DNA of 64,000 nt from Planctopirus ephydatiae (GTDB taxonomy: Bacteria > Planctomycetota > Planctomycetia > Planctomycetales > Planctomycetaceae), in assembly GCF_007752345.1 (NCBI RefSeq), contig NZ_CP036299.1:62001-126000 (forward strand), in the 5' to 3' direction. Both the position numbers and the translations under genes were made by a program. This document shows positions 1 through 64,000 of this stretch, one piece after another (the first letter of the stretch is position 1; each line of letters begins with the position of its first letter). Under the pieces are notes generated by a model. It was given only the letters and a program-made list of their open reading frames with translations. It was not told the origin of the DNA and searched no databases.

Positions 1-126
1 CGTTCGGCGGGTCCTGCCGGTTTCTCATCAAAGTTTGCGTTTTTGACACGTTTTCAGGGTATTTTTCGCTGTGCCAAAGCGAATGGCACGGTCTCTGCAT
101 AAGGGTGGTGGCATGGCGAATGGCAA

Positions 127-161
127 GGAGCCTCGCCAGGAACCACAACAAGACGAGAGGA
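127..161 (+). promoter_or_regulatory. csrA leader with three GGA motifs (possible autoregulation)
   Basis: Three GGA trinucleotides lie at 127-129, 139-141 and 159-161, just upstream of the csrA start. The last is part of the Shine-Dalgarno sequence GAGAGGA. CsrA/RsmA proteins bind GGA motifs in leaders, so the arrangement fits translational self-repression. The motifs are seen; the regulation is inferred. Confidence 0.35.
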
Positions 162-168
162 CGCGATC

Positions 169-396
169 ATGCTGGTACTGACACGCAAACGAAATGAAAC
201 GATTCAAATTGGCCAAGATATTGTCATCCGAGTGATTCACACAAGCACCGGTGCGGTCAAGATTGGAATTGAAGCCCCACGGGAAGTCTCTGTTGTACGT
301 GGTGAACTCGCTCAGCAGCGACTCGCTGCTGCACTGGGTTCCCATGGAGTCGAAGTGAGCCACGAAGCAGCCGCCACGTTGCTGGCAGCTGGTTAA
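169..396 (+). CDS. csrA: carbon storage regulator CsrA
   Basis: A 75-residue protein matching the CsrA/RsmA family over its whole length. CsrA is a dimeric RNA-binding protein that binds GGA motifs in mRNA leaders and changes translation or stability. The N-terminal beta strand begins MLVLTRK, and the two RNA-contacting arginines known from the family are at the expected places, Arg6 and Arg44 (in EVSVVRGEL). The C-terminal tail is Ala-rich and variable, as is usual. The start is fixed by GAGAGGA seven bases upstream. A hairpin with a T-run follows about 70 bases after the stop, so the gene is probably transcribed alone. In other bacteria csrA often lies near flagellar genes; here its neighbour is a secreted protease. 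Confidence 0.95.
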   Translation: MLVLTRKRNETIQIGQDIVIRVIHTSTGAVKIGIEAPREVSVVRGELAQQRLAAALGSHGVEVSHEAAATLLAAG

Positions 397-465
397 CGGC
401 TGTGGTCGGTCGGAAATGCAAGGGATGAATTGGGGTTGGTTTCTGTTTCGGGTTTTTCACTTTCT

Positions 466-493
466 GGGCCATTGAGATCAATGGGCCTTTTTT
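466..493 (+). terminator. intrinsic terminator after csrA
   Basis: Hairpin arms GGGCCATTGA and TCAATGGGCC pair with one internal mismatch around a very short loop, followed by six T residues (488-493). It lies about 70 bases after the csrA stop and just before the next gene's ribosome binding site. Confidence 0.7.
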
Positions 494-511
494 GACAAGG
501 AAGGATGCATC

Positions 512-2644
512 ATGAAGCTGTTTCAAGTCATGGCACGTACAACCGGGGTTTTCGCAACTCGACTGATCTTCGCGGGGGCTGTTGTGGCTCTGCTGGGGAT
601 TCAGGCTCAGGCTCAAAACTATGGGCCCGATGAGACCAGAAGCCGCAACGATTTTCCTGCTTATGAAAGCCGCAATAACACCTGGTCGGACGATCGATAC
701 GAGCGGACACGCCCGCCGCTGGATCGCCCTGTTGATCCACGCGATGAGATGTACTGGCCAAACCCGGTGAGCAACTCTCTTTCTCGCCAGCAGATCGAAG
801 ACCGTTTGTTCGACGATCGCAGAAACTACGGAGGATTGAATGACCCTGTCCGATCAAACAACTGGCAGAGGCCGGCTCTTCGGCCATCGTCGGATCTGAT
901 CAGCGACTCCCGCTATCGTGAGTACGATGCATTTCCCTATAGCACTCAGCCCTATGATACCGGCCGTTATAATACAGGTCGCAGCGATAATGGCCGCTAC
1001 GATAACAGTCGCTATGAAACTCGCTACCGCGAAGAGCTGTACCGTAACGATGATCCTCGGAACCTCCCGTTTGATTCACGTTTGAACAATGCCCGCGATC
1101 GCAACCGTGATTATCTCCCTGCAGCTCCCAGCAGCTGGGATCGGAACAGTAACTGGAATAATAGCGGCAACTGGCCGCAGGATCCCCGGCTGGAACCAGC
1201 TCCTGCCACTTTGCAGAAGAATCACCCTACGATCCAGCAGTTGATTTCGAAGCGGTATCGTGATCAGAGAATCTTGCAGACTTTAAGCTCGATGTCGCCA
1301 CAGGCTGCTGAATCGTTCTATCTGGAAACGGCCCAATTGATCGATGCCCGGGCCTTAGCTCCTTCGGCTTATCCGACTCGAACAGCCAAAGCGTTAGAAA
1401 ACCTGTATGTCGCGGTGGATAACCAGGAGTTCGTGAATGCCAACCGGCTGCAGGTTGCTCCTCAACAGCGGGCTGCCTTTCAGCAGGCCATCTCGCAACT
1501 GGCTGGACAAGTTCAACCACGCAATGCACAGGAAGCGATTCAGGTCATGCGACAGGTGGCACAGATGAGTCAGAAAATCGTCGGTTTGCGTCCTCAAGTT
1601 GTGGCGATGGAGTTTACCTATGGTGCACTGGAAACACTCGATGAATATTCGACCTTCATGCCCAATGAAGTCAGCGGCGGGCCCAGTACTCAATTGGGTG
1701 AAAGCCTGGTGGGGATTGGCGTAGAAATTGAAGCCCATCCGCTGGGACTCAAAGTGCTCAAGGCGATTACTGGCGGGCCGGCAGCACAGGCCACCATCAA
1801 GCGAGGCGACATTATTACGATGATTGGCGGACGGTCGATTGCCGGTATGGAACTCGATGAAGCGGCTAATCTGATCAAGGGCCCACTCGGATCGATGGTG
1901 CAGCTTCAGGTGAAACGAGGTGACTACATTGCGGATATGTCGTTGATGCGGAGCCGAGTGCAGATTCAAAGCGTGGCTGAAGTTCGTATGGAAGATCAGG
2001 TCAACAAGGTGGGCTACATCAAGCTCGACAAGTTTGCCGAAACGACCAGCCGGGAATTGGATCAGGCTTTGATGAATCTGCACCAGCAGGGGATGCAATC
2101 GCTGATTCTCGACTTGCGGGGAAACCCGGGTGGCTTATTGACCACAGCGATCGAAGTGACTAACCGGTTTTTGCCAGGTGGAACGATTGTCAGTACGAAA
2201 GGGCGTAACCAGGCGGATAACAGTCAGGAAGTGGCCAACTACCCGAATACCTGGAAAGTGCCACTGGTGGTGCTGATCGACAACAACAGTGCCAGTGCCA
2301 GTGAGATCTTTGCCGCCGCAATTCAGGATCATCAGCGTGGTGTGGTTGTTGGTCAAAGGTCTTATGGCAAAGGTTCAGTTCAGACACAGTTTCCACTCAA
2401 GACGGTGAATGGAGGGTTAAAGCTGACGACGGCCAAATTCTACGCTCCTTCGGGCCGGGAAATGGCAGGTCAGGGTGTGATTCCAGATGTCGCAGTTCCT
2501 CTGGCACAGAATGCAATGGATACGGTGGATTACGATATGCAGGCAGCTGTGAAGCTGGCGACTGACTCGAACACCCGCAACATGGCCGAGACGATTGCCA
2601 GGCGTTATGCCCCGCAGAACCAGTTCTTAGGGCAGGCGGGGTAG
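512..2644 (+). CDS. secreted S41 family peptidase (CtpA-like) with PDZ domain
   Basis: A 710-residue C-terminal processing peptidase of family S41. A signal peptide covers about residues 1-35 and ends in AQAQ. Next comes a long low-complexity stretch rich in Arg, Asp, Asn and Tyr (about 36-235), a helical region, a PDZ domain (about 393-473) and the S41 catalytic domain (about 500-660). The Ser/Lys dyad is intact: Ser595 in the SASASE motif and Lys620 in SYGKGS, 25 residues apart as in CtpA. PDZ domains in this family deliver substrate C-termini to the active site. The protein probably acts in the periplasm or envelope, perhaps on misfolded or lipid-linked proteins. At 710 residues it is longer than typical CtpA (400-450), and the extra length is the disordered N-terminal part. 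An AAGGAAGG sequence precedes the ATG. A strong terminator follows the gene. Confidence 0.93.
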   Translation: MKLFQVMARTTGVFATRLIFAGAVVALLGIQAQAQNYGPDETRSRNDFPAYESRNNTWSDDRYERTRPPLDRPVDPRDEMYWPNPVSNSLSRQQIEDRLFDDRRNYGGLNDPVRSNNWQRPALRPSSDLISDSRYREYDAFPYSTQPYDTGRYNTGRSDNGRYDNSRYETRYREELYRNDDPRNLPFDSRLNNARDRNRDYLPAAPSSWDRNSNWNNSGNWPQDPRLEPAPATLQKNHPTIQQLISKRYRDQRILQTLSSMSPQAAESFYLETAQLIDARALAPSAYPTRTAKALENLYVAVDNQEFVNANRLQVAPQQRAAFQQAISQLAGQVQPRNAQEAIQVMRQVAQMSQKIVGLRPQVVAMEFTYGALETLDEYSTFMPNEVSGGPSTQLGESLVGIGVEIEAHPLGLKVLKAITGGPAAQATIKRGDIITMIGGRSIAGMELDEAANLIKGPLGSMVQLQVKRGDYIADMSLMRSRVQIQSVAEVRMEDQVNKVGYIKLDKFAETTSRELDQALMNLHQQGMQSLILDLRGNPGGLLTTAIEVTNRFLPGGTIVSTKGRNQADNSQEVANYPNTWKVPLVVLIDNNSASASEIFAAAIQDHQRGVVVGQRSYGKGSVQTQFPLKTVNGGLKLTTAKFYAPSGREMAGQGVIPDVAVPLAQNAMDTVDYDMQAAVKLATDSNTRNMAETIARRYAPQNQFLGQAG

Positions 2645-2748
2645 TCGAGAGTTGTGGGTGGATGGTGGGGAGTTGATGATTGGAATCAATTCGTTATCTC
2701 TGCGAGGATTCGTTGGATCTTCAATGAAGAACGACATGTAGCAATGAG

Positions 2749-2782
2749 AGAGCCCGGCGTGAGATTCACGCCGGGCTCTTTT
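2749..2782 (+). terminator. terminator hairpin after the S41 protease
   Basis: A perfect 14-bp stem (2749-2762 with 2766-2779) around a 3-base loop, followed by T residues. It lies between convergent genes, the protease on the plus strand and the lipoprotein on the minus strand, so it may serve both. Confidence 0.85.
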
Positions 2783-2855
2783 CGTTCAGAGAATCAGTTT
2801 TGAGAAAACCAGTGTCGGCCAGGAAACCATGGGACAGGTTTCACGGACTGGCTGA

Positions 2856-3227
2856 TTACTCGGGTTTGGCTGGTTCTGCGGGAGTGGCGGCATCGACGGC
2901 TTTGGCAGCAGCGTCCTTGGCGGCTTCAGCGCCTTCTTTGGCCTTCTCGGCAGCAGTGTCGGCTGCTCCCTTGACGGCTTCAACGGCTTCGCCGGTCTTT
3001 TCCTTCACGGCCTCAGCAGCCTTTTCGGCTGTTTCCTTGGCGGCTTCCGCAGCTTCGCCAGCCTTTTCAACAGTTTCTTTCGCAGCTTCGGCAGCACCAT
3101 CGACGGCCTGCTTAGCACCTTCGGCCGCTTTATCGATGGTGGCGGCTGGCTTATCGGCACAACCGGCAATCAGGGCGAATCCACACAACAGAGCTGGGAG
3201 GGCGGCTGACATCGAAAACTTACGCAT
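2856..3227 (-). CDS. Ala/Lys/Glu-rich lipoprotein with LEA-like helical repeats
   Basis: A 123-residue predicted lipoprotein. The signal peptide ends in a lipobox LIAGC with the lipidated cysteine at position 23. The rest is an almost uninterrupted run of Ala, Lys and Glu in 11-residue-like periods (AAKETVEKAGE, AAKETAEKAAE, AAEKAKEGAE), giving long amphipathic helices like those of LEA or apolipoprotein-like stress proteins, ending in a Pro-rich tail. The frame stays open 42 codons further upstream, but the ATG at 3227 has GGAG at proper spacing and starts the signal peptide. Planctomycetes carry several such small lipoproteins. Desiccation or membrane protection is a guess from composition. 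It faces the protease across a shared terminator and precedes other stress-type small genes. Confidence 0.8.
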   Translation of the reverse strand: MRKFSMSAALPALLCGFALIAGCADKPAATIDKAAEGAKQAVDGAAEAAKETVEKAGEAAEAAKETAEKAAEAVKEKTGEAVEAVKGAADTAAEKAKEGAEAAKDAAAKAVDAATPAEPAKPE

Positions 3228-3430
3228 GACGGGAATCTCCGGGAAAGTTCGGTTGAGGTCATTGTCATACCCGACAAATGAGGCCTCAAACCGAAAGTCA
3301 CAATCAAGGTGAAAGTTTCTGCCCACCGCCAGAGTGTTATGGAAAGGGAGCAATCCTTTGCCAACACCCTGAGGGTGAAGACCTTCCCGGCAGGTCTCAC
3401 GCTGAGCATTTCACTGCTCCGCGAACATCC

Positions 3431-3775
3431 TTATGACCTTGTCTCTTCAGACTGTGAGCGAACAACTACATGGTTGTACACGCGCCAACCATCTGGTGTC
3501 ACCATTTGAATCTCTTCCGCAGCGATAAGTTTCGTAAAGTACGAATTTACGGAACCGGTTATGCGGGCCACGCAATTTTCGCAGGTTACGTTGAGTTTTC
3601 GCAACTCCTTGTAAGGGGATCGATGCAGCATCTGATCGATCTCTGAGGCGACTTGCTGAGAGGCATTCTTGCGCAGAGGGGATTCTCCCGATACTCGAAG
3701 AGGGCTGATCATCGGGCGACATCCTTTATCAATATCCGAAATTGGAGATGGAATCGTCGCGAGGGAAGTCTTCAT
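3431..3775 (-). CDS. BON-domain-like small protein
   Basis: A 114-residue protein whose second half resembles a BON domain. It has a short helix (residues about 50-58, SPYKELRKL), then a strand and the segment RITGSVNSYFTKLIAAEE, which corresponds to the 'G.V.S...K..A' core of BON domains. BON domains occur in osmotic-stress and envelope proteins (OsmY) and are thought to bind membranes or phospholipid. There is no signal peptide; the first 45 residues look disordered. The central Cys pair (CENC) is unusual for BON. No clear Shine-Dalgarno sequence supports the first ATG; an ATG 21 codons downstream is an alternative. It is close to the DUF1328 and GlsB-like stress genes. Confidence 0.5.
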   Translation of the reverse strand: MKTSLATIPSPISDIDKGCRPMISPLRVSGESPLRKNASQQVASEIDQMLHRSPYKELRKLNVTCENCVARITGSVNSYFTKLIAAEEIQMVTPDGWRVYNHVVVRSQSEETRS

Positions 3776-3901
3776 GGAGACTTACGCGGGCGTCGATTCG
3801 ACAACTGAAGACCTCAGACAGCCCGTAGAAACACAGCCGAAGGAACGAATGGCTGGAGATAATCCCTGCCAGACTTCACCGTGACTCTAGTGATCACCGA
3901 T

Positions 3902-4066
3902 TCACATGACAGGTTTGCGGCCTGTGAGCAGTGACACGATCGCGAGAATGAGAAAGACGACGAAGAGAACCTGTGCAATCCAAGTCGCGGTGCCGACAAT
4001 CTGACTGAAACCCAGCAGACCGGCGATGATCGCGATAATGAAAAAAGTTAACGCCCACTGCAGCAT
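3902..4066 (-). CDS. DUF1328 family small membrane protein (YtjA-like)
   Basis: A 54-residue, very hydrophobic protein beginning [20 protein letters not shown] and ending TGRKPVM. The pattern of two membrane segments separated by a short polar turn (SQIVGTATW) is typical of the DUF1328/YtjA family of small inner-membrane proteins, which are often linked to stress conditions. Their biochemical role is unknown. The start is supported by GAGGTTC seven to eight bases upstream. Length agrees with the family (50-60 residues). It shares the strand of the BON-like gene 126 bases downstream. Confidence 0.88.
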
Positions 4067-4707
4067 GATAGAACCTCAGACAAGATCGACAGATATCCCT
4101 GAATTCGAAATCGAGTGATTGAACTTCTTCAAACTCACAGGACATTCGCAGAGGGAAATGCGAAGGCAGGAATCATCCCGGGATCGCACCCTTACAAGGC
4201 CACCACTGGCCCTGGCATCACCACCGCTGGCATGGTGCTGTGAGTGAAGTCATCGAAGTGCAATCGCGGTGCCAATGGGAGTTCATGGCTGCTGAGATTT
4301 GTCATAACATCATGTAATAAAAAGGGATGCGTTCTTTTGCGGAGGTGGGCGATGATCAATGAGAGCTTGGATCGCTTTCGAGATGTAGGGTGAAGCTCCA
4401 GCAACTGGCCGATGATCAGCCTTTTGGCAGCGAATGGCTGTGGCTGAGTGATCGCTCAGGAAGCAGTGTTTTTGGTCTGTCATCACCCAGAAAGGCCGGG
4501 CGCAGTGAGTACGAGGAATGGCCTGGGAATTGCTTTGGCGTTCGTTCACTGAAAAATCGTTTTCTCGGGATGAGACGAAACCAAAATTCCCGGGAGTTTC
4601 AGGTTTCCATGTGGACAACGATTTCTGCTGACGGCAGTTTAGGAATCTGAAGGTCTTGTCAGGACTGTCCTTTCAATATCATTCCTTAAGCAACGATGGA
4701 GACGGAC
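4067..4707. other. gene-free stretch, 641 bases
   Basis: Several open frames of 60-100 codons cross here on both strands, but none has a ribosome binding site plus protein-like composition and none resembles a family I know. I see no hairpin with a T-run. It probably holds the divergent promoters for the DUF1328 gene and the GlsB-like gene. Confidence 0.5.
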
Positions 4708-4977
4708 ATGTTTGAGAATCTGATTGACCTGCTCCTGTGGATTGGCTTTGGTCTCGTGGTCGGGTTGATTGCCCGCTTCTTTGTGCCGGGAAGACAAAGG
4801 CTGGGACTTTTTCTGACAATCGGGCTGGGGATTGCCGGTTCGTTTGCCGGCGGGTTGCTGAACTCAGTGATCTTTGGCAGCGGCCCTGCTTTGCAGCCTT
4901 CCAAGTGGATTATGTCGATTATTGGTGCCGTGATTGTGCTGCTGATTGCCGGGCAGATCAATTCTCGAAGTCGCTGA
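4708..4977 (+). CDS. GlsB/YeaQ/YmgE family stress-response membrane protein
   Basis: An 89-residue membrane protein with three hydrophobic segments. The pattern GLIARFFVPGRQRLG, then TIGLGIAGSFAGGLL and a C-terminal segment ending IAGQINSR is the signature of the transglycosylase-associated (YeaQ/YmgE/GlsB) family, where a Gly-rich helix carries GxxGxxxGG. Members are small envelope proteins induced by acid or general stress; their molecular role is not settled. An ATG at 4696 is in frame, but GGAG at 4698-4701 lies inside that version and is six bases before the ATG at 4708, so I prefer 4708. It continues the run of stress-type small proteins and points toward the phosphohexomutase 73 bases downstream. 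Confidence 0.87.
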   Translation: MFENLIDLLLWIGFGLVVGLIARFFVPGRQRLGLFLTIGLGIAGSFAGGLLNSVIFGSGPALQPSKWIMSIIGAVIVLLIAGQINSRSR

Positions 4978-5050
4978 TGTTCGGGGCGACTACCGAGCGT
5001 GGAACCTCGACTGGTCTTGTTGAATTCCGGTACTGATCACTTCGCAAGAG

Positions 5051-7045
5051 ATGGTTTTGGCTGTGGAACGAAGCATCCGTATTCGCGAACTTTGTCAGAG
5101 TGCTGTCGCTGCGGGAGTGCTCACCGAACCTGCGCTGTTGCGAATCGAAAAATGGCTGGCCGATGACCAGTATGCTGAGTATCAGCAGGCCATCGAAGAC
5201 GACATAGCCGGGCAGAACTGGCCCCAACTGGAGGCGGCGTTTGGCACGATACTTCCCTTTGGCACAGGTGGTCGACGCGGCGTGATGAGTCCTTATGGGA
5301 CAGCCACCATCAATGGCCGAACGATTGCCGAATCGGCCTATGGACTGGCGAGTTATCTGCGGGAAGTTCTCTCCCAGCGTGGCGAAGCTGAGCCACCCGT
5401 AGTGGTCATTGCCTGTGATTCGCGGCATCGGTCGCTGGAGTTTGCCCGGTTATCTGCCGAAGTCTGTGCGAGTGCTGGTTGCCGGGTGAAACTCTTTACA
5501 GAACCACGCGCGACTCCCGAACTTTCCTTTGCCGTGAGATATCTCCAGGCGGATGCCGGGATTGTCATTTCGGCTTCTCATAATCCGCCCGCGGATAATG
5601 GCTTCAAGGCTTACTGGTCGAATGGCGGGCAGATTGTGCCGCCCCATGATCGGCAGATTCTTCAGCGCATTGCCAAAATTGAGTCGTTACCTCCTCGTAC
5701 GGAACAGGTGGGAGCATCAGCACTCATCGACTTCCTGGGGAGTGATCTCGACGATGCGTACCTCGAAGCTTTGGCCCAGCAATCGATTCTTCGCGTGAGT
5801 GAGGAAGATCGCGCAGCCATCAGGATTCTGTACACGCCGCTGCATGGAGTGGGGAACAGTTCGGCTGGTGAAGTTCTGCGCCGGGAAGGGTTTTCGGGGA
5901 CGAAGCTGTTCGAATTGCAAAGCGCGCTGGATGGTGGCTTTCCCTTCGTGAAGGATCATCTTCCCAATCCTGAGCGGGATGCTGTGTTTCAGGATGCCGT
6001 CGAGTTTGCAAATCAAAGCCAAACTCGGGGGCAAGGTTTTGATCTGATTATGGCGACTGATCCCGATGCCGATCGATTGCGGGTGGCTGTGCGCGATCTT
6101 TCCAGCAGTCAGGCATCGAAGCCCTGGGTTCTCCTTTCGGGGAATCAGTTGGGTGCATTGCTGGTCGATTTTGCGTTGTCGTATCGCGACTGGCCCGCGG
6201 ATGCTTATGTCGTGCAGACGATGGTGACATCCCCTTTGATCAGCCGGATTGCGAAATCGAAGGGGGTTCGAGTGATCGATAAACTCCCGGTCGGTTTCAA
6301 ATACATTGGCGAAACGATTGATGCCGAAGGCCCGGCGGGATTTGTTTTTGGAGCCGAGGAATCGCTGGGATATCTGGCAGGGAATTATGCTCGCGATAAA
6401 GATGCGGCTTTAGCGGCCTTATGGACTGCCGAACTGGCGGCGATGTTAAAAGCCCGGGGCGAGACATTGCTGGATCGTTTGCGGCAGATCTACAAAACAC
6501 ATTGGCTCGATGTGGAATCGCTCTGGCCGATTCGACAGTTTGCTGAAAGTTCGCAGCTGCAGGAGACAGGCCCATCAGCGGCTCATCAGGTAGTTGAACA
6601 GATTCGATTGCGGATGCAGCAGCTAAGACTCAAGCCACCCCTCAGTCGAGGAGCCTGTGAACTAGAAGATAATGTTTCGTGGCGACGAATGGACGATCTG
6701 CTGGAACGAAAGACATGGGAGGCACAACCCGCTTCCAGCCTACTGCCTGTTCACGCTCAACCACTTTCCGAGCCTTACCCGGTGGCAGATATGTGCTGGC
6801 TGTTTGGCTCGACCATCGACGGTGCCGAAATCGCACTGGCTTTACGACCATCGGGGACGGAACCTTTGTTAAAGGTTTATCTCTTCAGCCGGTTGGCCCC
6901 GGAGTTGTGGGCAGGGGAAGATCCCCTGGAGCGGCGTGAGCATGAGGCCAGGCGACATGCACGGCTGGTGGAAAAGTTTCTGGCGGAACATTTTCAACCA
7001 TCAGCCGTATCGATGACCCATGGTGATGTTCAGGGCTCTCGATGA
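5051..7045 (+). CDS. phospho-sugar mutase (phosphoglucomutase/phosphomannomutase family)
   Basis: A 664-residue alpha-D-phosphohexomutase that interconverts hexose 1- and 6-phosphates through a phosphoserine. All four signature loops are present: phosphoserine loop SASHNP (174-179, Ser176 phosphorylated), metal loop DPDADR (337-342), sugar loop GAEES (434-438) and phosphate-binding loop RPSGTEP (599-605). The early segment FGTGGRRG is also typical. Architecture and length resemble the long PgcA-type bacterial phosphoglucomutases (570-600), with about 70 extra residues. Sequence alone does not separate glucose from mannose specificity. Its stop overlaps the start of a GT4 glycosyltransferase by four bases (ATGA), so the pair is probably co-translated and feeds sugar phosphates into glycan synthesis. 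Confidence 0.93.
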   Translation: MVLAVERSIRIRELCQSAVAAGVLTEPALLRIEKWLADDQYAEYQQAIEDDIAGQNWPQLEAAFGTILPFGTGGRRGVMSPYGTATINGRTIAESAYGLASYLREVLSQRGEAEPPVVVIACDSRHRSLEFARLSAEVCASAGCRVKLFTEPRATPELSFAVRYLQADAGIVISASHNPPADNGFKAYWSNGGQIVPPHDRQILQRIAKIESLPPRTEQVGASALIDFLGSDLDDAYLEALAQQSILRVSEEDRAAIRILYTPLHGVGNSSAGEVLRREGFSGTKLFELQSALDGGFPFVKDHLPNPERDAVFQDAVEFANQSQTRGQGFDLIMATDPDADRLRVAVRDLSSSQASKPWVLLSGNQLGALLVDFALSYRDWPADAYVVQTMVTSPLISRIAKSKGVRVIDKLPVGFKYIGETIDAEGPAGFVFGAEESLGYLAGNYARDKDAALAALWTAELAAMLKARGETLLDRLRQIYKTHWLDVESLWPIRQFAESSQLQETGPSAAHQVVEQIRLRMQQLRLKPPLSRGACELEDNVSWRRMDDLLERKTWEAQPASSLLPVHAQPLSEPYPVADMCWLFGSTIDGAEIALALRPSGTEPLLKVYLFSRLAPELWAGEDPLERREHEARRHARLVEKFLAEHFQPSAVSMTHGDVQGSR

Positions 7046-8298
7046 GCGACGAATCTCCTCATGCTGCACTCGAAGGTTGGCAACGGGTCGAACAGAGCCG
7101 CCCGAGGGTGCTGTTTGCGCTGGTGTCGTTTCATCCCGGTGGAGCTGAGCGGCAGACGATTGAACTGATCCGTCATCTGGATCGAATGCTGTTCGAGCCA
7201 CTGATTGTCGTGCTCGATGGCACAGGCCCGCTCCGCGGCGCCGTGCCGGAGGATGTGCGGGTGATGGAACTGGCCCCCATCGCGCAGGACCATTGGCTGA
7301 GCCGCTGGCTGGGAAGACTGCCAGGATGCGGCCGGTTATCCCGCTGGCTGGCTTATAGCAGACTGCTGGTGGATGAAAAGATCGATGTCGTTTATCAGCG
7401 GGTCTATAACCTGACGCTGGATCTTTCATGGCCGACGTGGTGGAGACGGATTCCGCGAGTTTCGGTCTGTGTGGGGGATCAACAGGCAGAAATTGAACGC
7501 TATGCGAAAATTCATCCCTGGGTGTCATGGCGTTTTGCGAGATGGGCTTATCGCACGGCGGATGTCATTGCTGCCAATTCCAACGAACTGAAAGACCAGG
7601 TTGCCCGGCAATTGCACCTGCCCGCCGAAGAGATGGTGGTGCTCGTTAATGGGATTGATATCGAGCAGATCACAGAACTCTCCCGGCAGGTCATCCCCTT
7701 ACCCGAGATCGTTTCTGCCTCGACTGTGGGTCATGCAGAAACACTCAAGATCCTGACTGTGGGGCGTATTGACGAAGCGAAGGGATATCTGGATCTCGCT
7801 CAGGCACTCATCGATGTGGCCAGACAACATCCCGCGAAGCCGTTGATCTGGTCAATCGTCGGGACAGGCCCGCTGCAGGATCGACTGCTGGAAATGGCCA
7901 AAGAGTTCCCCGAGAATTTGAAACTTTTCTGTTGGGGATCGCTGTCGAATCCGTTCCCCAGTTACCGCTGGGCCGATCTGTTTATCTTGCCTTCGCATAG
8001 CGAAGGTTCACCCAATGTGTTGCTGGAAGCGATGGCACTGGGCTGCCCGGTGATCAGCACCAACTGCCCATGCGGCCCCCAAGAGATTCTGGAAGGTGGT
8101 GAATTGGGAAGGCTCGTTGAGCCGCATGCCCCTGCCCAACTGGCCCAGGCAATGGAAGAGTTTCTCCACGACCCGGCACCTGCGCGAGCGCTTTCGATTC
8201 GAGCCCAGGAACACGTGGCCACAAAGTATTCGATTCAAATGGCCACACGCCGCTTGGAGGCCATCTTAAGGAAACTGACTGAAGATCAACATACTTGA
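7042..8298 (+). CDS. glycosyltransferase family 4 protein
   Basis: A 418-residue GT-B fold glycosyltransferase. The N-terminal domain has the donor/acceptor loop FHPGGAERQ (about 30-38), common to GT4 enzymes that build surface polysaccharides. The C-terminal half carries VGRIDEAKGY, GTGPLQ and the EX7E signature EGSPNVLLE (Glu321 and Glu329), which holds the nucleotide-sugar. It lacks a signal peptide or membrane segment and should act at the cytoplasmic face. It overlaps the phosphohexomutase by four bases, suggesting the same pathway. Sugar and acceptor cannot be read from the sequence. Confidence 0.92.
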   Translation: MSDESPHAALEGWQRVEQSRPRVLFALVSFHPGGAERQTIELIRHLDRMLFEPLIVVLDGTGPLRGAVPEDVRVMELAPIAQDHWLSRWLGRLPGCGRLSRWLAYSRLLVDEKIDVVYQRVYNLTLDLSWPTWWRRIPRVSVCVGDQQAEIERYAKIHPWVSWRFARWAYRTADVIAANSNELKDQVARQLHLPAEEMVVLVNGIDIEQITELSRQVIPLPEIVSASTVGHAETLKILTVGRIDEAKGYLDLAQALIDVARQHPAKPLIWSIVGTGPLQDRLLEMAKEFPENLKLFCWGSLSNPFPSYRWADLFILPSHSEGSPNVLLEAMALGCPVISTNCPCGPQEILEGGELGRLVEPHAPAQLAQAMEEFLHDPAPARALSIRAQEHVATKYSIQMATRRLEAILRKLTEDQHT

Positions 8299-8356
8299 AA
8301 ACCGGGCTGTGTGGCATATGCGAACTGTAATTATTGACACACAGAAATAGGGAAAA

Positions 8357-8420
8357 GACCCTCACCCGGCACTTCGTGCCACCCTCTCCCACGCAGACGC
8401 GGGCGAGGGTTTTTGAGGGG
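8357..8420. repeat. intergenic palindromic repeat, family R1
   Basis: Stretch of the type CCCTCACCC ... CTCTCCCACG ... CGGGCGAGGG ... GAGGGG. The outer and inner arms are imperfect inverted repeats. Related copies lie at 11778, 27381, 30978, 31139, 40355 and 61341. Confidence 0.7.
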
Positions 8421-8441
8421 AACACGCGTATGACGCGGTTG

Positions 8442-8512
8442 CTTGTTGTCGTGAAAAGTCACGACAACAAACTCATGAGGATATGGGCACGAGTTGGCCG
8501 GGCCACCCGTCG
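8442..8512. repeat. intergenic palindromic repeat, family R3
   Basis: Arms CTTGTTGTCGTG (8442-8453) and CACGACAACAA (8460-8470) form a hairpin, followed by GGCACGAGTTGGCCGGGCC. This is the reverse orientation of the copies at 22801-22880 and 30895-30960. Confidence 0.75.
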
Positions 8513-8556
8513 TCCTGCGGACGACTTTAATAATGAAGAAAGCCGGGCCGCATACG

Positions 8557-11500
8557 TCAGTGCCCCAGTTGGCTGATTTTTTCCAGCCAGAGTTCCCATT
8601 CCTCGCGAGTGAGGCTTGAACCGAGGTTATCGAAGGCACTGTCGGGAATCTGCTTCTGCCGGAGGATGACCCGTCCCTGTTCGAGCATGCTGCGGGCTTC
8701 GGCAGGTTTCCCCATGCGGCGATAAGCCTCCGCCATTTGGAGAAATGCCGAAAGCACCTGCGGGTTATTGCGATATCGATTGATCGCGGTGTTGTACGCC
8801 ATGATGGCGTCTTTATCTCGACGGAGTTCAAAGAGCTGATGCCCGACATCAAAAGCCGTATTGGCCAGAATCGCTTCGTGCAGCGTGTTCAACCCTGTCT
8901 GATTGGCCTGCTTATTCAAAGTGTCGCGGAGCTTGACGAGATTATCGAGAGATTGCTCATCGAGGATCTTCTGCTGCTCGGCCAGACGGAGCTTGACGGC
9001 TTCAGCCAGTGGTGATTTCAAGGCATTGCGGATCAGCCGGGCCTGTTCCCGCTGGGAACGGGCAAGTTGATACATGGCCTGCACTTCGGAGGGATCATTC
9101 GGATAACGTGCCAGGAATTCTGTCAGGCGGGAGGAGGCTTCAATTTGAACGGCGCGAATGCTGTCGATCCCGGCATCTGGAATGTAAGTTCCTGGCAAGT
9201 CACTGGTATTTGACGAGACGGAAACTGTTTGAGCCGGGGTGGGTGAATTTCCTTTCGCCCCTTTTTTGTCGGCTTCCTGCCGCAACAGGATTCCGCGATC
9301 CACCAGCAGACAGCCGAGTTTGAGAAGTGCTTCATTCCATTCGGCAGCCTCAGGTGTCAGAGTTTCTGAGGTCAGAATGGCACGCCATTGAGTCTCGGCA
9401 CGGAAAAGATCCCCTTTTTCGGTAAATGCTTTAGCCAGTCGTACCTGCGCTTTGTAGCTGGAAGGATCGGAGGGGAATTTCTGCTGGACAGATTCGAGTA
9501 TGGGGATGGCCTCATCGAGTCGATCCAGATCCATCATCAGGCCCGCTTTGCGAACGAGTGCCGTCGCCAGCATTTCGCGCGGGAGAGTGGCCAGGTATTC
9601 ATCAACACGCTCGAGTGCCGACTTGTACTCTGCTGCGGCAATGGAATCCGAAGAGCTTTCCCAGAGATCTTCGGGATACCTGAAGTTCATCTTGCGAGTT
9701 TGTGCCAACTGATACCAGGCGCGAGCGCTGGCTTTCCAACGACTTCGCACCTGTGCCAGTTTCGGTGGCTTAAGAGACTCTGGCAGCTGGTCGTATTCCT
9801 CCTGCTGAGTCATGGCCCAGGCACGGTTGGTATTAGCGACCAGTTCGGCGGTTTCGACTCGATCAAAAAGTGGGGGTAGCGATTCTGCCAGGGCCAGAGC
9901 TTCCGCATATTTGCCACCTTCCACCCAGAGTTTCCACGCATTCCGCAGACGATCGCGAAAAGCTGTCTGGCTCAGCCAGCGGTTGTGATAATCTTCCAGC
10001 CGCACAATGGTGCGAACAGCACCGATATAAAGCTCGATGGCCCTCTCGGTGTTCCCTTCGAGACGATGGATATCGGCCATATCGATCATCCCGACCACGG
10101 CTTCTTCAGTACCCACAAAACGCACCAGCAGATCGCGTAAACGCTTCATTCCCTGGCCACGCAGGGCTAACTGTTCATTGAGAGCCGTCTCGACCGAGGA
10201 TTGTTCGAGAGCACAACGAGCCAGTAGGTAAAGAGCCGTACTGACGTGCCGGAGGTTGGGACGTTTCCCTTCTGTCAGTGGCAATAGATGCTTTTCAGCC
10301 TCTGGGAACTTGCGCTTGGCCATGGCCAGGCGGGCTTCCTGAATTGCCAGACCATCGGGATCAGTCGAAGAGTTCCTCGCCAGTTGCATGGCGGCTTCGG
10401 CTTCGAGAGTGCGTTCGAGTGCCAGCAGGACATCGGCACGTCTTAATAAAAGCATCGTGCGATCTTCGAGAGAAAGTTTCTGGCCTTCGAGCAGATTGGC
10501 CAGGCGCTTCAGATCTCCTTCAAGCATGGGCAGGCTGGCATAAGGATCGATAAACGGAGGTTCCTCCGGTTCGGCTTCAGCGGCGTCATCCCCATGTCCT
10601 GCACTGTGGCCATGTCCGCCACTGTCACTGTGTCCGTCATGTTTACTTTGGCCATGGCCTTCCGGCTCTTTTGGGCTGTGTTTCTCGCTGTGCCCAGTTC
10701 CATGTCCAGTGCCATGATCTGAAGTAGGTTTTGTTTTGGCAGCAGGAGGATGAGCATTGCTGTGTGCCGCTGCTGCATGATCGTTCGAGTGACTTTTTTC
10801 AGAAGCGTGCGAATCGTGTGAGTCGGCATGAGTCTCTTTGGAGTGGGCATCATCTTTCGAGTGGGCATCATCACTGTGGGGCTGTGATGAATGAGCTTCC
10901 ACAGCAGAGGATGGGGCTGGTGGTGCGACACGATTGATATCGACCAAAGAAAGATCGAGCGCGCAGAGCGTATCGACAGACTGGGGTTGAAAAGAGCTTT
11001 CGATGGTCGAGAGCTGAACCAGCCAGGTGCGGGCTTCTTCGATGGCACCCGTGCGGTAGAGCGATTGAGCCATGGCATTCTGCCAGGTCGGGTTCTTTCT
11101 GATCTCGGGCTCGCGGGATTGAGCATCCCGCAAAAAAGCAATGGCCGATGCCAGTCTGGGTAACTCCATCTCTTTTTCGGAGTTCCGTGCTTCCTGATAT
11201 CCCAAAAGACCCTGGGCATAAGCCATCCGACCCGGTGCCTCATCATCCAGAAACTGCGATTCGATCAATGGCTGGAGCAGCTCGGTCGCTTCTTCAAAAT
11301 GACCTTCCTCTAATAACTTGACGGCATTCGCCAGATGGATGGCTTCGGTCGATTCTCCCGGAAAGAGCCACCAGCAAACCAGTGCCAGCAAGAGAATCCC
11401 TCCCGACAAACCAGCTCCCAGAATGGCCAGCCTTTTGGGAAGACCCAAAATTTTCCCGGCTGATTTTGCGGACTGCTCATGGCCTTCCTTTTTGCCATGC

Positions 11501-11604
11501 TGACCATGGGCATCGGCAGTCGAGGAGTGCGTGGCCATGGGAGCCGTTTCGTGGTCTGGTAAAATGGCAGGGCGAAGAAATTTGCGCCTGTTCTTATCAT
11601 CCAC
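8557..11604 (-). CDS. large membrane-anchored TPR-repeat protein with His-rich linker
   Basis: A 1015-residue protein. A cytoplasmic N-terminus of about 55 residues (His/Lys-rich) precedes one membrane segment (about 58-80, GILLLALVCWWLF). Beyond it lie helical TPR-like repeats interrupted at about residues 225-345 by a low-complexity region of His, Ser, Asp and Gly (repeats of HSxD, GHG). The C-terminal half contains more TPR motifs (for example LDEAIPILESVQQKFPSDP and KDAIMAYNTAINRYRNNP), so the protein is probably a periplasmic or paryphoplasmic assembly scaffold. The His-rich stretch could bind metal ions; this is inference. The first codon is GTG at 11604, and an ATG at 11538 is the alternative; neither has a good ribosome binding site. 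No neighbour explains the role. Confidence 0.8.
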   Translation of the reverse strand: MDDKNRRKFLRPAILPDHETAPMATHSSTADAHGQHGKKEGHEQSAKSAGKILGLPKRLAILGAGLSGGILLLALVCWWLFPGESTEAIHLANAVKLLEEGHFEEATELLQPLIESQFLDDEAPGRMAYAQGLLGYQEARNSEKEMELPRLASAIAFLRDAQSREPEIRKNPTWQNAMAQSLYRTGAIEEARTWLVQLSTIESSFQPQSVDTLCALDLSLVDINRVAPPAPSSAVEAHSSQPHSDDAHSKDDAHSKETHADSHDSHASEKSHSNDHAAAAHSNAHPPAAKTKPTSDHGTGHGTGHSEKHSPKEPEGHGQSKHDGHSDSGGHGHSAGHGDDAAEAEPEEPPFIDPYASLPMLEGDLKRLANLLEGQKLSLEDRTMLLLRRADVLLALERTLEAEAAMQLARNSSTDPDGLAIQEARLAMAKRKFPEAEKHLLPLTEGKRPNLRHVSTALYLLARCALEQSSVETALNEQLALRGQGMKRLRDLLVRFVGTEEAVVGMIDMADIHRLEGNTERAIELYIGAVRTIVRLEDYHNRWLSQTAFRDRLRNAWKLWVEGGKYAEALALAESLPPLFDRVETAELVANTNRAWAMTQQEEYDQLPESLKPPKLAQVRSRWKASARAWYQLAQTRKMNFRYPEDLWESSSDSIAAAEYKSALERVDEYLATLPREMLATALVRKAGLMMDLDRLDEAIPILESVQQKFPSDPSSYKAQVRLAKAFTEKGDLFRAETQWRAILTSETLTPEAAEWNEALLKLGCLLVDRGILLRQEADKKGAKGNSPTPAQTVSVSSNTSDLPGTYIPDAGIDSIRAVQIEASSRLTEFLARYPNDPSEVQAMYQLARSQREQARLIRNALKSPLAEAVKLRLAEQQKILDEQSLDNLVKLRDTLNKQANQTGLNTLHEAILANTAFDVGHQLFELRRDKDAIMAYNTAINRYRNNPQVLSAFLQMAEAYRRMGKPAEARSMLEQGRVILRQKQIPDSAFDNLGSSLTREEWELWLEKISQLGH

Positions 11605-11777
11605 CTCGAAAAGTGAGTCAATGCCAGTTCAGCGGGTCGCCACTGGTCCTGATTCATATCTCAACAGGAAACGGCCCTGTGTGGATCCTGCAAATCGCCC
11701 GGTTTTGCTGCCCGACTGTCGCTTTGTCGCCCGGAGTGCGCCCGGTCCTTAAAACCCCCGGCAAACATCCTTTGGCT

Positions 11778-11820
11778 CCTTCTCCCGTGCTGACGGGAGA
11801 AGGCCGGGATGAGGGGGAGG
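11778..11820. repeat. intergenic palindromic repeat, family R1
   Basis: Perfect 11-bp arms CCTTCTCCCGT (11778-11788) and ACGGGAGAAGG (11793-11803) with loop GCTG, followed by CCGGGATGAGGGGG. The copy at 31139-31182 is the same unit in reverse orientation, and 40355-40392 is a decayed copy. Confidence 0.8.
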
Positions 11821-11841
11821 TTGCGCTGAGATTCAAAGAAA

Positions 11842-11874
11842 CAGGCCCGGCTGCAGATTTTGCAGCCGGGCCTG
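11842..11874 (-). terminator. terminator hairpin after the HPF/RaiA gene
   Basis: A perfect 14-bp stem (11842-11855 with 11861-11874) and 5-base loop. Read on the minus strand it is followed by TTTCTTT, so it suits the minus-strand gene ending at 12042. Confidence 0.75.
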
Positions 11875-12041
11875 CCGGGACAGTTCAGCGGTCGTGATGA
11901 CGGATCGCGTTCAGGTAACCATGATGCGATGACAAAAACTCATTGCATCAACACGATTTAACAACACGATCACTGGGTTAGAATACGAAAGCTGGCTCAG
12001 GACACAAACATTGCCTCAGGACACAAAACAAATACTGTGGC

Positions 12042-12395
12042 CTAAAGATCTGCTGCCATCGCCAGGCGACGGCCCGGCTGTCTGGATGCTCGCGAATGAT
12101 GTTTGCGATGCAATTTGGCCAGAGCCTGTTCCATGCGATCAACTGTCCGCGAAAGAACACGCTGCAGATCCGATCCCGTTTCCTCAATGAGAACTCGCGT
12201 TCGTTTGGTATTACCGACCCGCAAGCGACATCGCTTATCCTGGCCGCCCCGAGGACCGTTAATGTCTTCGAGGGTGATCTCGACATCAGCCGGCGAAAGC
12301 TGAAAACGGTCGAGTGCGAACTCCAGTTTGCGATCGACAAATTCTCTGAGACCTTGAGGAAGAACCAATCCACGCGTGATGAGATTCGTATGCAT
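12042..12395 (-). CDS. HPF/RaiA family ribosome-associated protein
   Basis: A 117-residue protein of the hibernation-promoting factor/RaiA (YfiA) family, which binds the 30S decoding site and stops translation under starvation or stress. The beta-alpha-beta-beta-beta-alpha core can be followed: an N-terminal strand and helix (GLREFVDRKLEFALDRF), strand 'VEITLEDINGPRGGQDKRC', then strands and the last helix with DLQRVLSRTVDRMEQAL. The INGPRGGxDK loop is typical of this branch. It lacks the C-terminal dimerization domain of long HPF, so it is a short-form protein. A purine-rich GAGAGAGG precedes the ATG. A hairpin terminator lies about 170 bases downstream. It probably acts alone. Confidence 0.82.
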   Translation of the reverse strand: MHTNLITRGLVLPQGLREFVDRKLEFALDRFQLSPADVEITLEDINGPRGGQDKRCRLRVGNTKRTRVLIEETGSDLQRVLSRTVDRMEQALAKLHRKHHSRASRQPGRRLAMAADL

Positions 12396-13069
12396 TCATC
12401 GCCTCTCTCTCGAAAACTCTGGAAGATTACCAGCCGCTAATTACGGAAGACTTCACAGAAAACCGACTCGAGTTCCTGCGGGCTGACGGAACGATCCATT
12501 ATTCAACTCTCCAACTTCCAGGATTCCCACGACCTGTCATTTCAAACAGGCATTGAGGATCGCGAAGAGATGCTTGCCCAAAGCTGCTGCCAGCATGGCA
12601 CGCAAAGCACAACGCATCGATTACGACTGGAAATAGAAACGTTGATTCAGAGATTGAAACGACACTGCCCGCTGATCAGAAAGCTGGCTGGTTCGGCCAC
12701 ATCTTCAATCGACATGCTCGATAAACTGCATGTTTGCTGAGTGTGGCAGAGAACCTGCCAACTTGCACGATCACATCAAAGGCAGGCACAACACGGAAGG
12801 ATGTCTTCGCTCGATGAATGATGCCGCAGAAATAATCCGGGGAACGTCATCCGGCCTGCCTGGTGTGTCGCATGGCGAGGCTTGGCGTTTCCTGGCGTGT
12901 TGTGTCTGCATGTTATCTTAACGCACACAGACACTGGGGTGGATGACGAAAATCAGAGAACCGATCAGAATTTTTTGATATCGACGGAACTCCCCAATTT
13001 GCATTGATTTGTGTATCACTGCTGATCACATTTTCATTTTCAAAACCCTGAAGTTCTCGCAAGGCACGG
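12396..13069. other. gene-free stretch, 674 bases, with an R2 repeat
   Basis: Apart from the R2-type repeat at 12570-12610 I see no supported gene here; open frames such as 12730-12921 lack ribosome sites and protein-like composition. It separates the divergent HPF and dehydratase genes and so should hold both promoters. Confidence 0.5.
12570..12610. repeat. intergenic repeat, family R2 (degenerate copy)
   Basis: ATGCTTGCCCAAAGCTGC followed by CCAGCATGGCAC. It matches the better copies at 34921-34946 and 59513-59538 but the second arm is decayed. Confidence 0.6.
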
Positions 13070-14098
13070 ATGCTCACCATGCATGTTCTCGTTACCGGTG
13101 GTTGTGGATTCATTGGTTCAGCCCTTGTCCGGCATCTGGTGAGGAACACCGATTGGACAGTGGTGAATGTCGATTGTCTCACTTATGCGGGGCATGTTGA
13201 ATCTTTGGAAGAAGTAGCGACTCATCCACGACATCTCCTGATCCAGAAGCATATTTCTGACCGTGAGGCCATGGATGCGGCTTTTGCGAAGTATCAGCCC
13301 GCCGCCGTGATGCATCTGGCAGCCGAAAGCCATGTGGATCGATCGTTGACCGGGCCGGCAGAGTTCATCAACACCAACATTGTGGGAACCTACACCCTGC
13401 TGGAAGCAGCCCGCACGCATTACGGGAAGCTCGCGGCCAGCGACAAAGCGAAGTTCCGCTTTCTGCATGTTTCGACCGATGAAGTCTTTGGTGCGCTGGG
13501 GGCCACCGGCCAGTTTACCGAAGAGACGCGCTACGATCCGCATTCCCCTTATTCGGCCAGCAAGGCTTCTGCCGATCATCTGGCGCGGGCCTGGAATCAT
13601 TCGTATGGGTTGCCAGTGCTGGTCACCAACTGCAGCAACAACTACGGGCCCTTCCAGTTTCCTGAAAAGCTGATTCCTGTCGTCATTCGCAAGGCGTTGG
13701 CTGAAGAGCCGATTCCCGTTTATGCACGCGGCGAGAACGTGCGCGACTGGCTGCATGTCCACGATCATGTTTCGGCTCTGTTGCGAGTTCTGGAAACCGG
13801 GGTGATTGGGGAAACGTATGCGATTGGTGGCCGGGCGGAAGTTCGCAACATCGACCTGGTCCATGTGATCTGCAAAGTGCTGGATGAGTTGCGTCCCAGG
13901 CCGCAAGGTGGCCGGCATGCCGACCTGATTACGTTTGTCACTGATCGTCCCGGTCACGACTTCCGCTATGCGATTGATTGTTCGAAGATCGAGCGGGAAC
14001 TGGGCTGGAAACAATCGGTCACATTCGAGCAGGGGATGCGGGCGACAGTCGAGTGGTATCTGGGCAATCAGGCCTGGGTGAACGCTGTGCTGAAATGA
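13070..14098 (+). CDS. rfbB: dTDP-glucose 4,6-dehydratase
   Basis: A 342-residue extended short-chain dehydrogenase that converts dTDP-glucose to dTDP-4-keto-6-deoxyglucose, the gateway step to rhamnose and other deoxysugars. The Rossmann loop GGCGFIG (10-16), catalytic Thr136-Asp137-Glu138 in STDEVFG, and Tyr161/Lys165 in YSASK are all present. The substrate segment [17 protein letters not shown] and the later [12 protein letters not shown] are hallmarks of RfbB/RmlB rather than UDP-glucose 4-epimerases. AAGG lies just before the first ATG; a second ATG three codons later is possible. No rmlA, rmlC or rmlD accompanies it, unlike classical rfb clusters, so the rest of the pathway must be elsewhere. 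It runs into a hypothetical gene 37 bases downstream. Confidence 0.93.
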
Positions 14099-14135
14099 TC
14101 GCTTTGAGTATCTCGCAGACGGACAAGGTTCAAAG

Positions 14136-15164
14136 ATGGCGAATGAAATCAGCCTGGAAGCACTGTGCCAGGAAGTTGTTGCGAGTGCGGAAGCGCAGGT
14201 TGATCGAGAAATCAGCGAGCGATTGAGGAACGCGTTCAATGCGTTAGGCCAGCATCCTGATCGTCGACAAGCCGTCACGATCCTCGCGGATGCGATCCCG
14301 CAGATCGGATCGCCAGTGGGATGTGGAATTCTGGCTGTCTGGCTGGGTGCGGGTGTCGAGAACGGTATCGATCCTGATGATGCGATTCCACGGCTGATCG
14401 AAGCGTTACGCTGCTGGATGGGAAAGATCCCAGACGATCTCTCGGAACCTGTTTCAGCCGAGTTATCGAGTGGTCTGGAGTTTCTGGGGCGAGGGATTGT
14501 CGCTCACATTTCGCGCAGTCCCACACGCTGGGCACAGTACCGCCATGACGAACAGTTGATTCAGGAATTGCAACGTGTCGAAGGGGTGTCGGCGGGTGCC
14601 AACTGGGTCTATGAACTCCTGTCTCGTACCAGTGGTTCATTGATTGCCATCGATGTCGCGGAACGTCGCGCGTTTCGCGTGGAGTACAAGAACCTTTCCA
14701 ACTGCTTTCATCTGTTCACACTGCTGCAGATCGAGCTGGCACCGCGTCTGACTTACGCTCCTCGTATCTCTCGGGAATTGGTGGAAGTGGCGACTGGTCC
14801 GGCCATGCACGATGTGTCCGATGCGGCGTGGTGGCATTACGGAAATGGAACCAGCAGCGAAGCGAACATACTCGCCTCGATCTGGGGAGAATTGAGCCCC
14901 AGCACAATCCCCATGATCGACTTACAGCAGATCATGCTGCTCTGGCCACCGTTGCTGGAGAGCCGGCAGTGGGATGGCAATTTCTTCCGGCCGTTCCTGA
15001 TGGCAGCACCACCATCACTGCGTATTGTCGAAGAGCTACCAGCCACGGAAGTCGATCAATGGTGGCAAACCTTAGAGCTTCCCGCGCGCCTGCCGGAAGG
15101 AGTCGCCAAGGCCAGGCCATCACCCACTGAAGAACTGAAACGGCCCTGGTGGAAGTTCTGGTAA
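14136..15164 (+). CDS. hypothetical protein, 342 residues
   Basis: I do not recognise this protein. It has no signal peptide or membrane segment, is rich in Leu, Ala, Glu and Trp, and reads as an all-helical soluble protein with a Trp-rich C-terminus (PWWKFW). The N-terminal part (about 1-110) alternates helices with a Gly-rich turn (PQIGSPVGCGILAVWLGAG), while the middle (about 165-200) looks like beta strands. AAGG lies nine bases before the ATG. It follows the dehydratase by 37 bases on the same strand and is probably co-transcribed, but a sugar pathway role cannot be inferred from sequence. Confidence 0.75.
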   Translation: MANEISLEALCQEVVASAEAQVDREISERLRNAFNALGQHPDRRQAVTILADAIPQIGSPVGCGILAVWLGAGVENGIDPDDAIPRLIEALRCWMGKIPDDLSEPVSAELSSGLEFLGRGIVAHISRSPTRWAQYRHDEQLIQELQRVEGVSAGANWVYELLSRTSGSLIAIDVAERRAFRVEYKNLSNCFHLFTLLQIELAPRLTYAPRISRELVEVATGPAMHDVSDAAWWHYGNGTSSEANILASIWGELSPSTIPMIDLQQIMLLWPPLLESRQWDGNFFRPFLMAAPPSLRIVEELPATEVDQWWQTLELPARLPEGVAKARPSPTEELKRPWWKFW

Positions 15165-15377
15165 CGTCTGGGGTTTAACGAATTGATACTGCCGGGTGGT
15201 AGGATGGTTTTGCTGCCGGATGAACGTTAGTGGGGGGGCTGAGAAACTCAAATGGGGTTCTGCACGAGGTGCGGTGTTGCTGGAGACCTTCTGTGGCTTG
15301 GCTATCTTGGTAGAAAACAAAGTGTCAGACGAGTCACGCTGTGACTATATACACATGATGATAAAGGATGTTCTAAT

Positions 15378-15707
15378 ATGAACCTTGAAGAATCATTCTT
15401 TGCGCAATTATGGACAACTGAAGCGGACCATTACGTTCTGGTGCGAGTGAGCACAAGTGACGATCCTGGACGCTATTCTATTTTTAACAAGAAATTTCGA
15501 CAAGGAATGCTAATAGAAGACGATGAACTTTACATGCAAATTGTAGAAAAGATGATAAAGGCTGGTGTGTCGATCGTCGACGAAATCCCTGACACCCCAT
15601 TACCTATCGATAAGATAGTGGAAGACATGTTCGCTGCTGGTCGAAGTATCGCTGAAATAAACGCGGTACGTAAACAGTGGTATAAGGATGCCAGACCCTC
15701 TGAGTAG
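15378..15707 (+). CDS. hypothetical small protein, A+T-rich gene
   Basis: A 109-residue acidic protein with no family I recognise. It has a beta-rich first half (HYVLVRVSTSDDPGRYSIFN) and a helical second half (EEKMIKAG..., IVEDMFAAGRSIAEINAVRKQWYK). AAGGA lies eight bases before the ATG. Codon use and base composition are visibly richer in A+T than neighbouring genes, and REP-like repeats and a transposase fragment lie immediately downstream (15712-16017), which suggests acquisition by transfer. A second A+T-rich orphan gene (60554-61210) has the same repeat families next to it. Confidence 0.7.
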   Translation: MNLEESFFAQLWTTEADHYVLVRVSTSDDPGRYSIFNKKFRQGMLIEDDELYMQIVEKMIKAGVSIVDEIPDTPLPIDKIVEDMFAAGRSIAEINAVRKQWYKDARPSE

Positions 15708-15711
15708 TCAC

Positions 15712-15743
15712 GTAGGGTGGGTTAAGGCTTTGCGCAACCCACC
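15712..15743 (+). repeat. REP-like element, family R5 (GTAG plus palindrome)
   Basis: GTAG (15712-15715) is followed by arms GGTGGGTT (15716-15723) and AACCCACC (15736-15743). A GTAG tetranucleotide before an imperfect palindrome is the layout of REP elements handled by RAYT transposases. Other copies lie at 60474-60505 and 61263-61294, in reverse orientation. Confidence 0.75.
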
Positions 15744-15812
15744 AGCTTCCTTTGCAGCATCTTCAAAATCACTGTATTCGTTGCCACTCCCTTGATTCGT
15801 GCGGCCCACAAT

Positions 15813-15905
15813 TCAGCGAGTATTCGTCCGCCCGCGCGAAACGTGGAATGAACTCCAAGGCTTATCGGTGACGCGGTTCATCAGGCCGTGCTTGAGCGGA
15901 TTGAC
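15813..15905 (-). pseudogene. C-terminal fragment of a REP-associated tyrosine transposase (RAYT)
   Basis: Read on the minus strand this encodes about 30 residues including VNPLKHGLMNRV and DKPWSSFH. They match the conserved C-terminal block of Y1/RAYT transposases (NPxKHGLxxxxxDxPWSSFH). The catalytic N-terminal part (HUH motif and Tyr) is absent, there is a stop 13 codons upstream, and a frameshift after SSFH may let the remnant extend to about 15720, where an R5 repeat begins. It is a dead fragment, not an active enzyme. Confidence 0.6.
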
Positions 15906-15991
15906 CATTCTGATAGAAGACAGAGTATCAGCCGGGGCGATCTACGGGAATTGTTGTACTCTGCATAACGATTTTCTTGTGACTGGCGTCA

Positions 15992-16017
15992 CCCAGACGT
16001 GCAAAGCCACGTCTGGG
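15992..16017. repeat. palindromic repeat, family R4
   Basis: Perfect arms CCCAGACGTG (15992-16001) and CACGTCTGGG (16008-16017) with a 6-base loop. Copies lie at 60366-60401 and 61222-61245. Confidence 0.8.
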
Positions 16018-16162
16018 CCACTCGGCGGGCATGAATCGGGTGCACCACGAAGGTCGCGAAGAGCACGAAGGTTGGAGGAGTGTCAGGCAGGCAGGCAGGC
16101 GGGAGCCTGCCCTACTTGGACTGGATAGAAGTTGTGCTCAACTCGTGGTCTAACAACAGTCA

Positions 16163-16990
16163 CTACTGATCAGTTTCGCTGTGATCCCAAGGCAAGATTT
16201 TCAGATATCGGCCTTGATAGTTCTCGTACAGTTTTGCATCCGCCTGGGAAAACTGTCGAGTATCGGTTTCGAGGAGTTGCACGGGCAGGTTCTCAATAAT
16301 CCAGAGAACACCGTCTCGGTCGATTCTGGAGCCATTGATTCTCATCGAAGGCGGTTGTTGACCCGCAAGCGAAAACAAGCCCTTGTTTGTCAAAGGGACA
16401 TCTTCGATCGCGAGATTCCACAAAAAAGGAAAGGATCTGCATGCGACCGCAAATCCCTCGTCATCCAATTGCGAACGACGGGTGTAAAGCGAGAACTTGT
16501 CAGGCACGGACCAGGACGAAAAACCACGCCCGGTGATCTGGGAATCGTTGAAAGAAATTAGGCGAATTCGATCGGAGGCAATACGTTCGAGTCCGATGTC
16601 CGTCACGGCCGTTCGACTGATGTCGAGTGACCAAAGCTCGGGCAGCCTTCCAATATGGCCGATTCCATCGTCTGATACCGATGTGCCCTCGAGATAGAGT
16701 TCTCGCAGTGTTTTGCAACCGGAGATATCGACCATCGACCGATCCGTCACACCGACAGCGTCGCGAAACATGAGACTTTTCAACTTGCATTGGCGAACGA
16801 TCACCTGCACTCCAACGTCAGTGATGTGAGCGCTGGAGACATCCAGTGCGGTCAGTGAGCCGGTTCCTGCAAGTTCCAGAAGCAGATCGTCGCCTGCGGA
16901 CGTGTTGTATAGCTCCAAAGTCCGCACACGGCGCGTAGTCAGTCGATCAAGAATTTTTTCGGTTGTCCACTTCGCGCCTCGGAATAGCAT
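16163..16990 (-). CDS. leucine-rich repeat protein
   Basis: A 275-residue protein made of repeats such as LRELYLEGTSVSDDGIGHIG, LWSLDISRTAVTDIGLERIA and LTALDVSSAHITDVGVQVI, the 'LxxLxLxxTxVTDxGL' type of leucine-rich repeat common in planctomycetes. Such solenoids bind proteins. No signal peptide or membrane segment is seen, so a cytoplasmic location is likely. The open frame reaches back to a TTG at 17056 but only the ATG at 16990 has a suitable ribosome site (AGGTG eight bases upstream). It sits 72 bases after the methyltransferase on the same strand and may be co-transcribed with it. No ligand can be predicted. Confidence 0.75.
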   Translation of the reverse strand: MLFRGAKWTTEKILDRLTTRRVRTLELYNTSAGDDLLLELAGTGSLTALDVSSAHITDVGVQVIVRQCKLKSLMFRDAVGVTDRSMVDISGCKTLRELYLEGTSVSDDGIGHIGRLPELWSLDISRTAVTDIGLERIASDRIRLISFNDSQITGRGFSSWSVPDKFSLYTRRSQLDDEGFAVACRSFPFLWNLAIEDVPLTNKGLFSLAGQQPPSMRINGSRIDRDGVLWIIENLPVQLLETDTRQFSQADAKLYENYQGRYLKILPWDHSETDQ

Positions 16991-17062
16991 AGGAAATTCA
17001 CCTGCAAGCAAGTCAAGCGCTCCACACCTCAATAGATTCAAGGATCCAATAGCCAAACCCCG

Positions 17063-18229
17063 CTACTTCGGCAGGGATTTCCGCTGTTTGCCTTTGGCGG
17101 TACTGGGGGCACTCATGGTGGGTTCGGCGGCACCGTCGAGGGGATCGCCTGGTTCGATCGATTCGAGTCGCCTGTGGCCGTGAGTCACGTATTGTTCGCT
17201 GATATCGAAGCCGAGATAGTTGCGGCCCAGTTTTTTGGCCACGGCCAATGTGGTCGCACTTCCGGAAAAGGGATCAAGCACCAGTTCTCCCGGATGCGAG
17301 CACATGCGGATGATCCGCCCCAGGAGTTGTTCGGGCATCTGGCAGCCGTGAAAACCTTCGCGCTCTTTGAAGGTGCCCGCCACACGCGGGAAGTACCAGG
17401 TATCTTCCGTGGGAGTAAAGCGATCGGCCAGATCCTGTGGCCTGAGAACCCAGGTGGCACTGGTCTGGCGGGCCATCTCTTCGACCGTGGGGGGGATGAC
17501 CCAGGTATCGTCTGGCAGGCGACCTTTCGGATTGGCCCGCTTATCGGCATAGACAAGTTGCCTTGCCGAAGGGATGCGGTTGGCAGGATCTTCGCTGTTG
17601 AAGGTGAACTTCTCGCGATCCTTCACAAAGTAAAAGATGTGTGCATGCGAGCGGGTGAATTTGAATTTGCAGTTCACCCCAAAGGTGTAATACCACACGA
17701 CCCAGCTGCGCGTCTGAAAACCAATTTTCTGGGCCGCAACTTTCAGCTCGGCCGCATATTCATCGCCGATCGCCAGCCAGAATGTGCCATCAGACTTGAG
17801 AGCCCGGTAGACAGCAGCGATCCACGCTTCGCACCAGGTCAGGTACTGCTGGCTTTCTTTGGAATCGGCATAGACGTCGTAAGAATAGCCAATGTTGAAG
17901 GGAGGATCGGCAAATGCCAGATCGACCGATCCTGCAGGCTGTTGAGCCAGACCCGTGATGCAGTCTTCCAGCAGCAATTGATTCAATGGAGACTCCTGCA
18001 ATCGCACATTGACCGGGCCACGAAAAGGCCCGATGGTTTTGAGCAGATGCCGATCGTGGCCGCTGGTGGTGAGAAAATCAATAAGCCACGCCACTGTACA
18101 TTTAATCACTTCTGGAGGGTTGGGTAAGCCGGGTTGGCCCGGAGGAGCTTTCCGAAATGAGGCAAACTCGGTCAGTTTCTGGCGGTTTACCGGTTGCTCG
18201 TGGCATTGACAATTTTTTTTCGCTAGCAT
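17063..18229 (-). CDS. DNA methyltransferase (N4-cytosine/N6-adenine type, beta-like motif order)
   Basis: A 388-residue S-adenosylmethionine-dependent DNA methyltransferase. Catalytic motif IV is DPPF (108-111, followed by NIGY), and the SAM-binding motif I is DPFSGSATT (from Asp319) followed by [14 protein letters not shown]. The order IV before I puts it among the beta-type N4/N6 enzymes. The insert between them, with segments like KDREKFTFN and [11 protein letters not shown], should hold the target-recognition region. The open frame extends upstream to 18340, but that would overlap the S1-domain gene on the other strand, so the ATG at 18229 is preferred. No restriction endonuclease gene is adjacent, so it is a solitary methyltransferase, either epigenetic or a remnant of a restriction system. 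Confidence 0.87.
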
Positions 18230-18317
18230 TTCCGAGGCCAGTCTATATCCCGATATGTGGCGGCTGAAGACTGGATGACAGCCCACCACAACGAACGATC
18301 GATATTGGTAAATTACG

Positions 18318-20030
18318 ATGAGCGGTGACGGTGAAAACAAACCTGTGGATGCCAGCCTTTCGCCTGAGGCATCTTCCCCTGCAGAGCCTGTCTCTCAGGT
18401 AGAACCTGTAACTTCTGCAGAGATAGTCGCTCCCACAGAGCTTTCGGGTGCTCCCCAGGTTGTTCCCGGCGACAGCCCGGTCGCCTCTGCCTCAACTGCA
18501 GAAACTTCACCTCCTGAAAATTCATCCACAGAAACTGTTTCGCCAGAAACTGCGCCAGTGGTCACCGCTTCTGCGGAAACTGCGCCAACTGCTGCAGAGC
18601 CTGCTGAGGCACCTCGCAAGCGCGTGGAACTCAATCCTACGCTCTCGGCCAAAGATGGGCTGGCTATTCCCACTTATGCCGCTGATGGACAGACGCCGGG
18701 TGTGCCCCAGGCGGCGACAATTCCTCAAGGTGAGCCAGTCGAGATTCCGCGGACCGAAGAACTTGACCCGGCACTGGAAGCGGAACTAGCTGCCGCCATG
18801 TCGGGTGGAGCGCCCACGGTTGCTGGTGCCAGCGAAATTGTCGGTTCGGGCGATAGTGCTTCCGTCGCTGCACAGATTACATCCGAAGACCAACTGGCAC
18901 CGGGCATGAAGCTCAAGGCCAAAGTGCAGTCGGTCTCGCCAGAGAATACTTTTGTCGATCTGGGCTTCCGTTCTCCCGGCATGCTCCCCACGCGAAACTT
19001 TCCCCAGGGAAAGCCGCCACATCCCGGTGAAGAGCATTTGGTGATCGTAGAGAAATACGATGCCGAGCAGGGGCTGATTTACGTCAATCTGACCAAGTCG
19101 ACCCGTCGGGCCCGTGGCAACTGGGATGAACTCCAGAAGGGCCAGATTGTTGAAGCTTATGTGACTGCTGTGAATAAAGGCGGGCTGGAAGTGGCTGTGG
19201 GCCAGATTCGTGCGTTCCTGCCAGCCAGCCAGGTCGAACTTGGTTTTGTGTCGTCGATGGATGCCTTTGTGGGCAAGAAGTTCCCGGTGGAAGTCACAGA
19301 AGTGAATCCCGCCAAGCGGAATCTCGTGGTCAGCCGCAAGGCCATTCTGATTGCCGAGCGTAAAGAAGCCGCTGCCAGCTTCTGGGATAAGGTTGAAGTC
19401 GGCCAGAAGTTCACAGGGACCATCAAGACGATCAAGGATTATGGTGCTTTTGTTGATCTGGGTGGGGTCGATGGCTTCCTGCATGTGGGCGAGATGAGCT
19501 GGACGCGTATCAAACACCCCTCGGATTGTGTGCGTGAACAGCAGACTGTCGATGTGGTGGTGCTGTCACTCGATCGTGAAAAGCAGAAGATCGGTCTGGG
19601 CATGAGGCAACTCGTGCAGAATCCGTGGAACTCGGCCCCAGAGACGTATGCCGTTGGCAAGACAGTCTCTGGCAAGGTGACACGCATTACCGATTTTGGT
19701 GCGTTTATTGAGCTTGAGCCGGGTGTGGAAGGGATGATCCACATCAGCGAACTGGACTACAAGCGAGTCAAGCGTGTGGCTGATGTCCTCAAGGAAGGTC
19801 AGCAGGTCGATGCTCAAGTGCTGGAAATTCAGCCTGAGCGTCAACGGATCAGCCTGTCGGTCAAAGCCCTCAAGCCGAAGCCTGAAGTGGTGGCTCCACC
19901 CAAGGATGAAGACCTTGCCCCAGGTAAAGGCCAGCAGTACGAACGCAAACGCAAAGAGCCGCTGCGTGGTGGCACGACAGGAAATACCGGATCAGGCGGT
20001 CTGTTTGGCGACCCCAACTCCTTCCGCTAA
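18318..20030 (+). CDS. S1 RNA-binding domain protein (ribosomal protein S1-like)
   Basis: A 570-residue protein with four S1 domains, beginning at about residues 192, 273, 357 and 443. The last two are canonical ([21 protein letters not shown] and [18 protein letters not shown]), while the first two are degenerate, as in S1 proteins where the early domains bind the ribosome. S1 recruits mRNA to the 30S subunit. Unusually, about 190 residues of Ala/Pro/Glu/Thr/Ser-rich low-complexity sequence precede the domains, and a basic Gly-rich tail follows. E. coli RpsA has six S1 domains, so this is a four-domain version, as in several other phyla. The gene stands alone, with a hairpin downstream. Another S1-type protein such as a Tex- or RNase-related factor is less likely. 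Confidence 0.88.
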
Positions 20031-20329
20031 ACATCGCTGCATCGTTTCATATTCGCGCACCCTGAGCCGAACATTGTTTGGCTCAAGGTGCGGCTATTTC
20101 CGGAGGCTGGAGCTTGTTCGCGAATACTGAGCAGCTTCTCGTTTCGACGACGATTTCGATCCTTCTACGGATTCCAGTTTGATGCGCTGGTGTGCCATGA
20201 CTCACGACTCCGAGCATGCCTTCTGACCTTCAACGCGATAATGATTTCTGGGATGAGTGTTACAATCTCCTCGGAATTCCCCCTATCATAATGAGCAGAA
20301 ATTGAAAGTGTGGTCTTCGGGATGCAGAT
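20031..20329. other. gene-free stretch with a hairpin
   Basis: A near-perfect hairpin lies at 20056-20092. The rest of the 299 bases holds nothing I can support and should contain the promoter of the BatA-like gene. Confidence 0.5.
20056..20092 (+). terminator. hairpin after the S1 gene
   Basis: Arms CGCACCCTGAGCC (20056-20068) and GGCTCAAGGTGCG (20080-20092) pair with one mismatch around an 11-base loop. There is no T-run after it, so it may be a factor-dependent terminator or a transcript-end stabiliser. Confidence 0.45.
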
Positions 20330-22783
20330 GTGAGTTTTGCTGATCCATGGTTGTTGTGGGGGCTGTTGCTGGGAGTCGTGCCGCTGGTTCTGCACCTGTG
20401 GAAACGTCGCCAGCCTGTCCGACTGCCCTGGGCTGCCATGCAGTTTCTGACAGCCGCCATCGAAAAAAATCGCAGACGATTGCAACTGGAAGAACTCTGG
20501 CAACTCGCCTTTCGTCTGGGAATCATCATGCTCCCGGCTGTGGCACTCGCCCGGCCCATCTGGTCTTCAGCAGCTATCACAGTTTCCAAAACCCCTTCGA
20601 CCCTGCAGATTCTCCTGCTCGATACCACTCTCAGTATGGGGACATTGACCGCTGCCCGGGTCGAAGCTCTCCCGTCAGCTTTATCAGCTCCTCAAAACCA
20701 ACCCTCGGCCTGGAGCAGGGCACTCGATCGAGCCCGCGAAATCGTCAACAACGCACCTCAGGGGACAGCGTTCCAACTGGTACTGCTTCAAGGCGATGAA
20801 GCACGCGCCCTGATCTCCGAACCTTCCCGCGCCAAGGCCGAGATTCTCCGGGAACTCGATCAGCTTCAACTCACGCAATCGGCAGGCAATCCGCTCGCCA
20901 GCTTACGCCGTGTTCGTCAATGGCTGACTCCTGCATCAGAACGCGAGCCACTCTTCGAGCAGCAGGTGGTGTCACTGATCACCGACCTGCAGGAATCCAC
21001 CTGGGATCTTTCCCCCGGCAGCCCCACCAGCCAGATCCTGCTCGAAATTCAACAACAGGCGGCTCTTCAATGGGAAGACGTGGGCTTTGAAATCCCCACG
21101 AATTATGCCATCACTGAGGTCGAGATTCTGGCCCCGATCCTGTTACGAAAAGAATCGTTTCGACTCGAAGTGACTGTGACGAGCCTCGGAAAACCACCCG
21201 CAGATCCTGCACCTCTCGTAGTGTTTCTCAAGGTCGACGGCCAGCTCTCACAAACCGCCCCCGTGATCCTGAATTCCCAGGAGCTTCAATCGGGTCGTCA
21301 AATCGAAGCCAACATTTCGTTTGATCTCCGTTTTGAAGTTGCCGGAGAACGCACCATCGAAGTTGGCCTCGACCGCAAGGAGAATGCCGGCAAATCGTTG
21401 GGATTACCCGTCGATGAGCGCCCTCAGGATGACGTCCGTTATCTCGTGGCTCCCATTCGTGACCGACTCAAAATCCTGCTGGTCGATGGCAAGCCTGCCA
21501 AAACACGTTTTGAGAATGCCACTGATTTTCTGCGTCTGGCTCTCGATCCCGGCGATGAGCAAGACCAGTACCAGATCAACGTGATCCCTGCGGACGAACT
21601 GCTCTCGAATCGACTCCCTGAGTACGATGTCGTCTGCCTGTGCGATCTGCCAGAACTTTCAGCCAATGAATTGAATGCTGTCGAAGCGTATCTAAGACAA
21701 GGTGGCGGCCTGATCATCGGTTTCGGCAGCCAGATACAACTGGGCGCTTGGCGTTCCGTACTGAATCAGGCGGCCTCATGGTGGCCACTCGAACTCGATT
21801 CGATCGTCGGCTCTCCGGAAAATCCCGAGGAAATCTTTTCCTTCGATCCTTTGAACTACCAGCACCCCATCCTGTTCCCCTTTGCCGGCCAATCGGGCAC
21901 AGGTTTATCCGCGACAAAGACCTTCGCCTATCTGCGAATGCTGGCCCGGCCCGAAATCCAGAGCCAGGTCGCGCTGCAATTCAGTTCCGGTGACCCGGCG
22001 ATTGTCACCAGCAGTGTCGGTGCAGGTCGACTGGTGATTGTGGCCACGCCGTTTGATCGTACCTGGGGAACATGGGCGTTGTGGGGGCATAGCCTGGTTC
22101 CTCTCAGCCACGAAATGGTGCGCTATGCAGCGGCTGATTCGCATCAGGTGCGCAGCACCATCGCTGGTGAGCCCGCCTTCCCTCATGCGGCGATCCTGAA
22201 AGCCATGCAGAGCCAGAACAGCTCGAATGAAACAAGTGCCTCAAGCTGGATCTGGCGCACACCTGCCGGTGCAGACACGCTCGTGACCCCACAGCCTGAT
22301 CAAGCATTGGCTGTGCCTTATCAGGCAGGGCTGTATCGACTTTCACGCAGTACGCCCGAATTGATCCGTACTCAATCAGTCAATCCCGCCACTTCTCGCG
22401 AACCATCGGGCCATGCGACAAACTGGTTCTGGTTCGCAGTGAATCCCGATATCCGTGAATCATCGCTGGCCCGCTGGCCTTTCCCGGCCACTGCAAACGA
22501 CAGCAACAGGACTCCAGAAAGCAACACCCCGCCCATCTCTCAACAGCCTGGGCAGGAGACCACGACTTCCAGCGCGCCGCCCGTGACAAATCCGCGTGTG
22601 AAAACCAGCGACAGCCACAGTGAGAATCTTCCCCGCTGGCTGCTGCTGCTGGTATTGCTGCTGCTGCTTAGTGAAGGTGTTTTCGGCGGGGGTGTTTTCC
22701 GTCGTTCCACCCAGACGCAGGTTCTGCCAAATCATCAGCAGCAGACTCGTCCGTCTCTCTGGCGCCGGCTTTTCCGTCGTTGA
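20330..22783 (+). CDS. BatA-like membrane protein with vWA-type and glutamine-amidotransferase-like regions
   Basis: An 817-residue protein. The N-terminal 75 residues match the BatA N-terminal domain (PWLLWGLLLGVVPLVLHLW, then a second hydrophobic segment GIIMLPAVALARP). Next a von Willebrand A-like segment carries DTTLSMG where the metal site DxSxS is expected, so it is slightly modified. From about residue 379 a Rossmann-like region (KILLVDGKPAK ... GGGLIIGFG) resembles the glutamine-amidotransferase-like domain found after BatA in planctomycete proteins. A Ser/Thr/Pro-rich stretch and a C-terminal membrane helix (about 768-785) follow. Bat proteins commonly accompany MoxR ATPases and vWA proteins; none is adjacent. 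The start is GTG with GGGA upstream. Role: envelope or aerotolerance-type function, unproven. Confidence 0.8.
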   Translation: MSFADPWLLWGLLLGVVPLVLHLWKRRQPVRLPWAAMQFLTAAIEKNRRRLQLEELWQLAFRLGIIMLPAVALARPIWSSAAITVSKTPSTLQILLLDTTLSMGTLTAARVEALPSALSAPQNQPSAWSRALDRAREIVNNAPQGTAFQLVLLQGDEARALISEPSRAKAEILRELDQLQLTQSAGNPLASLRRVRQWLTPASEREPLFEQQVVSLITDLQESTWDLSPGSPTSQILLEIQQQAALQWEDVGFEIPTNYAITEVEILAPILLRKESFRLEVTVTSLGKPPADPAPLVVFLKVDGQLSQTAPVILNSQELQSGRQIEANISFDLRFEVAGERTIEVGLDRKENAGKSLGLPVDERPQDDVRYLVAPIRDRLKILLVDGKPAKTRFENATDFLRLALDPGDEQDQYQINVIPADELLSNRLPEYDVVCLCDLPELSANELNAVEAYLRQGGGLIIGFGSQIQLGAWRSVLNQAASWWPLELDSIVGSPENPEEIFSFDPLNYQHPILFPFAGQSGTGLSATKTFAYLRMLARPEIQSQVALQFSSGDPAIVTSSVGAGRLVIVATPFDRTWGTWALWGHSLVPLSHEMVRYAAADSHQVRSTIAGEPAFPHAAILKAMQSQNSSNETSASSWIWRTPAGADTLVTPQPDQALAVPYQAGLYRLSRSTPELIRTQSVNPATSREPSGHATNWFWFAVNPDIRESSLARWPFPATANDSNRTPESNTPPISQQPGQETTTSSAPPVTNPRVKTSDSHSENLPRWLLLLVLLLLLSEGVFGGGVFRRSTQTQVLPNHQQQTRPSLWRRLFRR

Positions 22784-22800
22784 CTCAGGTTTCGCATCCT

Positions 22801-22880
22801 CGCGGGTGGCCCGGCCAACTCGTGCCCAACTCGCCGACACGGGTTGTCGTGCAAAGCCACGACAACAAGAAGCCGCGCGA
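22801..22880. repeat. intergenic palindromic repeat, family R3
   Basis: GGGTGGCCCGGCCAACT followed by a hairpin GTTGTCGTG ... CACGACAAC, ending AGAAGCCGCGC. Nearly identical to 30895-30960 and a reverse copy of 8442-8512. Confidence 0.8.
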
Positions 22881-22890
22881 TGTGCTCTGT

Positions 22891-22930
22891 GTGCCCTGCT
22901 TGCAGCTCTGGGCAAGCATGTCTTCGCGAC
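22891..22930. repeat. intergenic palindromic repeat, family R2
   Basis: GTGCCCTGCTTGC and GCAAGCATG arms around AGCTCTGG, followed by TCTTCGCGACC. It directly follows the R3 copy, as R2 and R3 also do near 30825-30960. Confidence 0.7.
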
Positions 22931-23055
22931 CAACAACGCGCAGCCTTTTTGTGGGAACCTCAAAGATCTTCCAGGGAATCTCAACTCCTGCTGGATGTTG
23001 GTCACCGAATCATGTTCAATAAATAACACCGCTTTCAGCATTTACAACATTCTTT

Positions 23056-23086
23056 GTGCCATGCTTGCGGCTATGTGCAAGCATGT
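23056..23086. repeat. intergenic palindromic repeat, family R2
   Basis: GTGCCATGCTTGC ... GCAAGCATG around GGCTATGT. Confidence 0.7.
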
Positions 23087-23278
23087 GTGACGTACTCCTC
23101 AAAAGCCGCAGATTTCTGGAAGGTCTGTAGCAAATGTTCATTCAAAGGCATTCTTTGCAGAACTCTGGCAGCGATTGAGTGTTGATACCACCAGACCACT
23201 CCATGAAGGCAGACAAAGAAAACAGAATTGAAGACAGACAGTGAAGTCTGATCACCACCGCAGGAGATCCCAGTCGGC

Positions 23279-24043
23279 ATGAAGTGCCCACGAAAAGTCA
23301 GCATCAGCGTCCAGAAAAGTCATGCCCGTCCAAGGCTGCAAGTGGCAGGGGGTTCCCCTGCACACAGCTCACGTTCTGCCTACACGTTGCTGGAAATTCT
23401 TTTAGTGCTGGCTGTTCTGGGCGTACTGGCCGCGATTGTCGCACCATCGGCACTGCGTCGCCTGGCAGATTCGACGATGATTTCTTCTGCCGATGAGATC
23501 TGTAAGCTTCTTTCGGAAGCACGGATGATGGCGATGGAAGCAGGTGAGCCTGCCGAGTTTCGCTATGAGCCGGGGGGCAATCATTTTCTCGTCACCACCC
23601 GCACCGGGATTGCCGATGCGGCACTGACCTCAGGAAATTCCTCATCCTCAGCGACTCCTGTTGATAATACAGGCCGGCCTGTGGCCACCGGGCCGCTCAA
23701 TGCCTGGACACGCAGTCGCTCGATCGGAGGGCATCTGGCGAGTCCTGTTCGATTCGCGAATCCAAGCCCCACTTTTCGAGACCAGTCCCTCGCCCAGACA
23801 GTCTCAGAAAACTTGATTGCCGACCTCGAAAATGCCAGCGAACTTTCTCAGGTCAAATGGTCCGAGCCCCTCGTCTTCCAGCCGGATGGCACCACCATCG
23901 ATCAGCAATTCAAGATTTCCGATTCTTCCGGCCGCACGATTCGAATTCGTGTGCGAGGATTAACCGGCAGCGCCACCATGTCGGCCATGACCATTGAAGA
24001 TCCATCAACCATGGAGAATTCATCCCCCAGGTTTGAGCCTTAA
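23279..24043 (+). CDS. GspH-like pseudopilin (type II secretion minor pseudopilin)
   Basis: A 254-residue prepilin-like protein. A long basic leader of 34 residues precedes the cleavage/methylation motif, where AYTLLE (Ala34, Tyr35, with Glu39 at +5) stands before a 20-residue hydrophobic helix. An Ala rather than Gly at -1 is allowed but less common. The pattern after the helix (RMMAMEAGEPAEFRYEPGG) resembles GspH/FimT minor pseudopilins, with SSADEICKLLSEARMMA at the helix end. GGAG lies about ten bases upstream of the ATG. First gene of a four-gene operon of GspH/I/J/K-like proteins, which would form the tip of the type II secretion pseudopilus. The main pseudopilin, ATPase and secretin are not in this window. 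Confidence 0.8.
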   Translation: MKCPRKVSISVQKSHARPRLQVAGGSPAHSSRSAYTLLEILLVLAVLGVLAAIVAPSALRRLADSTMISSADEICKLLSEARMMAMEAGEPAEFRYEPGGNHFLVTTRTGIADAALTSGNSSSSATPVDNTGRPVATGPLNAWTRSRSIGGHLASPVRFANPSPTFRDQSLAQTVSENLIADLENASELSQVKWSEPLVFQPDGTTIDQQFKISDSSGRTIRIRVRGLTGSATMSAMTIEDPSTMENSSPRFEP

Positions 24044-24060
24044 GCCAAGGAATTCTCTCG

Positions 24061-24612
24061 ATGCGAAACAGACGCCATGATGAGCAGCGAGTTCGAGGGA
24101 TTCGGCGTCCCTGCGTATTGAGTCGGACTGCCGGTTTCAGTCTGCTAGAAGTAGTGCTCGCCGGTACGATCTTTCTGGGCGCGACGGTGGCTCTTTCTCA
24201 ACTCGTCTGGAATGGCAGCAGGGCTTCCATCCAGTCGCGGCTGCTCGCCGAAGCGACCTGGAGATGTGAATCCAAAATGCAGGAAGCTGTGGCCGGTGTG
24301 GTGGCACTTTCGCCCGTCTCGGCCACTCCGTTCGATGACGATCCCGCGTGGTCATGGAGCTTGAATGTTTCCGAAGGCCCTTATGCTGAGCTATTGGCCG
24401 TTGAAGTCATGGTGACTCGCGAAGGGTCCACACCTCTGGCCAGTGCCGGCTTTCGACTGAAACGCTGGATCCGGGATCCGCAATGGTTCATTGATGCTGC
24501 TGCCGAAGAAGCCGCCGCAGCAGCCGCTGAAACCAGCACCTCATCCAGCAGTTCAAGTTCTTCTTCAGGATCTGGAAGTGGTGGATCGCAGCAGAATGGA
24601 GGCTCACGATGA
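24061..24612 (+). CDS. GspI-like pseudopilin
   Basis: A 183-residue prepilin. The class III signal is GFSLLEVVL with Gly25 before Phe26 and Glu30 at +5, followed by a hydrophobic helix. The globular part is short (about residues 50-150), as in GspI. The last 30 residues are almost only Ala, Ser, Thr and Gly (serine runs around 160-175), an unusual disordered tail. Its stop overlaps the next start by four bases, so coupled translation is likely. Confidence 0.8.
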   Translation: MRNRRHDEQRVRGIRRPCVLSRTAGFSLLEVVLAGTIFLGATVALSQLVWNGSRASIQSRLLAEATWRCESKMQEAVAGVVALSPVSATPFDDDPAWSWSLNVSEGPYAELLAVEVMVTREGSTPLASAGFRLKRWIRDPQWFIDAAAEEAAAAAAETSTSSSSSSSSSGSGSGGSQQNGGSR

Positions 24613-25565
24613 TCAGCCGCCGTTCATGCTCTCGCCGTACGATTGGCCAGCGAGTTTATCGGCAAGGTTTTAACCTGCTGGAAGTGCTGCTGGCCGCAGC
24701 CTTAACAGCCGTTTTAGTGATGATCATTTCGCAGGCTTTGAATACGTATTACCGCAGTACGGTGACCAGCCGGGTCGAGCTGGAACGCTCACGCCTCGTA
24801 CGGGCGATTCAACGGCAGATTGCCAGCGATATTCGCAATGTTACCTTTGCCTTCCAGAAAGAAGCATCGGCTTCAAGCACAGTCTCCTCAAGCACAGCGG
24901 CCTCGACGAGCACCTCAACAACGTCTGGTTCTTCATCCACAAGTGGCACAGAAACTTCTGGAACGAGTTCCGGCAGTTCATCGAGCACCACGACCGACGA
25001 AACCACCACAACCACGACTTCAGTCGTAGGTGCGGACGACCAGTTGGCTGCCGGGAGTGCCGGAGTTGTTGGCGATATCGCGAACCTGAAGCTGCATGTC
25101 AGTCTGCCGCGAATGGAAACGCCAATTTTCAGTGATGTCGAATACTACACCGCGACCACTTCCAGTGACTTGCGACAGATCTGTTACTACTGGATGGCGG
25201 GCGGCAGTCTGGACAATCAGACGGGGGAAGCTTCACAGTCTGGCCTGGCTCGCTATGAGGCCGATCGACTCGAAGCCACCTTTGCGGAAACAAGTGGAAA
25301 AGCTCTGGCCGTACCACAAATTCTGGCACCGGAGATCGCCTCGATCAGCTTCCGATACTTTGATGGTTTGACCTGGCTCGAAAGCTGGGATAGCCCCACG
25401 ATGCAGGCTTTACCTCGTGCGATTGAAGTCACTTTGCAGTTTGTTCCCGCAGAGAATCGACTGGGAACGATCTTCAATGCCGGGGTTTCACCGATGTCGA
25501 ATCAGGCGACGTTTGTGATCGCCGTCCCGCTGGCTGATCCGAAGCCACCGGAGGAGACATTATGA
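24609..25565 (+). CDS. GspJ-like pseudopilin
   Basis: A 318-residue prepilin with motif GFNLLEVLL (Gly20, Phe21, Glu25), followed by a hydrophobic helix and an extended helix up to about residue 85. Residues about 90-140 are nearly all Ser, Thr and Gly, then a beta-rich globular domain follows. The size and beta-rich part fit GspJ. The Ser/Thr tract may be a flexible spacer or a glycosylation target; this is inference. It overlaps the neighbouring genes by four bases on both sides. Confidence 0.8.
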   Translation: MISRRSCSRRTIGQRVYRQGFNLLEVLLAAALTAVLVMIISQALNTYYRSTVTSRVELERSRLVRAIQRQIASDIRNVTFAFQKEASASSTVSSSTAASTSTSTTSGSSSTSGTETSGTSSGSSSSTTTDETTTTTTSVVGADDQLAAGSAGVVGDIANLKLHVSLPRMETPIFSDVEYYTATTSSDLRQICYYWMAGGSLDNQTGEASQSGLARYEADRLEATFAETSGKALAVPQILAPEIASISFRYFDGLTWLESWDSPTMQALPRAIEVTLQFVPAENRLGTIFNAGVSPMSNQATFVIAVPLADPKPPEETL

Positions 25566-27322
25566 AACGAATTTCCCCACTGGCTGATTCACACCAGCTT
25601 CAACCTCATACCAGAAAACCGACTCGAAGAGGGTCATCTCGGCCGCAATCATCCCCTCGGCAGGGCATGATTCTGATTCTCGTTCTCGTGGTGACCCTCT
25701 TTCTCACCTATGGAGTCGCCTCATTTTCCCGGCAGATGACTTCCGAACTCGAAGCCACGCGTTTCTATCAGACGGAAGTTCGTGTGCAGGCCGCAGTCGA
25801 ATCCGGGATTGAATATCTGGCAACAGTTGTGGCTCAACAAGGCGAAACGGCTGCCGAAAGTCTTTGGCATGCGCCGACTCTCTTTCAAGGTGTGCTCGTT
25901 GAAGAATCCGAACGTGCCCGAGGGAACATTCGCTTTTCTGTCGTTTCCCCCCTGCCTCAAGACATCGCCACTTACTCCATTCGTTATGGCGTCATGGATG
26001 AATCCGGAAAGCTCAATCTCAATCGACTCTCGGCTCTCAAGCTGACGGAAGAAGAGATGACCGCTCTCCTGATGGGGATTCCCAACATGACGGAAGAGAT
26101 CGCCGCTGCCATTCGCGACTGGATTGACACCAACGACGAAGAGTTACCTGGTGGTGCTGAATCGAGCTATTACGAAACTCTTTCGCCACCATATCAGGCC
26201 AAAAACGGGCCACTGGAATCGCTGGATGAACTCCTGATGGTCAAGGGAGTCACTCCACAGTTGCTCTATGGCGAAGATGCCAATCGGAATGGTCTGCTGG
26301 ATCAGAATGAGGTTGATGGTGACTCGAGCCCACCCTTTGATAATAACGACACTTTCCTCGATCAGGGCTGGAGTGCCTATTTCACGGTTCATAGCCGTGA
26401 AAAAAACAAACGTCCCGATGGGACGAAGAAAATCTATCTCAACAACGATTTTTTGACCGATCTTTACGATGCCCTCGAACCCGAGTACGGCGAAGATGTC
26501 GCCAAATTTATCATTGCCTATCGAGTCAACGGGCCGAACAGTACCACCGAAACACAACCCGCCAACAGCACCAATGGCAATGACCGCATTCGCAACTTTG
26601 GCGGCTCACCGACAGGTTCCAGTTCTCAGCGTGGACGCCAGCAGCGCGAATCTCAGGCCATTCAATCGCTGGTTCGAGGTTTAGGTGAAGCCGCCAATAG
26701 CGAAACGGGAACAGTCACGCGTGGCGGTATCGATATCACCCGTGGTGGCCAGTTCAAAGTGAATTCGATCTTTGACCTCGTGGGTGTCTCTGTCACCGCC
26801 ACGGTCAATGGTGCACAAACCACACTCGAAAGCCCCTGGAAAGACGAACCCAACGAACTGGCCGCCACTCTGCCTGCCATTCTGGACAATTTAAGCACCA
26901 TCGAAGATGACTTCATCGAAGGGCGCATCAACATTAACGAAGCACGCATCGAGGTGCTTTCCGGCATTCCCGGCATGACCGAAGAACTCCTCGACGGGAT
27001 CATGGCTTCACAACCTGTCGATTCCAACGGGATGCCCAATACCAGCATCCTGGCTCAACGGAAAAACATTGCCTGGCTCTATGCCGAAGGGATTGCCGAT
27101 CTCGCGACCTTGCGTACACTCGACCCTTATATTACCTGCCAGGGAAGTGTCTTTCGTGCGCAGATTTTAGGGTTTACGGATGGTGGCGGGCCCATCAATC
27201 GCGCGGAAGTCATCGTCGATGCCACTGTCAATCCACCTCAGGTCATCTATCGGCGTGATCTCACTTCGTTAGGAAGAGGCTATCCCCGCAGCATGATTGC
27301 GCCGGAACCAGCCCCCTTATAA
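25562..27322 (+). CDS. GspK-like pseudopilin with EF-hand-type loop
   Basis: A 586-residue general secretion pathway K-like protein. A basic leader of about 35 residues leads into the hydrophobic helix GMILILVLVVTLFLTYGVAS; the +5 glutamate is absent, which is typical of GspK. Helical bundles contain helix-hairpin-helix-like segments (for example LNLNRLSALKLTEEEMTALL and ININEARIEVLSGIPGMTEELL). Residues 239-250 form a 12-residue loop with Asp1, Asn3, Asn5, Gly6, Asp9 and Glu12, the EF-hand calcium pattern, consistent with the calcium sites of GspK. GspK caps the pseudopilus and with GspI and GspJ starts its assembly. Last gene of the operon. Confidence 0.83.
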   Translation: MKRISPLADSHQLQPHTRKPTRRGSSRPQSSPRQGMILILVLVVTLFLTYGVASFSRQMTSELEATRFYQTEVRVQAAVESGIEYLATVVAQQGETAAESLWHAPTLFQGVLVEESERARGNIRFSVVSPLPQDIATYSIRYGVMDESGKLNLNRLSALKLTEEEMTALLMGIPNMTEEIAAAIRDWIDTNDEELPGGAESSYYETLSPPYQAKNGPLESLDELLMVKGVTPQLLYGEDANRNGLLDQNEVDGDSSPPFDNNDTFLDQGWSAYFTVHSREKNKRPDGTKKIYLNNDFLTDLYDALEPEYGEDVAKFIIAYRVNGPNSTTETQPANSTNGNDRIRNFGGSPTGSSSQRGRQQRESQAIQSLVRGLGEAANSETGTVTRGGIDITRGGQFKVNSIFDLVGVSVTATVNGAQTTLESPWKDEPNELAATLPAILDNLSTIEDDFIEGRININEARIEVLSGIPGMTEELLDGIMASQPVDSNGMPNTSILAQRKNIAWLYAEGIADLATLRTLDPYITCQGSVFRAQILGFTDGGGPINRAEVIVDATVNPPQVIYRRDLTSLGRGYPRSMIAPEPAPL

Positions 27323-27380
27323 CTGCTCACCGCATACGCTTTCCATGAGTCCAAAACGCTCTATGTGCGATGCATGTCCC

Positions 27381-27416
27381 CCTCAAAAACCCTCTCCCGC
27401 GTCCTCGTGGGAGAAC
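27381..27416. repeat. intergenic palindromic repeat, family R1
   Basis: CCCTCTCCCGC ... GTGGGAGAACG. Imperfect arms of the R1 type between two convergent genes. Confidence 0.6.
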
Positions 27417-27516
27417 GCTGCTGTTTCCCTCGCAACTTTTTTGGATTCCCCGGGTGCCTTCGATTCATGCCTGCTGCCCAGATCAATTGCACCAGACAGA
27501 TGAATGCACCACAGTA

Positions 27517-28797
27517 TCAGTTGAACCATACCGCAAAGCCAAAGAACTGCCCGCCAAAGACTCGCTGCAATTCGTTCCAGCTGGCCTCTGAAGAAAGTGG
27601 CCCTTCTTCGATAAAGGGAGCCGCCCCGGTTCCTGATATCCACAGCACCATGTCAAAACGCTCCGGCTTTTGAAACACTTTGGCCAGATTCACTCCCCGC
27701 CCCTTCACTCCACTCGAATTGACCAGGCTTCCGCGCCAGAAGGGAATCAGCTTCTTCCCCAGCAGGATCGCCTCCATCTCATCCAGCGCTTTGTGCCAGC
27801 CCGTGATCTGCTCGCGTGAGACTCTCAAACCAATGACGACATTCTGCTGACGATCATTCGGAATCCACTCGGCATCATCATCAGTTTCAGCCTCATAAAG
27901 CTTCCAGCAGATCCGGCTCAACCGCACCATCTCCAACAGATGAGCATGCGCACTGGCCATCCGGCTCGCATCGACAACTTCGAAATTCACCAGATGAATC
28001 ATCGCAATCAGGTCAGCAATTCGAGAGAAGGAAAAGCTGCCATTTTCGTTCGGTTCAGGTTCCTGATTCCAGGGGTAGGGCGTCACGGGTTTGGCATAAA
28101 TCATATGGCCCGCACGCTCGAACAACTCCTTCGTGTTATAGGCGGCTGACAGATCACAGATCGCCATCAGGAAGTGGCAATACCCTCGCAACCAGACGGC
28201 ATCCCCCTCATCAATCTGCACGAGAAACTTGTCGGCAGGAATACCTCGTATTGCCGGATTGACTGCTGAAAGGAGTTGCCAGAATGATTCGTCATCACCC
28301 ACTTTTCCATCTCGATTGAAGTCGAGCGAAATCTGTCCCGGACGGAAAGGAAGTTTCACTCGCTGCGTTTCCAGCCCGGCCAAAGTCTTCTCCGCCACCG
28401 CAATCTGCTTCCCGAGTTTCGAGAAAATCTCCTGCGTCTGGGCAAACGTCACCGGGGCTGGTTGCGGATTTTCAGGGATGCCTCGAAAAAACGGTAAACT
28501 CAATGTTCGAGCTGTTCCTCCACCCGCGCCGTATTGGTACTGGCTGGCTGCAAACTCATCGACGGCCCCCAGAAACTGCAGCAAACCCAACGCGAAACGT
28601 ACTTCGGCATCTTCGGGTTTTTGTTCCAATTGGGCCTGCAGCCGGGCGATACCGTCTTGAAATCGAGCCTCTTTCCCCGCTTCTGCCAGAATCTCAGCAG
28701 CGGTCTCAGCGCCAAGCAATCGATGAAAATCTCCCCCACCCAGGATCATCGTCACGACAGTGATCACATAAGCCATAACCGTCATCAGACGCGACAT
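27517..28797 (-). CDS. secreted hypothetical protein with EF-hand-like loop
   Basis: A 426-residue predicted exported protein that I do not recognise. A signal peptide (MSRLMTVMAYVITVVTMILG) is followed by TPR-like helices (about 35-80, where QDGIARLQAQLEQKPEDAEV fits a TPR). Residues 159-170 (Asp, Asn, Asp, Gly, Glu at positions 1, 3, 5, 6 and 12) form an EF-hand loop. The remainder is helical, with Trp/Arg-rich patches. GGAGG precedes the ATG at 28797 by eight bases, so the frame's ATG at 28821 is rejected. It converges with the pseudopilin operon; no functional link is shown. Confidence 0.75.
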   Translation of the reverse strand: MSRLMTVMAYVITVVTMILGGGDFHRLLGAETAAEILAEAGKEARFQDGIARLQAQLEQKPEDAEVRFALGLLQFLGAVDEFAASQYQYGAGGGTARTLSLPFFRGIPENPQPAPVTFAQTQEIFSKLGKQIAVAEKTLAGLETQRVKLPFRPGQISLDFNRDGKVGDDESFWQLLSAVNPAIRGIPADKFLVQIDEGDAVWLRGYCHFLMAICDLSAAYNTKELFERAGHMIYAKPVTPYPWNQEPEPNENGSFSFSRIADLIAMIHLVNFEVVDASRMASAHAHLLEMVRLSRICWKLYEAETDDDAEWIPNDRQQNVVIGLRVSREQITGWHKALDEMEAILLGKKLIPFWRGSLVNSSGVKGRGVNLAKVFQKPERFDMVLWISGTGAAPFIEEGPLSSEASWNELQRVFGGQFFGFAVWFN

Positions 28798-29026
28798 CTT
28801 CAGCCCTCCCGGGTGAAACAATCAGCACAGTTTAACCACAGTCTACTCACGACTTGTCATTTACGTTTCGTCGCTTCTTCGCGGCACATGCTTCTGGAGA
28901 ATTCATGTGCACATTCTGGCTCGGTGGTGTACTTTGCAGAGAACTGATAAAGATCGTTTGACGCCGGTTTGAGACTGGTGTCAGAAACTCAAATCTGGAT
29001 TTGTCGTTTCGAAAAAGGAAGTGATC

Positions 29027-29386
29027 ATGGTCAATGCCGTCGAACTGGTTGGGTCTGGCAATCTGCTGATTGTACGCGTGACAGGTAAACTCGATGCCGC
29101 CGCCTATGAGCAGTTCGTTCCTATGGTCGAAAAGATGGTCGCCGAGCATGGTAAACTGCGACTGCTCTTCGAAATGCACGACTTCCATGGCTGGACCATG
29201 GGCGCCTTATGGCAAGACATCAAGTTTGATTTCAAGCACGGCAAAGACATCGAAAAGCTCGCCATTGTCGGCGAAAGCAAATGGGAAGAAGGGATGGCTG
29301 CCTTCTGCAAACCATTCACAGGAGCTTCAATCAAGTACTTTGATATCTCCAAGCTGGAAGAAGCCAAAGCCTGGATTGTGGCCTGA
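29027..29386 (+). CDS. SpoIIAA-like STAS-fold protein
   Basis: A 119-residue protein of the SpoIIAA-like (STAS-fold) family seen in many bacteria. The pattern is strand (LLIVRVTGKLD), helix (AAYEQFVPMVEKMVAEHGKLRLLFEM), the core FHGWTMGALWQDIKFDFKHG, and then IEKLAIVGESKWEEGMAAF and the closing KYFDISKLEEAKAWI. Classical STAS proteins act as anti-anti-sigma factors, but this subfamily has no proven partner. The start is ATG 29027, because AAGGAA lies six bases before it and not before the upstream GTG at 29021. The gene faces the exported hypothetical protein divergently. Confidence 0.8.
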   Translation: MVNAVELVGSGNLLIVRVTGKLDAAAYEQFVPMVEKMVAEHGKLRLLFEMHDFHGWTMGALWQDIKFDFKHGKDIEKLAIVGESKWEEGMAAFCKPFTGASIKYFDISKLEEAKAWIVA

Positions 29387-29561
29387 TGCGAACGCCTCGC
29401 GTGCCGCTTCAAACAGCTCAAGATCGACTCTAACCAAGGTTTTTTCAGTAAACGTTCATTAGAACTCATTGTGAAGTTGCATAAATTTTACGTGAGGACG
29501 AAACTTTCCCCCGGATGAATCGGCAGTCGGCTGAATCCTTCATCCGCCGGGGAGAGTTCTG

Positions 29562-30797
29562 ATGTCGCTGTGGTTTGGTTTGAGCAGTCTGGTGTGGCAA
29601 GGGAACTCTCTGGCCGTGGCAGGGAGCGGTATTTCTGCAGTCCTCATCATCTGGTGTGTGCTGGTCGCCTGCAGTTCACTTCTGGGTGGCTGGCTTCCAT
29701 CGCTGATGCGAATCACCCACCAGCGCCTGCAACGCATCATCAGTGCTGTCGGTGGTTTCATTGTCGGCGTGGCTTTGTTCCATCAGGTGCCCCATGCCAT
29801 TCATGCTCTGGGCGATGGCGGGGTCAAGAATCCTGTTGATCTGACGATGCTCTGGGTCGTCATTGGCCTGGTGGCCATGTTCGTCATGCTGCGAGTTTTC
29901 CACTTCCACTCGCATTCGCATGGCGAAGACGACGCCGGACATGCACACGACCATGGTCATTCTCATGATCACTCTCACAATCACGACCATGGGCACAGCC
30001 ACGACCATGCTCATGATCATGCCCACTGCCAGTCTCACTCCCACAGCCACGATCCTCACGTGACATCGGCTGCCAACGCCCCCGACTCTCAGTACGCTGA
30101 TCAAAATCTCCTGCCGATTGTCTCTTCAGCCGTAGTGGCGGATACGTTACTTCCAGTGCTGGATCCATCCTCCAGATCGGCAACCCAGGCTCCTGTTCCT
30201 TCCGCCGCGCACGATCTCAGTTGGGTCGCCATGACGTTCGGCCTGGTCATTCACACGCTCGTCGATGGCATGGCGCTCGCTGCTGCCGTCAAAACGGATC
30301 AGTTGCATCTTCCGGCAGGTTCTCTCTTTGGGTTGGGAACCTTTCTCGCCATTGCTCTGCACAAACCACTCGATTCCCTCTCGATTACTTCGCTTATGCT
30401 GGCGGCAGGCAGCCCCACCAGGTGGCGAAATCTGGTCAACTTTGGTTACGCACTCATGTGTCCGGCTGGTGCCCTCTTGTTCGTACTGGGAGTTGAACAG
30501 CTTCAAGGCCAGCAGGCTTTGATCGTCGGTTGTGCGCTGGCATTTTCCGCTGGGTCATTCCTGTGCATTGCCCTCGCCGACCTTCTCCCCGAAGTGCAGT
30601 TTCACTCCCATGATCGCTGGCAACTGACATCTCTGCTCATCGCAGGGACCATTGCCGCCTGGGGGATCGGCTTCCTCGAACCGGCTCACTCCCACGGCAA
30701 TCACGACAGCCACAACCACGCCGGTCATGATCACACGGGTCATGATCATGCTCACGGCCCTGGCGAAGTTCAGCAGCTCAGGCTGAAGGTCAAGTAA
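29562..30797 (+). CDS. ZIP family metal transporter with His-rich loop
   Basis: A 411-residue membrane protein of the ZIP (ZRT/IRT) family that moves divalent metals, probably zinc, into the cytoplasm. About eight membrane segments can be traced. The signature in the fourth segment is HTLVDG (231-236). The fifth segment should hold HEIPHE but here reads HKPLDS (His267, Asp271), so the metal site is modified. Two His/Asp/Gly-rich stretches lie in the loop at about residues 114-161 and near the C-terminus (HGNHDSHNHAGHDH); His-rich loops in ZIP proteins sense or shuttle metal. No metal regulator is adjacent. Confidence 0.85.
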   Translation: MSLWFGLSSLVWQGNSLAVAGSGISAVLIIWCVLVACSSLLGGWLPSLMRITHQRLQRIISAVGGFIVGVALFHQVPHAIHALGDGGVKNPVDLTMLWVVIGLVAMFVMLRVFHFHSHSHGEDDAGHAHDHGHSHDHSHNHDHGHSHDHAHDHAHCQSHSHSHDPHVTSAANAPDSQYADQNLLPIVSSAVVADTLLPVLDPSSRSATQAPVPSAAHDLSWVAMTFGLVIHTLVDGMALAAAVKTDQLHLPAGSLFGLGTFLAIALHKPLDSLSITSLMLAAGSPTRWRNLVNFGYALMCPAGALLFVLGVEQLQGQQALIVGCALAFSAGSFLCIALADLLPEVQFHSHDRWQLTSLLIAGTIAAWGIGFLEPAHSHGNHDSHNHAGHDHTGHDHAHGPGEVQQLRLKVK

Positions 30798-30824
30798 GCA
30801 CGCATCCCGGAAATCAATAGCTGT

Positions 30825-30851
30825 GTGCCATGCTTGCAGCTCTGAGCTGCC
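30825..30851. repeat. repeat, family R2 (half copy)
   Basis: GTGCCATGCTTGCAGCTC without the second arm. It lies 44 bases before an R3 copy. Confidence 0.55.
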
Positions 30852-30894
30852 TTTCACACGCATCTCTGGTACATCGTCACGACAACAACGGTGA

Positions 30895-30960
30895 TGACGG
30901 GTGGCCCGGCCAACTTGTGGCCGGGTTGTCGTGCAGTTCCACGACAACAAGAAGCCGCGC
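30895..30960. repeat. intergenic palindromic repeat, family R3
   Basis: GGTGGCCCGGCCAACTTG, then GTTGTCGTG ... CACGACAAC and AGAAGCCGCGC. Same order as at 22801-22880. Confidence 0.8.
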
Positions 30961-30977
30961 CATGCGCGCCCTCTGGA

Positions 30978-31006
30978 TCCCTCGCCCGCATCTGCGTGGG
31001 AGAGCG
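30978..31006. repeat. repeat, family R1 (decayed)
   Basis: CCCTCGCCCGC ... GTGGGAGAGCG. A weak R1-like palindrome. Confidence 0.5.
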
Positions 31007-31138
31007 ACTGTGTTGAATTTCAAGCGATATGGATTGATCACCAGGGCTGTCGCAGGTGCGCCGATTGACTGTCAGTAGCCATAGATGAAAAGCATCCCGC
31101 GATAAAGCCGCTTGTTGATTGCACGCTCAATACGTTTG

Positions 31139-31182
31139 AACTCACCCTTATCCCGACCTTCTCCCGTCAGAACGGGAGAAGG
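31139..31182. repeat. intergenic palindromic repeat, family R1
   Basis: Perfect arms CCTTCTCCCGT (31157-31167) and ACGGGAGAAGG (31172-31182) with loop CAGA. The same unit as 11778-11820 in reverse orientation. Confidence 0.8.
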
Positions 31183-31969
31183 AGCAAAAGTCCTCATCCA
31201 TATTCGTGTGGCAGAGGTCGGATGGATGCCGCAGGATCGACCGGAGCAAAAAGTCCTGGAATGATTCGAGGCAAACGGTACTGTCATCTGTGCTGCTCGA
31301 GGCCACTTCCATACGCTTTGGCAGGATCTGCCGGAGTCTCAACGACCTGATTGGCAAGGTCTTTCCACCCTGCTTAGCAGGTACAACAGGAACTCGGGAC
31401 GAGGGGCGGCGAGCACGCTTCTTACCCCTGTTACAAGCGGCACTGTGGGTGCATTCGCTACACCAGCAACAGTCACACACAAGAGCCCCGGTCTCGTTAA
31501 TCGTTAAGGTCAATCGAGGATTGGTAAGCTTTGACGGCGAGATTTGCCCGCAAAGTCACCCTTGTTTTACGGAACTGGAACAACCGGCATATTTACGTGG
31601 CCGAAAGACACAAATCCTTGCTCAATTAGCGGTTTGGGAAACTCAAGCGATCGTTCCAGTGGGGCCGATGGAATAGGCAACTTCGCCCGAGCAGTCCGTA
31701 TCACCGGGTGGTGATGCGAGGAACTGATCGGAAGAAGACAGCGACCTTGCCACTTGAGATCGCCCGCAACGATCGAAAAGTGGTACGGGGCCTGGTCAGC
31801 CGGACATGTGAAGGATTCAGTTTGGTGTGACGCGACACGGATCGCGGGGTGGGGCTGACAGCTCGGCGCCTTAGGTGAGCACCGCCTGCCAATCCACTGC
31901 TGACCGACACTTGTCTCGCGGGTTGGGAAGACCCTGTTTTCGAATCCCTAGGGAAGGAGATTGAGACTC

Positions 31970-33301
31970 ATGCGATGGATCAAGTTTTGTGGAACCATGC
32001 TTGCTGCGATGAGCATGGCCTCGCTGGCTGAAGCCGGCCTTTTCCGCGGCCATGGCTGCGGTACCGAAAAGGCTTGTGGTTGTGCTTCGACCAGTCAGCC
32101 TGCCTGCTGTAAGCCCGTTATTGTCAAGCCTTGCTCGCCAAACGTTTACGTTTATCAGCGCAAGTGCTCCGACATTAAGCCCCCCTGCTGCGATACATGT
32201 GCTCCAGCCACCTGCTGTGCACCTGCTGCCGCCGCTCCTGCTTGTGCTGCTCCTGCAGCTTGTGCTCCAGCTCCAGCCGCTTGTGCTCCAGCTCCAGCCG
32301 CTTGTGCTCCAGCCTGTGCTGCTCCTGCAGCCTGTGCTCCTGCTCCAGCAGCTTGTGCTCCTGCTTGTGCCGCTCCTGCTGCCTGTGCTCCAGCTCCAGC
32401 CGCTTGTGCTCCAGCCTGTGCTGCTCCTGCAGCCTGTGCTCCAGCCCCAGCAGCTTGTGCACCAGCCTGTGCCGCTCCAGCTGCCTGTGCACCAGCCCCA
32501 GCCGCTTGTGCTCCTGCCTGTGCTGCTCCTGCAGCCTGTGCACCAGCTCCTGCCGCTTGTGCTCCAGCTTGTGCCGCTCCAGCCCCAAGCACCTGCGCTC
32601 CAGCCACCTGTGCTCCCAGCTGCACTCCAGCTGCCAAGCACTGTGGTCTGTTCGCTCGCTTGAAGGCTAAGTGCGCCAAGCCATCGTGCGGTTCAACATG
32701 TGCACCTGCTCCTGCAGGCTGTGCTGCTCCCGCTGCCTGTGCTCCAGGCTGTGCTGCTCCAGCTCCAACCAGCTGTGCAACCACAACCTGCTGTGACGTT
32801 GACCCTTGCGAAGTTGCCAAGCTGATTTACACCTCGCAGACAGCTTGCTACGCCAAGGATCGTCGTCATGCCATCCACAAGCTGGGTGACAAGTACAACT
32901 GCGTCTGCAGCCCAGAAATCATGTGCGCCTTCATCTACGCCCTCAACGATACCGATGAACGAGTTCGTCTGAAGGCTGCCGATGAAATCGGTGACCAGAT
33001 CCGCAAGCACTGCTGCTGCTCGCCAGAAGTTGTCGCTGCTCTGACACACGCTCTGGGTGATTGCCACAAGCCAGTCGTTCGTCAGGCCAAGCAGGCTCTG
33101 GAACTCTGCGGCTACGAAGTTGTTGAAGGTAACTGCGATGCTGTCTGCTCGACAAGCTGTGCACCAGGCACCTGCCCAGGCACTGCTCCAGCTATGGCTC
33201 CAGCTCCAGCCCCAATGGCTCCCGAAGCTATCCCAGCTCCAGTACCACCTGCCGCTCGCAAGAACAGCGAATATCGCCAGCTCTTCAGCTTCAACAACTA
33301 G
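31970..33301 (+). CDS. exported Cys/Ala/Pro-rich tandem-repeat protein with HEAT-like C-terminal domain
   Basis: A 443-residue protein with a signal peptide ending AEAG, then about 250 residues rich in Cys, Ala and Pro. At 32303-32557 the DNA holds five 51-bp tandem repeats, each coding 17 residues of the type CAPACAAPAA plus CAPAPAA (residues 112-196). About every third or fourth residue is Cys. A second part (about 281-387) looks like HEAT repeats: helices such as RRHAIHKLGDKY, DERVRLKAADEIGDQI and KPVVRQAKQALELCGY, with CCCS and CVCS turns. A proline-rich tail follows. Cysteine-rich exported proteins are known in planctomycete cell walls; a disulfide-linked envelope or pit-associated role is inference. 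AAGGAG lies ten bases before the ATG, and an upstream TTG is rejected. A terminator follows. Confidence 0.8.
   Translation: MRWIKFCGTMLAAMSMASLAEAGLFRGHGCGTEKACGCASTSQPACCKPVIVKPCSPNVYVYQRKCSDIKPPCCDTCAPATCCAPAAAAPACAAPAACAPAPAACAPAPAACAPACAAPAACAPAPAACAPACAAPAACAPAPAACAPACAAPAACAPAPAACAPACAAPAACAPAPAACAPACAAPAACAPAPAACAPACAAPAPSTCAPATCAPSCTPAAKHCGLFARLKAKCAKPSCGSTCAPAPAGCAAPAACAPGCAAPAPTSCATTTCCDVDPCEVAKLIYTSQTACYAKDRRHAIHKLGDKYNCVCSPEIMCAFIYALNDTDERVRLKAADEIGDQIRKHCCCSPEVVAALTHALGDCHKPVVRQAKQALELCGYEVVEGNCDAVCSTSCAPGTCPGTAPAMAPAPAPMAPEAIPAPVPPAARKNSEYRQLFSFNN
32303..32557 (+). repeat. five 51-bp tandem repeats inside the Cys-rich gene
   Basis: Units start at 32303, 32354, 32405, 32456 and 32507, with a partial copy from 32558. 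They vary only at silent or near-silent sites, a sign of recombination or slippage within the gene. Confidence 0.85.
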
Positions 33302-33365
33302 TTTGTGTTGGCTAAACAGTGAATCGATTACGGCTATAGACTTCTGACGGTGTTACAACGAACAG

Positions 33366-33397
33366 CAGCCCCCGATCGCAAGACCGGGGGCTGTTTT
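33366..33397 (+). terminator. terminator after the Cys-rich repeat gene
   Basis: Arms CAGCCCCCG (33366-33374) and CGGGGGCTG (33385-33393) with a 10-base loop, followed by TTTT. Confidence 0.85.
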
Positions 33398-33579
33398 CAT
33401 TTTGGGAGAGAGGGGGGTTGTCAGTTGTGGGTTGTCAGGTGTCAGTGGTTCGTCGGAGGGAGATCCCATCCCATTTGATGTGATAAAATGAAGTAAAACG
33501 TGACTGTGTTGAGCGGCGGCCGGGAAATCTCGACCTCACTGAATCGTTCGTGACAATCTGCTTTCTGGAGTTGCCCGCG

Positions 33580-34062
33580 ATGGACGAATATCGCGAATCT
33601 TATTGCGTGCCGTTCCTGGATTTCGTGTCCGGAACCCAAGATGCCCATGATTGCTGGCAAGTGGATGGATTCTGGCCGGATCGAGTCAAAGCGTCTTTGG
33701 ATCACGTTTTGGTCTGGGGAACTGAGATCGGTCTCACTTATCTGAACAATGGTGGCATGAACGCCTATCTCCAATTCATTTCCGGCCGAACACTTCCCGA
33801 GGTGTCCCGTGGGTTTGGCGTTCTCAAATGCTTTCGATCGCAACAAGTATGCAAAAAAACGATTCGTCGCTTCGGGGCAACTTTCCCTCGCAGTGATGCA
33901 GAGCGTGCCGCAGTTGTCGAAAGCGATCCGGATTACTTCGAGGAATGCGGAAGTGAGTTATGGGACGCCATGAAGGCTGATGACTACGAAACGATAGCGG
34001 AGGCGTACTACAAGTCGGTCTGTGACGCCCACGCTATTCCTCCAAAGAGATATGGGCGCTAG
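33580..34062 (+). CDS. DMP19-like (DUF4375) hypothetical protein
   Basis: A 160-residue acidic protein with a possible DMP19/DUF4375 match: the segment YLNNGGMNAYLQFISGRT followed by RGFGVLKC... and KKTIRRFGATFP corresponds to the 'NGG...F......A..IG...I..FG' core of that family, of unknown function. No signal peptide. The ATG at 33580 has GGAG nine bases upstream, so the in-frame GTG at 33550 is rejected. The last helix (ETIAEAYYKSVCDAHAIPP) closes the protein. Its neighbour on the other side is a toxin-antitoxin pair, convergent. Confidence 0.5.
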   Translation: MDEYRESYCVPFLDFVSGTQDAHDCWQVDGFWPDRVKASLDHVLVWGTEIGLTYLNNGGMNAYLQFISGRTLPEVSRGFGVLKCFRSQQVCKKTIRRFGATFPRSDAERAAVVESDPDYFEECGSELWDAMKADDYETIAEAYYKSVCDAHAIPPKRYGR

Positions 34063-34167
34063 GCGCGTATCAGCACCTCATCGAATCCTTCTCGTACGAG
34101 CGCTAAAGCGGAATTTACCAAGTCTTTGGCTTCCGCGTCGCTGCACTGCACTTTCTTGTGGATGTCA

Positions 34168-34554
34168 TCATCTTGTCAAATCTCGCACTCGAATTGTGAT
34201 ATCGAGACCATTACGCCTGACAGCAATCAAAAAAGATGAGGGAAGCTCCAATTCCTGATCGAGAAGCGCCTGAAGGGACTCAATGGTGAATTGCGAGTCG
34301 ATATGGCCGGGCCGGAGGTAGACGATGCCGATCACAGGTTGATGTTGCCCGATCACAAGTGCGCCAAAGTCGGAGTCATGCGTGATCACAACTCGTCCCT
34401 GACTGACAGCCAATTCGAGCAATGATTGATCCGACGAACCTTGCAGTCCCTTTTCAACGACATTCAGGACATCAAAACCTGCAGCACGAAGAAAGCTGGT
34501 GACAACGGAATCGATATTCTCATCTGTCAACAGCGGATAGTCAGTCAGCTTCAT
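34168..34554 (-). CDS. DUF5615 PIN-like toxin
   Basis: A 128-residue DUF5615 family protein, a PIN-like nuclease fold used as the toxin of DUF433/DUF5615 modules. Key features are LTDENIDS near the N-terminus, with acidic residues in the PIN position, and VVITHDSDFGALV, the matching second acidic patch (THDSDFG) typical of the family. By analogy with other PIN-like toxins it should cut RNA. Its ATG overlaps the antitoxin stop (ATGA), the usual coupling. An upstream ATG at 34632 would overlap the antitoxin further and is rejected. Confidence 0.8.
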   Translation of the reverse strand: MKLTDYPLLTDENIDSVVTSFLRAAGFDVLNVVEKGLQGSSDQSLLELAVSQGRVVITHDSDFGALVIGQHQPVIGIVYLRPGHIDSQFTIESLQALLDQELELPSSFLIAVRRNGLDITIRVRDLTR

Positions 34555-34781
34555 GCTCCGACCCGAGTCTGCACGATCACATCGTTTCGCAAAGCCGCAG
34601 CGGCGTACTCCGTCGCCTCCCGAATGTCGCATGCTGACAAATGCGGATACTTCATCAGGATGTCTTCACGGCTCGCCCCGCTCCCCAGCAGTTCGAGAAT
34701 CAGTTCGACACTGATCCGGGTCCCAGTGATCACTGGTTTTCCTCCCAGGATCTGAGGGTCATGAGTGATTCGTTCAAACAT
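34551..34781 (-). CDS. DUF433 antitoxin
   Basis: A 76-residue DUF433 protein. The segment DPQILGGKPVITGTRISVELILELL followed by ILMKYPHLSACDIREATEYAA is the classical DUF433 sequence. DUF433 proteins are DNA-binding antitoxins paired with DUF5615 toxins. AAGGAG lies eight bases before the ATG at 34781, so the frame's earlier ATG (34808) is rejected. First gene of a two-gene operon; its own promoter should lie in the gap that also holds an R2 repeat. Confidence 0.85.
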   Translation of the reverse strand: MFERITHDPQILGGKPVITGTRISVELILELLGSGASREDILMKYPHLSACDIREATEYAAAALRNDVIVQTRVGA

Positions 34782-34920
34782 GAATTTAACTCCTTCGTGA
34801 ATTGCCACCTCATCTTGCCTCTTGAAGCGATCTCAATCGATGGCAAGAGTCGCTGGAAATAAGAGAATCCATTCTCCTATGTTCCCTGAGAAATAACATC
34901 ACGGTGCGGGCTGCGAAAAC

Positions 34921-34946
34921 ATGCTTGCCCAGAGCTGCAAGCATGG
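34921..34946. repeat. intergenic palindromic repeat, family R2 (best copy)
   Basis: Perfect 9-bp arms CATGCTTGC (34921-34929) and GCAAGCATG (34938-34946) with an 8-base loop, followed by GCAC. It resembles other copies at 22891, 23056, 12570 and 59513. Confidence 0.8.
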
Positions 34947-35004
34947 CACTCAGCACATCTCTTTCCAACAGACAAATACCAGCCCCCCAACACCAAACTT
35001 CCAA

Positions 35005-36270
35005 TTACTTCAGCGACCACGGTGCACGATACGGACGATTGACCAGTGCGATCGCTTCAGGATCATTGCCCACAATCTTCTCGTTAACGGGATCCCATTC
35101 AATCTTGCGGCCCAGGCGGATCGCGATATTCCCCAGGTGACAGGCACTGGCCGTCCTATGGCCAATCTCGACATCGCAGATCGGCAGCTCGCGCGACTTG
35201 ATGCAGTCGAGGAAGTTCTTGTGATGATTGGTCGAGACATAGAGCGATTCGTCACCACTCGAAAGCTCCTGCTCGATCAACTCCGCTGGAGTTCCGCGCA
35301 GCACGCCGCGATTGACGAAGATCGTCCCTTTCTCGCCAATAAATGTGGTGCCGCCAGGAATGTCTTTCTGCTCCTGGCCCACGACGATTTCGACGCCATT
35401 GCCATACTTGTGGGTGATGCGGCAAGCTGTCGAGACTTCGAACCATTTCTCGGGATGGAACTCGGCTGTTCCTTCTGTGCTGACTGGCCCGGTATGGTCA
35501 AAACCGAGTGCCCAGTGAGCAATATCAATGTGGTGGGCACCCCAGTTGGTCATCTGGCCGCCCGAGTAATCCCAGAAGAAGCGGAAGTTGTAATGGACCC
35601 GCTTCTGGTTGTATGGCCGCTGTGGTGCCGGCCCCAGCCACATGTCGTAGTTGAGTTCGGCTGGCGGCTCAGAATCAGCAACAGGTGGGCCACCAAAGTT
35701 CGACTTGGCCAGGCCGACCAGAACCTTGTTCACCTTGCCAATTTTTCCATTACGCACCAGCTCACACGCCTTACGGAACTTGGCATCGGATCGTTGCTGT
35801 GAGCCCGTCTGCACAATGCGGTTATGAGCCCGAGCAGCTTCCACCATGGCCCGGCCTTCGGGAATCGTCAGCGTGAGTGGCTTTTCGCAATAGACATCTT
35901 TGCCCGCCTGGCAGCCATGCACCGTCGGGAGGGCATGCCAGTGGTCAGGGGTGGAAACGACAATCGCATCGATATCTTGGCGTTCAAGCACCTTGCGGTA
36001 ATCGTCGTAACCGTCGACCTTGAAGCCCTTTTCGCTGACCATCTTGATCGTGCTGGCCAGCCGCTTGGAATCGACATCAACAATGGCGGCCGGTGCGACA
36101 CCCTGACCCATAAACGCCTTGAGATTCCCCGAGCCCTGGCCGCCGATCCCGATGTGTGCGGTAACGATTCGCTCATTGGCACCAAACGCCCGCGCGGGAA
36201 TGATCAGTGGAGCCGCGAATACGGCGGAAGCCGCCAAGAAAGTTCGGCGGGAAAGCTGCTGTCTGCTCAT
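35005..36270 (-). CDS. Tat-exported Gfo/Idh/MocA family oxidoreductase
   Basis: A 421-residue Gfo/Idh/MocA oxidoreductase with a twin-arginine signal (SRRTFLAAS, Arg8-Arg9), so it folds in the cytoplasm and is exported. The dinucleotide-binding strand reads HIGIGGQGSGN, a GxGGxG-type loop; the catalytic Lys sits in CEKPL (about residue 129), and the substrate-side segments SQQRSDAKFRKACELV and DYSGGQMTNWGAHHIDIAHW are the form typical of secreted planctomycete members. They are thought to act on sugars or inositol-like compounds using tightly bound NAD(P). Specific substrate unknown. AAAGGG lies upstream of the ATG. A 358-base divergent region separates it from rsmA. Confidence 0.92.
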   Translation of the reverse strand: MSRQQLSRRTFLAASAVFAAPLIIPARAFGANERIVTAHIGIGGQGSGNLKAFMGQGVAPAAIVDVDSKRLASTIKMVSEKGFKVDGYDDYRKVLERQDIDAIVVSTPDHWHALPTVHGCQAGKDVYCEKPLTLTIPEGRAMVEAARAHNRIVQTGSQQRSDAKFRKACELVRNGKIGKVNKVLVGLAKSNFGGPPVADSEPPAELNYDMWLGPAPQRPYNQKRVHYNFRFFWDYSGGQMTNWGAHHIDIAHWALGFDHTGPVSTEGTAEFHPEKWFEVSTACRITHKYGNGVEIVVGQEQKDIPGGTTFIGEKGTIFVNRGVLRGTPAELIEQELSSGDESLYVSTNHHKNFLDCIKSRELPICDVEIGHRTASACHLGNIAIRLGRKIEWDPVNEKIVGNDPEAIALVNRPYRAPWSLK

Positions 36271-36628
36271 GAGAAATACCCTTTCCAGTTGTCAATACCC
36301 GGTTGTCGCGACTTTGAAGAGATGGTGCCTGCTCGGGATGTCTGCCGTCCGAAATTGGCGAAAAGTGCCTGCTTGATGAATGCCATCTCAAGGAATCGTT
36401 CTCTATCCTAACAATCGATTCCGACAGATCGCTACCCGCTGTTTCGTAGTTCCGGGGAATCCTCGGGAAGGTTTTTCGGGTTGATTTCCACAACAGATCG
36501 CCGGGTGAAGGGATTCACAGAAAATTTTTCCAGTGGTCGATTCGCCAAAAAGGATTCCTGCGGGTATTCTTGACTGATTGATCCTTCGCCGCTCTTTGCG
36601 AGTGGCCAGAGTACTTGCCCCAGAACCT
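36271..36628. other. divergent promoter region, 358 bases
   Basis: Lies between the oxidoreductase and rsmA. The first part of an open frame with TTG start (36578) precedes rsmA's ATG and is not counted. No repeat or hairpin stands out. Confidence 0.45.
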
Positions 36629-37573
36629 ATGAGCGAAGACCACCGCCAAACGCGCACACATCTGACGGAGCTGTTTCATAAGCTCCGGATTAATCCGCGC
36701 GGTGATCTGGGTCAGAATTTTCTGATTGATATCAATCTGGTGGAACTCGTGGCCCGTGAGGCCCAGTTATCCAAAGACGATGTGGTTCTCGAAGTGGGGA
36801 CCGGGACAGGCGGTCTCACGATTTTCCTCGCTGCAGAAGCGGGCGAAGTTGTCTCGATCGAATACGACCCGAACATGCATGCCATTGCCTCGAAACAGCA
36901 TGCCGGTTTGTCGAATGTGCAGTGGGTGAATACCGACGCTCTCAAGAACAAAAATCAACTCCATCCTTTGCTGGTCGAAAGTGTGAACACCGCCCTGGCC
37001 AGACGGCCCGGCTCGACCCTGAAGCTCGTGGCAAATTTGCCTTACAACGTCGCCACTCCCGTCATTTCCATGATTGTGGGAAGCGCCTGGCCCTGGTCGC
37101 GGATGGTCGTGACTGTCCAGTGGGAAATGGCCGTGCGGATGCAGGCGACGCCGGGGAGCAGCGATTACAGCGGGCTATCGATCTGGTTACAGTCGCAATG
37201 CGATATCGAAATCCTGCGTAAGCTCCCTCCTGATGTCTTCTGGCCGAGGCCCAAAATCGATTCTGCTGTCGTATTGGTCACACCGGCACCAGCCAGACGA
37301 GACCGCATTGCCGATCCGGAATTCTTCCATAACTATCTGCGGGCCATCTTCATGCACCGGCGCAAGCTGTTGCGTGGTGTCCTGTGCAGTACCTATTCCC
37401 AGGTAGCCAAACCCCGAATCGATGAACTGCTCCAGCAGGCAGGGATTGCCTCACAGGCACGGGCTGAGGAACTACCGACGGAGATTCATGTGGCCTTGGC
37501 CAATCTGCTCTACCACGAAGTCCATCCACCAACACCCGCCGCGGGTCTTGATTCACTGAAAACTGCGAACTGA
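36629..37573 (+). CDS. rsmA: 16S rRNA (adenine1518/1519-N6)-dimethyltransferase
   Basis: A 314-residue KsgA/RsmA enzyme that dimethylates two adenines in helix 45 of 16S rRNA. The expected motifs occur: GQNFL near the N-terminus, the SAM loop EVGTGTGGLT, acidic ligand in SIEYDPN, and the catalytic NLPY motif (NLPYNVATPV). A characteristic C-terminal domain follows. The open frame begins at a TTG at 36578, but the ATG at 36629 better matches the family's N-terminus, although no Shine-Dalgarno sequence is visible. guaB follows 57 bases later on the same strand; the two may be one unit. Confidence 0.95.
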   Translation: MSEDHRQTRTHLTELFHKLRINPRGDLGQNFLIDINLVELVAREAQLSKDDVVLEVGTGTGGLTIFLAAEAGEVVSIEYDPNMHAIASKQHAGLSNVQWVNTDALKNKNQLHPLLVESVNTALARRPGSTLKLVANLPYNVATPVISMIVGSAWPWSRMVVTVQWEMAVRMQATPGSSDYSGLSIWLQSQCDIEILRKLPPDVFWPRPKIDSAVVLVTPAPARRDRIADPEFFHNYLRAIFMHRRKLLRGVLCSTYSQVAKPRIDELLQQAGIASQARAEELPTEIHVALANLLYHEVHPPTPAAGLDSLKTAN

Positions 37574-37630
37574 AAACTGCCTGCTGCCAGATTCGGCATC
37601 ACCAAGGCGTCGTCGGAGAATAACAACATC

Positions 37631-39127
37631 ATGCAAGATCGAATTGCCTATCAGGGAATCACCTTCGACGACGTTCTGCTCGAACCGGGCTACAGTGAAC
37701 TCGTACCCTCCGATGTCGAAACATCCTCCCGGCTCACACGTAATATCCGGCTGAATGTGCCGATTGTTTCCAGCCCCATGGATACCGTGACGGAAAGCGA
37801 CATGGCCATTGCCATGGCGCAGGAAGGGGGCATGGGGATCATCCATAAAAACCTCACGATCGAGCAGCAGGCCTTGCATGTCGAGCGGGTCAAACGCAGT
37901 GAACACGGCGTTATCGTCGATCCAGTCACTCTACCGCCAGAAGCGACAGCTCTTGCCGCCTGGGAGATTATGGAGCAACGCAATATTGGCGGGGTTCCGG
38001 TCACCCAAAATGGCCGACTGATGGGAATTCTCACTCGCCGCGACCTGCGGTTTCTCGCGTCGAAAGATACTCCGATTTCCGAAGTGATGACCAAAGAGAA
38101 TCTCGTGACGGCGAAAGAGAATACGACTCTTGAAGAAGCCGAGCGGATTCTCCTGGAAAACAAGGTCGAGAAGCTGCTGCTGGTGGATGACGAGTTTCAG
38201 CTCAAGGGGCTGATCACCATCAAGGATATCGATAAAAACCTCCGTTTCCCGAAAGCGAGTAAAGATCGACGTGGACGTTTGCGCGTCGGTGCCGCCGTCG
38301 GCGTGTTTGACTTTGAGCGTGCTGCGGCCCTTATCGACAGGGGGGTTGATGTGCTTTGTGTCGACAGTGCACACGGTCATAGCCAAAACGTGATTCAGAC
38401 CGTTAGCGAGGTGAAGAAACGCTGGCCAGAAATCGATGTCATAGCTGGGAATGTTGCCACAACGGCAGGAGCCCGCGATCTGCTGATGGCGGGGGCGGAT
38501 GCAATCAAGGTGGGCATTGGTCCTGGCTCGATCTGCACGACGCGGATTATTGCCGGTGTGGGTGTTCCTCAATTAACAGCAATACACAATGCCTCATTGG
38601 CAGTGGCCGGGACAGATGTTCCGATCATTGCCGATGGTGGCATCAGGTATAGCGGTGATATCACCAAGGCTCTGGCCGCAGGTGGTCATTGCGTGATGCT
38701 GGGAAGTTTGCTGGCGGGTGTGGATGAAAGCCCCGGAGAAGTCATTCTTTTCCAGGGGCGCAGTTACAAACGCTACCGGGGCATGGGCTCGATGGGTGCC
38801 ATGGTCAAAGGGAGCAGCGAACGCTACCGGCAAGGGAAAGTTGACGAAAGCAGTCCAGGGCGTGGAGCAGGGAAGCTCGTTCCCGAAGGCGTTGAAGGGC
38901 GAGTGGCTCATAAAGGCTCGCTCCACAATCTGGTTTACCAGTTGATCGGTGGCCTGCGGGCCGGCATGGGATACTGCGGTGTGCCCACGATTGATGATCT
39001 GCGGACAAAGACGCGGTTCATTCAAGTCTCGGCGGCCACAGTGAGGGAGAACCATCCCCATGACATTACGATTGTCGAAGAATCTCCAAATTACACCGTT
39101 GAGCACGCCCATCGCGAAGGCTCGTAA
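37631..39127 (+). CDS. guaB: inosine-5'-monophosphate dehydrogenase
   Basis: A 498-residue IMP dehydrogenase, which oxidises IMP to XMP, the committed step of GMP synthesis. The catalytic Cys302 lies in GPGSICTTR. The N-terminal barrel starts with FDDVLLEP, two CBS domains (about 92-205) are inserted, the IMP site has [10 protein letters not shown], and the flap has [12 protein letters not shown]. Length is normal for bacterial GuaB (485-505). Its 3' end overlaps the start of the next gene by 68 bases, an unusually large overlap. It follows rsmA on the same strand. Confidence 0.97.
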
Positions 39128-40298
39128 GCAGAACTGGTATCAGCCGGCTCTGGCTGTTGCATTGGCGGGTGTGCTGATCACTCAGGCACCAGCCGGCGAC
39201 GCCTCCAGCAGTCCGCTGGATACCTTGCGCGAACGTTCTCCGGAACAGCGCTGGACCAAAGTTCGCGAAGAAGACGCCGAGCAGAAATTGTCCCGGCAGA
39301 CCGTCATCTCCAGCGAGACACAAGCCTTTACGAACGTCGGTTCGACAGGTTCCGGCACTGCTCCAGAGCGTCTCCCTGTTGATCGAATCCAGGAAGTCAA
39401 ATCGGCTGCGCCCGATATGCCAGCCTCGATTTTGGATGCGGCTCCCACAGCAAACTCCAAAGCAGTCGTGGCGTTCCCTGAATCAAACACTCCTTCACAA
39501 GCCGCCATCACTCCACCGGCCTATCCATTTCTGGATCAGCCAGAGGTTCTCGTGCAAGGTGATCATCAGTGGCTATTGCCAGCTCCTTCGGCTGAGCAGA
39601 TCGTGGCTGCTTTGAACCAGAATTCTCAGGCACCAGTCCCCGCTGGCGCTCCGTCAGGCCCGACACCGATTGAAGTGAACACGAACAGCAATGGTGGAAC
39701 TGCTGGCGGTGTGATTGCTCCGACACCAGTCGAGACACAAGCCACTGCGCCATCAGCCAGCTTGCCACCCGTTCCACCGCTGCAAAAGGAATCGGAACGG
39801 GCCATCATTGCGGATGAGCATCTGGCACCAGCCCTGCCCAATCTCGGGATTCGCCGTATTTATCAGATTGTTCCCTTCGGTGATCCCGTGGCGGATGAAG
39901 ATATTCGTCGATATGCCCTTGAGCAGCAGAATAAAGTGGGTCTGCATATCGATAATAGCCCTGCGCCTCCACGGAACTATCCTGACCTCCTGGCCTTGTG
40001 GGAACCACCCAACCTTTATCACCAGCCACTCTACTTTGAAGATGTGGCCCTCGAACGATATGGGCACCGCTATCCACCCGGGATTCAATCCGCCGTGTCA
40101 CTCGGGAAATTCGGTGTTCAACTGATTGGCTTCCCCTATCAGGCGGTCATCCATCCCCCAGCTTCAAAACAATATGCACTCGGTTATTACCGACCCGGCG
40201 AAGTGGCTCCCCGGCTCACCTATCAAATCCCCTGGAATGCTCACGCCGCCGCTGTGCAGGCGGGAGCCGTGGTGGGGTTTATCTACATGATTCCGTAA
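39060..40298 (+). CDS. secreted hypothetical protein
   Basis: A 412-residue protein I do not assign to a named family. The N-terminus has a hydrophobic signal-like segment (about 28-46, [12 protein letters not shown]). The middle is Pro/Ala/Ser/Thr-rich and disordered. The last 160 residues look conserved and folded: [12 protein letters not shown], then [24 protein letters not shown], and [18 protein letters not shown]; planctomycete proteins of this kind are exported. The ATG at 39060 lies within guaB and has GGAG ten bases upstream; no later start with a ribosome site is seen, so I accept the 68-base overlap. Other starts (for example TTG 39099) would shorten it. Confidence 0.7.
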
Positions 40299-40354
40299 AA
40301 TTCACGACACCACGGATGCGAGCAGCTTTGCTGTGATGGAGTTGTATTCCCACT

Positions 40355-40392
40355 CCTTCTACCGTTCTGACGCGAGAAGGCCGGGATGAGGG
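40355..40392. repeat. repeat, family R1 (decayed copy)
   Basis: CCTTCTACCGT ... ACGCGAGAAGG, then CCGGGATGAGG. Same order as 11778-11820 with two arm mismatches. It lies between convergent genes. Confidence 0.65.
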
Positions 40393-40494
40393 GAACTTAC
40401 ACGTATTATGCGTGCAATTAACGAGTGACCTCATCGCGCGATGCTCATACAGCTTGGTCATTTCCAAACAATCAGCGTTCCAGCAAAAGCCTGG

Positions 40495-41478
40495 CTAGTT
40501 GCGTGGAGGGGCCATGTTGCTGCTTTGACGCGGAGCGTTGCCGGAAGGGGCGGGTTGCTGATTGCCAGCCGGGACCAGCTCGGCATCAACCTTGGGAGCC
40601 ACCTGAACCATCTTGTAGCCATTCAAAGCCGGCTTAAACGGATCGCGACCCCAAAGGTTCGCCATGGCGGCTCGAATGCCCGCCTGGTTGGGCTGAAGAT
40701 CGGTGAAAACGTAGACCGTCTCGAGCGTACCGGCAGGATCGATCAGCTTGACGGCACTGGGCAGGAACGACTTGAGATCGAGCATGATCTCGGCCCGTTT
40801 GTAGTTGTTGGCATCCATCTGCAAGCGAGGAATGACCTCGATCTTGGCCAGTTTGTCATTAGCAGCGAGTAACGTCAGCGAAAACCTGCGGCGAGCTTCA
40901 TCGACCTTCATGCCAAACAGAAAAGGCAAAGGCCCGTTGATGATGTTCTGCCCCTGCATATTGGGTGGCAAAGGGTAGATTTCGTAGGTTTTTTCAGTGT
41001 CGTTGATCTGCAGAACTTCCTGGCCAGTGCAGATCCAGCGTTCCTGCTTATCGGCTTCAATTCGAAAAGGCTTCCCCGAAGCACCAATGCGGCGTGAGAC
41101 CGCATCTCGCGTGGGCTCAACACCTTTCATGTCGATACGGCCCTGATCGGGCTGTTCGTAGAAGAACTGGCCTGTCGAGCGACGTTCGGTTTCAAAGACA
41201 ACGTTGTAAACAATCCGGCTGTGCTTACCCGTGAGTGTTTGAATTCGAGCCGAGTTGTACTCCCAGTCCTGCATGATCTTCAGCAGGTCTTCGGGCAGTT
41301 CTTCGACCACCATGGGATTGGGGGCAGGTCTTTGCAGGCGAACTTCACCAGCAGGGGCTGGGGGCACCTGTGCGGTGGCCTCCCGAATTCCGCTGCCGGA
41401 AAGGTGCATCATGCCTGGTAAAGCGGCGGCGAGTGCCAGACCAAGGAACTTGGCTGACCAGAGTTGTGGCGCATTCAT
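40495..41478 (-). CDS. TIGR03009-type secreted protein
   Basis: A 327-residue exported protein of the planctomycete TIGR03009 type. A signal peptide (about 1-35) is followed by a beta-rich region resembling LolA/LppX-like lipoprotein carriers: strands RIQTLTGKHSRIVYNVVF, GQFFYEQPDQGRIDM, FRIEADKQERWICTGQEVLQIN and TYEIYPLPP, plus a C-terminal region. The name comes from a family found only in planctomycetes; its function is unknown. The frame extends to 41637 but the ATG at 41478 starts a good signal peptide; another ATG at 41526 is possible. No operon partner is evident. Confidence 0.78.
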   Translation of the reverse strand: MNAPQLWSAKFLGLALAAALPGMMHLSGSGIREATAQVPPAPAGEVRLQRPAPNPMVVEELPEDLLKIMQDWEYNSARIQTLTGKHSRIVYNVVFETERRSTGQFFYEQPDQGRIDMKGVEPTRDAVSRRIGASGKPFRIEADKQERWICTGQEVLQINDTEKTYEIYPLPPNMQGQNIINGPLPFLFGMKVDEARRRFSLTLLAANDKLAKIEVIPRLQMDANNYKRAEIMLDLKSFLPSAVKLIDPAGTLETVYVFTDLQPNQAGIRAAMANLWGRDPFKPALNGYKMVQVAPKVDAELVPAGNQQPAPSGNAPRQSSNMAPPRN

Positions 41479-41754
41479 CGGAGCGCGGATCCTTCCGTAG
41501 CCAGGCAGGAAATTGACCGAATCCATTCGGAAATCTACTGCCTGCGGCCCGACAGTCTGTGGTGAATTTGATTCTCCAGAAAGAAACCAGAAACTGGCGC
41601 CTTCCCAGAGAACGGTGAGTTTAGCAGCGCACTTCAAAACCGGCCAACCCCACTTTTGACAACGGAAAACTGGATCTTTCGCGAGACTGGTGCATGGCTT
41701 TGTGAAAACAAATGAAGACAGTGGAAATGATGTCAGCGATGGGAGTTCGGTGAG

Positions 41755-43587
41755 CTAACGAGGTGTTTCCGGTACCAGATGACTGGCTTGTCGCAATGGT
41801 CTTTCCAAGGACGGTGGTCCGGCAAAATCTGTGGGAACCGGTTGATCAAAAAGCAACTGCACATTCTGCAGCCAGTTTTCTTCAGCAACTGTCTGATCAG
41901 GTAAGGCATCCATGGCGAGAAGCCGGGGCCTGTTCAGATCTAACGTTGGTGCTGCCTGGTGGATGGCAAAGGAGGCTGGAGTCAGATCAGGATCGGGATG
42001 TTGGATCTCGAGAGTATCGAGCGTCCCTTGAAAGGCTCTGGAAAACGCATCCGACAGCAGAAGTTCTGTCGGCTGACTTTCCAGCATCGCGATATGAAAC
42101 TGAAGTGGTTCAATGGCGGAACTGGAACTCCAGTTCACAATCACTGAGGGCTCAAATTGTGCGTTGGGAAAGCGAGCCTTGATTTGCGCAGCAAAGTCAT
42201 CGGCATCCTCGCCCGCTTCCCAGACAATCATCCCGCCCGCAGAAAGAAAGGCTTGATCGTTGAGCCAGAGGCTTTTTTCGGGATCAAGATCGACATACAC
42301 GCGCGATTGACCTGGCAGATAAAAGGCCACATTCCCTGCCGTCCACCAGGGGCCGGCAATGATCGGCGGCGAACCGGTGTGATTGCGTGCCCAGATGCGA
42401 TCAATTTCCTGTGCGAGTTGTTCGCCGGGAAAATTGACCCGGGAGCCTTTGCCAAGGACATAAGGAGAGGCCATCCGTGAGGTGGTAAAGATGGCCACAA
42501 AGATCAGACTCACCACAGTAAACGAGGGCCAGAGCTGCTGTTCTTTCCAGGAAAGGTGATGGGCTCTGGTCACGACCAGGAATGTCAAAGGTGCGAACGT
42601 CCACATGGGTGCTCCCCACATGGTGAGGATTTTGGCACCGGTGACAAACGACAGCAGCAGGACAAATCCGCAGGGAACAAGAGTGACGAGCAGCAGGTAC
42701 TGTCGAATCCAGAGCTCATGGCTGCCAGTTGGATGGTAGGGATCGGGATCGATGTTGGAAGTGGCCAGAGTGACAGCAGAGAACTGGTTGTGCCGACGAG
42801 TCCACCACCAGCAGGAAGCAATCGACGGGCCAATCGCCAGAAGTTGGGCCATGAAGAACTTGGAGGGATGTTCGAGATGATCAAACCAGTTTTTGCTCCC
42901 TCCTGATCGCGCGAGGAAGTATCGAAACGTGGGGAAATCGTTGGCTGCAACCCAGATGAGATGAGGCAGAAAGACAACCAGAGAGATCGCGAGCAACAGC
43001 CACGGGCCGGATGTTCGCCAGCACGATCGTCCTTTATGAGTTAACAGTGCAAACCCAAGTATGGCCATTGCCAGAAGTGCAGTGTCGTACTTGCTGAGCA
43101 TGCCTAAACCCAGTCCCAGGCCTGCGAGCATCCAGTATCTGGGTTGTTGCCTGAGAACTCCAAAGAACAAACTGCTGATGGTGATGGCCCAGCAGCAGCG
43201 GGAGACAATATTGTTATTGAATTCGGGTGTGGTGAGTGTGAAGTAGTAAGAAAGTTCCAGCGAAACCACCGCCAGTGCTGCAATGGGCCGGGGGGTAATG
43301 ACTCGAGCCACGCACCAGACGCACCACATCGTGATGACGGTACAGATTTGAGAGGCCAGGTAAATGGGCCACTCGCTGTTATCGCTCAGAGAAGAGAAGG
43401 CCTTGGCGATCCAGGCTGGCAGAGGCGGATGCTTGTAATAGCCCAGTTGCCATTCATGCCCCCAGATGGCCATTTCGATGCAGTCGAGAGGCAGATTGGG
43501 CTGGATCATCGCGGGAATGGCGGTCCAGACAACGAGATGCCCCAGCAAAAAGGCAAGGAGAATACGGGAGTATTTCCCCTCGAACAT
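41755..43587 (-). CDS. glycosyltransferase family 39-like membrane protein
   Basis: A 610-residue integral membrane protein of the GT-C fold, similar to ArnT/protein-O-mannosyltransferase-like GT39 enzymes. The first loop carries acidic residues (Asp35 and Glu38 in PLDCIEMA), followed by GYYKHPPLPAW (about 49-59), which is highly typical. About ten hydrophobic segments follow up to residue 385, then a soluble C-terminal region. Such enzymes take sugar from a lipid-phosphate carrier. Its ATG follows the GT2 gene's stop with no gap, so the pair is certainly co-transcribed: the GT2 enzyme probably loads the sugar on the carrier and this one transfers it. Confidence 0.88.
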   Translation of the reverse strand: MFEGKYSRILLAFLLGHLVVWTAIPAMIQPNLPLDCIEMAIWGHEWQLGYYKHPPLPAWIAKAFSSLSDNSEWPIYLASQICTVITMWCVWCVARVITPRPIAALAVVSLELSYYFTLTTPEFNNNIVSRCCWAITISSLFFGVLRQQPRYWMLAGLGLGLGMLSKYDTALLAMAILGFALLTHKGRSCWRTSGPWLLLAISLVVFLPHLIWVAANDFPTFRYFLARSGGSKNWFDHLEHPSKFFMAQLLAIGPSIASCWWWTRRHNQFSAVTLATSNIDPDPYHPTGSHELWIRQYLLLVTLVPCGFVLLLSFVTGAKILTMWGAPMWTFAPLTFLVVTRAHHLSWKEQQLWPSFTVVSLIFVAIFTTSRMASPYVLGKGSRVNFPGEQLAQEIDRIWARNHTGSPPIIAGPWWTAGNVAFYLPGQSRVYVDLDPEKSLWLNDQAFLSAGGMIVWEAGEDADDFAAQIKARFPNAQFEPSVIVNWSSSSAIEPLQFHIAMLESQPTELLLSDAFSRAFQGTLDTLEIQHPDPDLTPASFAIHQAAPTLDLNRPRLLAMDALPDQTVAEENWLQNVQLLFDQPVPTDFAGPPSLERPLRQASHLVPETPR

Positions 43588-44436
43588 CTAGGCGGCCCTT
43601 CGCTCGGAGTTTGCAGAAACTTCTGCAGCCGGTGGAAGTCCAAAAGTGACTGGCGATGCTCCAGCTGAATGCTCTATGACGAACTCGGGTGCGGGAGTAA
43701 AACTGCCTCGCGACAGATAGATCCGCGCCAGTTCGCCAATCGCTTTGAGAAAGTCGCTGGGCTTCAGTTTCGAGCCCGCCACTTCCTGCCACGAATCGAG
43801 TGGGAATTCGTAAAGTGCCTGCTGGCTTTGTGGCTTCAGATCGATCAGCCTCGAAATCACTTCGACATCGAAAATCCAGCGGGAAAGAAACGGACGGCTA
43901 AACGCCATCTGCATTTCTGGTGTCACTCGAAAGAGCTTGGCACCACACTGAGTGTCTCGAAGCGCAACTCCCAGAACCTGAGAAGCGACAGTGCTGAACA
44001 GCCGGCCGAGAACACGACGCTGGCGGTTGCGATCGATGTTCCGCCCCTGGAGTTTGAGGCGAGTTCCAATCACAAGTTCAATCTGAGGAAGCCTGTGGAG
44101 AACATCGATAAAGCTGGGAATCGCTCCCAGTGGAGTCGCCAGATCGGCATCCCAGTAACCGACGAAATCGACCGATGTTCGACAGGCGGCGAGCACACCT
44201 TGCCGGACAGCTTCGGCTTTTCCTCGATTCTGTGGGAGATCAAGCACCGAAATGCGGCCATTCGAGGCCGAGGCCATATCTTCCAGCAGCGTAATGGTTG
44301 CATCAGCACTGCCGTCGTTCACCATGAGTAGATGAACATCTGTCGATTTTCGAATGAACTGCAGAAACGCCAGAGGCTTCAGTCGCACCGCTTCATTGAA
44401 GCAAGGGATGACAATGGTCGTGGTGGAGTATGACAC
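43588..44436 (-). CDS. dolichyl-phosphate-sugar synthase-like glycosyltransferase family 2
   Basis: A 282-residue GT-A fold enzyme resembling polyprenyl/dolichyl-phosphate beta-glucosyltransferase. Motifs: IPCFNEAVRL, VNDGSAD, GYWDADLATPL (a DxD-type site with Asp residues) and QCGAKLFR. The last part (after about residue 200) resembles ALG5-type. The substrate is predicted to be a nucleotide sugar and undecaprenyl phosphate. It lies immediately upstream of the GT39 gene. The ATG start has no clear Shine-Dalgarno sequence. Confidence 0.88.
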   Translation of the reverse strand: MSYSTTTIVIPCFNEAVRLKPLAFLQFIRKSTDVHLLMVNDGSADATITLLEDMASASNGRISVLDLPQNRGKAEAVRQGVLAACRTSVDFVGYWDADLATPLGAIPSFIDVLHRLPQIELVIGTRLKLQGRNIDRNRQRRVLGRLFSTVASQVLGVALRDTQCGAKLFRVTPEMQMAFSRPFLSRWIFDVEVISRLIDLKPQSQQALYEFPLDSWQEVAGSKLKPSDFLKAIGELARIYLSRGSFTPAPEFVIEHSAGASPVTFGLPPAAEVSANSERRAA

Positions 44437-44648
44437 AGGTCATCCTTGACGGCTGAGTCGGATCAGATGAAAAGATATTGGCCAATACGGGGCGAATTCC
44501 CATGAATCAGGCCATTCTTGCCTGAAAGTACTTCGCTGTAGCAGAGAATGCCCCAAAGCTGCAAGATCAGGTTTTGCCGACATGTGCGGAAAAGTCAACG
44601 TCGGTCGTGGAAACACCAGGATTTCAGCCTGTGCGACTGACAAGCCGA

Positions 44649-45119
44649 TTAGCCCATAGCTTCCAGTGTACTGAGCGAGATTTCGGCGTCGTCCATCACC
44701 GGGAGCGTGCGGAGACCTTTCGGTTCGAGCCGCCACAAGCCAGCCGAACATGGTTCAAAAAACTGCCGGAACCAGAGCATGCTCTGCACGTTCGGCTGAG
44801 GATTGAGCAGATAGAACTGCACTTTGCGTTTTTCGAACCAGTCGAACAGCATGCCAAAGAAACCGCTGGGAATGTACTTCACAAAAGTCATATCCACCGC
44901 AATATCGCGATCGCGGTCGCGTTCGATAATCTGAGTCAGGCCTTCGCGCAAGAGAGCCAGATCGGCACCGTCCCAGATTTCCATATCGCCGATATGCAAT
45001 AAGGTATGCCCGGCATGCGGTTCAATTCGCATCCGCTTAAAGAATCGCTCAACCTTCATGGTGGCGTCTTCCGTCACGTTTATCGCCTTGTGTAAACGAT
45101 CGTTCGAGCGAGCAATCAT
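44649..45119 (-). CDS. STAS-domain-like protein
   Basis: A 156-residue protein whose C-terminal two-thirds resemble a STAS domain: strand GHTLLHIGDMEIWDGAD, helix LALLREGLTQIIERD, the central VDMTFVKYIPSGFFGMLFDWF (with Ser in the 'IxSGF' position where anti-anti-sigma factors are phosphorylated), and FYLLNPQPNVQSMLWF. The frame is open to 45329 but the ATG at 45119 has AGGA seven bases upstream. The N-terminal 45 residues are basic. A regulatory role is inferred from fold only; no anti-sigma or kinase gene is nearby. Confidence 0.65.
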   Translation of the reverse strand: MIARSNDRLHKAINVTEDATMKVERFFKRMRIEPHAGHTLLHIGDMEIWDGADLALLREGLTQIIERDRDRDIAVDMTFVKYIPSGFFGMLFDWFEKRKVQFYLLNPQPNVQSMLWFRQFFEPCSAGLWRLEPKGLRTLPVMDDAEISLSTLEAMG

Positions 45120-45477
45120 GGTTATTCCTGACAGCAAACGTTGGGCCGACACATCACAAGCTGCGATTTCACGTCGAATCGTGCGGCAATGTTTAACTTT
45201 AGCACTGGAATTGCCGCGTGCTGGAAATCTGCGAAAATGTCTGATGTTGTTTTTCAGGAACGCGATGTTGCTGAATGACAACAACTGCCGGTGAATCGAT
45301 CCCTCGTGCTCAATAGGTAAATACGTCACGATCCATCAAATCGTTGGCCACTGCGAAATCGACGCAGATCGCATAAGCTGTCGAACTGCGGCTCAAACTC
45401 AGGAAGTCGAGCCGCTCAGGATGGAGACTCTGATTCTGGCAGGGCGGACACGAGTTGGATCAGGCAGGGAATAAGTC
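45120..45477. other. divergent promoter region, 358 bases
   Basis: Between the STAS-like gene (minus) and the SNF2 gene (plus). The open frame upstream of the STAS-like start is not considered coding. No repeat is visible. Confidence 0.4.
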
Positions 45478-48096
45478 ATGACGCGCGGTCAACGACTGGC
45501 GGAAACAAATCCGGAATTTATCCACAGGCTGGCCAGTCTGACTCTGGAAGAGGCCCGGCAGATGCTGGGAACATCCGCCGAAGCTTTACTGAAAAGCGTT
45601 GAATCCGAGCCGTTTGACAGTGAGCAGGCTTATCTCGCGGATGGATTGTTCCGCGTGATGATTCCTCAACGAAAAAATGATGGCAAAGCTTCCCGCCGAA
45701 AGGTGGTCGTGGCTGTCCGGCCTGATCGCAGACAACCTTCCGGCCTGGCACTTTCCTGCACGGCGTGCAGCGATGGTTGTACGCATCAGGCATTAGCACT
45801 GCACTACCTTCTGACTTACAAAGTCGAGCTGGGGCTCATGCCCCCGACTGAAGAAGCGTTGCTGCAACTGGCACCGGAACCAAGTCCCGAAGAGTTGCTC
45901 AGTCAGGCGATTTCGGATCGTCGTGAGCGAGCCCGGCTGGAATCGATCGAGATTCGCCCCCTCGCCCCGGATGTTGTCTGGAGTGATTACCTGGTGACCA
46001 GCCGCAAAAGTGGGCGGAGCTATCGTGTCGCCCTTCGCGGGATGGAACCAGGAGAATCGTATTGCAGCTGCCCTGATTTTCGGGCCAATACGTTAGGCCT
46101 GTGTAAGCATCTGCTTCGAGTCCAGGAACATGTGAAGCGAACTTACTCAGCCGAAGCCCGGTCGAAGAAGTTTGTTCCGGAAGAGATTGCTGTCCATTTG
46201 ACGTATGGCGAGCAGGTCGAAGTTCGCTTGCTGATCCCTGAAAACTTACCAGTCGAGATTGCCCCGTTACTGGAGTTGTACCGTGATCGTGCGGTGGCCG
46301 ATTTGAGCCATCTGGTGCATACTCTCGCGAAGATTCGCATGGCTCAGGTGCCAGTGGTGATTTACCCGGATGCCGAAGAATTTCTGCAGCAGGAGTTTGA
46401 TCGCCGCAGGATGAAAGCGATGACGGAATCGTTAGGTCATGACGCAGAAAATCACCCCTGGCGGACGGAGCTGCTCACCACACCGTTACTGGGTTACCAG
46501 TTGGAAGGAGCCGCGTTTCTCGCCTGTGCAGGCCGCGCCATCCTCGCCGACGAAATGGGGCTGGGGAAAACGATTCAGGCTCTGGCCGCGATTGAGATTC
46601 TCTTTCGAGAACTGGATATCTCGAAGGTGCTCGTCGTTTGCCCGGCTTCTGTCAAATCGCAGTGGCGAAATGAAATTTTGAAGTTCACCACGCATTCCGT
46701 GCAACTGGTGGGTGGCTCGATAGAAACCCGTCACGAGCAATATGGGGCGGCGCCATTCACCATCTGCAATTACGAGCAGGTGCTGAAGGATCATGTCAGC
46801 ATTGCTGCCAAACGCTGGGATGTGGTGATTCTCGATGAAGGGCAGCGCATTCGTAATTGGGAAACCCGCACTGCCCAGGCCATCAAAAGTTTGCGATCTC
46901 GCTTTGCGTTTGTGCTGACGGGAACACCGCTGGAGAACAAACTCGACGACCTCTATTCGATCATGCAGTTCATTGATGATCGCCGCCTTTCGCCCGCCTT
47001 TCGATTCTTTCCCAGGCACCGCATGATCGATCAGAAGGGGCGGTTGGTCGGCTATCGCAATCTTGACGAACTGCGCGAGAGGCTGGCACCGGTCTTTCTG
47101 CGTAGAACAAGATCTCAGGTTCAACAGCAGTTGCCTCCCTGCACTGTCCATCAGGTGCTGATCGCCCCGACATCAGCACAAAGGCAGGTGCATGCCCGGC
47201 ATTTTGCCCAGGTATCGAGAATTGCCCGTAAGCCGCACCTCCATGAACTCGACCTGATGCTTTTGCGAAAAGAGCTGTTGTATTGCCGACTGGCGGCGAA
47301 CAGCCCGGAACTCGTCGATGATCAAATCGTGGGAGAATCATCGAAGCTTGACCGCCTGAGCGAGATGTTCGATGAGATGTTTGAAGGGCACTTTGAGAAA
47401 GCGATTGTCTTTTCCGAATGGACACGCATGCTCGATCTCATTGAACCATTACTCGACAGCCGCAATCTGCCGTATGTCAGGATCGATGGACAGGTCTCGC
47501 AGCGTGAACGGGCCGCATCTGTCTCGCAGTTTGAAGACGATCCCGGCACCCGCGTGCTGCTGGCCAGCAATGCAGCTGCGACGGGTCTCAATCTGCAGGC
47601 CGCCAGCATCGTGATCAATGTCGATCTTCCCTGGAACCCGGCAATTCTGGAGCAGCGCATCGCGCGGGCACATCGCATGGGGCAGGAAAAACCGGTTCAG
47701 GTCTATGTTCTCGTGACGGAAGAGACGTTTGAAGAGCGGTTGCTCAAGACACTGGAAGGGAAAGAACAACTCGCTCGTGCTGTGCTCGATGAAGGTGCCG
47801 AGATCAAGGAGGTCTGGCTGACCAGTAGCAGCGACAGTTTAAGGGCCGAATTGCAAGGCCTGCTGGAGCCCGATCCCGCGACGACCGGTGAACGACAGCC
47901 AGCGCTTCCCTCTGCTGGGATGCTCGTTGACCAGGCGACATCAGCCCAGGTGCACGCCATTCGCGACCGGTTGAAGCATTATCTGGAGCGCGATCCACAA
48001 GGCCGCTGGCAATTACGAATTCCTCTCGCCAGTGAAAACGCCCTGGATGAACTCGCGAAAACATTCCAGCAATGGGTGGGTGAAGCAGTTGATTAA
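45478..48096 (+). CDS. SNF2/Rad54-type helicase with SWIM zinc finger
   Basis: An 872-residue SNF2-type ATPase. A first Cys cluster (Cys94, Cys97, Cys101, His103) and a SWIM finger (Cys196-x-Cys198 and Cys209-x-His211) precede the two helicase domains. Walker A is DEMGLGKT (358-365); Walker B is DEGQ (453-456); motif III is TGTPLENKLDDLYS; and the C-terminal motifs ATGLNLQAASIVINVDLPWNP and QRIARAHRMGQ are intact. The family moves along duplex DNA and remodels protein-DNA complexes, in transcription recycling or repair. DEGQ in place of DEAQ/DEAH is a known variant. The gene stands alone; the downstream esterase-like gene is 185 bases away. The ATG has no strong ribosome site. Confidence 0.93.
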   Translation: MTRGQRLAETNPEFIHRLASLTLEEARQMLGTSAEALLKSVESEPFDSEQAYLADGLFRVMIPQRKNDGKASRRKVVVAVRPDRRQPSGLALSCTACSDGCTHQALALHYLLTYKVELGLMPPTEEALLQLAPEPSPEELLSQAISDRRERARLESIEIRPLAPDVVWSDYLVTSRKSGRSYRVALRGMEPGESYCSCPDFRANTLGLCKHLLRVQEHVKRTYSAEARSKKFVPEEIAVHLTYGEQVEVRLLIPENLPVEIAPLLELYRDRAVADLSHLVHTLAKIRMAQVPVVIYPDAEEFLQQEFDRRRMKAMTESLGHDAENHPWRTELLTTPLLGYQLEGAAFLACAGRAILADEMGLGKTIQALAAIEILFRELDISKVLVVCPASVKSQWRNEILKFTTHSVQLVGGSIETRHEQYGAAPFTICNYEQVLKDHVSIAAKRWDVVILDEGQRIRNWETRTAQAIKSLRSRFAFVLTGTPLENKLDDLYSIMQFIDDRRLSPAFRFFPRHRMIDQKGRLVGYRNLDELRERLAPVFLRRTRSQVQQQLPPCTVHQVLIAPTSAQRQVHARHFAQVSRIARKPHLHELDLMLLRKELLYCRLAANSPELVDDQIVGESSKLDRLSEMFDEMFEGHFEKAIVFSEWTRMLDLIEPLLDSRNLPYVRIDGQVSQRERAASVSQFEDDPGTRVLLASNAAATGLNLQAASIVINVDLPWNPAILEQRIARAHRMGQEKPVQVYVLVTEETFEERLLKTLEGKEQLARAVLDEGAEIKEVWLTSSSDSLRAELQGLLEPDPATTGERQPALPSAGMLVDQATSAQVHAIRDRLKHYLERDPQGRWQLRIPLASENALDELAKTFQQWVGEAVD

Positions 48097-48281
48097 CACC
48101 GTCGCTGACACGATCAGATGGTGATGAATATCACTGAGTTTCGAGTTGAAGAATCATCGCAATAAATACAGCCAGATCATTTGTCTTGTGAAAGCGAGGC
48201 ATTCCCCTCTTGCTTCATGACGTCTCAGACTTTCTTATAACAGTAGAAATTCACGTCAAAAACCTCAGCGAGAGACTTCTG

Positions 48282-49391
48282 ATGATGGGCCATCGATTCG
48301 CCAGACCTGCCTTGTTCCTCACGATCTTGCTCTTGATCAGTCATTCCATGACGGCGTACTCCCAGGAAACGGCAAAGCGCGCCAAGGGAGTCAATGATCT
48401 GCTGCCGGATCCTGATCCTCGACCAGCCGAGATGAACAGACCTGTGAAGGTCTTCATTCTCATGGGTCAGTCGAACATGCTCGAAATGGGGAAGGTTGCA
48501 GGTGATACCGATGGAACCCTTGAGCACGCTGTCAAACAGGAAGGGCTTTACCCCTTTCTCATCGACGATGCGGAGAAATGGAACACCCGCGCCGATGTGC
48601 GGAATGTCGCGGTGATGGGGAGTGGCGGGCCTGGCAAAACACAGTTTCGTATCAATGCATGGCTGACCGTTGGCAACAAAATCGGTGTCGAGCAGGGGAT
48701 CGGGCATCAGTTGGGGAATGCCCTCGATGAACCTGTGCTGCTTCTTAAGAGTGCCATCGGCAATCGAAGCCTCGGTTGGGATCTATTGCCTCCGGGTTCA
48801 AGTTCTTATGAATTTGTTGATCCGAAAGATGGCAAGACCTACATCTACGCAGGTTATGGTCAAAGCCCCGATCGCTGGGAAAAAGGGACCGAGCCCAAGG
48901 CAATCAACTGGAAAGCGGGTTTGCAGCTCGATGGCGATATCGCCCGCGCTAAAGAAGTTCTTAATGACCTGGGAAAGTATTATCCCGGGGCGAAAGAGTA
49001 TGAGATTGCAGGTTTCTTCTGGTGGCAGGGTGATAAAGACCGGTACAACGCCGGCCATGCCAGCCGCTATGAACAGAACCTGGTCAACCTGATTGCCACA
49101 CTTCGCAAAGAGTTTAATGCACCTCAGGCCAAGTTTGTTTGTGCTACCTTGGGCCAGACCGATCGTGACAATCCGACGGGGAATGAAAAGTATCTGCTGG
49201 AAGCTAAACTGGCCATCAGCGACCCGCAGAAACACCCCGAACTTCAAGGGACTGTCGCCACAGTCTACACGCACCCCTTGAGCATGGGAAGCAGTTCGAA
49301 TGCCCATTATGGCAACAACGCCAAAACCTATATGAACGTCGGTCTGGGCATGGGCGAAGCGATGGTGAAGCTGCTGAAAGAGCAGAAGTAG
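48282..49391 (+). CDS. sialate O-acetylesterase-like secreted protein
   Basis: A 369-residue exported protein of the SGNH-like carbohydrate esterase/sialate O-acetylesterase type. The signal peptide ends near residue 28. The nucleophile motif GQSNM has Ser64; a second motif WWQGDKD and the C-terminal AHYGNNAKTYMN carry candidate Asp and His. Such enzymes remove acetyl groups from sugars outside the cell. The frame reaches to 48210, but the ATG pair at 48282/48285 with GAGAG upstream is preferred. It is not part of a clear polysaccharide locus. Confidence 0.85.
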   Translation: MMGHRFARPALFLTILLLISHSMTAYSQETAKRAKGVNDLLPDPDPRPAEMNRPVKVFILMGQSNMLEMGKVAGDTDGTLEHAVKQEGLYPFLIDDAEKWNTRADVRNVAVMGSGGPGKTQFRINAWLTVGNKIGVEQGIGHQLGNALDEPVLLLKSAIGNRSLGWDLLPPGSSSYEFVDPKDGKTYIYAGYGQSPDRWEKGTEPKAINWKAGLQLDGDIARAKEVLNDLGKYYPGAKEYEIAGFFWWQGDKDRYNAGHASRYEQNLVNLIATLRKEFNAPQAKFVCATLGQTDRDNPTGNEKYLLEAKLAISDPQKHPELQGTVATVYTHPLSMGSSSNAHYGNNAKTYMNVGLGMGEAMVKLLKEQK

Positions 49392-49691
49392 TCATGAGTT
49401 TGCGGGCAGTCTCCCTCTGGAATCGACTGTTACTCGAGAAGCCGCGGATTGGGTGGGTTCAGATTTTATTTGACAGATCAGCAATCAACGCTATCATCAC
49501 GACGCAGCCAGCCCGTACCTCCTGAAGACCACTTTTTGCGAGACATTGATACTTAAAAATATTCTTAAAATTGATTGTAAAAAAGATCTGATGCTATTTC
49601 AAAACCGCACATTTTAAATGTGCGGTTTTTCCTTTTATTGAGGAGTGAAAGCAGTTTTTCATTCGTTACCAACAAGATAAAGGAATACAAA
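49392..49691. other. gene-free stretch with terminator
   Basis: Holds a strong bidirectional-type hairpin at 49601-49630 before an A+T-rich small gene. Otherwise nothing supported. Confidence 0.5.
49601..49630 (+). terminator. terminator after the esterase-like gene
   Basis: AAAACCGCACA pairs with TGTGCGGTTTT around a short A/T loop, then T residues. A/T-flanked arms make it work on either strand. Confidence 0.75.
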
Positions 49692-49916
49692 ATGGCGATT
49701 TCGATTTCTCCACATGCACTTCTCCGGCTCAAACAGCGATTCAACTGGGAGATTCCGGCTGTCTTGAAGTCATTGGAGAAAGAACTCCACTCCTTCTGGA
49801 ATCTGGGCCGAAATGGCAGATTCAAAATCTCCGCAACTTTGAACGGGAGGAAAATCGTATTCATTGTCGCCGAACAACAACTCGGCCAGAAAATCTGTAT
49901 TATTACTGTGTACTGA
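49692..49916 (+). CDS. small hypothetical protein, A+T-rich gene
   Basis: A 74-residue basic protein beginning MAISISPHALLRLKQRF and ending in beta-like strands FKISATLNGRKIVFIVAEQ and ICIITVY. The start HALxRLKQRF resembles short RelE-like or DUF4258 toxin-like proteins, but not firmly enough to name. No antitoxin partner is visible. AAAGGA lies seven bases before the ATG. Base composition is more A+T-rich than neighbours, and it is isolated between a terminator and a gap. Confidence 0.55.
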   Translation: MAISISPHALLRLKQRFNWEIPAVLKSLEKELHSFWNLGRNGRFKISATLNGRKIVFIVAEQQLGQKICIITVY

Positions 49917-50101
49917 TGTAGTTTCCGGAACTGTATGATTCGTTCATAAGGGATCCCTGATTGAATCCCAGCCTAAAAGTGCTATCTGGGCTGGCAGGAA
50001 TCATTGCTCCAACTCGCCCGGCTGGTCGAAACAGATATCCGTGGCTAGATATTAAAAATGAGCTCGTATGGCGAACTTGGGGACGATTTCAAAGCAGCTT
50101 T

Positions 50102-50983
50102 CTACGACTTGAGCAACTCGCTGCGAATCACTTCGAGAGCACGTTTTAAGAGTAACGTCTGGAAGCGGTAGCTGTTCCAGACAAGGGCAATGGTGCGTTG
50201 CGGGCGGTCTCCCTGAAGTGGGCGATAGGCACAGCGGCCTTCACGATCGAACGCCTTGCACATGTTCGGAATGAAACTCACACCCTGCCCCCGGTTGACA
50301 AGCTCCATAATGGTGGTCAGTTGAGCCAGGCGGCCGGTTTCCAGAGGTGTCGAGTCTTTCCGGCGGCAATACTGTGCGACGTGCTCCGTCAGGCAATGAG
50401 CTTCACCTAACAGCAGTAATGTCTCGCGATCAATCTCTTCAACAGGAACTTCTGTCAAGTGTGATAATCGATGCCCCGGAGGGACCGCCAGCCATAGCTC
50501 TTCATCAAATAACGGCTCGACTTCCAGATGCTCAATCCGTACCGGGAGAGCCACAATTGCCAGATCCCATTCACCAGCCTGAACCTTTTTGAGGCATTGC
50601 TCGGTGACATCTTCATGGATCTTGAGGGTCACCCGCGGCACCACTTCGCGGAACCGACTGACAATCTGCGGCAATAGATACGGCGCAATCGTCGGGATCG
50701 CACCAATGGTGAGCTGGCCTGTCTCGCCATCATCGGTGATCTCCCGCCGAGCCTGATCGACGAGCGAGATAATCTGCCCGGCCCGACTTTGCAGCAGCTT
50801 TCCTGATTCGGTGAGTTCAACACCTCGGCCCGAACGTTCAAAGAGGGGCTGCCCCAGTTCCTGTTCGAGCTTAATGATCTGCTGGCTGAGTGACGGCTGA
50901 GAAATGAAACATTCAGCGGCAGCCAGTGTGAAACTTTTGAGTTCAGCCGCCTTGAGAAAGTACCGCAACTGGTGAAGTTCCAT
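50102..50983 (-). CDS. oxyR: LysR-type regulator, OxyR-like
   Basis: A 293-residue LysR regulator resembling OxyR. The helix-turn-helix is at residues about 17-40 (SFTLAAAECFISQPSLSQQIIKLEQELG). The effector domain holds Cys197 and Cys206 (AHCLTEHVAQYC), matching the redox pair Cys199/Cys208 of E. coli OxyR in spacing and surroundings. Oxidised by hydrogen peroxide, OxyR activates catalase, peroxidase and related genes. ATG 50983 has GAAGG about nine bases upstream, so the frame's start at 51001 is not needed. No catalase or AhpC gene is adjacent, so targets must be distant. Confidence 0.88.
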   Translation of the reverse strand: MELHQLRYFLKAAELKSFTLAAAECFISQPSLSQQIIKLEQELGQPLFERSGRGVELTESGKLLQSRAGQIISLVDQARREITDDGETGQLTIGAIPTIAPYLLPQIVSRFREVVPRVTLKIHEDVTEQCLKKVQAGEWDLAIVALPVRIEHLEVEPLFDEELWLAVPPGHRLSHLTEVPVEEIDRETLLLLGEAHCLTEHVAQYCRRKDSTPLETGRLAQLTTIMELVNRGQGVSFIPNMCKAFDREGRCAYRPLQGDRPQRTIALVWNSYRFQTLLLKRALEVIRSELLKS

Positions 50984-51081
50984 CGAGCTGACCTTCCTCA
51001 CTTCTGGATTGACAGGTGATCGGCTTTCAAATGAGGAGACGGTTCATCAAGAGGATCTCAGCCATTCCCTGCTGACCTTCG

Positions 51082-51113
51082 TAAGAAAACAGGCGAGGGG
51101 TCACCTCGCCTGT
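51082..51113 (-). terminator. terminator after aceF
   Basis: Perfect 10-bp arms ACAGGCGAGG (51089-51098) and CCTCGCCTGT (51104-51113) around a 5-base loop; on the minus strand TTTCTT follows. It ends the aceE-aceF transcript. Confidence 0.75.
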
Positions 51114-51153
51114 GCGGAAACTATAGGCATCTGGCCAAGAGCAATCATTACGC

Positions 51154-52431
51154 TTAGCACTCGACCAGCAGTTTGAAGGCATCGCTGAGGAGACTGGTCA
51201 GTTTCACGACAAAGCGGGCGGCATCAGCCCCGTTGACCACGCGGTGATCGTAGGAGAGCGAGAGTGGCAGCATCAAGCGTTCTTTGACCTGCCCATCGAC
51301 CAGTTGCAACTGATGGAAGCTGCGGGACATACCGAGAATGGCCACTTCGGGGTAGTTCACGATCGGTGTGAAGGCCGTTCCGCCAATGCCACCCAAGTTG
51401 GTAATGGTGAATGTACCGCCCTGCATATCCTTGATTTCGAGCTTGCGATTGCGGGCTTTTTCGGCGATTTCGGTCAGCTCGGTCGCCAGTTGCAGAATCG
51501 ACTTCTTATCGACATCGCGAACCACCGGCACGACGAGGCCATTCGGAGTATCGACCGCAATACCGATGTTGTAATAGCTCTTGAGGATCACTTCCCCGCG
51601 AGACATATCGATGCTCGAATTGAAGTTCGGGAAGGCCTTGAGAGCGGCGACGGCGGCCTTCATGGCGACTGCCGTCATGGTGACTTTGGGGCCACCCTTA
51701 GCCACGGCTTCCTGGAATCGTTTGCGGGCTGATTCGGTTTCGGTGATGTCAGCGAGATCGTGCTGAGTCACATGAGGAATGAGTTGCCACGCTGCCGACA
51801 GGTTATTGGCACTGGTTTTCTGGAGCTTGGTGAGTGCCTGAGAAGTGATCGGGCCATACTGAGAAAAATCGGGGAGTGGCGGAGCAACGACGCCACCACC
51901 GCCGCCACCTTGCTGGGCAGCGTAGGCGCGAGCCACATCTTCCTGAGTGATACGACCACCCGGGCCAGTGCCACGCAGACGTTCGAGCTGCATTCCCAGT
52001 TCACGAGCCAGGCGACGAGTGGCCGGGCCGGCAGCAATGGGAATCTCGACAGTTGATCGAGTCGGTGCAGCTACGGCAGCAGGGGCTGGTGCGGCTTTCG
52101 CTGGTGCAGCAGGAGTGGCCTTCGCCGGTGCTGCTAGAGCACTGGAAGAGGCGGCTGGGGCTGCAGGCTTGGCCGATGTTCCGTTACTGGCTCCGGAGGC
52201 TTCGATGCTCAGAAGTAACTGACCGGTTTTGATCGTTTCGCCAGGTTTGACGTGGATCTTGCCGATCTTGCCCGCATGAGGGCAAGCCAGCTCCATGACA
52301 GCTTTATCGGTCTCCAGTTCCATGACGATCTTGCCGGCTTCGATGGTATCGCCAGCCGAGATCAGGATCTGTGCGATATCTGCACTGTCGATACCTTCCG
52401 CCAACTGAGGCAGCTTGAATTCAACACTCAT
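51154..52431 (-). CDS. aceF: pyruvate dehydrogenase E2 (dihydrolipoamide acetyltransferase)
   Basis: A 425-residue E2 component that carries acetyl groups on lipoyl-lysine and hands them to CoA. One lipoyl domain (Lys43 in ETDKAVME), an Ala/Pro-rich linker, a peripheral subunit-binding domain (about residues 125-160, ATRRLARELGMQLERLRGTG) and a catalytic domain with His396 (DHRVVNG) are seen. E. coli AceF has three lipoyl domains; one is normal in many bacteria. The start at 52431 has no visible Shine-Dalgarno sequence; the frame's TTG at 52455 is less likely. It follows aceE by 84 bases on the same strand. The E3 gene (lpd) is not in the window. Confidence 0.93.
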   Translation of the reverse strand: MSVEFKLPQLAEGIDSADIAQILISAGDTIEAGKIVMELETDKAVMELACPHAGKIGKIHVKPGETIKTGQLLLSIEASGASNGTSAKPAAPAASSSALAAPAKATPAAPAKAAPAPAAVAAPTRSTVEIPIAAGPATRRLARELGMQLERLRGTGPGGRITQEDVARAYAAQQGGGGGGVVAPPLPDFSQYGPITSQALTKLQKTSANNLSAAWQLIPHVTQHDLADITETESARKRFQEAVAKGGPKVTMTAVAMKAAVAALKAFPNFNSSIDMSRGEVILKSYYNIGIAVDTPNGLVVPVVRDVDKKSILQLATELTEIAEKARNRKLEIKDMQGGTFTITNLGGIGGTAFTPIVNYPEVAILGMSRSFHQLQLVDGQVKERLMLPLSLSYDHRVVNGADAARFVVKLTSLLSDAFKLLVEC

Positions 52432-52515
52432 GGAAGAGAACCCGCTTTCGCGCAATAGTCAGGAAAAAAGCTAATCGAGTTTACGTTACAGAAGACCGTT
52501 GATCAGGCGAAGAGT

Positions 52516-55269
52516 TTATGCCGTGGCGGGATCGACCTTTTCAGGATCGATACCGAGTTCCTGAAGCACCTTGGGCAATCGCTTGGCATCAAAGTGCCCG
52601 TCCTTAGCCAGAGCCGACAGAGCCGCAAAGACGATGCATTCGGCATCGACTTCGAAATGGCGACGCAGCACTTCGCGAGCTTCGCTGCGACCAAAGCCGT
52701 CACACCCGAGAACGGTGTAGCGCCCAGGGAGATACTGCCGAATCTGCTCAGCCACGAGTTGAACGTTTTCACTGGCCGAGATGAAGGGGCCCGTGACGCC
52801 CGCCGTCACCTGATCGATATGGCTCTGCTTGGGTTTCTTGTCGGGATGGAGAGCGTTCCACCGTGCGACAGCCTGAGCATTTCGCTTCAGTTCGTTGTAG
52901 CTGGTCACACTCCAGACATCCGATTCCACGCCATACTTTTCCGAGAGGATCTGCTTGGCTTTGAGAACATATTGCATGATCGGCCCGCTCCCCAGCAGCT
53001 GTGGCCGATGAGCCCGCTTCTTGGCGGTAACGCTTGGCTCTAAGGGATACAGGCCAGCACAGATCATTTCCTGTGTCACGCCAGCAGGGATCGCGGGCAT
53101 GGGGAAAGAACCATCGTTGTAGACCGAGAGATAGTAGAAAACGTTCTCGTCTTCGGCATACATGCGGCGCATGCCATCCTGAACAATCGCCGCCACTTCG
53201 TAGCCAAAGGCGGGATCGTAAGCAAGGAGGTTTGGTACGCTCGATGCGATGAGCTGTGAGTGTCCATCCTGATGTTGCAGACCTTCGCCGTTGAGCGAAA
53301 TGCGGCCTGAAGTTCCACCGCACAGGAAGCCCTTGGCGCGGGAATCGCCCGCCAGCCAGATGAGATCGCCGACCCGCTGGAAGCCGAACATCGAGTAGTA
53401 GACGTAGAAGGGGATCATGTTCAGGCCGAGGTTGGCATAAGCCGTTCCTGCAGCCACGAACGATGACATCGCACCGGCTTCGTTGATCCCTTCCATGAGA
53501 ATCTGGCCGTTGGTTTCTTCGCGATACCAGACCATCTGACCGGCATCAACAGGTGTGTACTGCTGGCCTTTGCTGCTGTAGATCCCCACCTGAGCAAAGA
53601 GGGTATGCATCCCGAACGTCTGGGCTTCGTCGGGGATAATCGGCACGATGCGTTTACCGACATTCTTGTCGGTGCAAAGCCAGCCCATGAGCCTGCCGAG
53701 AACCATGGTCGTGGACCATTCTTTGCCCACGCTCCCTTTGAGTGCAGTCTGGAACTGGTCAAACGAGGGAATGGTGAGCCGTTCGCTGGTGGGCTTGCGA
53801 ACAGGGAGGAAACCCCCCAGTTCTTTTCGCCGTTCAAGCATGTATTTGACTTCGGGGCTCGAAGGATCTGGCTTGTAGAACTTGGCGGCTTTGGCCTCTT
53901 CGTCCGAAAGTGGCAGTTCAAAGCGTGTGCGGAACTTGAGCAGATCGTCTTCTTCGAGTTTCTTCTGCTGGTGTGTCGTGTTCTTGCCTTCGGCAGATTC
54001 GCCCAGGCCGTAGCCCTTGATGGTATGGGCAAGAATGACCGTGGGGACACCCTTATGATTCACAGCCGCATGGTAAGCGGTGTAAACCTTCTGGGCGTCA
54101 TGGCCACCACGCCGGAGATCTTTAATCTGGTCGTCGCTCAGATGCTCCACAAGCTTGAGGAGTTCGGGGTTCTTGCCGAAGAAATCCTGCCGGATGTAGC
54201 TGCCCGACTCGACCACGTACTTCTGGAACTGACCATCGACGATTTCGAGCATCCGCTTCTTGAGCTGGCCCGATTCATCATTGGCGAGAATGGGATCCCA
54301 GTCGGCACCCCAGATGACCTTGAGGACATTCCACCCGGCACCCCGGAAGAGACCTTCAAGTTCCTGAATGATTTTACCGTTACCACGGACCGGCCCATCG
54401 AGACGCTGCAGATTGCAGTTGATGACCCAGGTGACGTTATCGAGATGTTCGCGAGCCCCCAGAGTGATGGCACCCAGAGTTTCGGGCTCATCGACTTCAC
54501 CATCGCCAATAAAGCACCAAACGCGCGACTGGCTGGTATCGAGCAGGCCGCGATGCTGCAGATAACGGAGGAACCGGGCCTGATAGAGCGAGCAAAGTGG
54601 CCCCAGACCCATCGAAACCGTGGGGAATTGCCAGAAGTCAGGCATCAGCCACGGATGCGGATACGATGAAAGACCTTGGCCACGCGGCAATTCGCGGCGG
54701 AAGTTTTTCAGATGGCTTTCGTCGAGACGGCCTTCCACGAATGCTCGCGAATAGACGCCCGGCGAAGCATGCCCTTGAAAATAAACAAAGTCGCCAGTGT
54801 GCGACTTTGAAGGAGCATGAAAGAAATGGTTGAACCCGGTTTCTACCAGGCACGCGGAAGAGGCAAATGTCGAAATGTGACCACCGACACCAGTGCCACT
54901 GCGCGCAGCCTGTACGACCATGGCCATCGCGTTCCAGCGGACAATCGAGCGAATCTTGCGTTCGATCTTGCGGTCACCCGGATAGCTCGGCTCAGCATCG
55001 ACGGGAATCGTATTAATATAAGGAGTCGTCAGGCTGGCAGTACCCGTAACACCTTTGGCCGAAGCCCGCTGCTGCAATTCGAGCAGCAGAGCGCGAACTT
55101 CTTCCGGCCCATAACGATGGAAGACATCATCGAGTGATTCGTACCACTCGGCCAGTTCATCGGTATCCAGCCCTACCGCAGGGAGTTCGCCTAACTCTGT
55201 TTGAGATTCGGAAACAGCATGTCCGTTAGAAGCTGCGGAACGGCTCGAATCTGTCATCATACCCGCCAT
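52516..55269 (-). CDS. aceE: pyruvate dehydrogenase E1, homodimeric
   Basis: A 917-residue homodimeric AceE-type pyruvate dehydrogenase E1. It uses thiamine diphosphate to decarboxylate pyruvate and reductively acetylate the lipoyl group of E2. The cofactor-binding signature GDGEVDEPE (255-263) followed by the Asn in INCNLQRLDG is clear. Other AceE hallmarks include ELPRGQGLSSYPHPWLMPDFW and WYREETNGQILMEG. Length is near the E. coli enzyme (887). The ATG at 55269 has GGGAG ten bases upstream; the first frame position (55317) is not used. It forms an operon with aceF, its E2 partner. Confidence 0.95.
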   Translation of the reverse strand: MAGMMTDSSRSAASNGHAVSESQTELGELPAVGLDTDELAEWYESLDDVFHRYGPEEVRALLLELQQRASAKGVTGTASLTTPYINTIPVDAEPSYPGDRKIERKIRSIVRWNAMAMVVQAARSGTGVGGHISTFASSACLVETGFNHFFHAPSKSHTGDFVYFQGHASPGVYSRAFVEGRLDESHLKNFRRELPRGQGLSSYPHPWLMPDFWQFPTVSMGLGPLCSLYQARFLRYLQHRGLLDTSQSRVWCFIGDGEVDEPETLGAITLGAREHLDNVTWVINCNLQRLDGPVRGNGKIIQELEGLFRGAGWNVLKVIWGADWDPILANDESGQLKKRMLEIVDGQFQKYVVESGSYIRQDFFGKNPELLKLVEHLSDDQIKDLRRGGHDAQKVYTAYHAAVNHKGVPTVILAHTIKGYGLGESAEGKNTTHQQKKLEEDDLLKFRTRFELPLSDEEAKAAKFYKPDPSSPEVKYMLERRKELGGFLPVRKPTSERLTIPSFDQFQTALKGSVGKEWSTTMVLGRLMGWLCTDKNVGKRIVPIIPDEAQTFGMHTLFAQVGIYSSKGQQYTPVDAGQMVWYREETNGQILMEGINEAGAMSSFVAAGTAYANLGLNMIPFYVYYSMFGFQRVGDLIWLAGDSRAKGFLCGGTSGRISLNGEGLQHQDGHSQLIASSVPNLLAYDPAFGYEVAAIVQDGMRRMYAEDENVFYYLSVYNDGSFPMPAIPAGVTQEMICAGLYPLEPSVTAKKRAHRPQLLGSGPIMQYVLKAKQILSEKYGVESDVWSVTSYNELKRNAQAVARWNALHPDKKPKQSHIDQVTAGVTGPFISASENVQLVAEQIRQYLPGRYTVLGCDGFGRSEAREVLRRHFEVDAECIVFAALSALAKDGHFDAKRLPKVLQELGIDPEKVDPATA

Positions 55270-55622
55270 GTGTGTCGTACTCCCGAGTCGTTGTGACAGG
55301 CCATGCCAACCGGCCACAAACTTCCAGCAGTGATCCCCTTAGAACGAAGAAGGGATCGCCGCCCATATCGAATGACTGATGTGATCTGGTTTAAAATCTT
55401 CTTGATCGTAACGGAGAGGCCCCAGTCCGCACAGTGAGGAACAGGCAGACTGTCTGGCAAATTATGACGATTCTCTGTGAATCTGGCAAAGCCGGCAGAA
55501 CAGGATTCGGTGTTCACCAGAACAGAGCTGCGACACCTTAGTCAACGCAACAAACAGGCTTCTGGCTCAAAAACAGCCTGATTTCAGGCCTGACAAGGCC
55601 GCTTTTCTCGCAAATTGCAGCC
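55270..55622. other. aceE upstream region, 353 bases
   Basis: Lies between aceE (its start) and the ABC-2 permease stop. It holds an imperfect inverted repeat GATCCC ... GGGATC (about 55332-55357) that might be an operator. No gene seen. Confidence 0.35.
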
Positions 55623-56522
55623 TTAAGCCCCGTAAGCACTGTATCTGCGTGCACCAAAATAAAATGCCAGGCGAACCAGGGCCCACAAAAAGAGACACCA
55701 GCCACATGCCGCCAGCAGTTCCAGCGCCATTTCTTCATGAGAATACCGCTGCAAGGCGACTGCGGCAGGAAAGTAGGCCAGATATTTGAAAGGCAACCAC
55801 TGGACGATCTGGCCGAATGTCCCCGGGAGCCAGTCGAGGGGAATCATGTGCCCACTCAAAATGTAATTGAGAAGCATGTAGACAAAGACCAGCGAGCTGA
55901 CTTCCAGAAACCAGAACGAACAGAGGCCCAATAGCGTTTCCATGAGAAACCCCAGCAGAAATGCGAGCACGAGCGAAGCCACCAGCGTTGCCCAGGTGGC
56001 CGCATCGGGCCAACCGGGGAAATAAGCCCTGCAAAGCCAGAAGACCAGTGCAAAGGGCCCAGCGGCCACGGCGTAATAAACTAGCTTATGTGCGGCCCGG
56101 TGCCAGAACAGAAACTCGACCAGATCCACAGGCTGAGTGAGAAATTTCTTGATCGTGCCATCCCGCACATCGCGGGCGATCCCTGTCGTCAGGCCCGGCA
56201 TACTGCTGAAGGCCCGGCCCAGCATCACCAGCAGAAAATAGGCGACCATGTCGGCATAGGTGTAGGTGTTGATCTTCCGGGAATCACTTGCGGACTTCGC
56301 ATCAAAGATCGCGCTCCACAAAAAGATCTGCGTGATAATGGGCAGAAAGCGAATGAGTGTCGCAAAGGCAAAATCACCGCGATAGGCCAGACGCTCCTCA
56401 ATGCTTGTCCGCAGAATAAACCAGCGCAGGCGCCATTGCGCGCGCCATTCGGCAGACCATGATCGCTCATGAGCCTCTACGCTTGCCGGTATTGCTCCAG
56501 AATTGGTGGTAGGCAATGACAT
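55623..56522 (-). CDS. ABC-2 type transporter permease
   Basis: A 299-residue ABC-2 family permease with six membrane segments. The pattern includes LRTSIEERLAYRGDFAFATLIRFLP near the N-terminus, a re-entrant-like ADMVAYFLLVMLGRAF, ARDVRDGTIKKFLTQPVD (typical of the coupling helix region), and LNYILSGHMIPLDWLPGTF. Such permeases export drugs, polysaccharides or lipids. No ATPase gene is adjacent in this window, which is unusual, since most ABC-2 permeases pair with one. It shares the strand with the aminotransferase upstream (79-base gap). Confidence 0.85.
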   Translation of the reverse strand: MSLPTTNSGAIPASVEAHERSWSAEWRAQWRLRWFILRTSIEERLAYRGDFAFATLIRFLPIITQIFLWSAIFDAKSASDSRKINTYTYADMVAYFLLVMLGRAFSSMPGLTTGIARDVRDGTIKKFLTQPVDLVEFLFWHRAAHKLVYYAVAAGPFALVFWLCRAYFPGWPDAATWATLVASLVLAFLLGFLMETLLGLCSFWFLEVSSLVFVYMLLNYILSGHMIPLDWLPGTFGQIVQWLPFKYLAYFPAAVALQRYSHEEMALELLAACGWCLFLWALVRLAFYFGARRYSAYGA

Positions 56523-56601
56523 GAAGACTCACAGATCGGCTGAAAATGACCAGTAGCTCAAAAAATCTCACGGTCGCAGAATTCGAAGTTCAAGTTGTCG
56601 G

Positions 56602-57723
56602 CTATTCCGCTGGCTTCATTTTGGCTAAACGCTGGAGAACTTCCACCCCTCGCTGGAGTGTAGCATCTTCTGTCGCGAACGAGATGCGGAAGTGGGTATC
56701 CCGCTGGCTGAAGACGTTCCCGGGAATGATCAGCAGTTCATTTCGAATGGCTTCCGCGACAAACGTGCTTCCTGTTCCCCAGGGAGCTTTCAAAAAGAGG
56801 TAGAACGCTCCCTGAGCGCCGTGAATTTCAAAGTACGGGCTGAGTTCGCGCACCATAAAATCCCGCTTGCGTTTGTAATCGGCGACGCGGTCCGTGATGT
56901 CGGTTGTCCAGGCTTCCACACCAGCCCACTGCACAGGCTGCGGGGCACAGACGAAGGTAAACTGCTGCAGCTTGATCATCTGCTGAATCAGTTCTCGCGG
57001 CCCATGGGCAAACCCGAGTCTTAACCCGGTCATGGAGTGCGATTTGCTGAAGCCATCAATCACAATCGTCTCGCGATTCCACTTCGCCGGGCTGATGAAC
57101 TCATCGTCGTATTGAAACGCGCGATAGATCTCATCACTCAAGAGAGCGACATTGTGGCGGGCTGCCAGTTCGGCCAGACCTTTCAGTTCTGCCGCAGTAG
57201 CAACAGCACCGGTCGGATTCCCTGGCGAATTGCAGATGATCACCTTGGTTTGCGGAGTGATCGCTGCTTCGACCTTCTCCAGATCAATCCGAAAATCGGG
57301 ATAGGTATCAATCAGCTTCACCACACCGCCACAGAGCGTGACAATGTGCTTGTACATGACGAAGTAAGGGTCGAAGACAATCACTTCTTCGCCCGGATTG
57401 ACCAGTGTCATGAGAGTCAGCATGAGGCCGCCACTTGTGCCGCTGGTGACGAAGACTTCGCGATCGGGATCGTGGTATTCTGACTGAACGCTGGCATTCA
57501 AGGTCTCGAGCAAGGGCTTGATGCCCTGCGACTGGCTGTAGACATTTTTACCAGCATCGACAGCCGCCTTGAGTGCCAGTTTGACATTCTCCGGAGTATC
57601 GAAATGGGGCTGCCCGATGCTGAGGTTGATCGGGTTTTTCATCGTGGCGGCCAGATCGAAAACCTTGCGGATTCCCGAGGCATCGATCTTGCGCAAACGA
57701 TCCGAAATCCATTGTTCGCTCAT
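56602..57723 (-). CDS. PLP-dependent class I/II aminotransferase
   Basis: A 373-residue fold-type I aminotransferase of the aspartate aminotransferase superfamily. The Schiff-base Lys227 is in GFSKSHSMTG, the Asn in ICNSPGNPTG and the Arg in HFRISFA near the C-terminus are typical. Substrate unknown. The frame opens with GTG at 57756 (ATG at 57753), but the ATG at 57723 matches family starts (MSEQWISDRLRKIDASGIRKV); AGGA is somewhat far upstream. Runs on the same strand as the ABC-2 permease and the Ldh-2-like gene. Confidence 0.87.
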   Translation of the reverse strand: MSEQWISDRLRKIDASGIRKVFDLAATMKNPINLSIGQPHFDTPENVKLALKAAVDAGKNVYSQSQGIKPLLETLNASVQSEYHDPDREVFVTSGTSGGLMLTLMTLVNPGEEVIVFDPYFVMYKHIVTLCGGVVKLIDTYPDFRIDLEKVEAAITPQTKVIICNSPGNPTGAVATAAELKGLAELAARHNVALLSDEIYRAFQYDDEFISPAKWNRETIVIDGFSKSHSMTGLRLGFAHGPRELIQQMIKLQQFTFVCAPQPVQWAGVEAWTTDITDRVADYKRKRDFMVRELSPYFEIHGAQGAFYLFLKAPWGTGSTFVAEAIRNELLIIPGNVFSQRDTHFRISFATEDATLQRGVEVLQRLAKMKPAE

Positions 57724-57815
57724 TGTGGACTCAAATTCCTGTGTCGATTTCATCACCAGAATTCAGGAGGCGATGAGGAAAACTTGGTGATCTACTGAAG
57801 GCAAAGTATGCAGCG

Positions 57816-58871
57816 TTATTTCCAGGGATGTTCGATCCGCTGTTCATCGAGGAGTTCAATCCACATCTGCTGGTGTGCCAAAGGGACATCAATTGTGGCT
57901 GGTAACGTGGGTGATTTCTCAAGGTGCTGAATGGCACGGGGATGTTTCATGGAACTGACAAAGGCCGCGAGCCGCTCGGGCGGGAAGCGTTCGGCCATTT
58001 CACTGGAAGGCTCGATTGCCAGCAGAAAATGTTCGGAGTCATCGCCGAAGGGAGATTTTTTCGCTCGTTCTGTGGGGAGCCGACCATCGCTCAGTGCCGC
58101 CAGCAGCAGGCCACATAAGAGGCCGTACTGCAGATCATGCTCACCCGTTAACAAGCCGAATGTGCGAGCGGAATTCCAGCTTCGCGCGGGCTGACCTTCT
58201 TTATCAAACGCGAGATCTGCCGCTGGTTGGCCCTCGGTTTGTGCCGGGTCGAGCAGCATAAGCGAATCGAGACTTGCCACCTGTGTCGAAATGAGAGTCA
58301 GACTGCTCGCGGCTGGCAAGCACCACGCACTGCGATGACCGGCCACTCGCGGCGTACGATCTCCCACCGGGCTGAACTCGGCCCGGCCTGTACTTGAGAC
58401 CATGAAGCCGATCAACCCGCGGTGTGCGAGATTCGCGACGACAGCTTCTGGTCGATCAATCGCCGAGCTATTGCGAATGACGGCTCCTGCGATACCGGTG
58501 GCCTTCGCCTTTTCAACGAGCAGTTCTGTCGCATAGGCCATCGCCACCGGCCCTGCAGCGCGACTCCCATCGAGATGCACCAGCGATGGTTGATCGCGTA
58601 CTGTCAGAATGCGTCCGCGCGGGTCAATTTCCCCCAGATCCATGGCCCGTATCATCAATGACAAGTAGGGCAGATTGAGGCCACCCCAGGCAGGCAACCA
58701 GGGTGAAAAGACATAGTCAATCACATGCTGCGAATCAGCTCCGAATAACCCTTGCCGGGTGAGTACCTTCAGGATGGATTGCTGGACATCCGCCACCTGA
58801 AGGGAAATTGTTTCGACCGCACAGACTTCTGGCGGCACCACATGATCAGAGGGGTTGGAGGCTTGATTCAT
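57816..58871 (-). CDS. divergent Ldh-2 (malate/lactate dehydrogenase-type) protein, motifs altered
   Basis: A 351-residue protein that follows the malate/L-lactate dehydrogenase (Ldh-2/YlbC) family in length and overall layout: the helices after SLQVADVQQSILKVLTRQGLFGADSQHV, LDGSRAAGPVAMAYATELLVEKAKATGIAGAVIRNS, and the closing region. But the key parts are changed: where the family has the 'SHG' and 'NSxHFG' segments with the catalytic His, this protein has AWGGLNLP and RNSSAIDRPEA. It may be inactive or bind something else. Start 58871 is uncertain; no Shine-Dalgarno sequence stands out. Confidence 0.65.
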   Translation of the reverse strand: MNQASNPSDHVVPPEVCAVETISLQVADVQQSILKVLTRQGLFGADSQHVIDYVFSPWLPAWGGLNLPYLSLMIRAMDLGEIDPRGRILTVRDQPSLVHLDGSRAAGPVAMAYATELLVEKAKATGIAGAVIRNSSAIDRPEAVVANLAHRGLIGFMVSSTGRAEFSPVGDRTPRVAGHRSAWCLPAASSLTLISTQVASLDSLMLLDPAQTEGQPAADLAFDKEGQPARSWNSARTFGLLTGEHDLQYGLLCGLLLAALSDGRLPTERAKKSPFGDDSEHFLLAIEPSSEMAERFPPERLAAFVSSMKHPRAIQHLEKSPTLPATIDVPLAHQQMWIELLDEQRIEHPWK

Positions 58872-58960
58872 GGGAATGTTGCTTTCTGAGTTCCAACCGG
58901 CACTGAATTCCACCGACGAACAGGCAGAGATCGATTTCCAGACACAGGGATTACCTATTC

Positions 58961-59392
58961 TCACTGACCTGAGGCCGTTTTGTCGAGTGGATCGAAGCGG
59001 TAGGCCCGAATTCTCCAGGGGCCTTTGCCTTTGACAGACAAGCGGTATTCTCCCCCTTCGCCGATGTAAACGCCGCTTCCGGTGCGGATGGGCTTGCGGT
59101 GCATGGCGACGACTTCGTTCGATTTTCCCTCAGAATTCGTCCAGCGGATCATGTCCAGGACCGTGGCGTATTTATCGGGGCCATCAAAATCCCAGCGCAA
59201 CTGCCAGTTGTCGGGCGCCTGAAAACTCTGGCTGCTTTCGAGACTTCCTTCCCCTTCGATCTCGAAAATCATCTGATCTGCCTGAGGCAGAATCGGTTTC
59301 AATGTTCCTGCTGAAAGGGTGATCGCGACGACGACCGCAAACGACGCCATGGCCACACCGAAAGCGATCAGCAGTTTTTTGTTGTTCGACAT
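58961..59392 (-). CDS. membrane-anchored hypothetical protein
   Basis: A 143-residue protein with an N-terminal membrane helix (about 7-30, LLIAFGVAMASFAVVVAITLSAG) and a beta-rich extracytoplasmic part containing LRWDFDGPDKYATVLDMIRW, GVYIGEGGEYRLSVKGKGPWRIRAYR. It resembles small planctomycete exported proteins but I do not know the family. ATG 59392 is used; an ATG 9 bases upstream (59401) is possible. First of the minus-strand run 59392-55623, with gaps of 79-92 bases. Confidence 0.65.
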   Translation of the reverse strand: MSNNKKLLIAFGVAMASFAVVVAITLSAGTLKPILPQADQMIFEIEGEGSLESSQSFQAPDNWQLRWDFDGPDKYATVLDMIRWTNSEGKSNEVVAMHRKPIRTGSGVYIGEGGEYRLSVKGKGPWRIRAYRFDPLDKTASGQ

Positions 59393-59831
59393 GCAGGGCA
59401 TCCAGAATTCGAAGCAGCGATTGAAACCGGTGGGCGTGGCGAAAGTCGATCAGCAGATGGAAGTGGCGAATACTCATTCCAGAAATCAATGACGCGCTGA
59501 GAACCTGTCCAGCATGCTTGCTCAGAGCCGCAAGCATGGCACACACAGCGCTCTTAAACCTGGAATCGATACGGCATCGTATTCTAGCCAAATCCTCTGG
59601 CGGCAGCGCTGGCAAAGGGGGTTGATCTACGAGCGGATAACGACATCCCACTTCCGACCACCCCGGAGTAGGGTACGGCACAGTCTCATCAAATGGGAAC
59701 CACCAGATGGGTTTTATCCTGTACGAATCTTGTAATGCATCGGGGTCAGGTAACGGGTAAAGTGCCCGGGTCATCGCTGCTGCTATTCCGGCTGGCGAAT
59801 CTTTTCTCAGGCATTCATGACGAGGTGAACG
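59393..59831. other. gene-free stretch with an R2 repeat
   Basis: The R2 copy at 59513-59538 is the only structure I see; the right end should carry the mscL promoter. Confidence 0.5.
59513..59538. repeat. intergenic palindromic repeat, family R2
   Basis: Perfect arms CATGCTTGC (59513-59521) and GCAAGCATG (59530-59538), 8-base loop, followed by GCACAC. Confidence 0.8.
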
Positions 59832-60263
59832 ATGGGTCTCATCCACGAATTCAAAGAATTTGCCATGCGTGGCAATGTGATCGATATGGCTGTGGGGATT
59901 GTCACGGGAGCGGCCTTTACCAGCATTGTCACTTCGCTGGTCAAGAACATTATCACACCGCCCATTGGAGCGCTGCTCAAAGGGGCGGACTTCAGCAAGC
60001 TCTCCATCAACATTCCCGTTCCTGCAGTGGCTGCCGGGGAAGTGGCCTATGTCCCGATCAGCTATGGTCTGTTCCTGCAATCGGTCTTTGATTTCGTGAT
60101 CATTGCCATGGTGCTGTTTATGGTGCTCAAAGGGATCAATTCGCTGAAACGCAAGCAGGCTGCCGAAGAGGCGGCACCACCCGTCCCGACACGCGATCAG
60201 GAACTGCTGATGGAAATTCGCGATCTCCTCAAAGCCCAGTCGACCACGCGAGAGAAAGAATAA
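59832..60263 (+). CDS. mscL: large-conductance mechanosensitive channel
   Basis: A 143-residue MscL, which opens under membrane tension to release solutes on osmotic downshock. The N-terminal amphipathic helix ([28 protein letters not shown]) and first membrane helix carry the family signature, the loop lies between, and [16 protein letters not shown] is the second helix. A charged C-terminal helix follows. Length agrees with the family (130-150). GAGGTG lies upstream of the ATG. It stands alone on the plus strand. Confidence 0.95.
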
Positions 60264-60365
60264 TCGCTGGTTTCGCAAAGCCTGCTGGCTTGGGGGAAGG
60301 CTGGAAGGAAAGAAGGGGGGAAGGGAAAGAAGGGAGGAACGCGGGAAAGGAAAAGGCAAATCCCG

Positions 60366-60401
60366 CGTCACCCAGACGTGGCTTTGCACGTCTGGGTGAC
60401 G
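60366..60401. repeat. palindromic repeat, family R4 (perfect 15-bp arms)
   Basis: CGTCACCCAGACGTG (60366-60380) and CACGTCTGGGTGACG (60387-60401), loop of six bases. First half of a composite repeat with R5 at 60474. Confidence 0.85.
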
Positions 60402-60473
60402 GCAGTCACAAGAAACACCTATCAAAACGCAGCATGGGTTCCGTGTGTATGGTATGTGCCTTCCAGAAGACCT

Positions 60474-60505
60474 GGTGGGTTGCGCAGAGCCTTAACCCAC
60501 CCTAC
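60474..60505 (-). repeat. REP-like element, family R5
   Basis: GGTGGGTT (60474-60481) and AACCCACC (60494-60501) followed by CTAC, that is GTAG on the minus strand. Confidence 0.75.
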
Positions 60506-60553
60506 ATGGCTACTACATGGCTACATGGCTGTCACTCCAGGGAGATAGAAATC

Positions 60554-61210
60554 ATGCTGGATTATCGAAAAATCATATCAACGACCATACTCACATGTGT
60601 AATGTTTGCCATAACGATCTATTCATGGCGATTGCTAATAGATCGACCGGGTCTCCAGAAGGATCGGCTTGGATGGGAATGTACTAATGGAAGGCCAGTT
60701 GGCTTTTACAACGTCACATTTACAGTTCTTTCACAATATCCCGGAGTTGGGTTTGTATTTCGCCCAACAAATCGCAGCCGCCTTTCTGATGACGAAATGA
60801 TACAGCTAGCTATAAAGGCATTAGAGGATTGTCGATATGAGAACGGAAAAGCGTTTCGAGAAGGGCGAATAACTACTTTTAATCATGTATTTAGGGAGCC
60901 TCCTGAATTAAGTCATTCTGAGTTTGTCGACTTCAGCCCTACCTGGCTATGCTTTATTGTGACTCGTGACCGCCATTTAGACATGAACGATATCGTAGAG
61001 GATACCGCCGATGATTCATCGGGAAATGCGCCGAGGCTAGGAATTGTTGTTAAAGCCGCTGATGCATTCAACGAAGAGTTAAGCCCCGAGTCTGTGATTA
61101 AGAACGGGTTTGTTCACTGGGATCCGACAGAACCTGAACATCGAAATGGCCAGAGAAAACTTAATTTCCTGGTGATGAATGAGTTCTTTAGGAAATATCC
61201 TCATGAATAA
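60554..61210 (+). CDS. hypothetical membrane-anchored protein, A+T-rich orphan gene
   Basis: A 218-residue protein starting MLDYRKIISTTILTCVMFAI, a single N-terminal membrane helix, then a mostly hydrophilic domain I cannot place (segments SDDEMIQLAIKALEDCRYENG, DFSPTWLCFIVTRD and NFLVMNEFFRKYPHE). GGAG at 60541-60544 lies nine bases before the ATG at 60554; the open frame reaches 60290 but upstream it only crosses repeats. The gene is clearly A+T-richer than neighbours and is bracketed by two copies of the same composite R4-R5 repeat (60366-60505 and 61222-61294), suggesting an imported cassette. Confidence 0.65.
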   Translation: MLDYRKIISTTILTCVMFAITIYSWRLLIDRPGLQKDRLGWECTNGRPVGFYNVTFTVLSQYPGVGFVFRPTNRSRLSDDEMIQLAIKALEDCRYENGKAFREGRITTFNHVFREPPELSHSEFVDFSPTWLCFIVTRDRHLDMNDIVEDTADDSSGNAPRLGIVVKAADAFNEELSPESVIKNGFVHWDPTEPEHRNGQRKLNFLVMNEFFRKYPHE

Positions 61211-61221
61211 GCCCGGGTGAG

Positions 61222-61245
61222 CCAGACGTGGCTTTGAACGTCTGG
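61222..61245. repeat. palindromic repeat, family R4
   Basis: CCAGACGT (61222-61229) and ACGTCTGG (61238-61245). It follows the orphan gene by a dozen bases, as part of a second R4-R5 composite. Confidence 0.7.
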
Positions 61246-61262
61246 GTGATGAAAGAAGACTT

Positions 61263-61294
61263 GGTGGATTACGCAGAGCCTTCATCCACCCTAC
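61263..61294 (-). repeat. REP-like element, family R5 (decayed)
   Basis: GGTGGATT (61263-61270) and ATCCACC (61284-61290) followed by CTAC. Confidence 0.65.
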
Positions 61295-61340
61295 AACGCT
61301 ACTTGGATGTGTCATATCTTGTACGAAACAAGACGGAGAA

Positions 61341-61385
61341 GACCCTCACCCTGCCCTCTCCCACGAAGACGTGCGCGAGGGTTCC
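61341..61385. repeat. intergenic repeat, family R1
   Basis: CCCTCACCC, CCTCTCCCACG and GCGCGAGGG order as in the copy at 8357-8420. It directly follows the R4-R5 copy. Confidence 0.65.
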
Positions 61386-61459
61386 AGAGCGGTGTTTGCT
61401 GAACGCTGGCGAGGGTTCCAGAGGGTATCTTGGGGGATTGCTTGCTGGCTTGCGATGGA

Positions 61460-62773
61460 TTACGAGCGAGGTAGTTCGTCGAACTTGATAGCAGGCTTCT
61501 GGTCTGCGGTGGATTCTCGGGTAAAGATCTCGCCCACTTTGCCAATCTCGTTAAAGAAGCCGCAGTTGGACATGAAGAACTGTGTCCCTTTGGCGCCGCC
61601 GTTGTAATCGAGGCGATGTCTGCCACCTCCTGTAGGATCGACGCTGAAGCGGGCCTGCGTGCATTCGTGCCACTGGCCATCGACATCGCAGACCCACACA
61701 TTTCCATACAGGGCCCCGCGGGTTTTATGCCCATAGCTGGGGTTAAAGTTCTCCAGGAAAGAGTGGAACCGCCTCAGATAGGTCTGTGTTTTGGGTCGGC
61801 GGAAGCTGGCCATCAGCTTCCAATCCTGCTTATCTTTTTCGCAAAACCACGACGTATAAAGCGTGCTGTCCGGCCCATCAGGTTTCACTTCAGTCAGGAA
61901 GCTGTAAGTGACTCCGGCCTTCCAGGGATAGACCATAAAACTTTGTCCGCCCGAACCCTCATTACCAAACTCACCCACGCGGACATTGGCCCCCGAGGCG
62001 AGTTTGACAATCCGCTGATCTTCGGGAATATCCTTCGGGTTGTCGGTGCTGAAGGGACTCCAGATTGAAAAGAGGACCCGCCGCTCGTTGGGCCCGTTGA
62101 CTTGAATGCCAAAGTAACCTTCTCCAAACCCATTGGCCATGAAGTACGAACCCATCGTATCCTGGCCTGCAGGGACGGTGAGTTCGCTGTAGCCGTACTG
62201 AACCTTGATCTCCTTGGGCATCTGATAAGTAAGATGAACAGAAGGCCCCCGGCGGCCCCAGTAGAACATGTTCCCTTCGTTGTTGCGGACATACTCGACC
62301 TTGAGCCCCGGTGTTTCGCTGGTCACAACGACGTTGGCAATTTCGGCAAAGACTTTGCCTGTGCGTGCTTCGCCCTGGAGATCGACACGCACATAGCCTG
62401 GCTCGGTGATTTTGAGCTTGCCGACGACATGATTTTTGAGTTCGTTGCCGGTGAGCGTCACGGGCCATTTCTGGTCGCCCGAAGAGACGAGCAGGCTTGA
62501 AGTGCCCTCGGGAACCAGTGCATTGAGTGACAGTTCGACTTCGGCCGGCTGATCGACGCGGAAGTAGATGGAGTAACGGTCGCTGGCATTCGACCAGGAG
62601 AAGTTGCCGCCACGGCGGGAAATACGGACTTCATTCTCTGGATCAATCGAATAGATGTTCCCCGCCACCGGGATCTTCCATTCAGCCGCCTGGGCCAAGG
62701 CCCCCAGCGTGCTCAGTGCCCCTAGTATGCTCAGGGAGAGTACAGCAAAGCCCATGAAAACAGATCGCAGCAC
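61460..62773 (-). CDS. secreted DUF5077/DUF3472 protein
   Basis: A 437-residue exported protein. A signal peptide (about 1-30) ends near ALAQA. A first beta domain (DUF5077-like, about 31-155) is followed by a DUF3472 domain with GYFGIQVNGPNERRVLFSIWSP, GEFGNEGSGGQS and RRPKTQTYLRRFHSFLENF. The two domains together suggest carbohydrate recognition, as often proposed for DUF5077/DUF3472 proteins, but the function is unproven. GTG 62773 has AGGGGAG at ideal spacing and gives a good signal peptide; the frame's GTG at 62800 and the ATG at 62755 are alternatives. Confidence 0.87.
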   Translation of the reverse strand: MLRSVFMGFAVLSLSILGALSTLGALAQAAEWKIPVAGNIYSIDPENEVRISRRGGNFSWSNASDRYSIYFRVDQPAEVELSLNALVPEGTSSLLVSSGDQKWPVTLTGNELKNHVVGKLKITEPGYVRVDLQGEARTGKVFAEIANVVVTSETPGLKVEYVRNNEGNMFYWGRRGPSVHLTYQMPKEIKVQYGYSELTVPAGQDTMGSYFMANGFGEGYFGIQVNGPNERRVLFSIWSPFSTDNPKDIPEDQRIVKLASGANVRVGEFGNEGSGGQSFMVYPWKAGVTYSFLTEVKPDGPDSTLYTSWFCEKDKQDWKLMASFRRPKTQTYLRRFHSFLENFNPSYGHKTRGALYGNVWVCDVDGQWHECTQARFSVDPTGGGRHRLDYNGGAKGTQFFMSNCGFFNEIGKVGEIFTRESTADQKPAIKFDELPRS

Positions 62774-62934
62774 GGCATTTCTCCCCTGGAATTCGCTCAC
62801 GGAAACCTGATGAGGAAATCATGGGCCGAAAGCGCGCCAGGTGTCAACCATTCGACAGGCAGGTAGGGACAAAAGATCAATTTTTTTGATCTTTTATAAC
62901 ATTCGGATTAAGCGAAATGGCCCTCCGACCAATC

Positions 62935-63708
62935 TCATTGCCCCACAAAGAGTTCGGTCTGGTACTTCATGAGCACCTCGCCATCTTTGGCATGGCGGGC
63001 AAAAATGGAACGTAAGTCAAGAAGCATATTGGCATGTCCCGACTGGGCTTCGAGGGGCACATACGAGGCCGACATCAGCAGCCCTCTCAAGTCTTCATAG
63101 GTGAGCCACTTTTCGTGGGGGATTTCGAAGGTTTGGTAGCTCCCATTGCTGCCGGTTTGTCCATTGCCAAAGAAGTCATCGAGACGCTGCTGATCCCGAT
63201 GAGAATCCCGGATGGCGGCGTAATCCCGGCCGTAGGTACAGAGCAGTTGTTCGTATTCTTCGAGAAACTTTGAGCCCTGCGTTTGTCGATGATTCCAAAT
63301 TAGCGCCACCCAGCCTTGCGGTTTGAGAATTCTTCGAACCTCAAGGCGAGTAGCCGCAATGTTGAACCAGTGAAAAGCCTGCGCAGCGACGACCAGATCG
63401 ATGGCAGCATCTGGCAAAGTGGTCGCTTCGGCAGTTCCTTCGACGATGTGCAAGCGAGCCTGGTCGCCGAAAAGCTCCCTGGCGGCCTGACGCATCGATC
63501 GATTGGGTTCGACGGCGTAAACCTCGTTGCCATGCTCCAGAAAAAGCTGCGATGAAATTCCCGTTCCCGCACCGAGATCGGCGACCACCCACTGCGTATT
63601 GAACCCCGTCACCTGCTGCAGGACCGATAGCACCTCTGGCGGATACCCGGGCCGATATTTCCGGTAGTTTTCGACGCGATTGGTGAATCGATTCAAGGAA
63701 TCGGTCAT
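62935..63708 (-). CDS. class I SAM-dependent methyltransferase
   Basis: A 257-residue methyltransferase. Motif I is VVADLGAGTGISS, followed by the acidic residue in YAVEPNRSM, and motif II-like AIDLVVAAQAFHWF; the N-terminal RFTNRVENYRKYRPGYP is the mark of a common bacterial small-molecule methyltransferase group. Substrate unknown. The ATG at 63708 matches the family start; ATG 63765 is an upstream alternative. Confidence 0.85.
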   Translation of the reverse strand: MTDSLNRFTNRVENYRKYRPGYPPEVLSVLQQVTGFNTQWVVADLGAGTGISSQLFLEHGNEVYAVEPNRSMRQAARELFGDQARLHIVEGTAEATTLPDAAIDLVVAAQAFHWFNIAATRLEVRRILKPQGWVALIWNHRQTQGSKFLEEYEQLLCTYGRDYAAIRDSHRDQQRLDDFFGNGQTGSNGSYQTFEIPHEKWLTYEDLRGLLMSASYVPLEAQSGHANMLLDLRSIFARHAKDGEVLMKYQTELFVGQ

Positions 63709-63843
63709 GTCAAGTTTTCTTCTGAGTTTACTGGCGGAAATGTCGGGCGAGTGGAACTGATGCATCGATTGTACGCTGAGTTCCCTCGTGGTTTGTATTC
63801 GCTGGCCCGCAGTTTCTCGTGCAGAATCAGCACGAGGGGCTGT

Positions 63844-64000
63844 TCACAGGTCGGGCGGGGACTTTATGATCTTGTCTTGCTGGTTGTTTGCCACGTGATG
63901 GTCGACAGGTCGCTTGCTCCCATCTTCGACTGCTTTCTGAAAGCCATGTTGCCATGCCATCGTCTGCTTGCCGAACTTTGCCTGGGGATTTTCGCGCCAG
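63844..64000 (-). CDS. possible 3' end of a gene cut by the window edge
   Basis: On the minus strand an open frame runs from the window edge to a TGA at 63844-63846, about 51 residues (for example WRENPQAKFGKQTMAWQHGF). It has ordinary protein composition, so it may be the C-terminus of a larger gene to the right. No family is recognised. Confidence 0.3.
   Translation of the reverse strand, partial: WRENPQAKFGKQTMAWQHGFQKAVEDGSKRPVDHHVANNQQDKIIKSPPDL

Follow-up and report, generated by a model that had tools for sequence, protein, structure and literature searches.

The hairpin repeats R4 and R5 of Planctopirus ephydatiae probably serve as docking points for the swapping of small accessory genes, because the same repeats enclose different genes, or no gene at all, in close relatives. 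The borders of homology lie close to the repeats, the pattern recurs at other loci more often than in controls, and one block of DNA with a terminal R4 occupies two distant loci. We see about an even chance that these REPs, spread by RAYTs, delimit gene-exchange slots as their sites of recombination, a role like that proposed for the repeat arrays of Neisseria.

The window is the whole 64,000-nucleotide stretch analyzed here, bases 62001 to 126000 of the one-contig, 5.21-Mb genome of P. ephydatiae (G000). Four genomes of the genus were compared, G000 and its relatives G033, a 5,423,075-bp chromosome that we take to be that of Planctopirus limnophila, G095, and G074. G033 and G095 are near to G000, the slot flanks being 92 to 95% identical across all three. 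The near-genome comparison rests on these three genomes, one of which (G095) is a fragmented MAG. The slot between mscL and the DUF3472 gene has these features:

59832 to 60263, plus strand: mscL, the conserved left flank (Pfam MscL, 1.7e-43)
60366 to 60413, minus strand: R4 REP of the left composite (nhmmer, 54 bits), present in G033 and G095
60474 to 60505, minus strand: R5 REP of the left composite, with GTAG head
60554 to 61210, plus strand: orphan gene 1, 218 aa, the exchangeable content
61213 to 61255, minus strand: R4 REP of the right composite
61263 to 61294, minus strand: R5 REP of the right composite, a compensated stem variant (GGATG/AATCC)
61460 to 62800, minus strand: gene for a DUF5077-DUF3472 protein, the conserved right flank (Pfam, 1.8e-104 and 4.5e-32)

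The order mscL, R4-R5, variable gene, R4-R5, DUF3472 gene is common to G000, G033, and G095. The mscL protein is 98% identical in G033 and 93 to 94% identical, in two pieces, in G095. The DUF5077-DUF3472 protein is 98% and 97% identical in G033 and G095 and 76% identical in G074, which is farther from G000. We did not find mscL in G074 (88% complete), where a RAYT-type gene (Y1 match, C281:1467-1691) adjoins the DUF3472 gene (C281:2067-3383). The original prediction held that orphan gene 1 lies between two same-orientation copies of R4 plus R5. This is the case, and the two composites are not identical, with an R4-R5 linker of 60 bp in the left one and 7 bp in the right one. The left R4 folds as single-stranded DNA with a z of -5.4, and no Rfam match reached the gathering score at 59000 to 62000.

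Between the same repeats, the 218-aa orphan of G000 is replaced in both G033 and G095 by an unrelated 397-aa ORF. Its protein has weak beta-propeller matches (best 3.3e-6, under the Pfam cut-offs), and its DNA is 91.6% identical between G033 and G095. The orphan gene is therefore not conserved in synteny, as expected of the foreign-looking gene that it was thought to be. Each homology border either coincides with a REP, falls inside it, or is no more than about 7 bp away. On the left, homology to G033 and G095 stops at 60511, 6 bp past R5, and the composite can be aligned in all three genomes through CTACATGGCT (CTGCATGGCT in G095), just beyond R5. On the right, homology restarts at 61213, the start of R4, in G033, and at 61242, inside R4, in G095, which is without the first half of that R4. 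The right composite of G095 differs from that of G000 at 1 of about 120 bases, whereas that of G033 differs often. Despite this G000-like composite, G095 has cargo of the G033 type. Judged by its sequence, G095 is mosaic here, the two types joining close to the right repeat.

Orphan gene 1 proved A+T-rich, as had been claimed, and its codon use is atypical. Against 231 reference ORFs with a minimum length of 100 aa, its GC of 43.2% is at percentile 1.3, its CAI of 0.566 at percentile 0.9, and its GC3 of 38.8% at percentile 0, with none of the reference ORFs lower and a reference mean of 0.593. It had no Pfam match at the cut-off and no NCBIfam or PADLOC match at E 0.01. The claim that it has no known family holds for curated libraries only, because distant relatives are present in four other genomes; its own included, the gene is represented in 4 of 101 genomes of its family and in 5 of the 170 searched of its order. 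A pattern for close relatives of the protein was fitted by 30 stretches of the named genome collection, none of which was confirmed. A plasmid or phage origin was considered and rejected, since neither 72,556 plasmid nor 50,697 phage records gave a tblastn match at E 1e-5.

The predicted protein of orphan gene 1 has one N-terminal helix and a soluble domain. Its model, built from a four-row alignment (pLDDT 64, pTM 0.63), had no Foldseek match below E 0.001 and no VIA-align match with a Z of at least 5, so we claim no fold, and the protein may yet have a known one. The top Foldseek row, a type VI secretion (T6SS) effector-immunity complex, is not significant (E 0.41, VIA-align Z 2.5). Genome G096 has two paralogues, both on the strand of a 1473-aa RHS-repeat gene and downstream of it, where immunity genes are usually found. 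Around the relative in G164, we saw by eye no RHS gene among the 12 ORFs of at least 150 aa in 14 kb. G033 has a broken relative (L050:5477-6289) between two direct copies, about 126 bp each, of another repeat; the syntenic place in G000 has a single copy of that repeat and no gene.

R5 (GTAGGGTGGGTTAAGGCTYTGCGCAACCCACC) is a RAYT-associated REP. The available text of PMC3733652 and PMC2817692 gives the REP plan as a GTAG head, a palindrome, and inverted bracketing of a RAYT. R5, rightly described before as REP-like, consists of the GTAG tetranucleotide followed by a palindrome whose stem is preserved through the compensated variant, and inverted copies at 1371526 (plus) and 1372172 (minus) enclose a RAYT gene in G000. 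G033 has three such units, in one of which there is an internal stop. The R5 RAYT of G000 is intact and matches NF047646 (REP-associated tyrosine transposase, NCBIfam) at 1.6e-54, above the cut-off. The other two of G000's three RAYT-type genes have inverted repeats of other kinds.

R4 (CACCCAGACGTKCAAAGCCACGTCTGGG, with a small palindrome GTGAC..GTCAC attached) had been taken for a plain palindrome. We correct this, because R4, like R5, is the repeat of a RAYT. Inverted R4 copies enclose a RAYT in G033 (L066) and in G095 (L065). That of G033 is intact and matches NF047646 at 7.2e-35, above the cut-off, so that it and the G000 R5 RAYT both clear the REP_Tyr_transpos cut-off; that of G095 matches PF01797 at 2.7e-14. 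A search for a GTAG or CGTC head tag found that the outer end of R4 reads GGCAGGGTGG and that R4 also has the second small palindrome. R4 is perhaps nearer to the "double palindromic TIR" type, as far as the available text of PMC3733652 describes it. None of the three RAYT-type genes of G000 has an R4 within 1.5 kb, and the R4 slots of G000 are therefore without a cognate enzyme today.

Allowing up to 3 mismatches, G000 has 21 copies of R4 (26 bases) and 11 of R5 (32 bases). The corresponding numbers of R4 and R5 are 27 and 22 in G033, 35 and 10 in G095, and 11 and 11 in G074. The same patterns read backwards gave 0 copies in each of the four genomes, so the numbers are beyond chance. An exact R4 was found in eight stretches of the named genome collection, a search that may miss near records: seven contigs of the MAG Planctomyces sp. 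D1_MAG_00040 and one contig of another planctomycete MAG. At L159:5730-5870, in the other planctomycete MAG, the exact R4 lies beside an R4-like REP that has, by eye, a different stem, between small ORFs; the repeat pattern may thus be wider than this genus.

Two further observations concern the repeats themselves. Short GTAGCCNN iterations often precede R5 heads (window 60506-60530, L099, L100, L110), for example GTAGCCATGTAGTAGCCATGTAGGG, and look as if the R5 head had been reiterated at the junction. The RAYT-type gene at L067 (G000:C1, about 4338491) is accompanied by inverted repeats of its own that follow an R4-like plan, a GGGTGGCCC palindrome plus a small second palindrome plus AAGATGCC, perhaps a sister family of R4.

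A second A+T-rich orphan gene of the window had also been placed next to the same repeat families. Its surroundings are as follows:

15378 to 15707, plus strand: orphan gene 2, 109 aa, second slot
15712 to 15743, plus strand: R5 REP bordering orphan gene 2 on the right
15762 to 15905, minus strand: decayed C-terminal fragment of the R5 RAYT between R5 and R4 (tblastn E 2e-9, 50% identity over 48 aa, one stop)
15975 to 16023, plus strand: R4 REP near orphan gene 2 (61 bits)

The composition (GC 0.430, CAI percentile 2.6) and the position beside R5 and R4, both on the plus strand, agree with that description; the repeats lie on one side only and have the decayed RAYT between them. Orphan gene 2 had nothing at the Pfam cut-off, one match below it (DUF4147, E 0.017), and no NCBIfam or PADLOC match at E 0.01. 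Past the gene, homology restarts at 15704 in G033 and at 15711 in G095, and R5 starts at 15712. In place of orphan gene 2 there are 6.25 kb of different DNA in G033 and 5.2 kb in G095.

Part of the DNA that replaces orphan gene 2 in G033 is a 5.1-kb block with a terminal R4 (L114:5426-10563), which is also present in G000 (L088:679-5741) at 91% identity. It lies at 4.60 Mb in G033 and at 2.18 Mb in G000, there 2.1 Mb from orphan gene 2, and has R4 at one end in both places. About 3.9 kb of the block is present in G095, at the place where G033 has it. A dispersed element, CCCCGGTTGAAATTCCGATTTCTACCGGGGTGGC, seen at L106:5481-5560 and other loci (31 matches in the fetched loci, itself included), also occurs 160 to 250 bp outside both ends of the block in G000.

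The pattern recurs at other slots. One has a single R4 in G000, R4-SUKH gene-orf-R4 in G033, and orf-R4 in G095. Another has R4 in G000, and its G033 version encodes a 481-aa HEAT/DMP19 protein and has R5 copies, the left one a variant recognized by eye. A third has an R5/R4 remnant in G000 and ankyrin-R5-Imm50-R5 in G033. A fourth reads R4-ankyrin-R4-RAYT-R4 in G033, and G095 has the same repeats with an 89-aa ORF (GC 0.36) in place of the ankyrin gene; G000 has, by eye, neither repeat within its 98 bp at this locus. At 2.19 Mb of G000, a shared ORF is preceded by a 220-aa ORF in G000, by tandem R4 copies in G033, and by a 147-aa ORF in G095. Some slots have direct REP pairs, others inverted ones. 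At L107:4474-5128 in G033, R4 plus about 340 bp forms a tandem repeat where G000 and G095 have genes.

For Pfam, we picked 28 cargo ORFs by eye. Two of these (L098:3099-4544 and L115:10395-10964) are without two R4/R5 copies of the HMM census, the repeats on their other side being the left R5 variant seen by eye and an rA copy, respectively. Eight of the 28 were above a curated Pfam cut-off (SMI1_KNR4, three; ankyrin, two; Imm50, DMP19/HEAT, and FGE-sulfatase, one each), 2 had weak beta-propeller matches, and 18 had no family above the cut-off. The ankyrin proteins from two G033 REP slots are 61% identical. A PADLOC search of seven proteins for anti-phage defense gave one weak match (HEAT-ARM_XIII, 1.7e-4, beta-propeller cargo). 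ORFs inside REP brackets of 150 to 3000 bp had a mean GC of 0.505 (n = 57), against 0.545 for 643 others (p 3e-9; CAI p 5e-6). These were mechanical calls of at least 80 aa, including doubtful ORFs and the RAYTs themselves; orphan gene 1 is not among them because a longer TTG-started ORF (60290-61210) displaced it.

We then compared the repeats with their surroundings, using 20 stretches each from G033 and G095, a part of all copies. Three low-scoring or single G033 sites and several small-contig G095 sites were left out. Counting HSPs from 200 bp and 84% identity upward, a synteny break lay inside R4/R5 or within 15 bp of it for 11 of 26 copies against G033 (intergenic background 0.122, p 1e-4) and for 8 of 19 against G095 (background 0.125, p 1e-3). 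These p values are rough, because here and in the content test below the loci were picked for carrying repeats, the controls come from the same loci, and the comparisons depend on one another, being made in both directions and between related genomes. In the window alone, 3 of 6 copies were at breaks in each comparison, which is weak (p about 0.06). The control families rA, rB, and rC were at breaks in 3 of 20 and 1 of 7 cases, with no excess over background. The repeats are not scattered at random around ordinary genes, and the idea that all dispersed repeats mark breaks was ruled out.

The content of the brackets differed as well (HSPs from 100 bp and 80% identity upward; REP pairs 250 to 3000 bp apart). 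Where the flanks of a bracketed interval were syntenic, homology was below 50% in 31 of 50 comparisons, against 10.8% of 6341 same-length control intervals and 20.7% of 5930 intergenic-to-intergenic ones. Counted by interval and per genome, 24 of 35 were under half homologous in at least one relative. The other 19 comparisons were half or more homologous, some completely, for example L097/L136. Pairs of control repeats (1 of 3) are too few for comparison. The search for further genes flanked by R4 and R5, which the original prediction had proposed, thus shows that content differs at other sites more often than in same-locus controls.

Tolerant intergenic sites might instead gather REPs and foreign genes independently, the borders touching by chance. 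REPs are intergenic by nature, and 12% of intergenic positions at these loci are equally near a break. However, control repeats at the same loci stay at background, and both composites of the mscL slot hold their position while the content differs. We consider this passive explanation unlikely.

The proposal that every variable segment is REP-bounded was ruled out by several window segments without R4/R5 at their edges. One is 62894-62932, where G033 has about 1.4 kb extra, ORFs included, and no R4/R5 was noticed. The window segment 33402-34960 is 1.56 kb in G000 versus 69 bp in G033; its right edge and another REP-like repeat (CATGCTTGC family, 34920-34949) are 11 bp apart.

Content that differs at breaks without R4/R5 also fits an explanation in which the REPs would be passengers and whole-gene alleles would be swapped by crossovers in the mscL and DUF3472 neighbors after DNA uptake. 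The identity of the flanks is sufficient for such recombination. In the minimal mobile element (Saunders and Snyder 2002, as cited in the available text of PMC3898611), different whole-gene cassettes likewise lie between two conserved genes across strains. The slot, in which the same conserved genes enclose whole genes that differ between genomes, has this pattern, and the mechanism is putative. Here, in contrast, the borders coincide with REP copies, and many slots are marked by the same repeats. Crossovers in flanking genes do not predict that R4/R5 sites exceed other intergenic intervals in differences, that one block stands at two distant loci, or that the right composite is a mosaic. This account is less likely than passive gathering.

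We rank below both of these the possibility that RAYTs themselves drive the exchange. An HUH transposase would cut single-stranded DNA at two REPs and move a unit of gene plus one REP, in integron fashion with the REP for attC. The available text of PMC8266576 describes in vitro cleavage and transfer of single-stranded REP DNA by TnpA-REP, at a CT near the REP and with GTAG needed, and for this reason some weight stays with it. The intact R5 RAYT of G000 and R4 RAYT of G033 would fit it, as would an empty site with one R4 versus a filled one with genes and a second R4, a gene slot that abuts the R4 RAYT and differs in content between G033 and G095, and the R4 at the end of the 5.1-kb block in both places. 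However, no R4 lies near the RAYT-type genes of G000, and REP pairs are not of one orientation. According to the available text of PMC6006769, REPtrons do not seem to transpose as a unit. Among the sites read, we saw no clean REP-bounded gene insertion into a repeat-free target, save the REPtron locus plus slot that is absent from G000. Composite transposons and IS200-IS605 passengers meet the same facts: the block has R4 at one end at its two loci, and the sites read hold no clean insertion of this kind. Least probable is a genus-wide integron-like cassette system of REP and RAYT, in which the HUH transposase would excise units of small accessory gene plus one REP, many with orphan immunity genes, and insert them at resident REPs via single-stranded DNA, building REP-punctuated immunity-gene stores. 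Of the predicted cassette-type mobilization or insertion hot spot, the insertion or exchange hot spot is supported. Dedicated machinery is less favored, because recombination between the repeats or in conserved flanking genes needs fewer assumptions.

The explanation that we prefer, recombination at REP borders, would work as follows. RAYTs would spread R4 and R5, as analogy with known families suggests. REP copies, single or as R4+R5 composites, would provide short stretches of homology scattered among the core genes. Whatever DNA two REPs enclose would be gained, lost, swapped, or relocated through recombination of REP copies, with partners in the chromosome or on incoming DNA bearing the same REPs. 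The contents, mainly small accessory genes, often A+T-rich and several of immunity type, would be kept awhile and later replaced. We infer the REPs as the recombining sites, host recombination as the agent, and likewise the enzymes and the direction of transfer. Recombination tolerates both direct and inverted REP pairs. Repeats of 40 to 120 bp are short for efficient RecA recombination. We rejected the argument that empty sites prove insertion, since deletion between direct repeats is equally possible and there is no outgroup for direction.

The nearest known system is perhaps that of the neisserial intergenic mosaic elements (dRS3/RS arrays), likewise short palindromic repeats adjoining exchangeable genes. 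The available text of PMC3898611 proposes that these repeats favor recombination with DNA from outside and the insertion or deletion of genes. A phage integrase has been suggested to act on dRS3, which PMC3733652, in the part available, classes as a CGTC REP. In contrast, R4 and R5 are RAYT-linked, of low copy number (21 and 11 versus nearly 700 dRS3), bracket small accessory genes, and belong to a planctomycete. Like the REPtrons (RAYT-REP or TnpA-REP), they comprise a GTAG-headed palindrome inverted around a RAYT (R5) and a repeat around another RAYT (R4), whereas the REPtron literature, as far as its text was available, treats REPs as small nonautonomous elements. In Pseudomonas, many strain-specific genes are in REP-free deserts and REPs mark older, stable DNA, according to the available text of PMC3390384; here, the opposite holds and REPs border variable genes. 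Integron gene cassettes, by analogy only, are also units of a gene plus one hairpin repeat that separate empty from filled sites, but the orientation of the repeat pairs is not uniform here. We found no report of REP-bracketed exchange slots of this sort in the literature and make no claim that they are unreported. If the preferred explanation is true, REP/RAYT families would help to shape accessory gene content, and small orphan genes, immunity proteins included, would enter the chromosome without a phage, plasmid, or integrase of their own.
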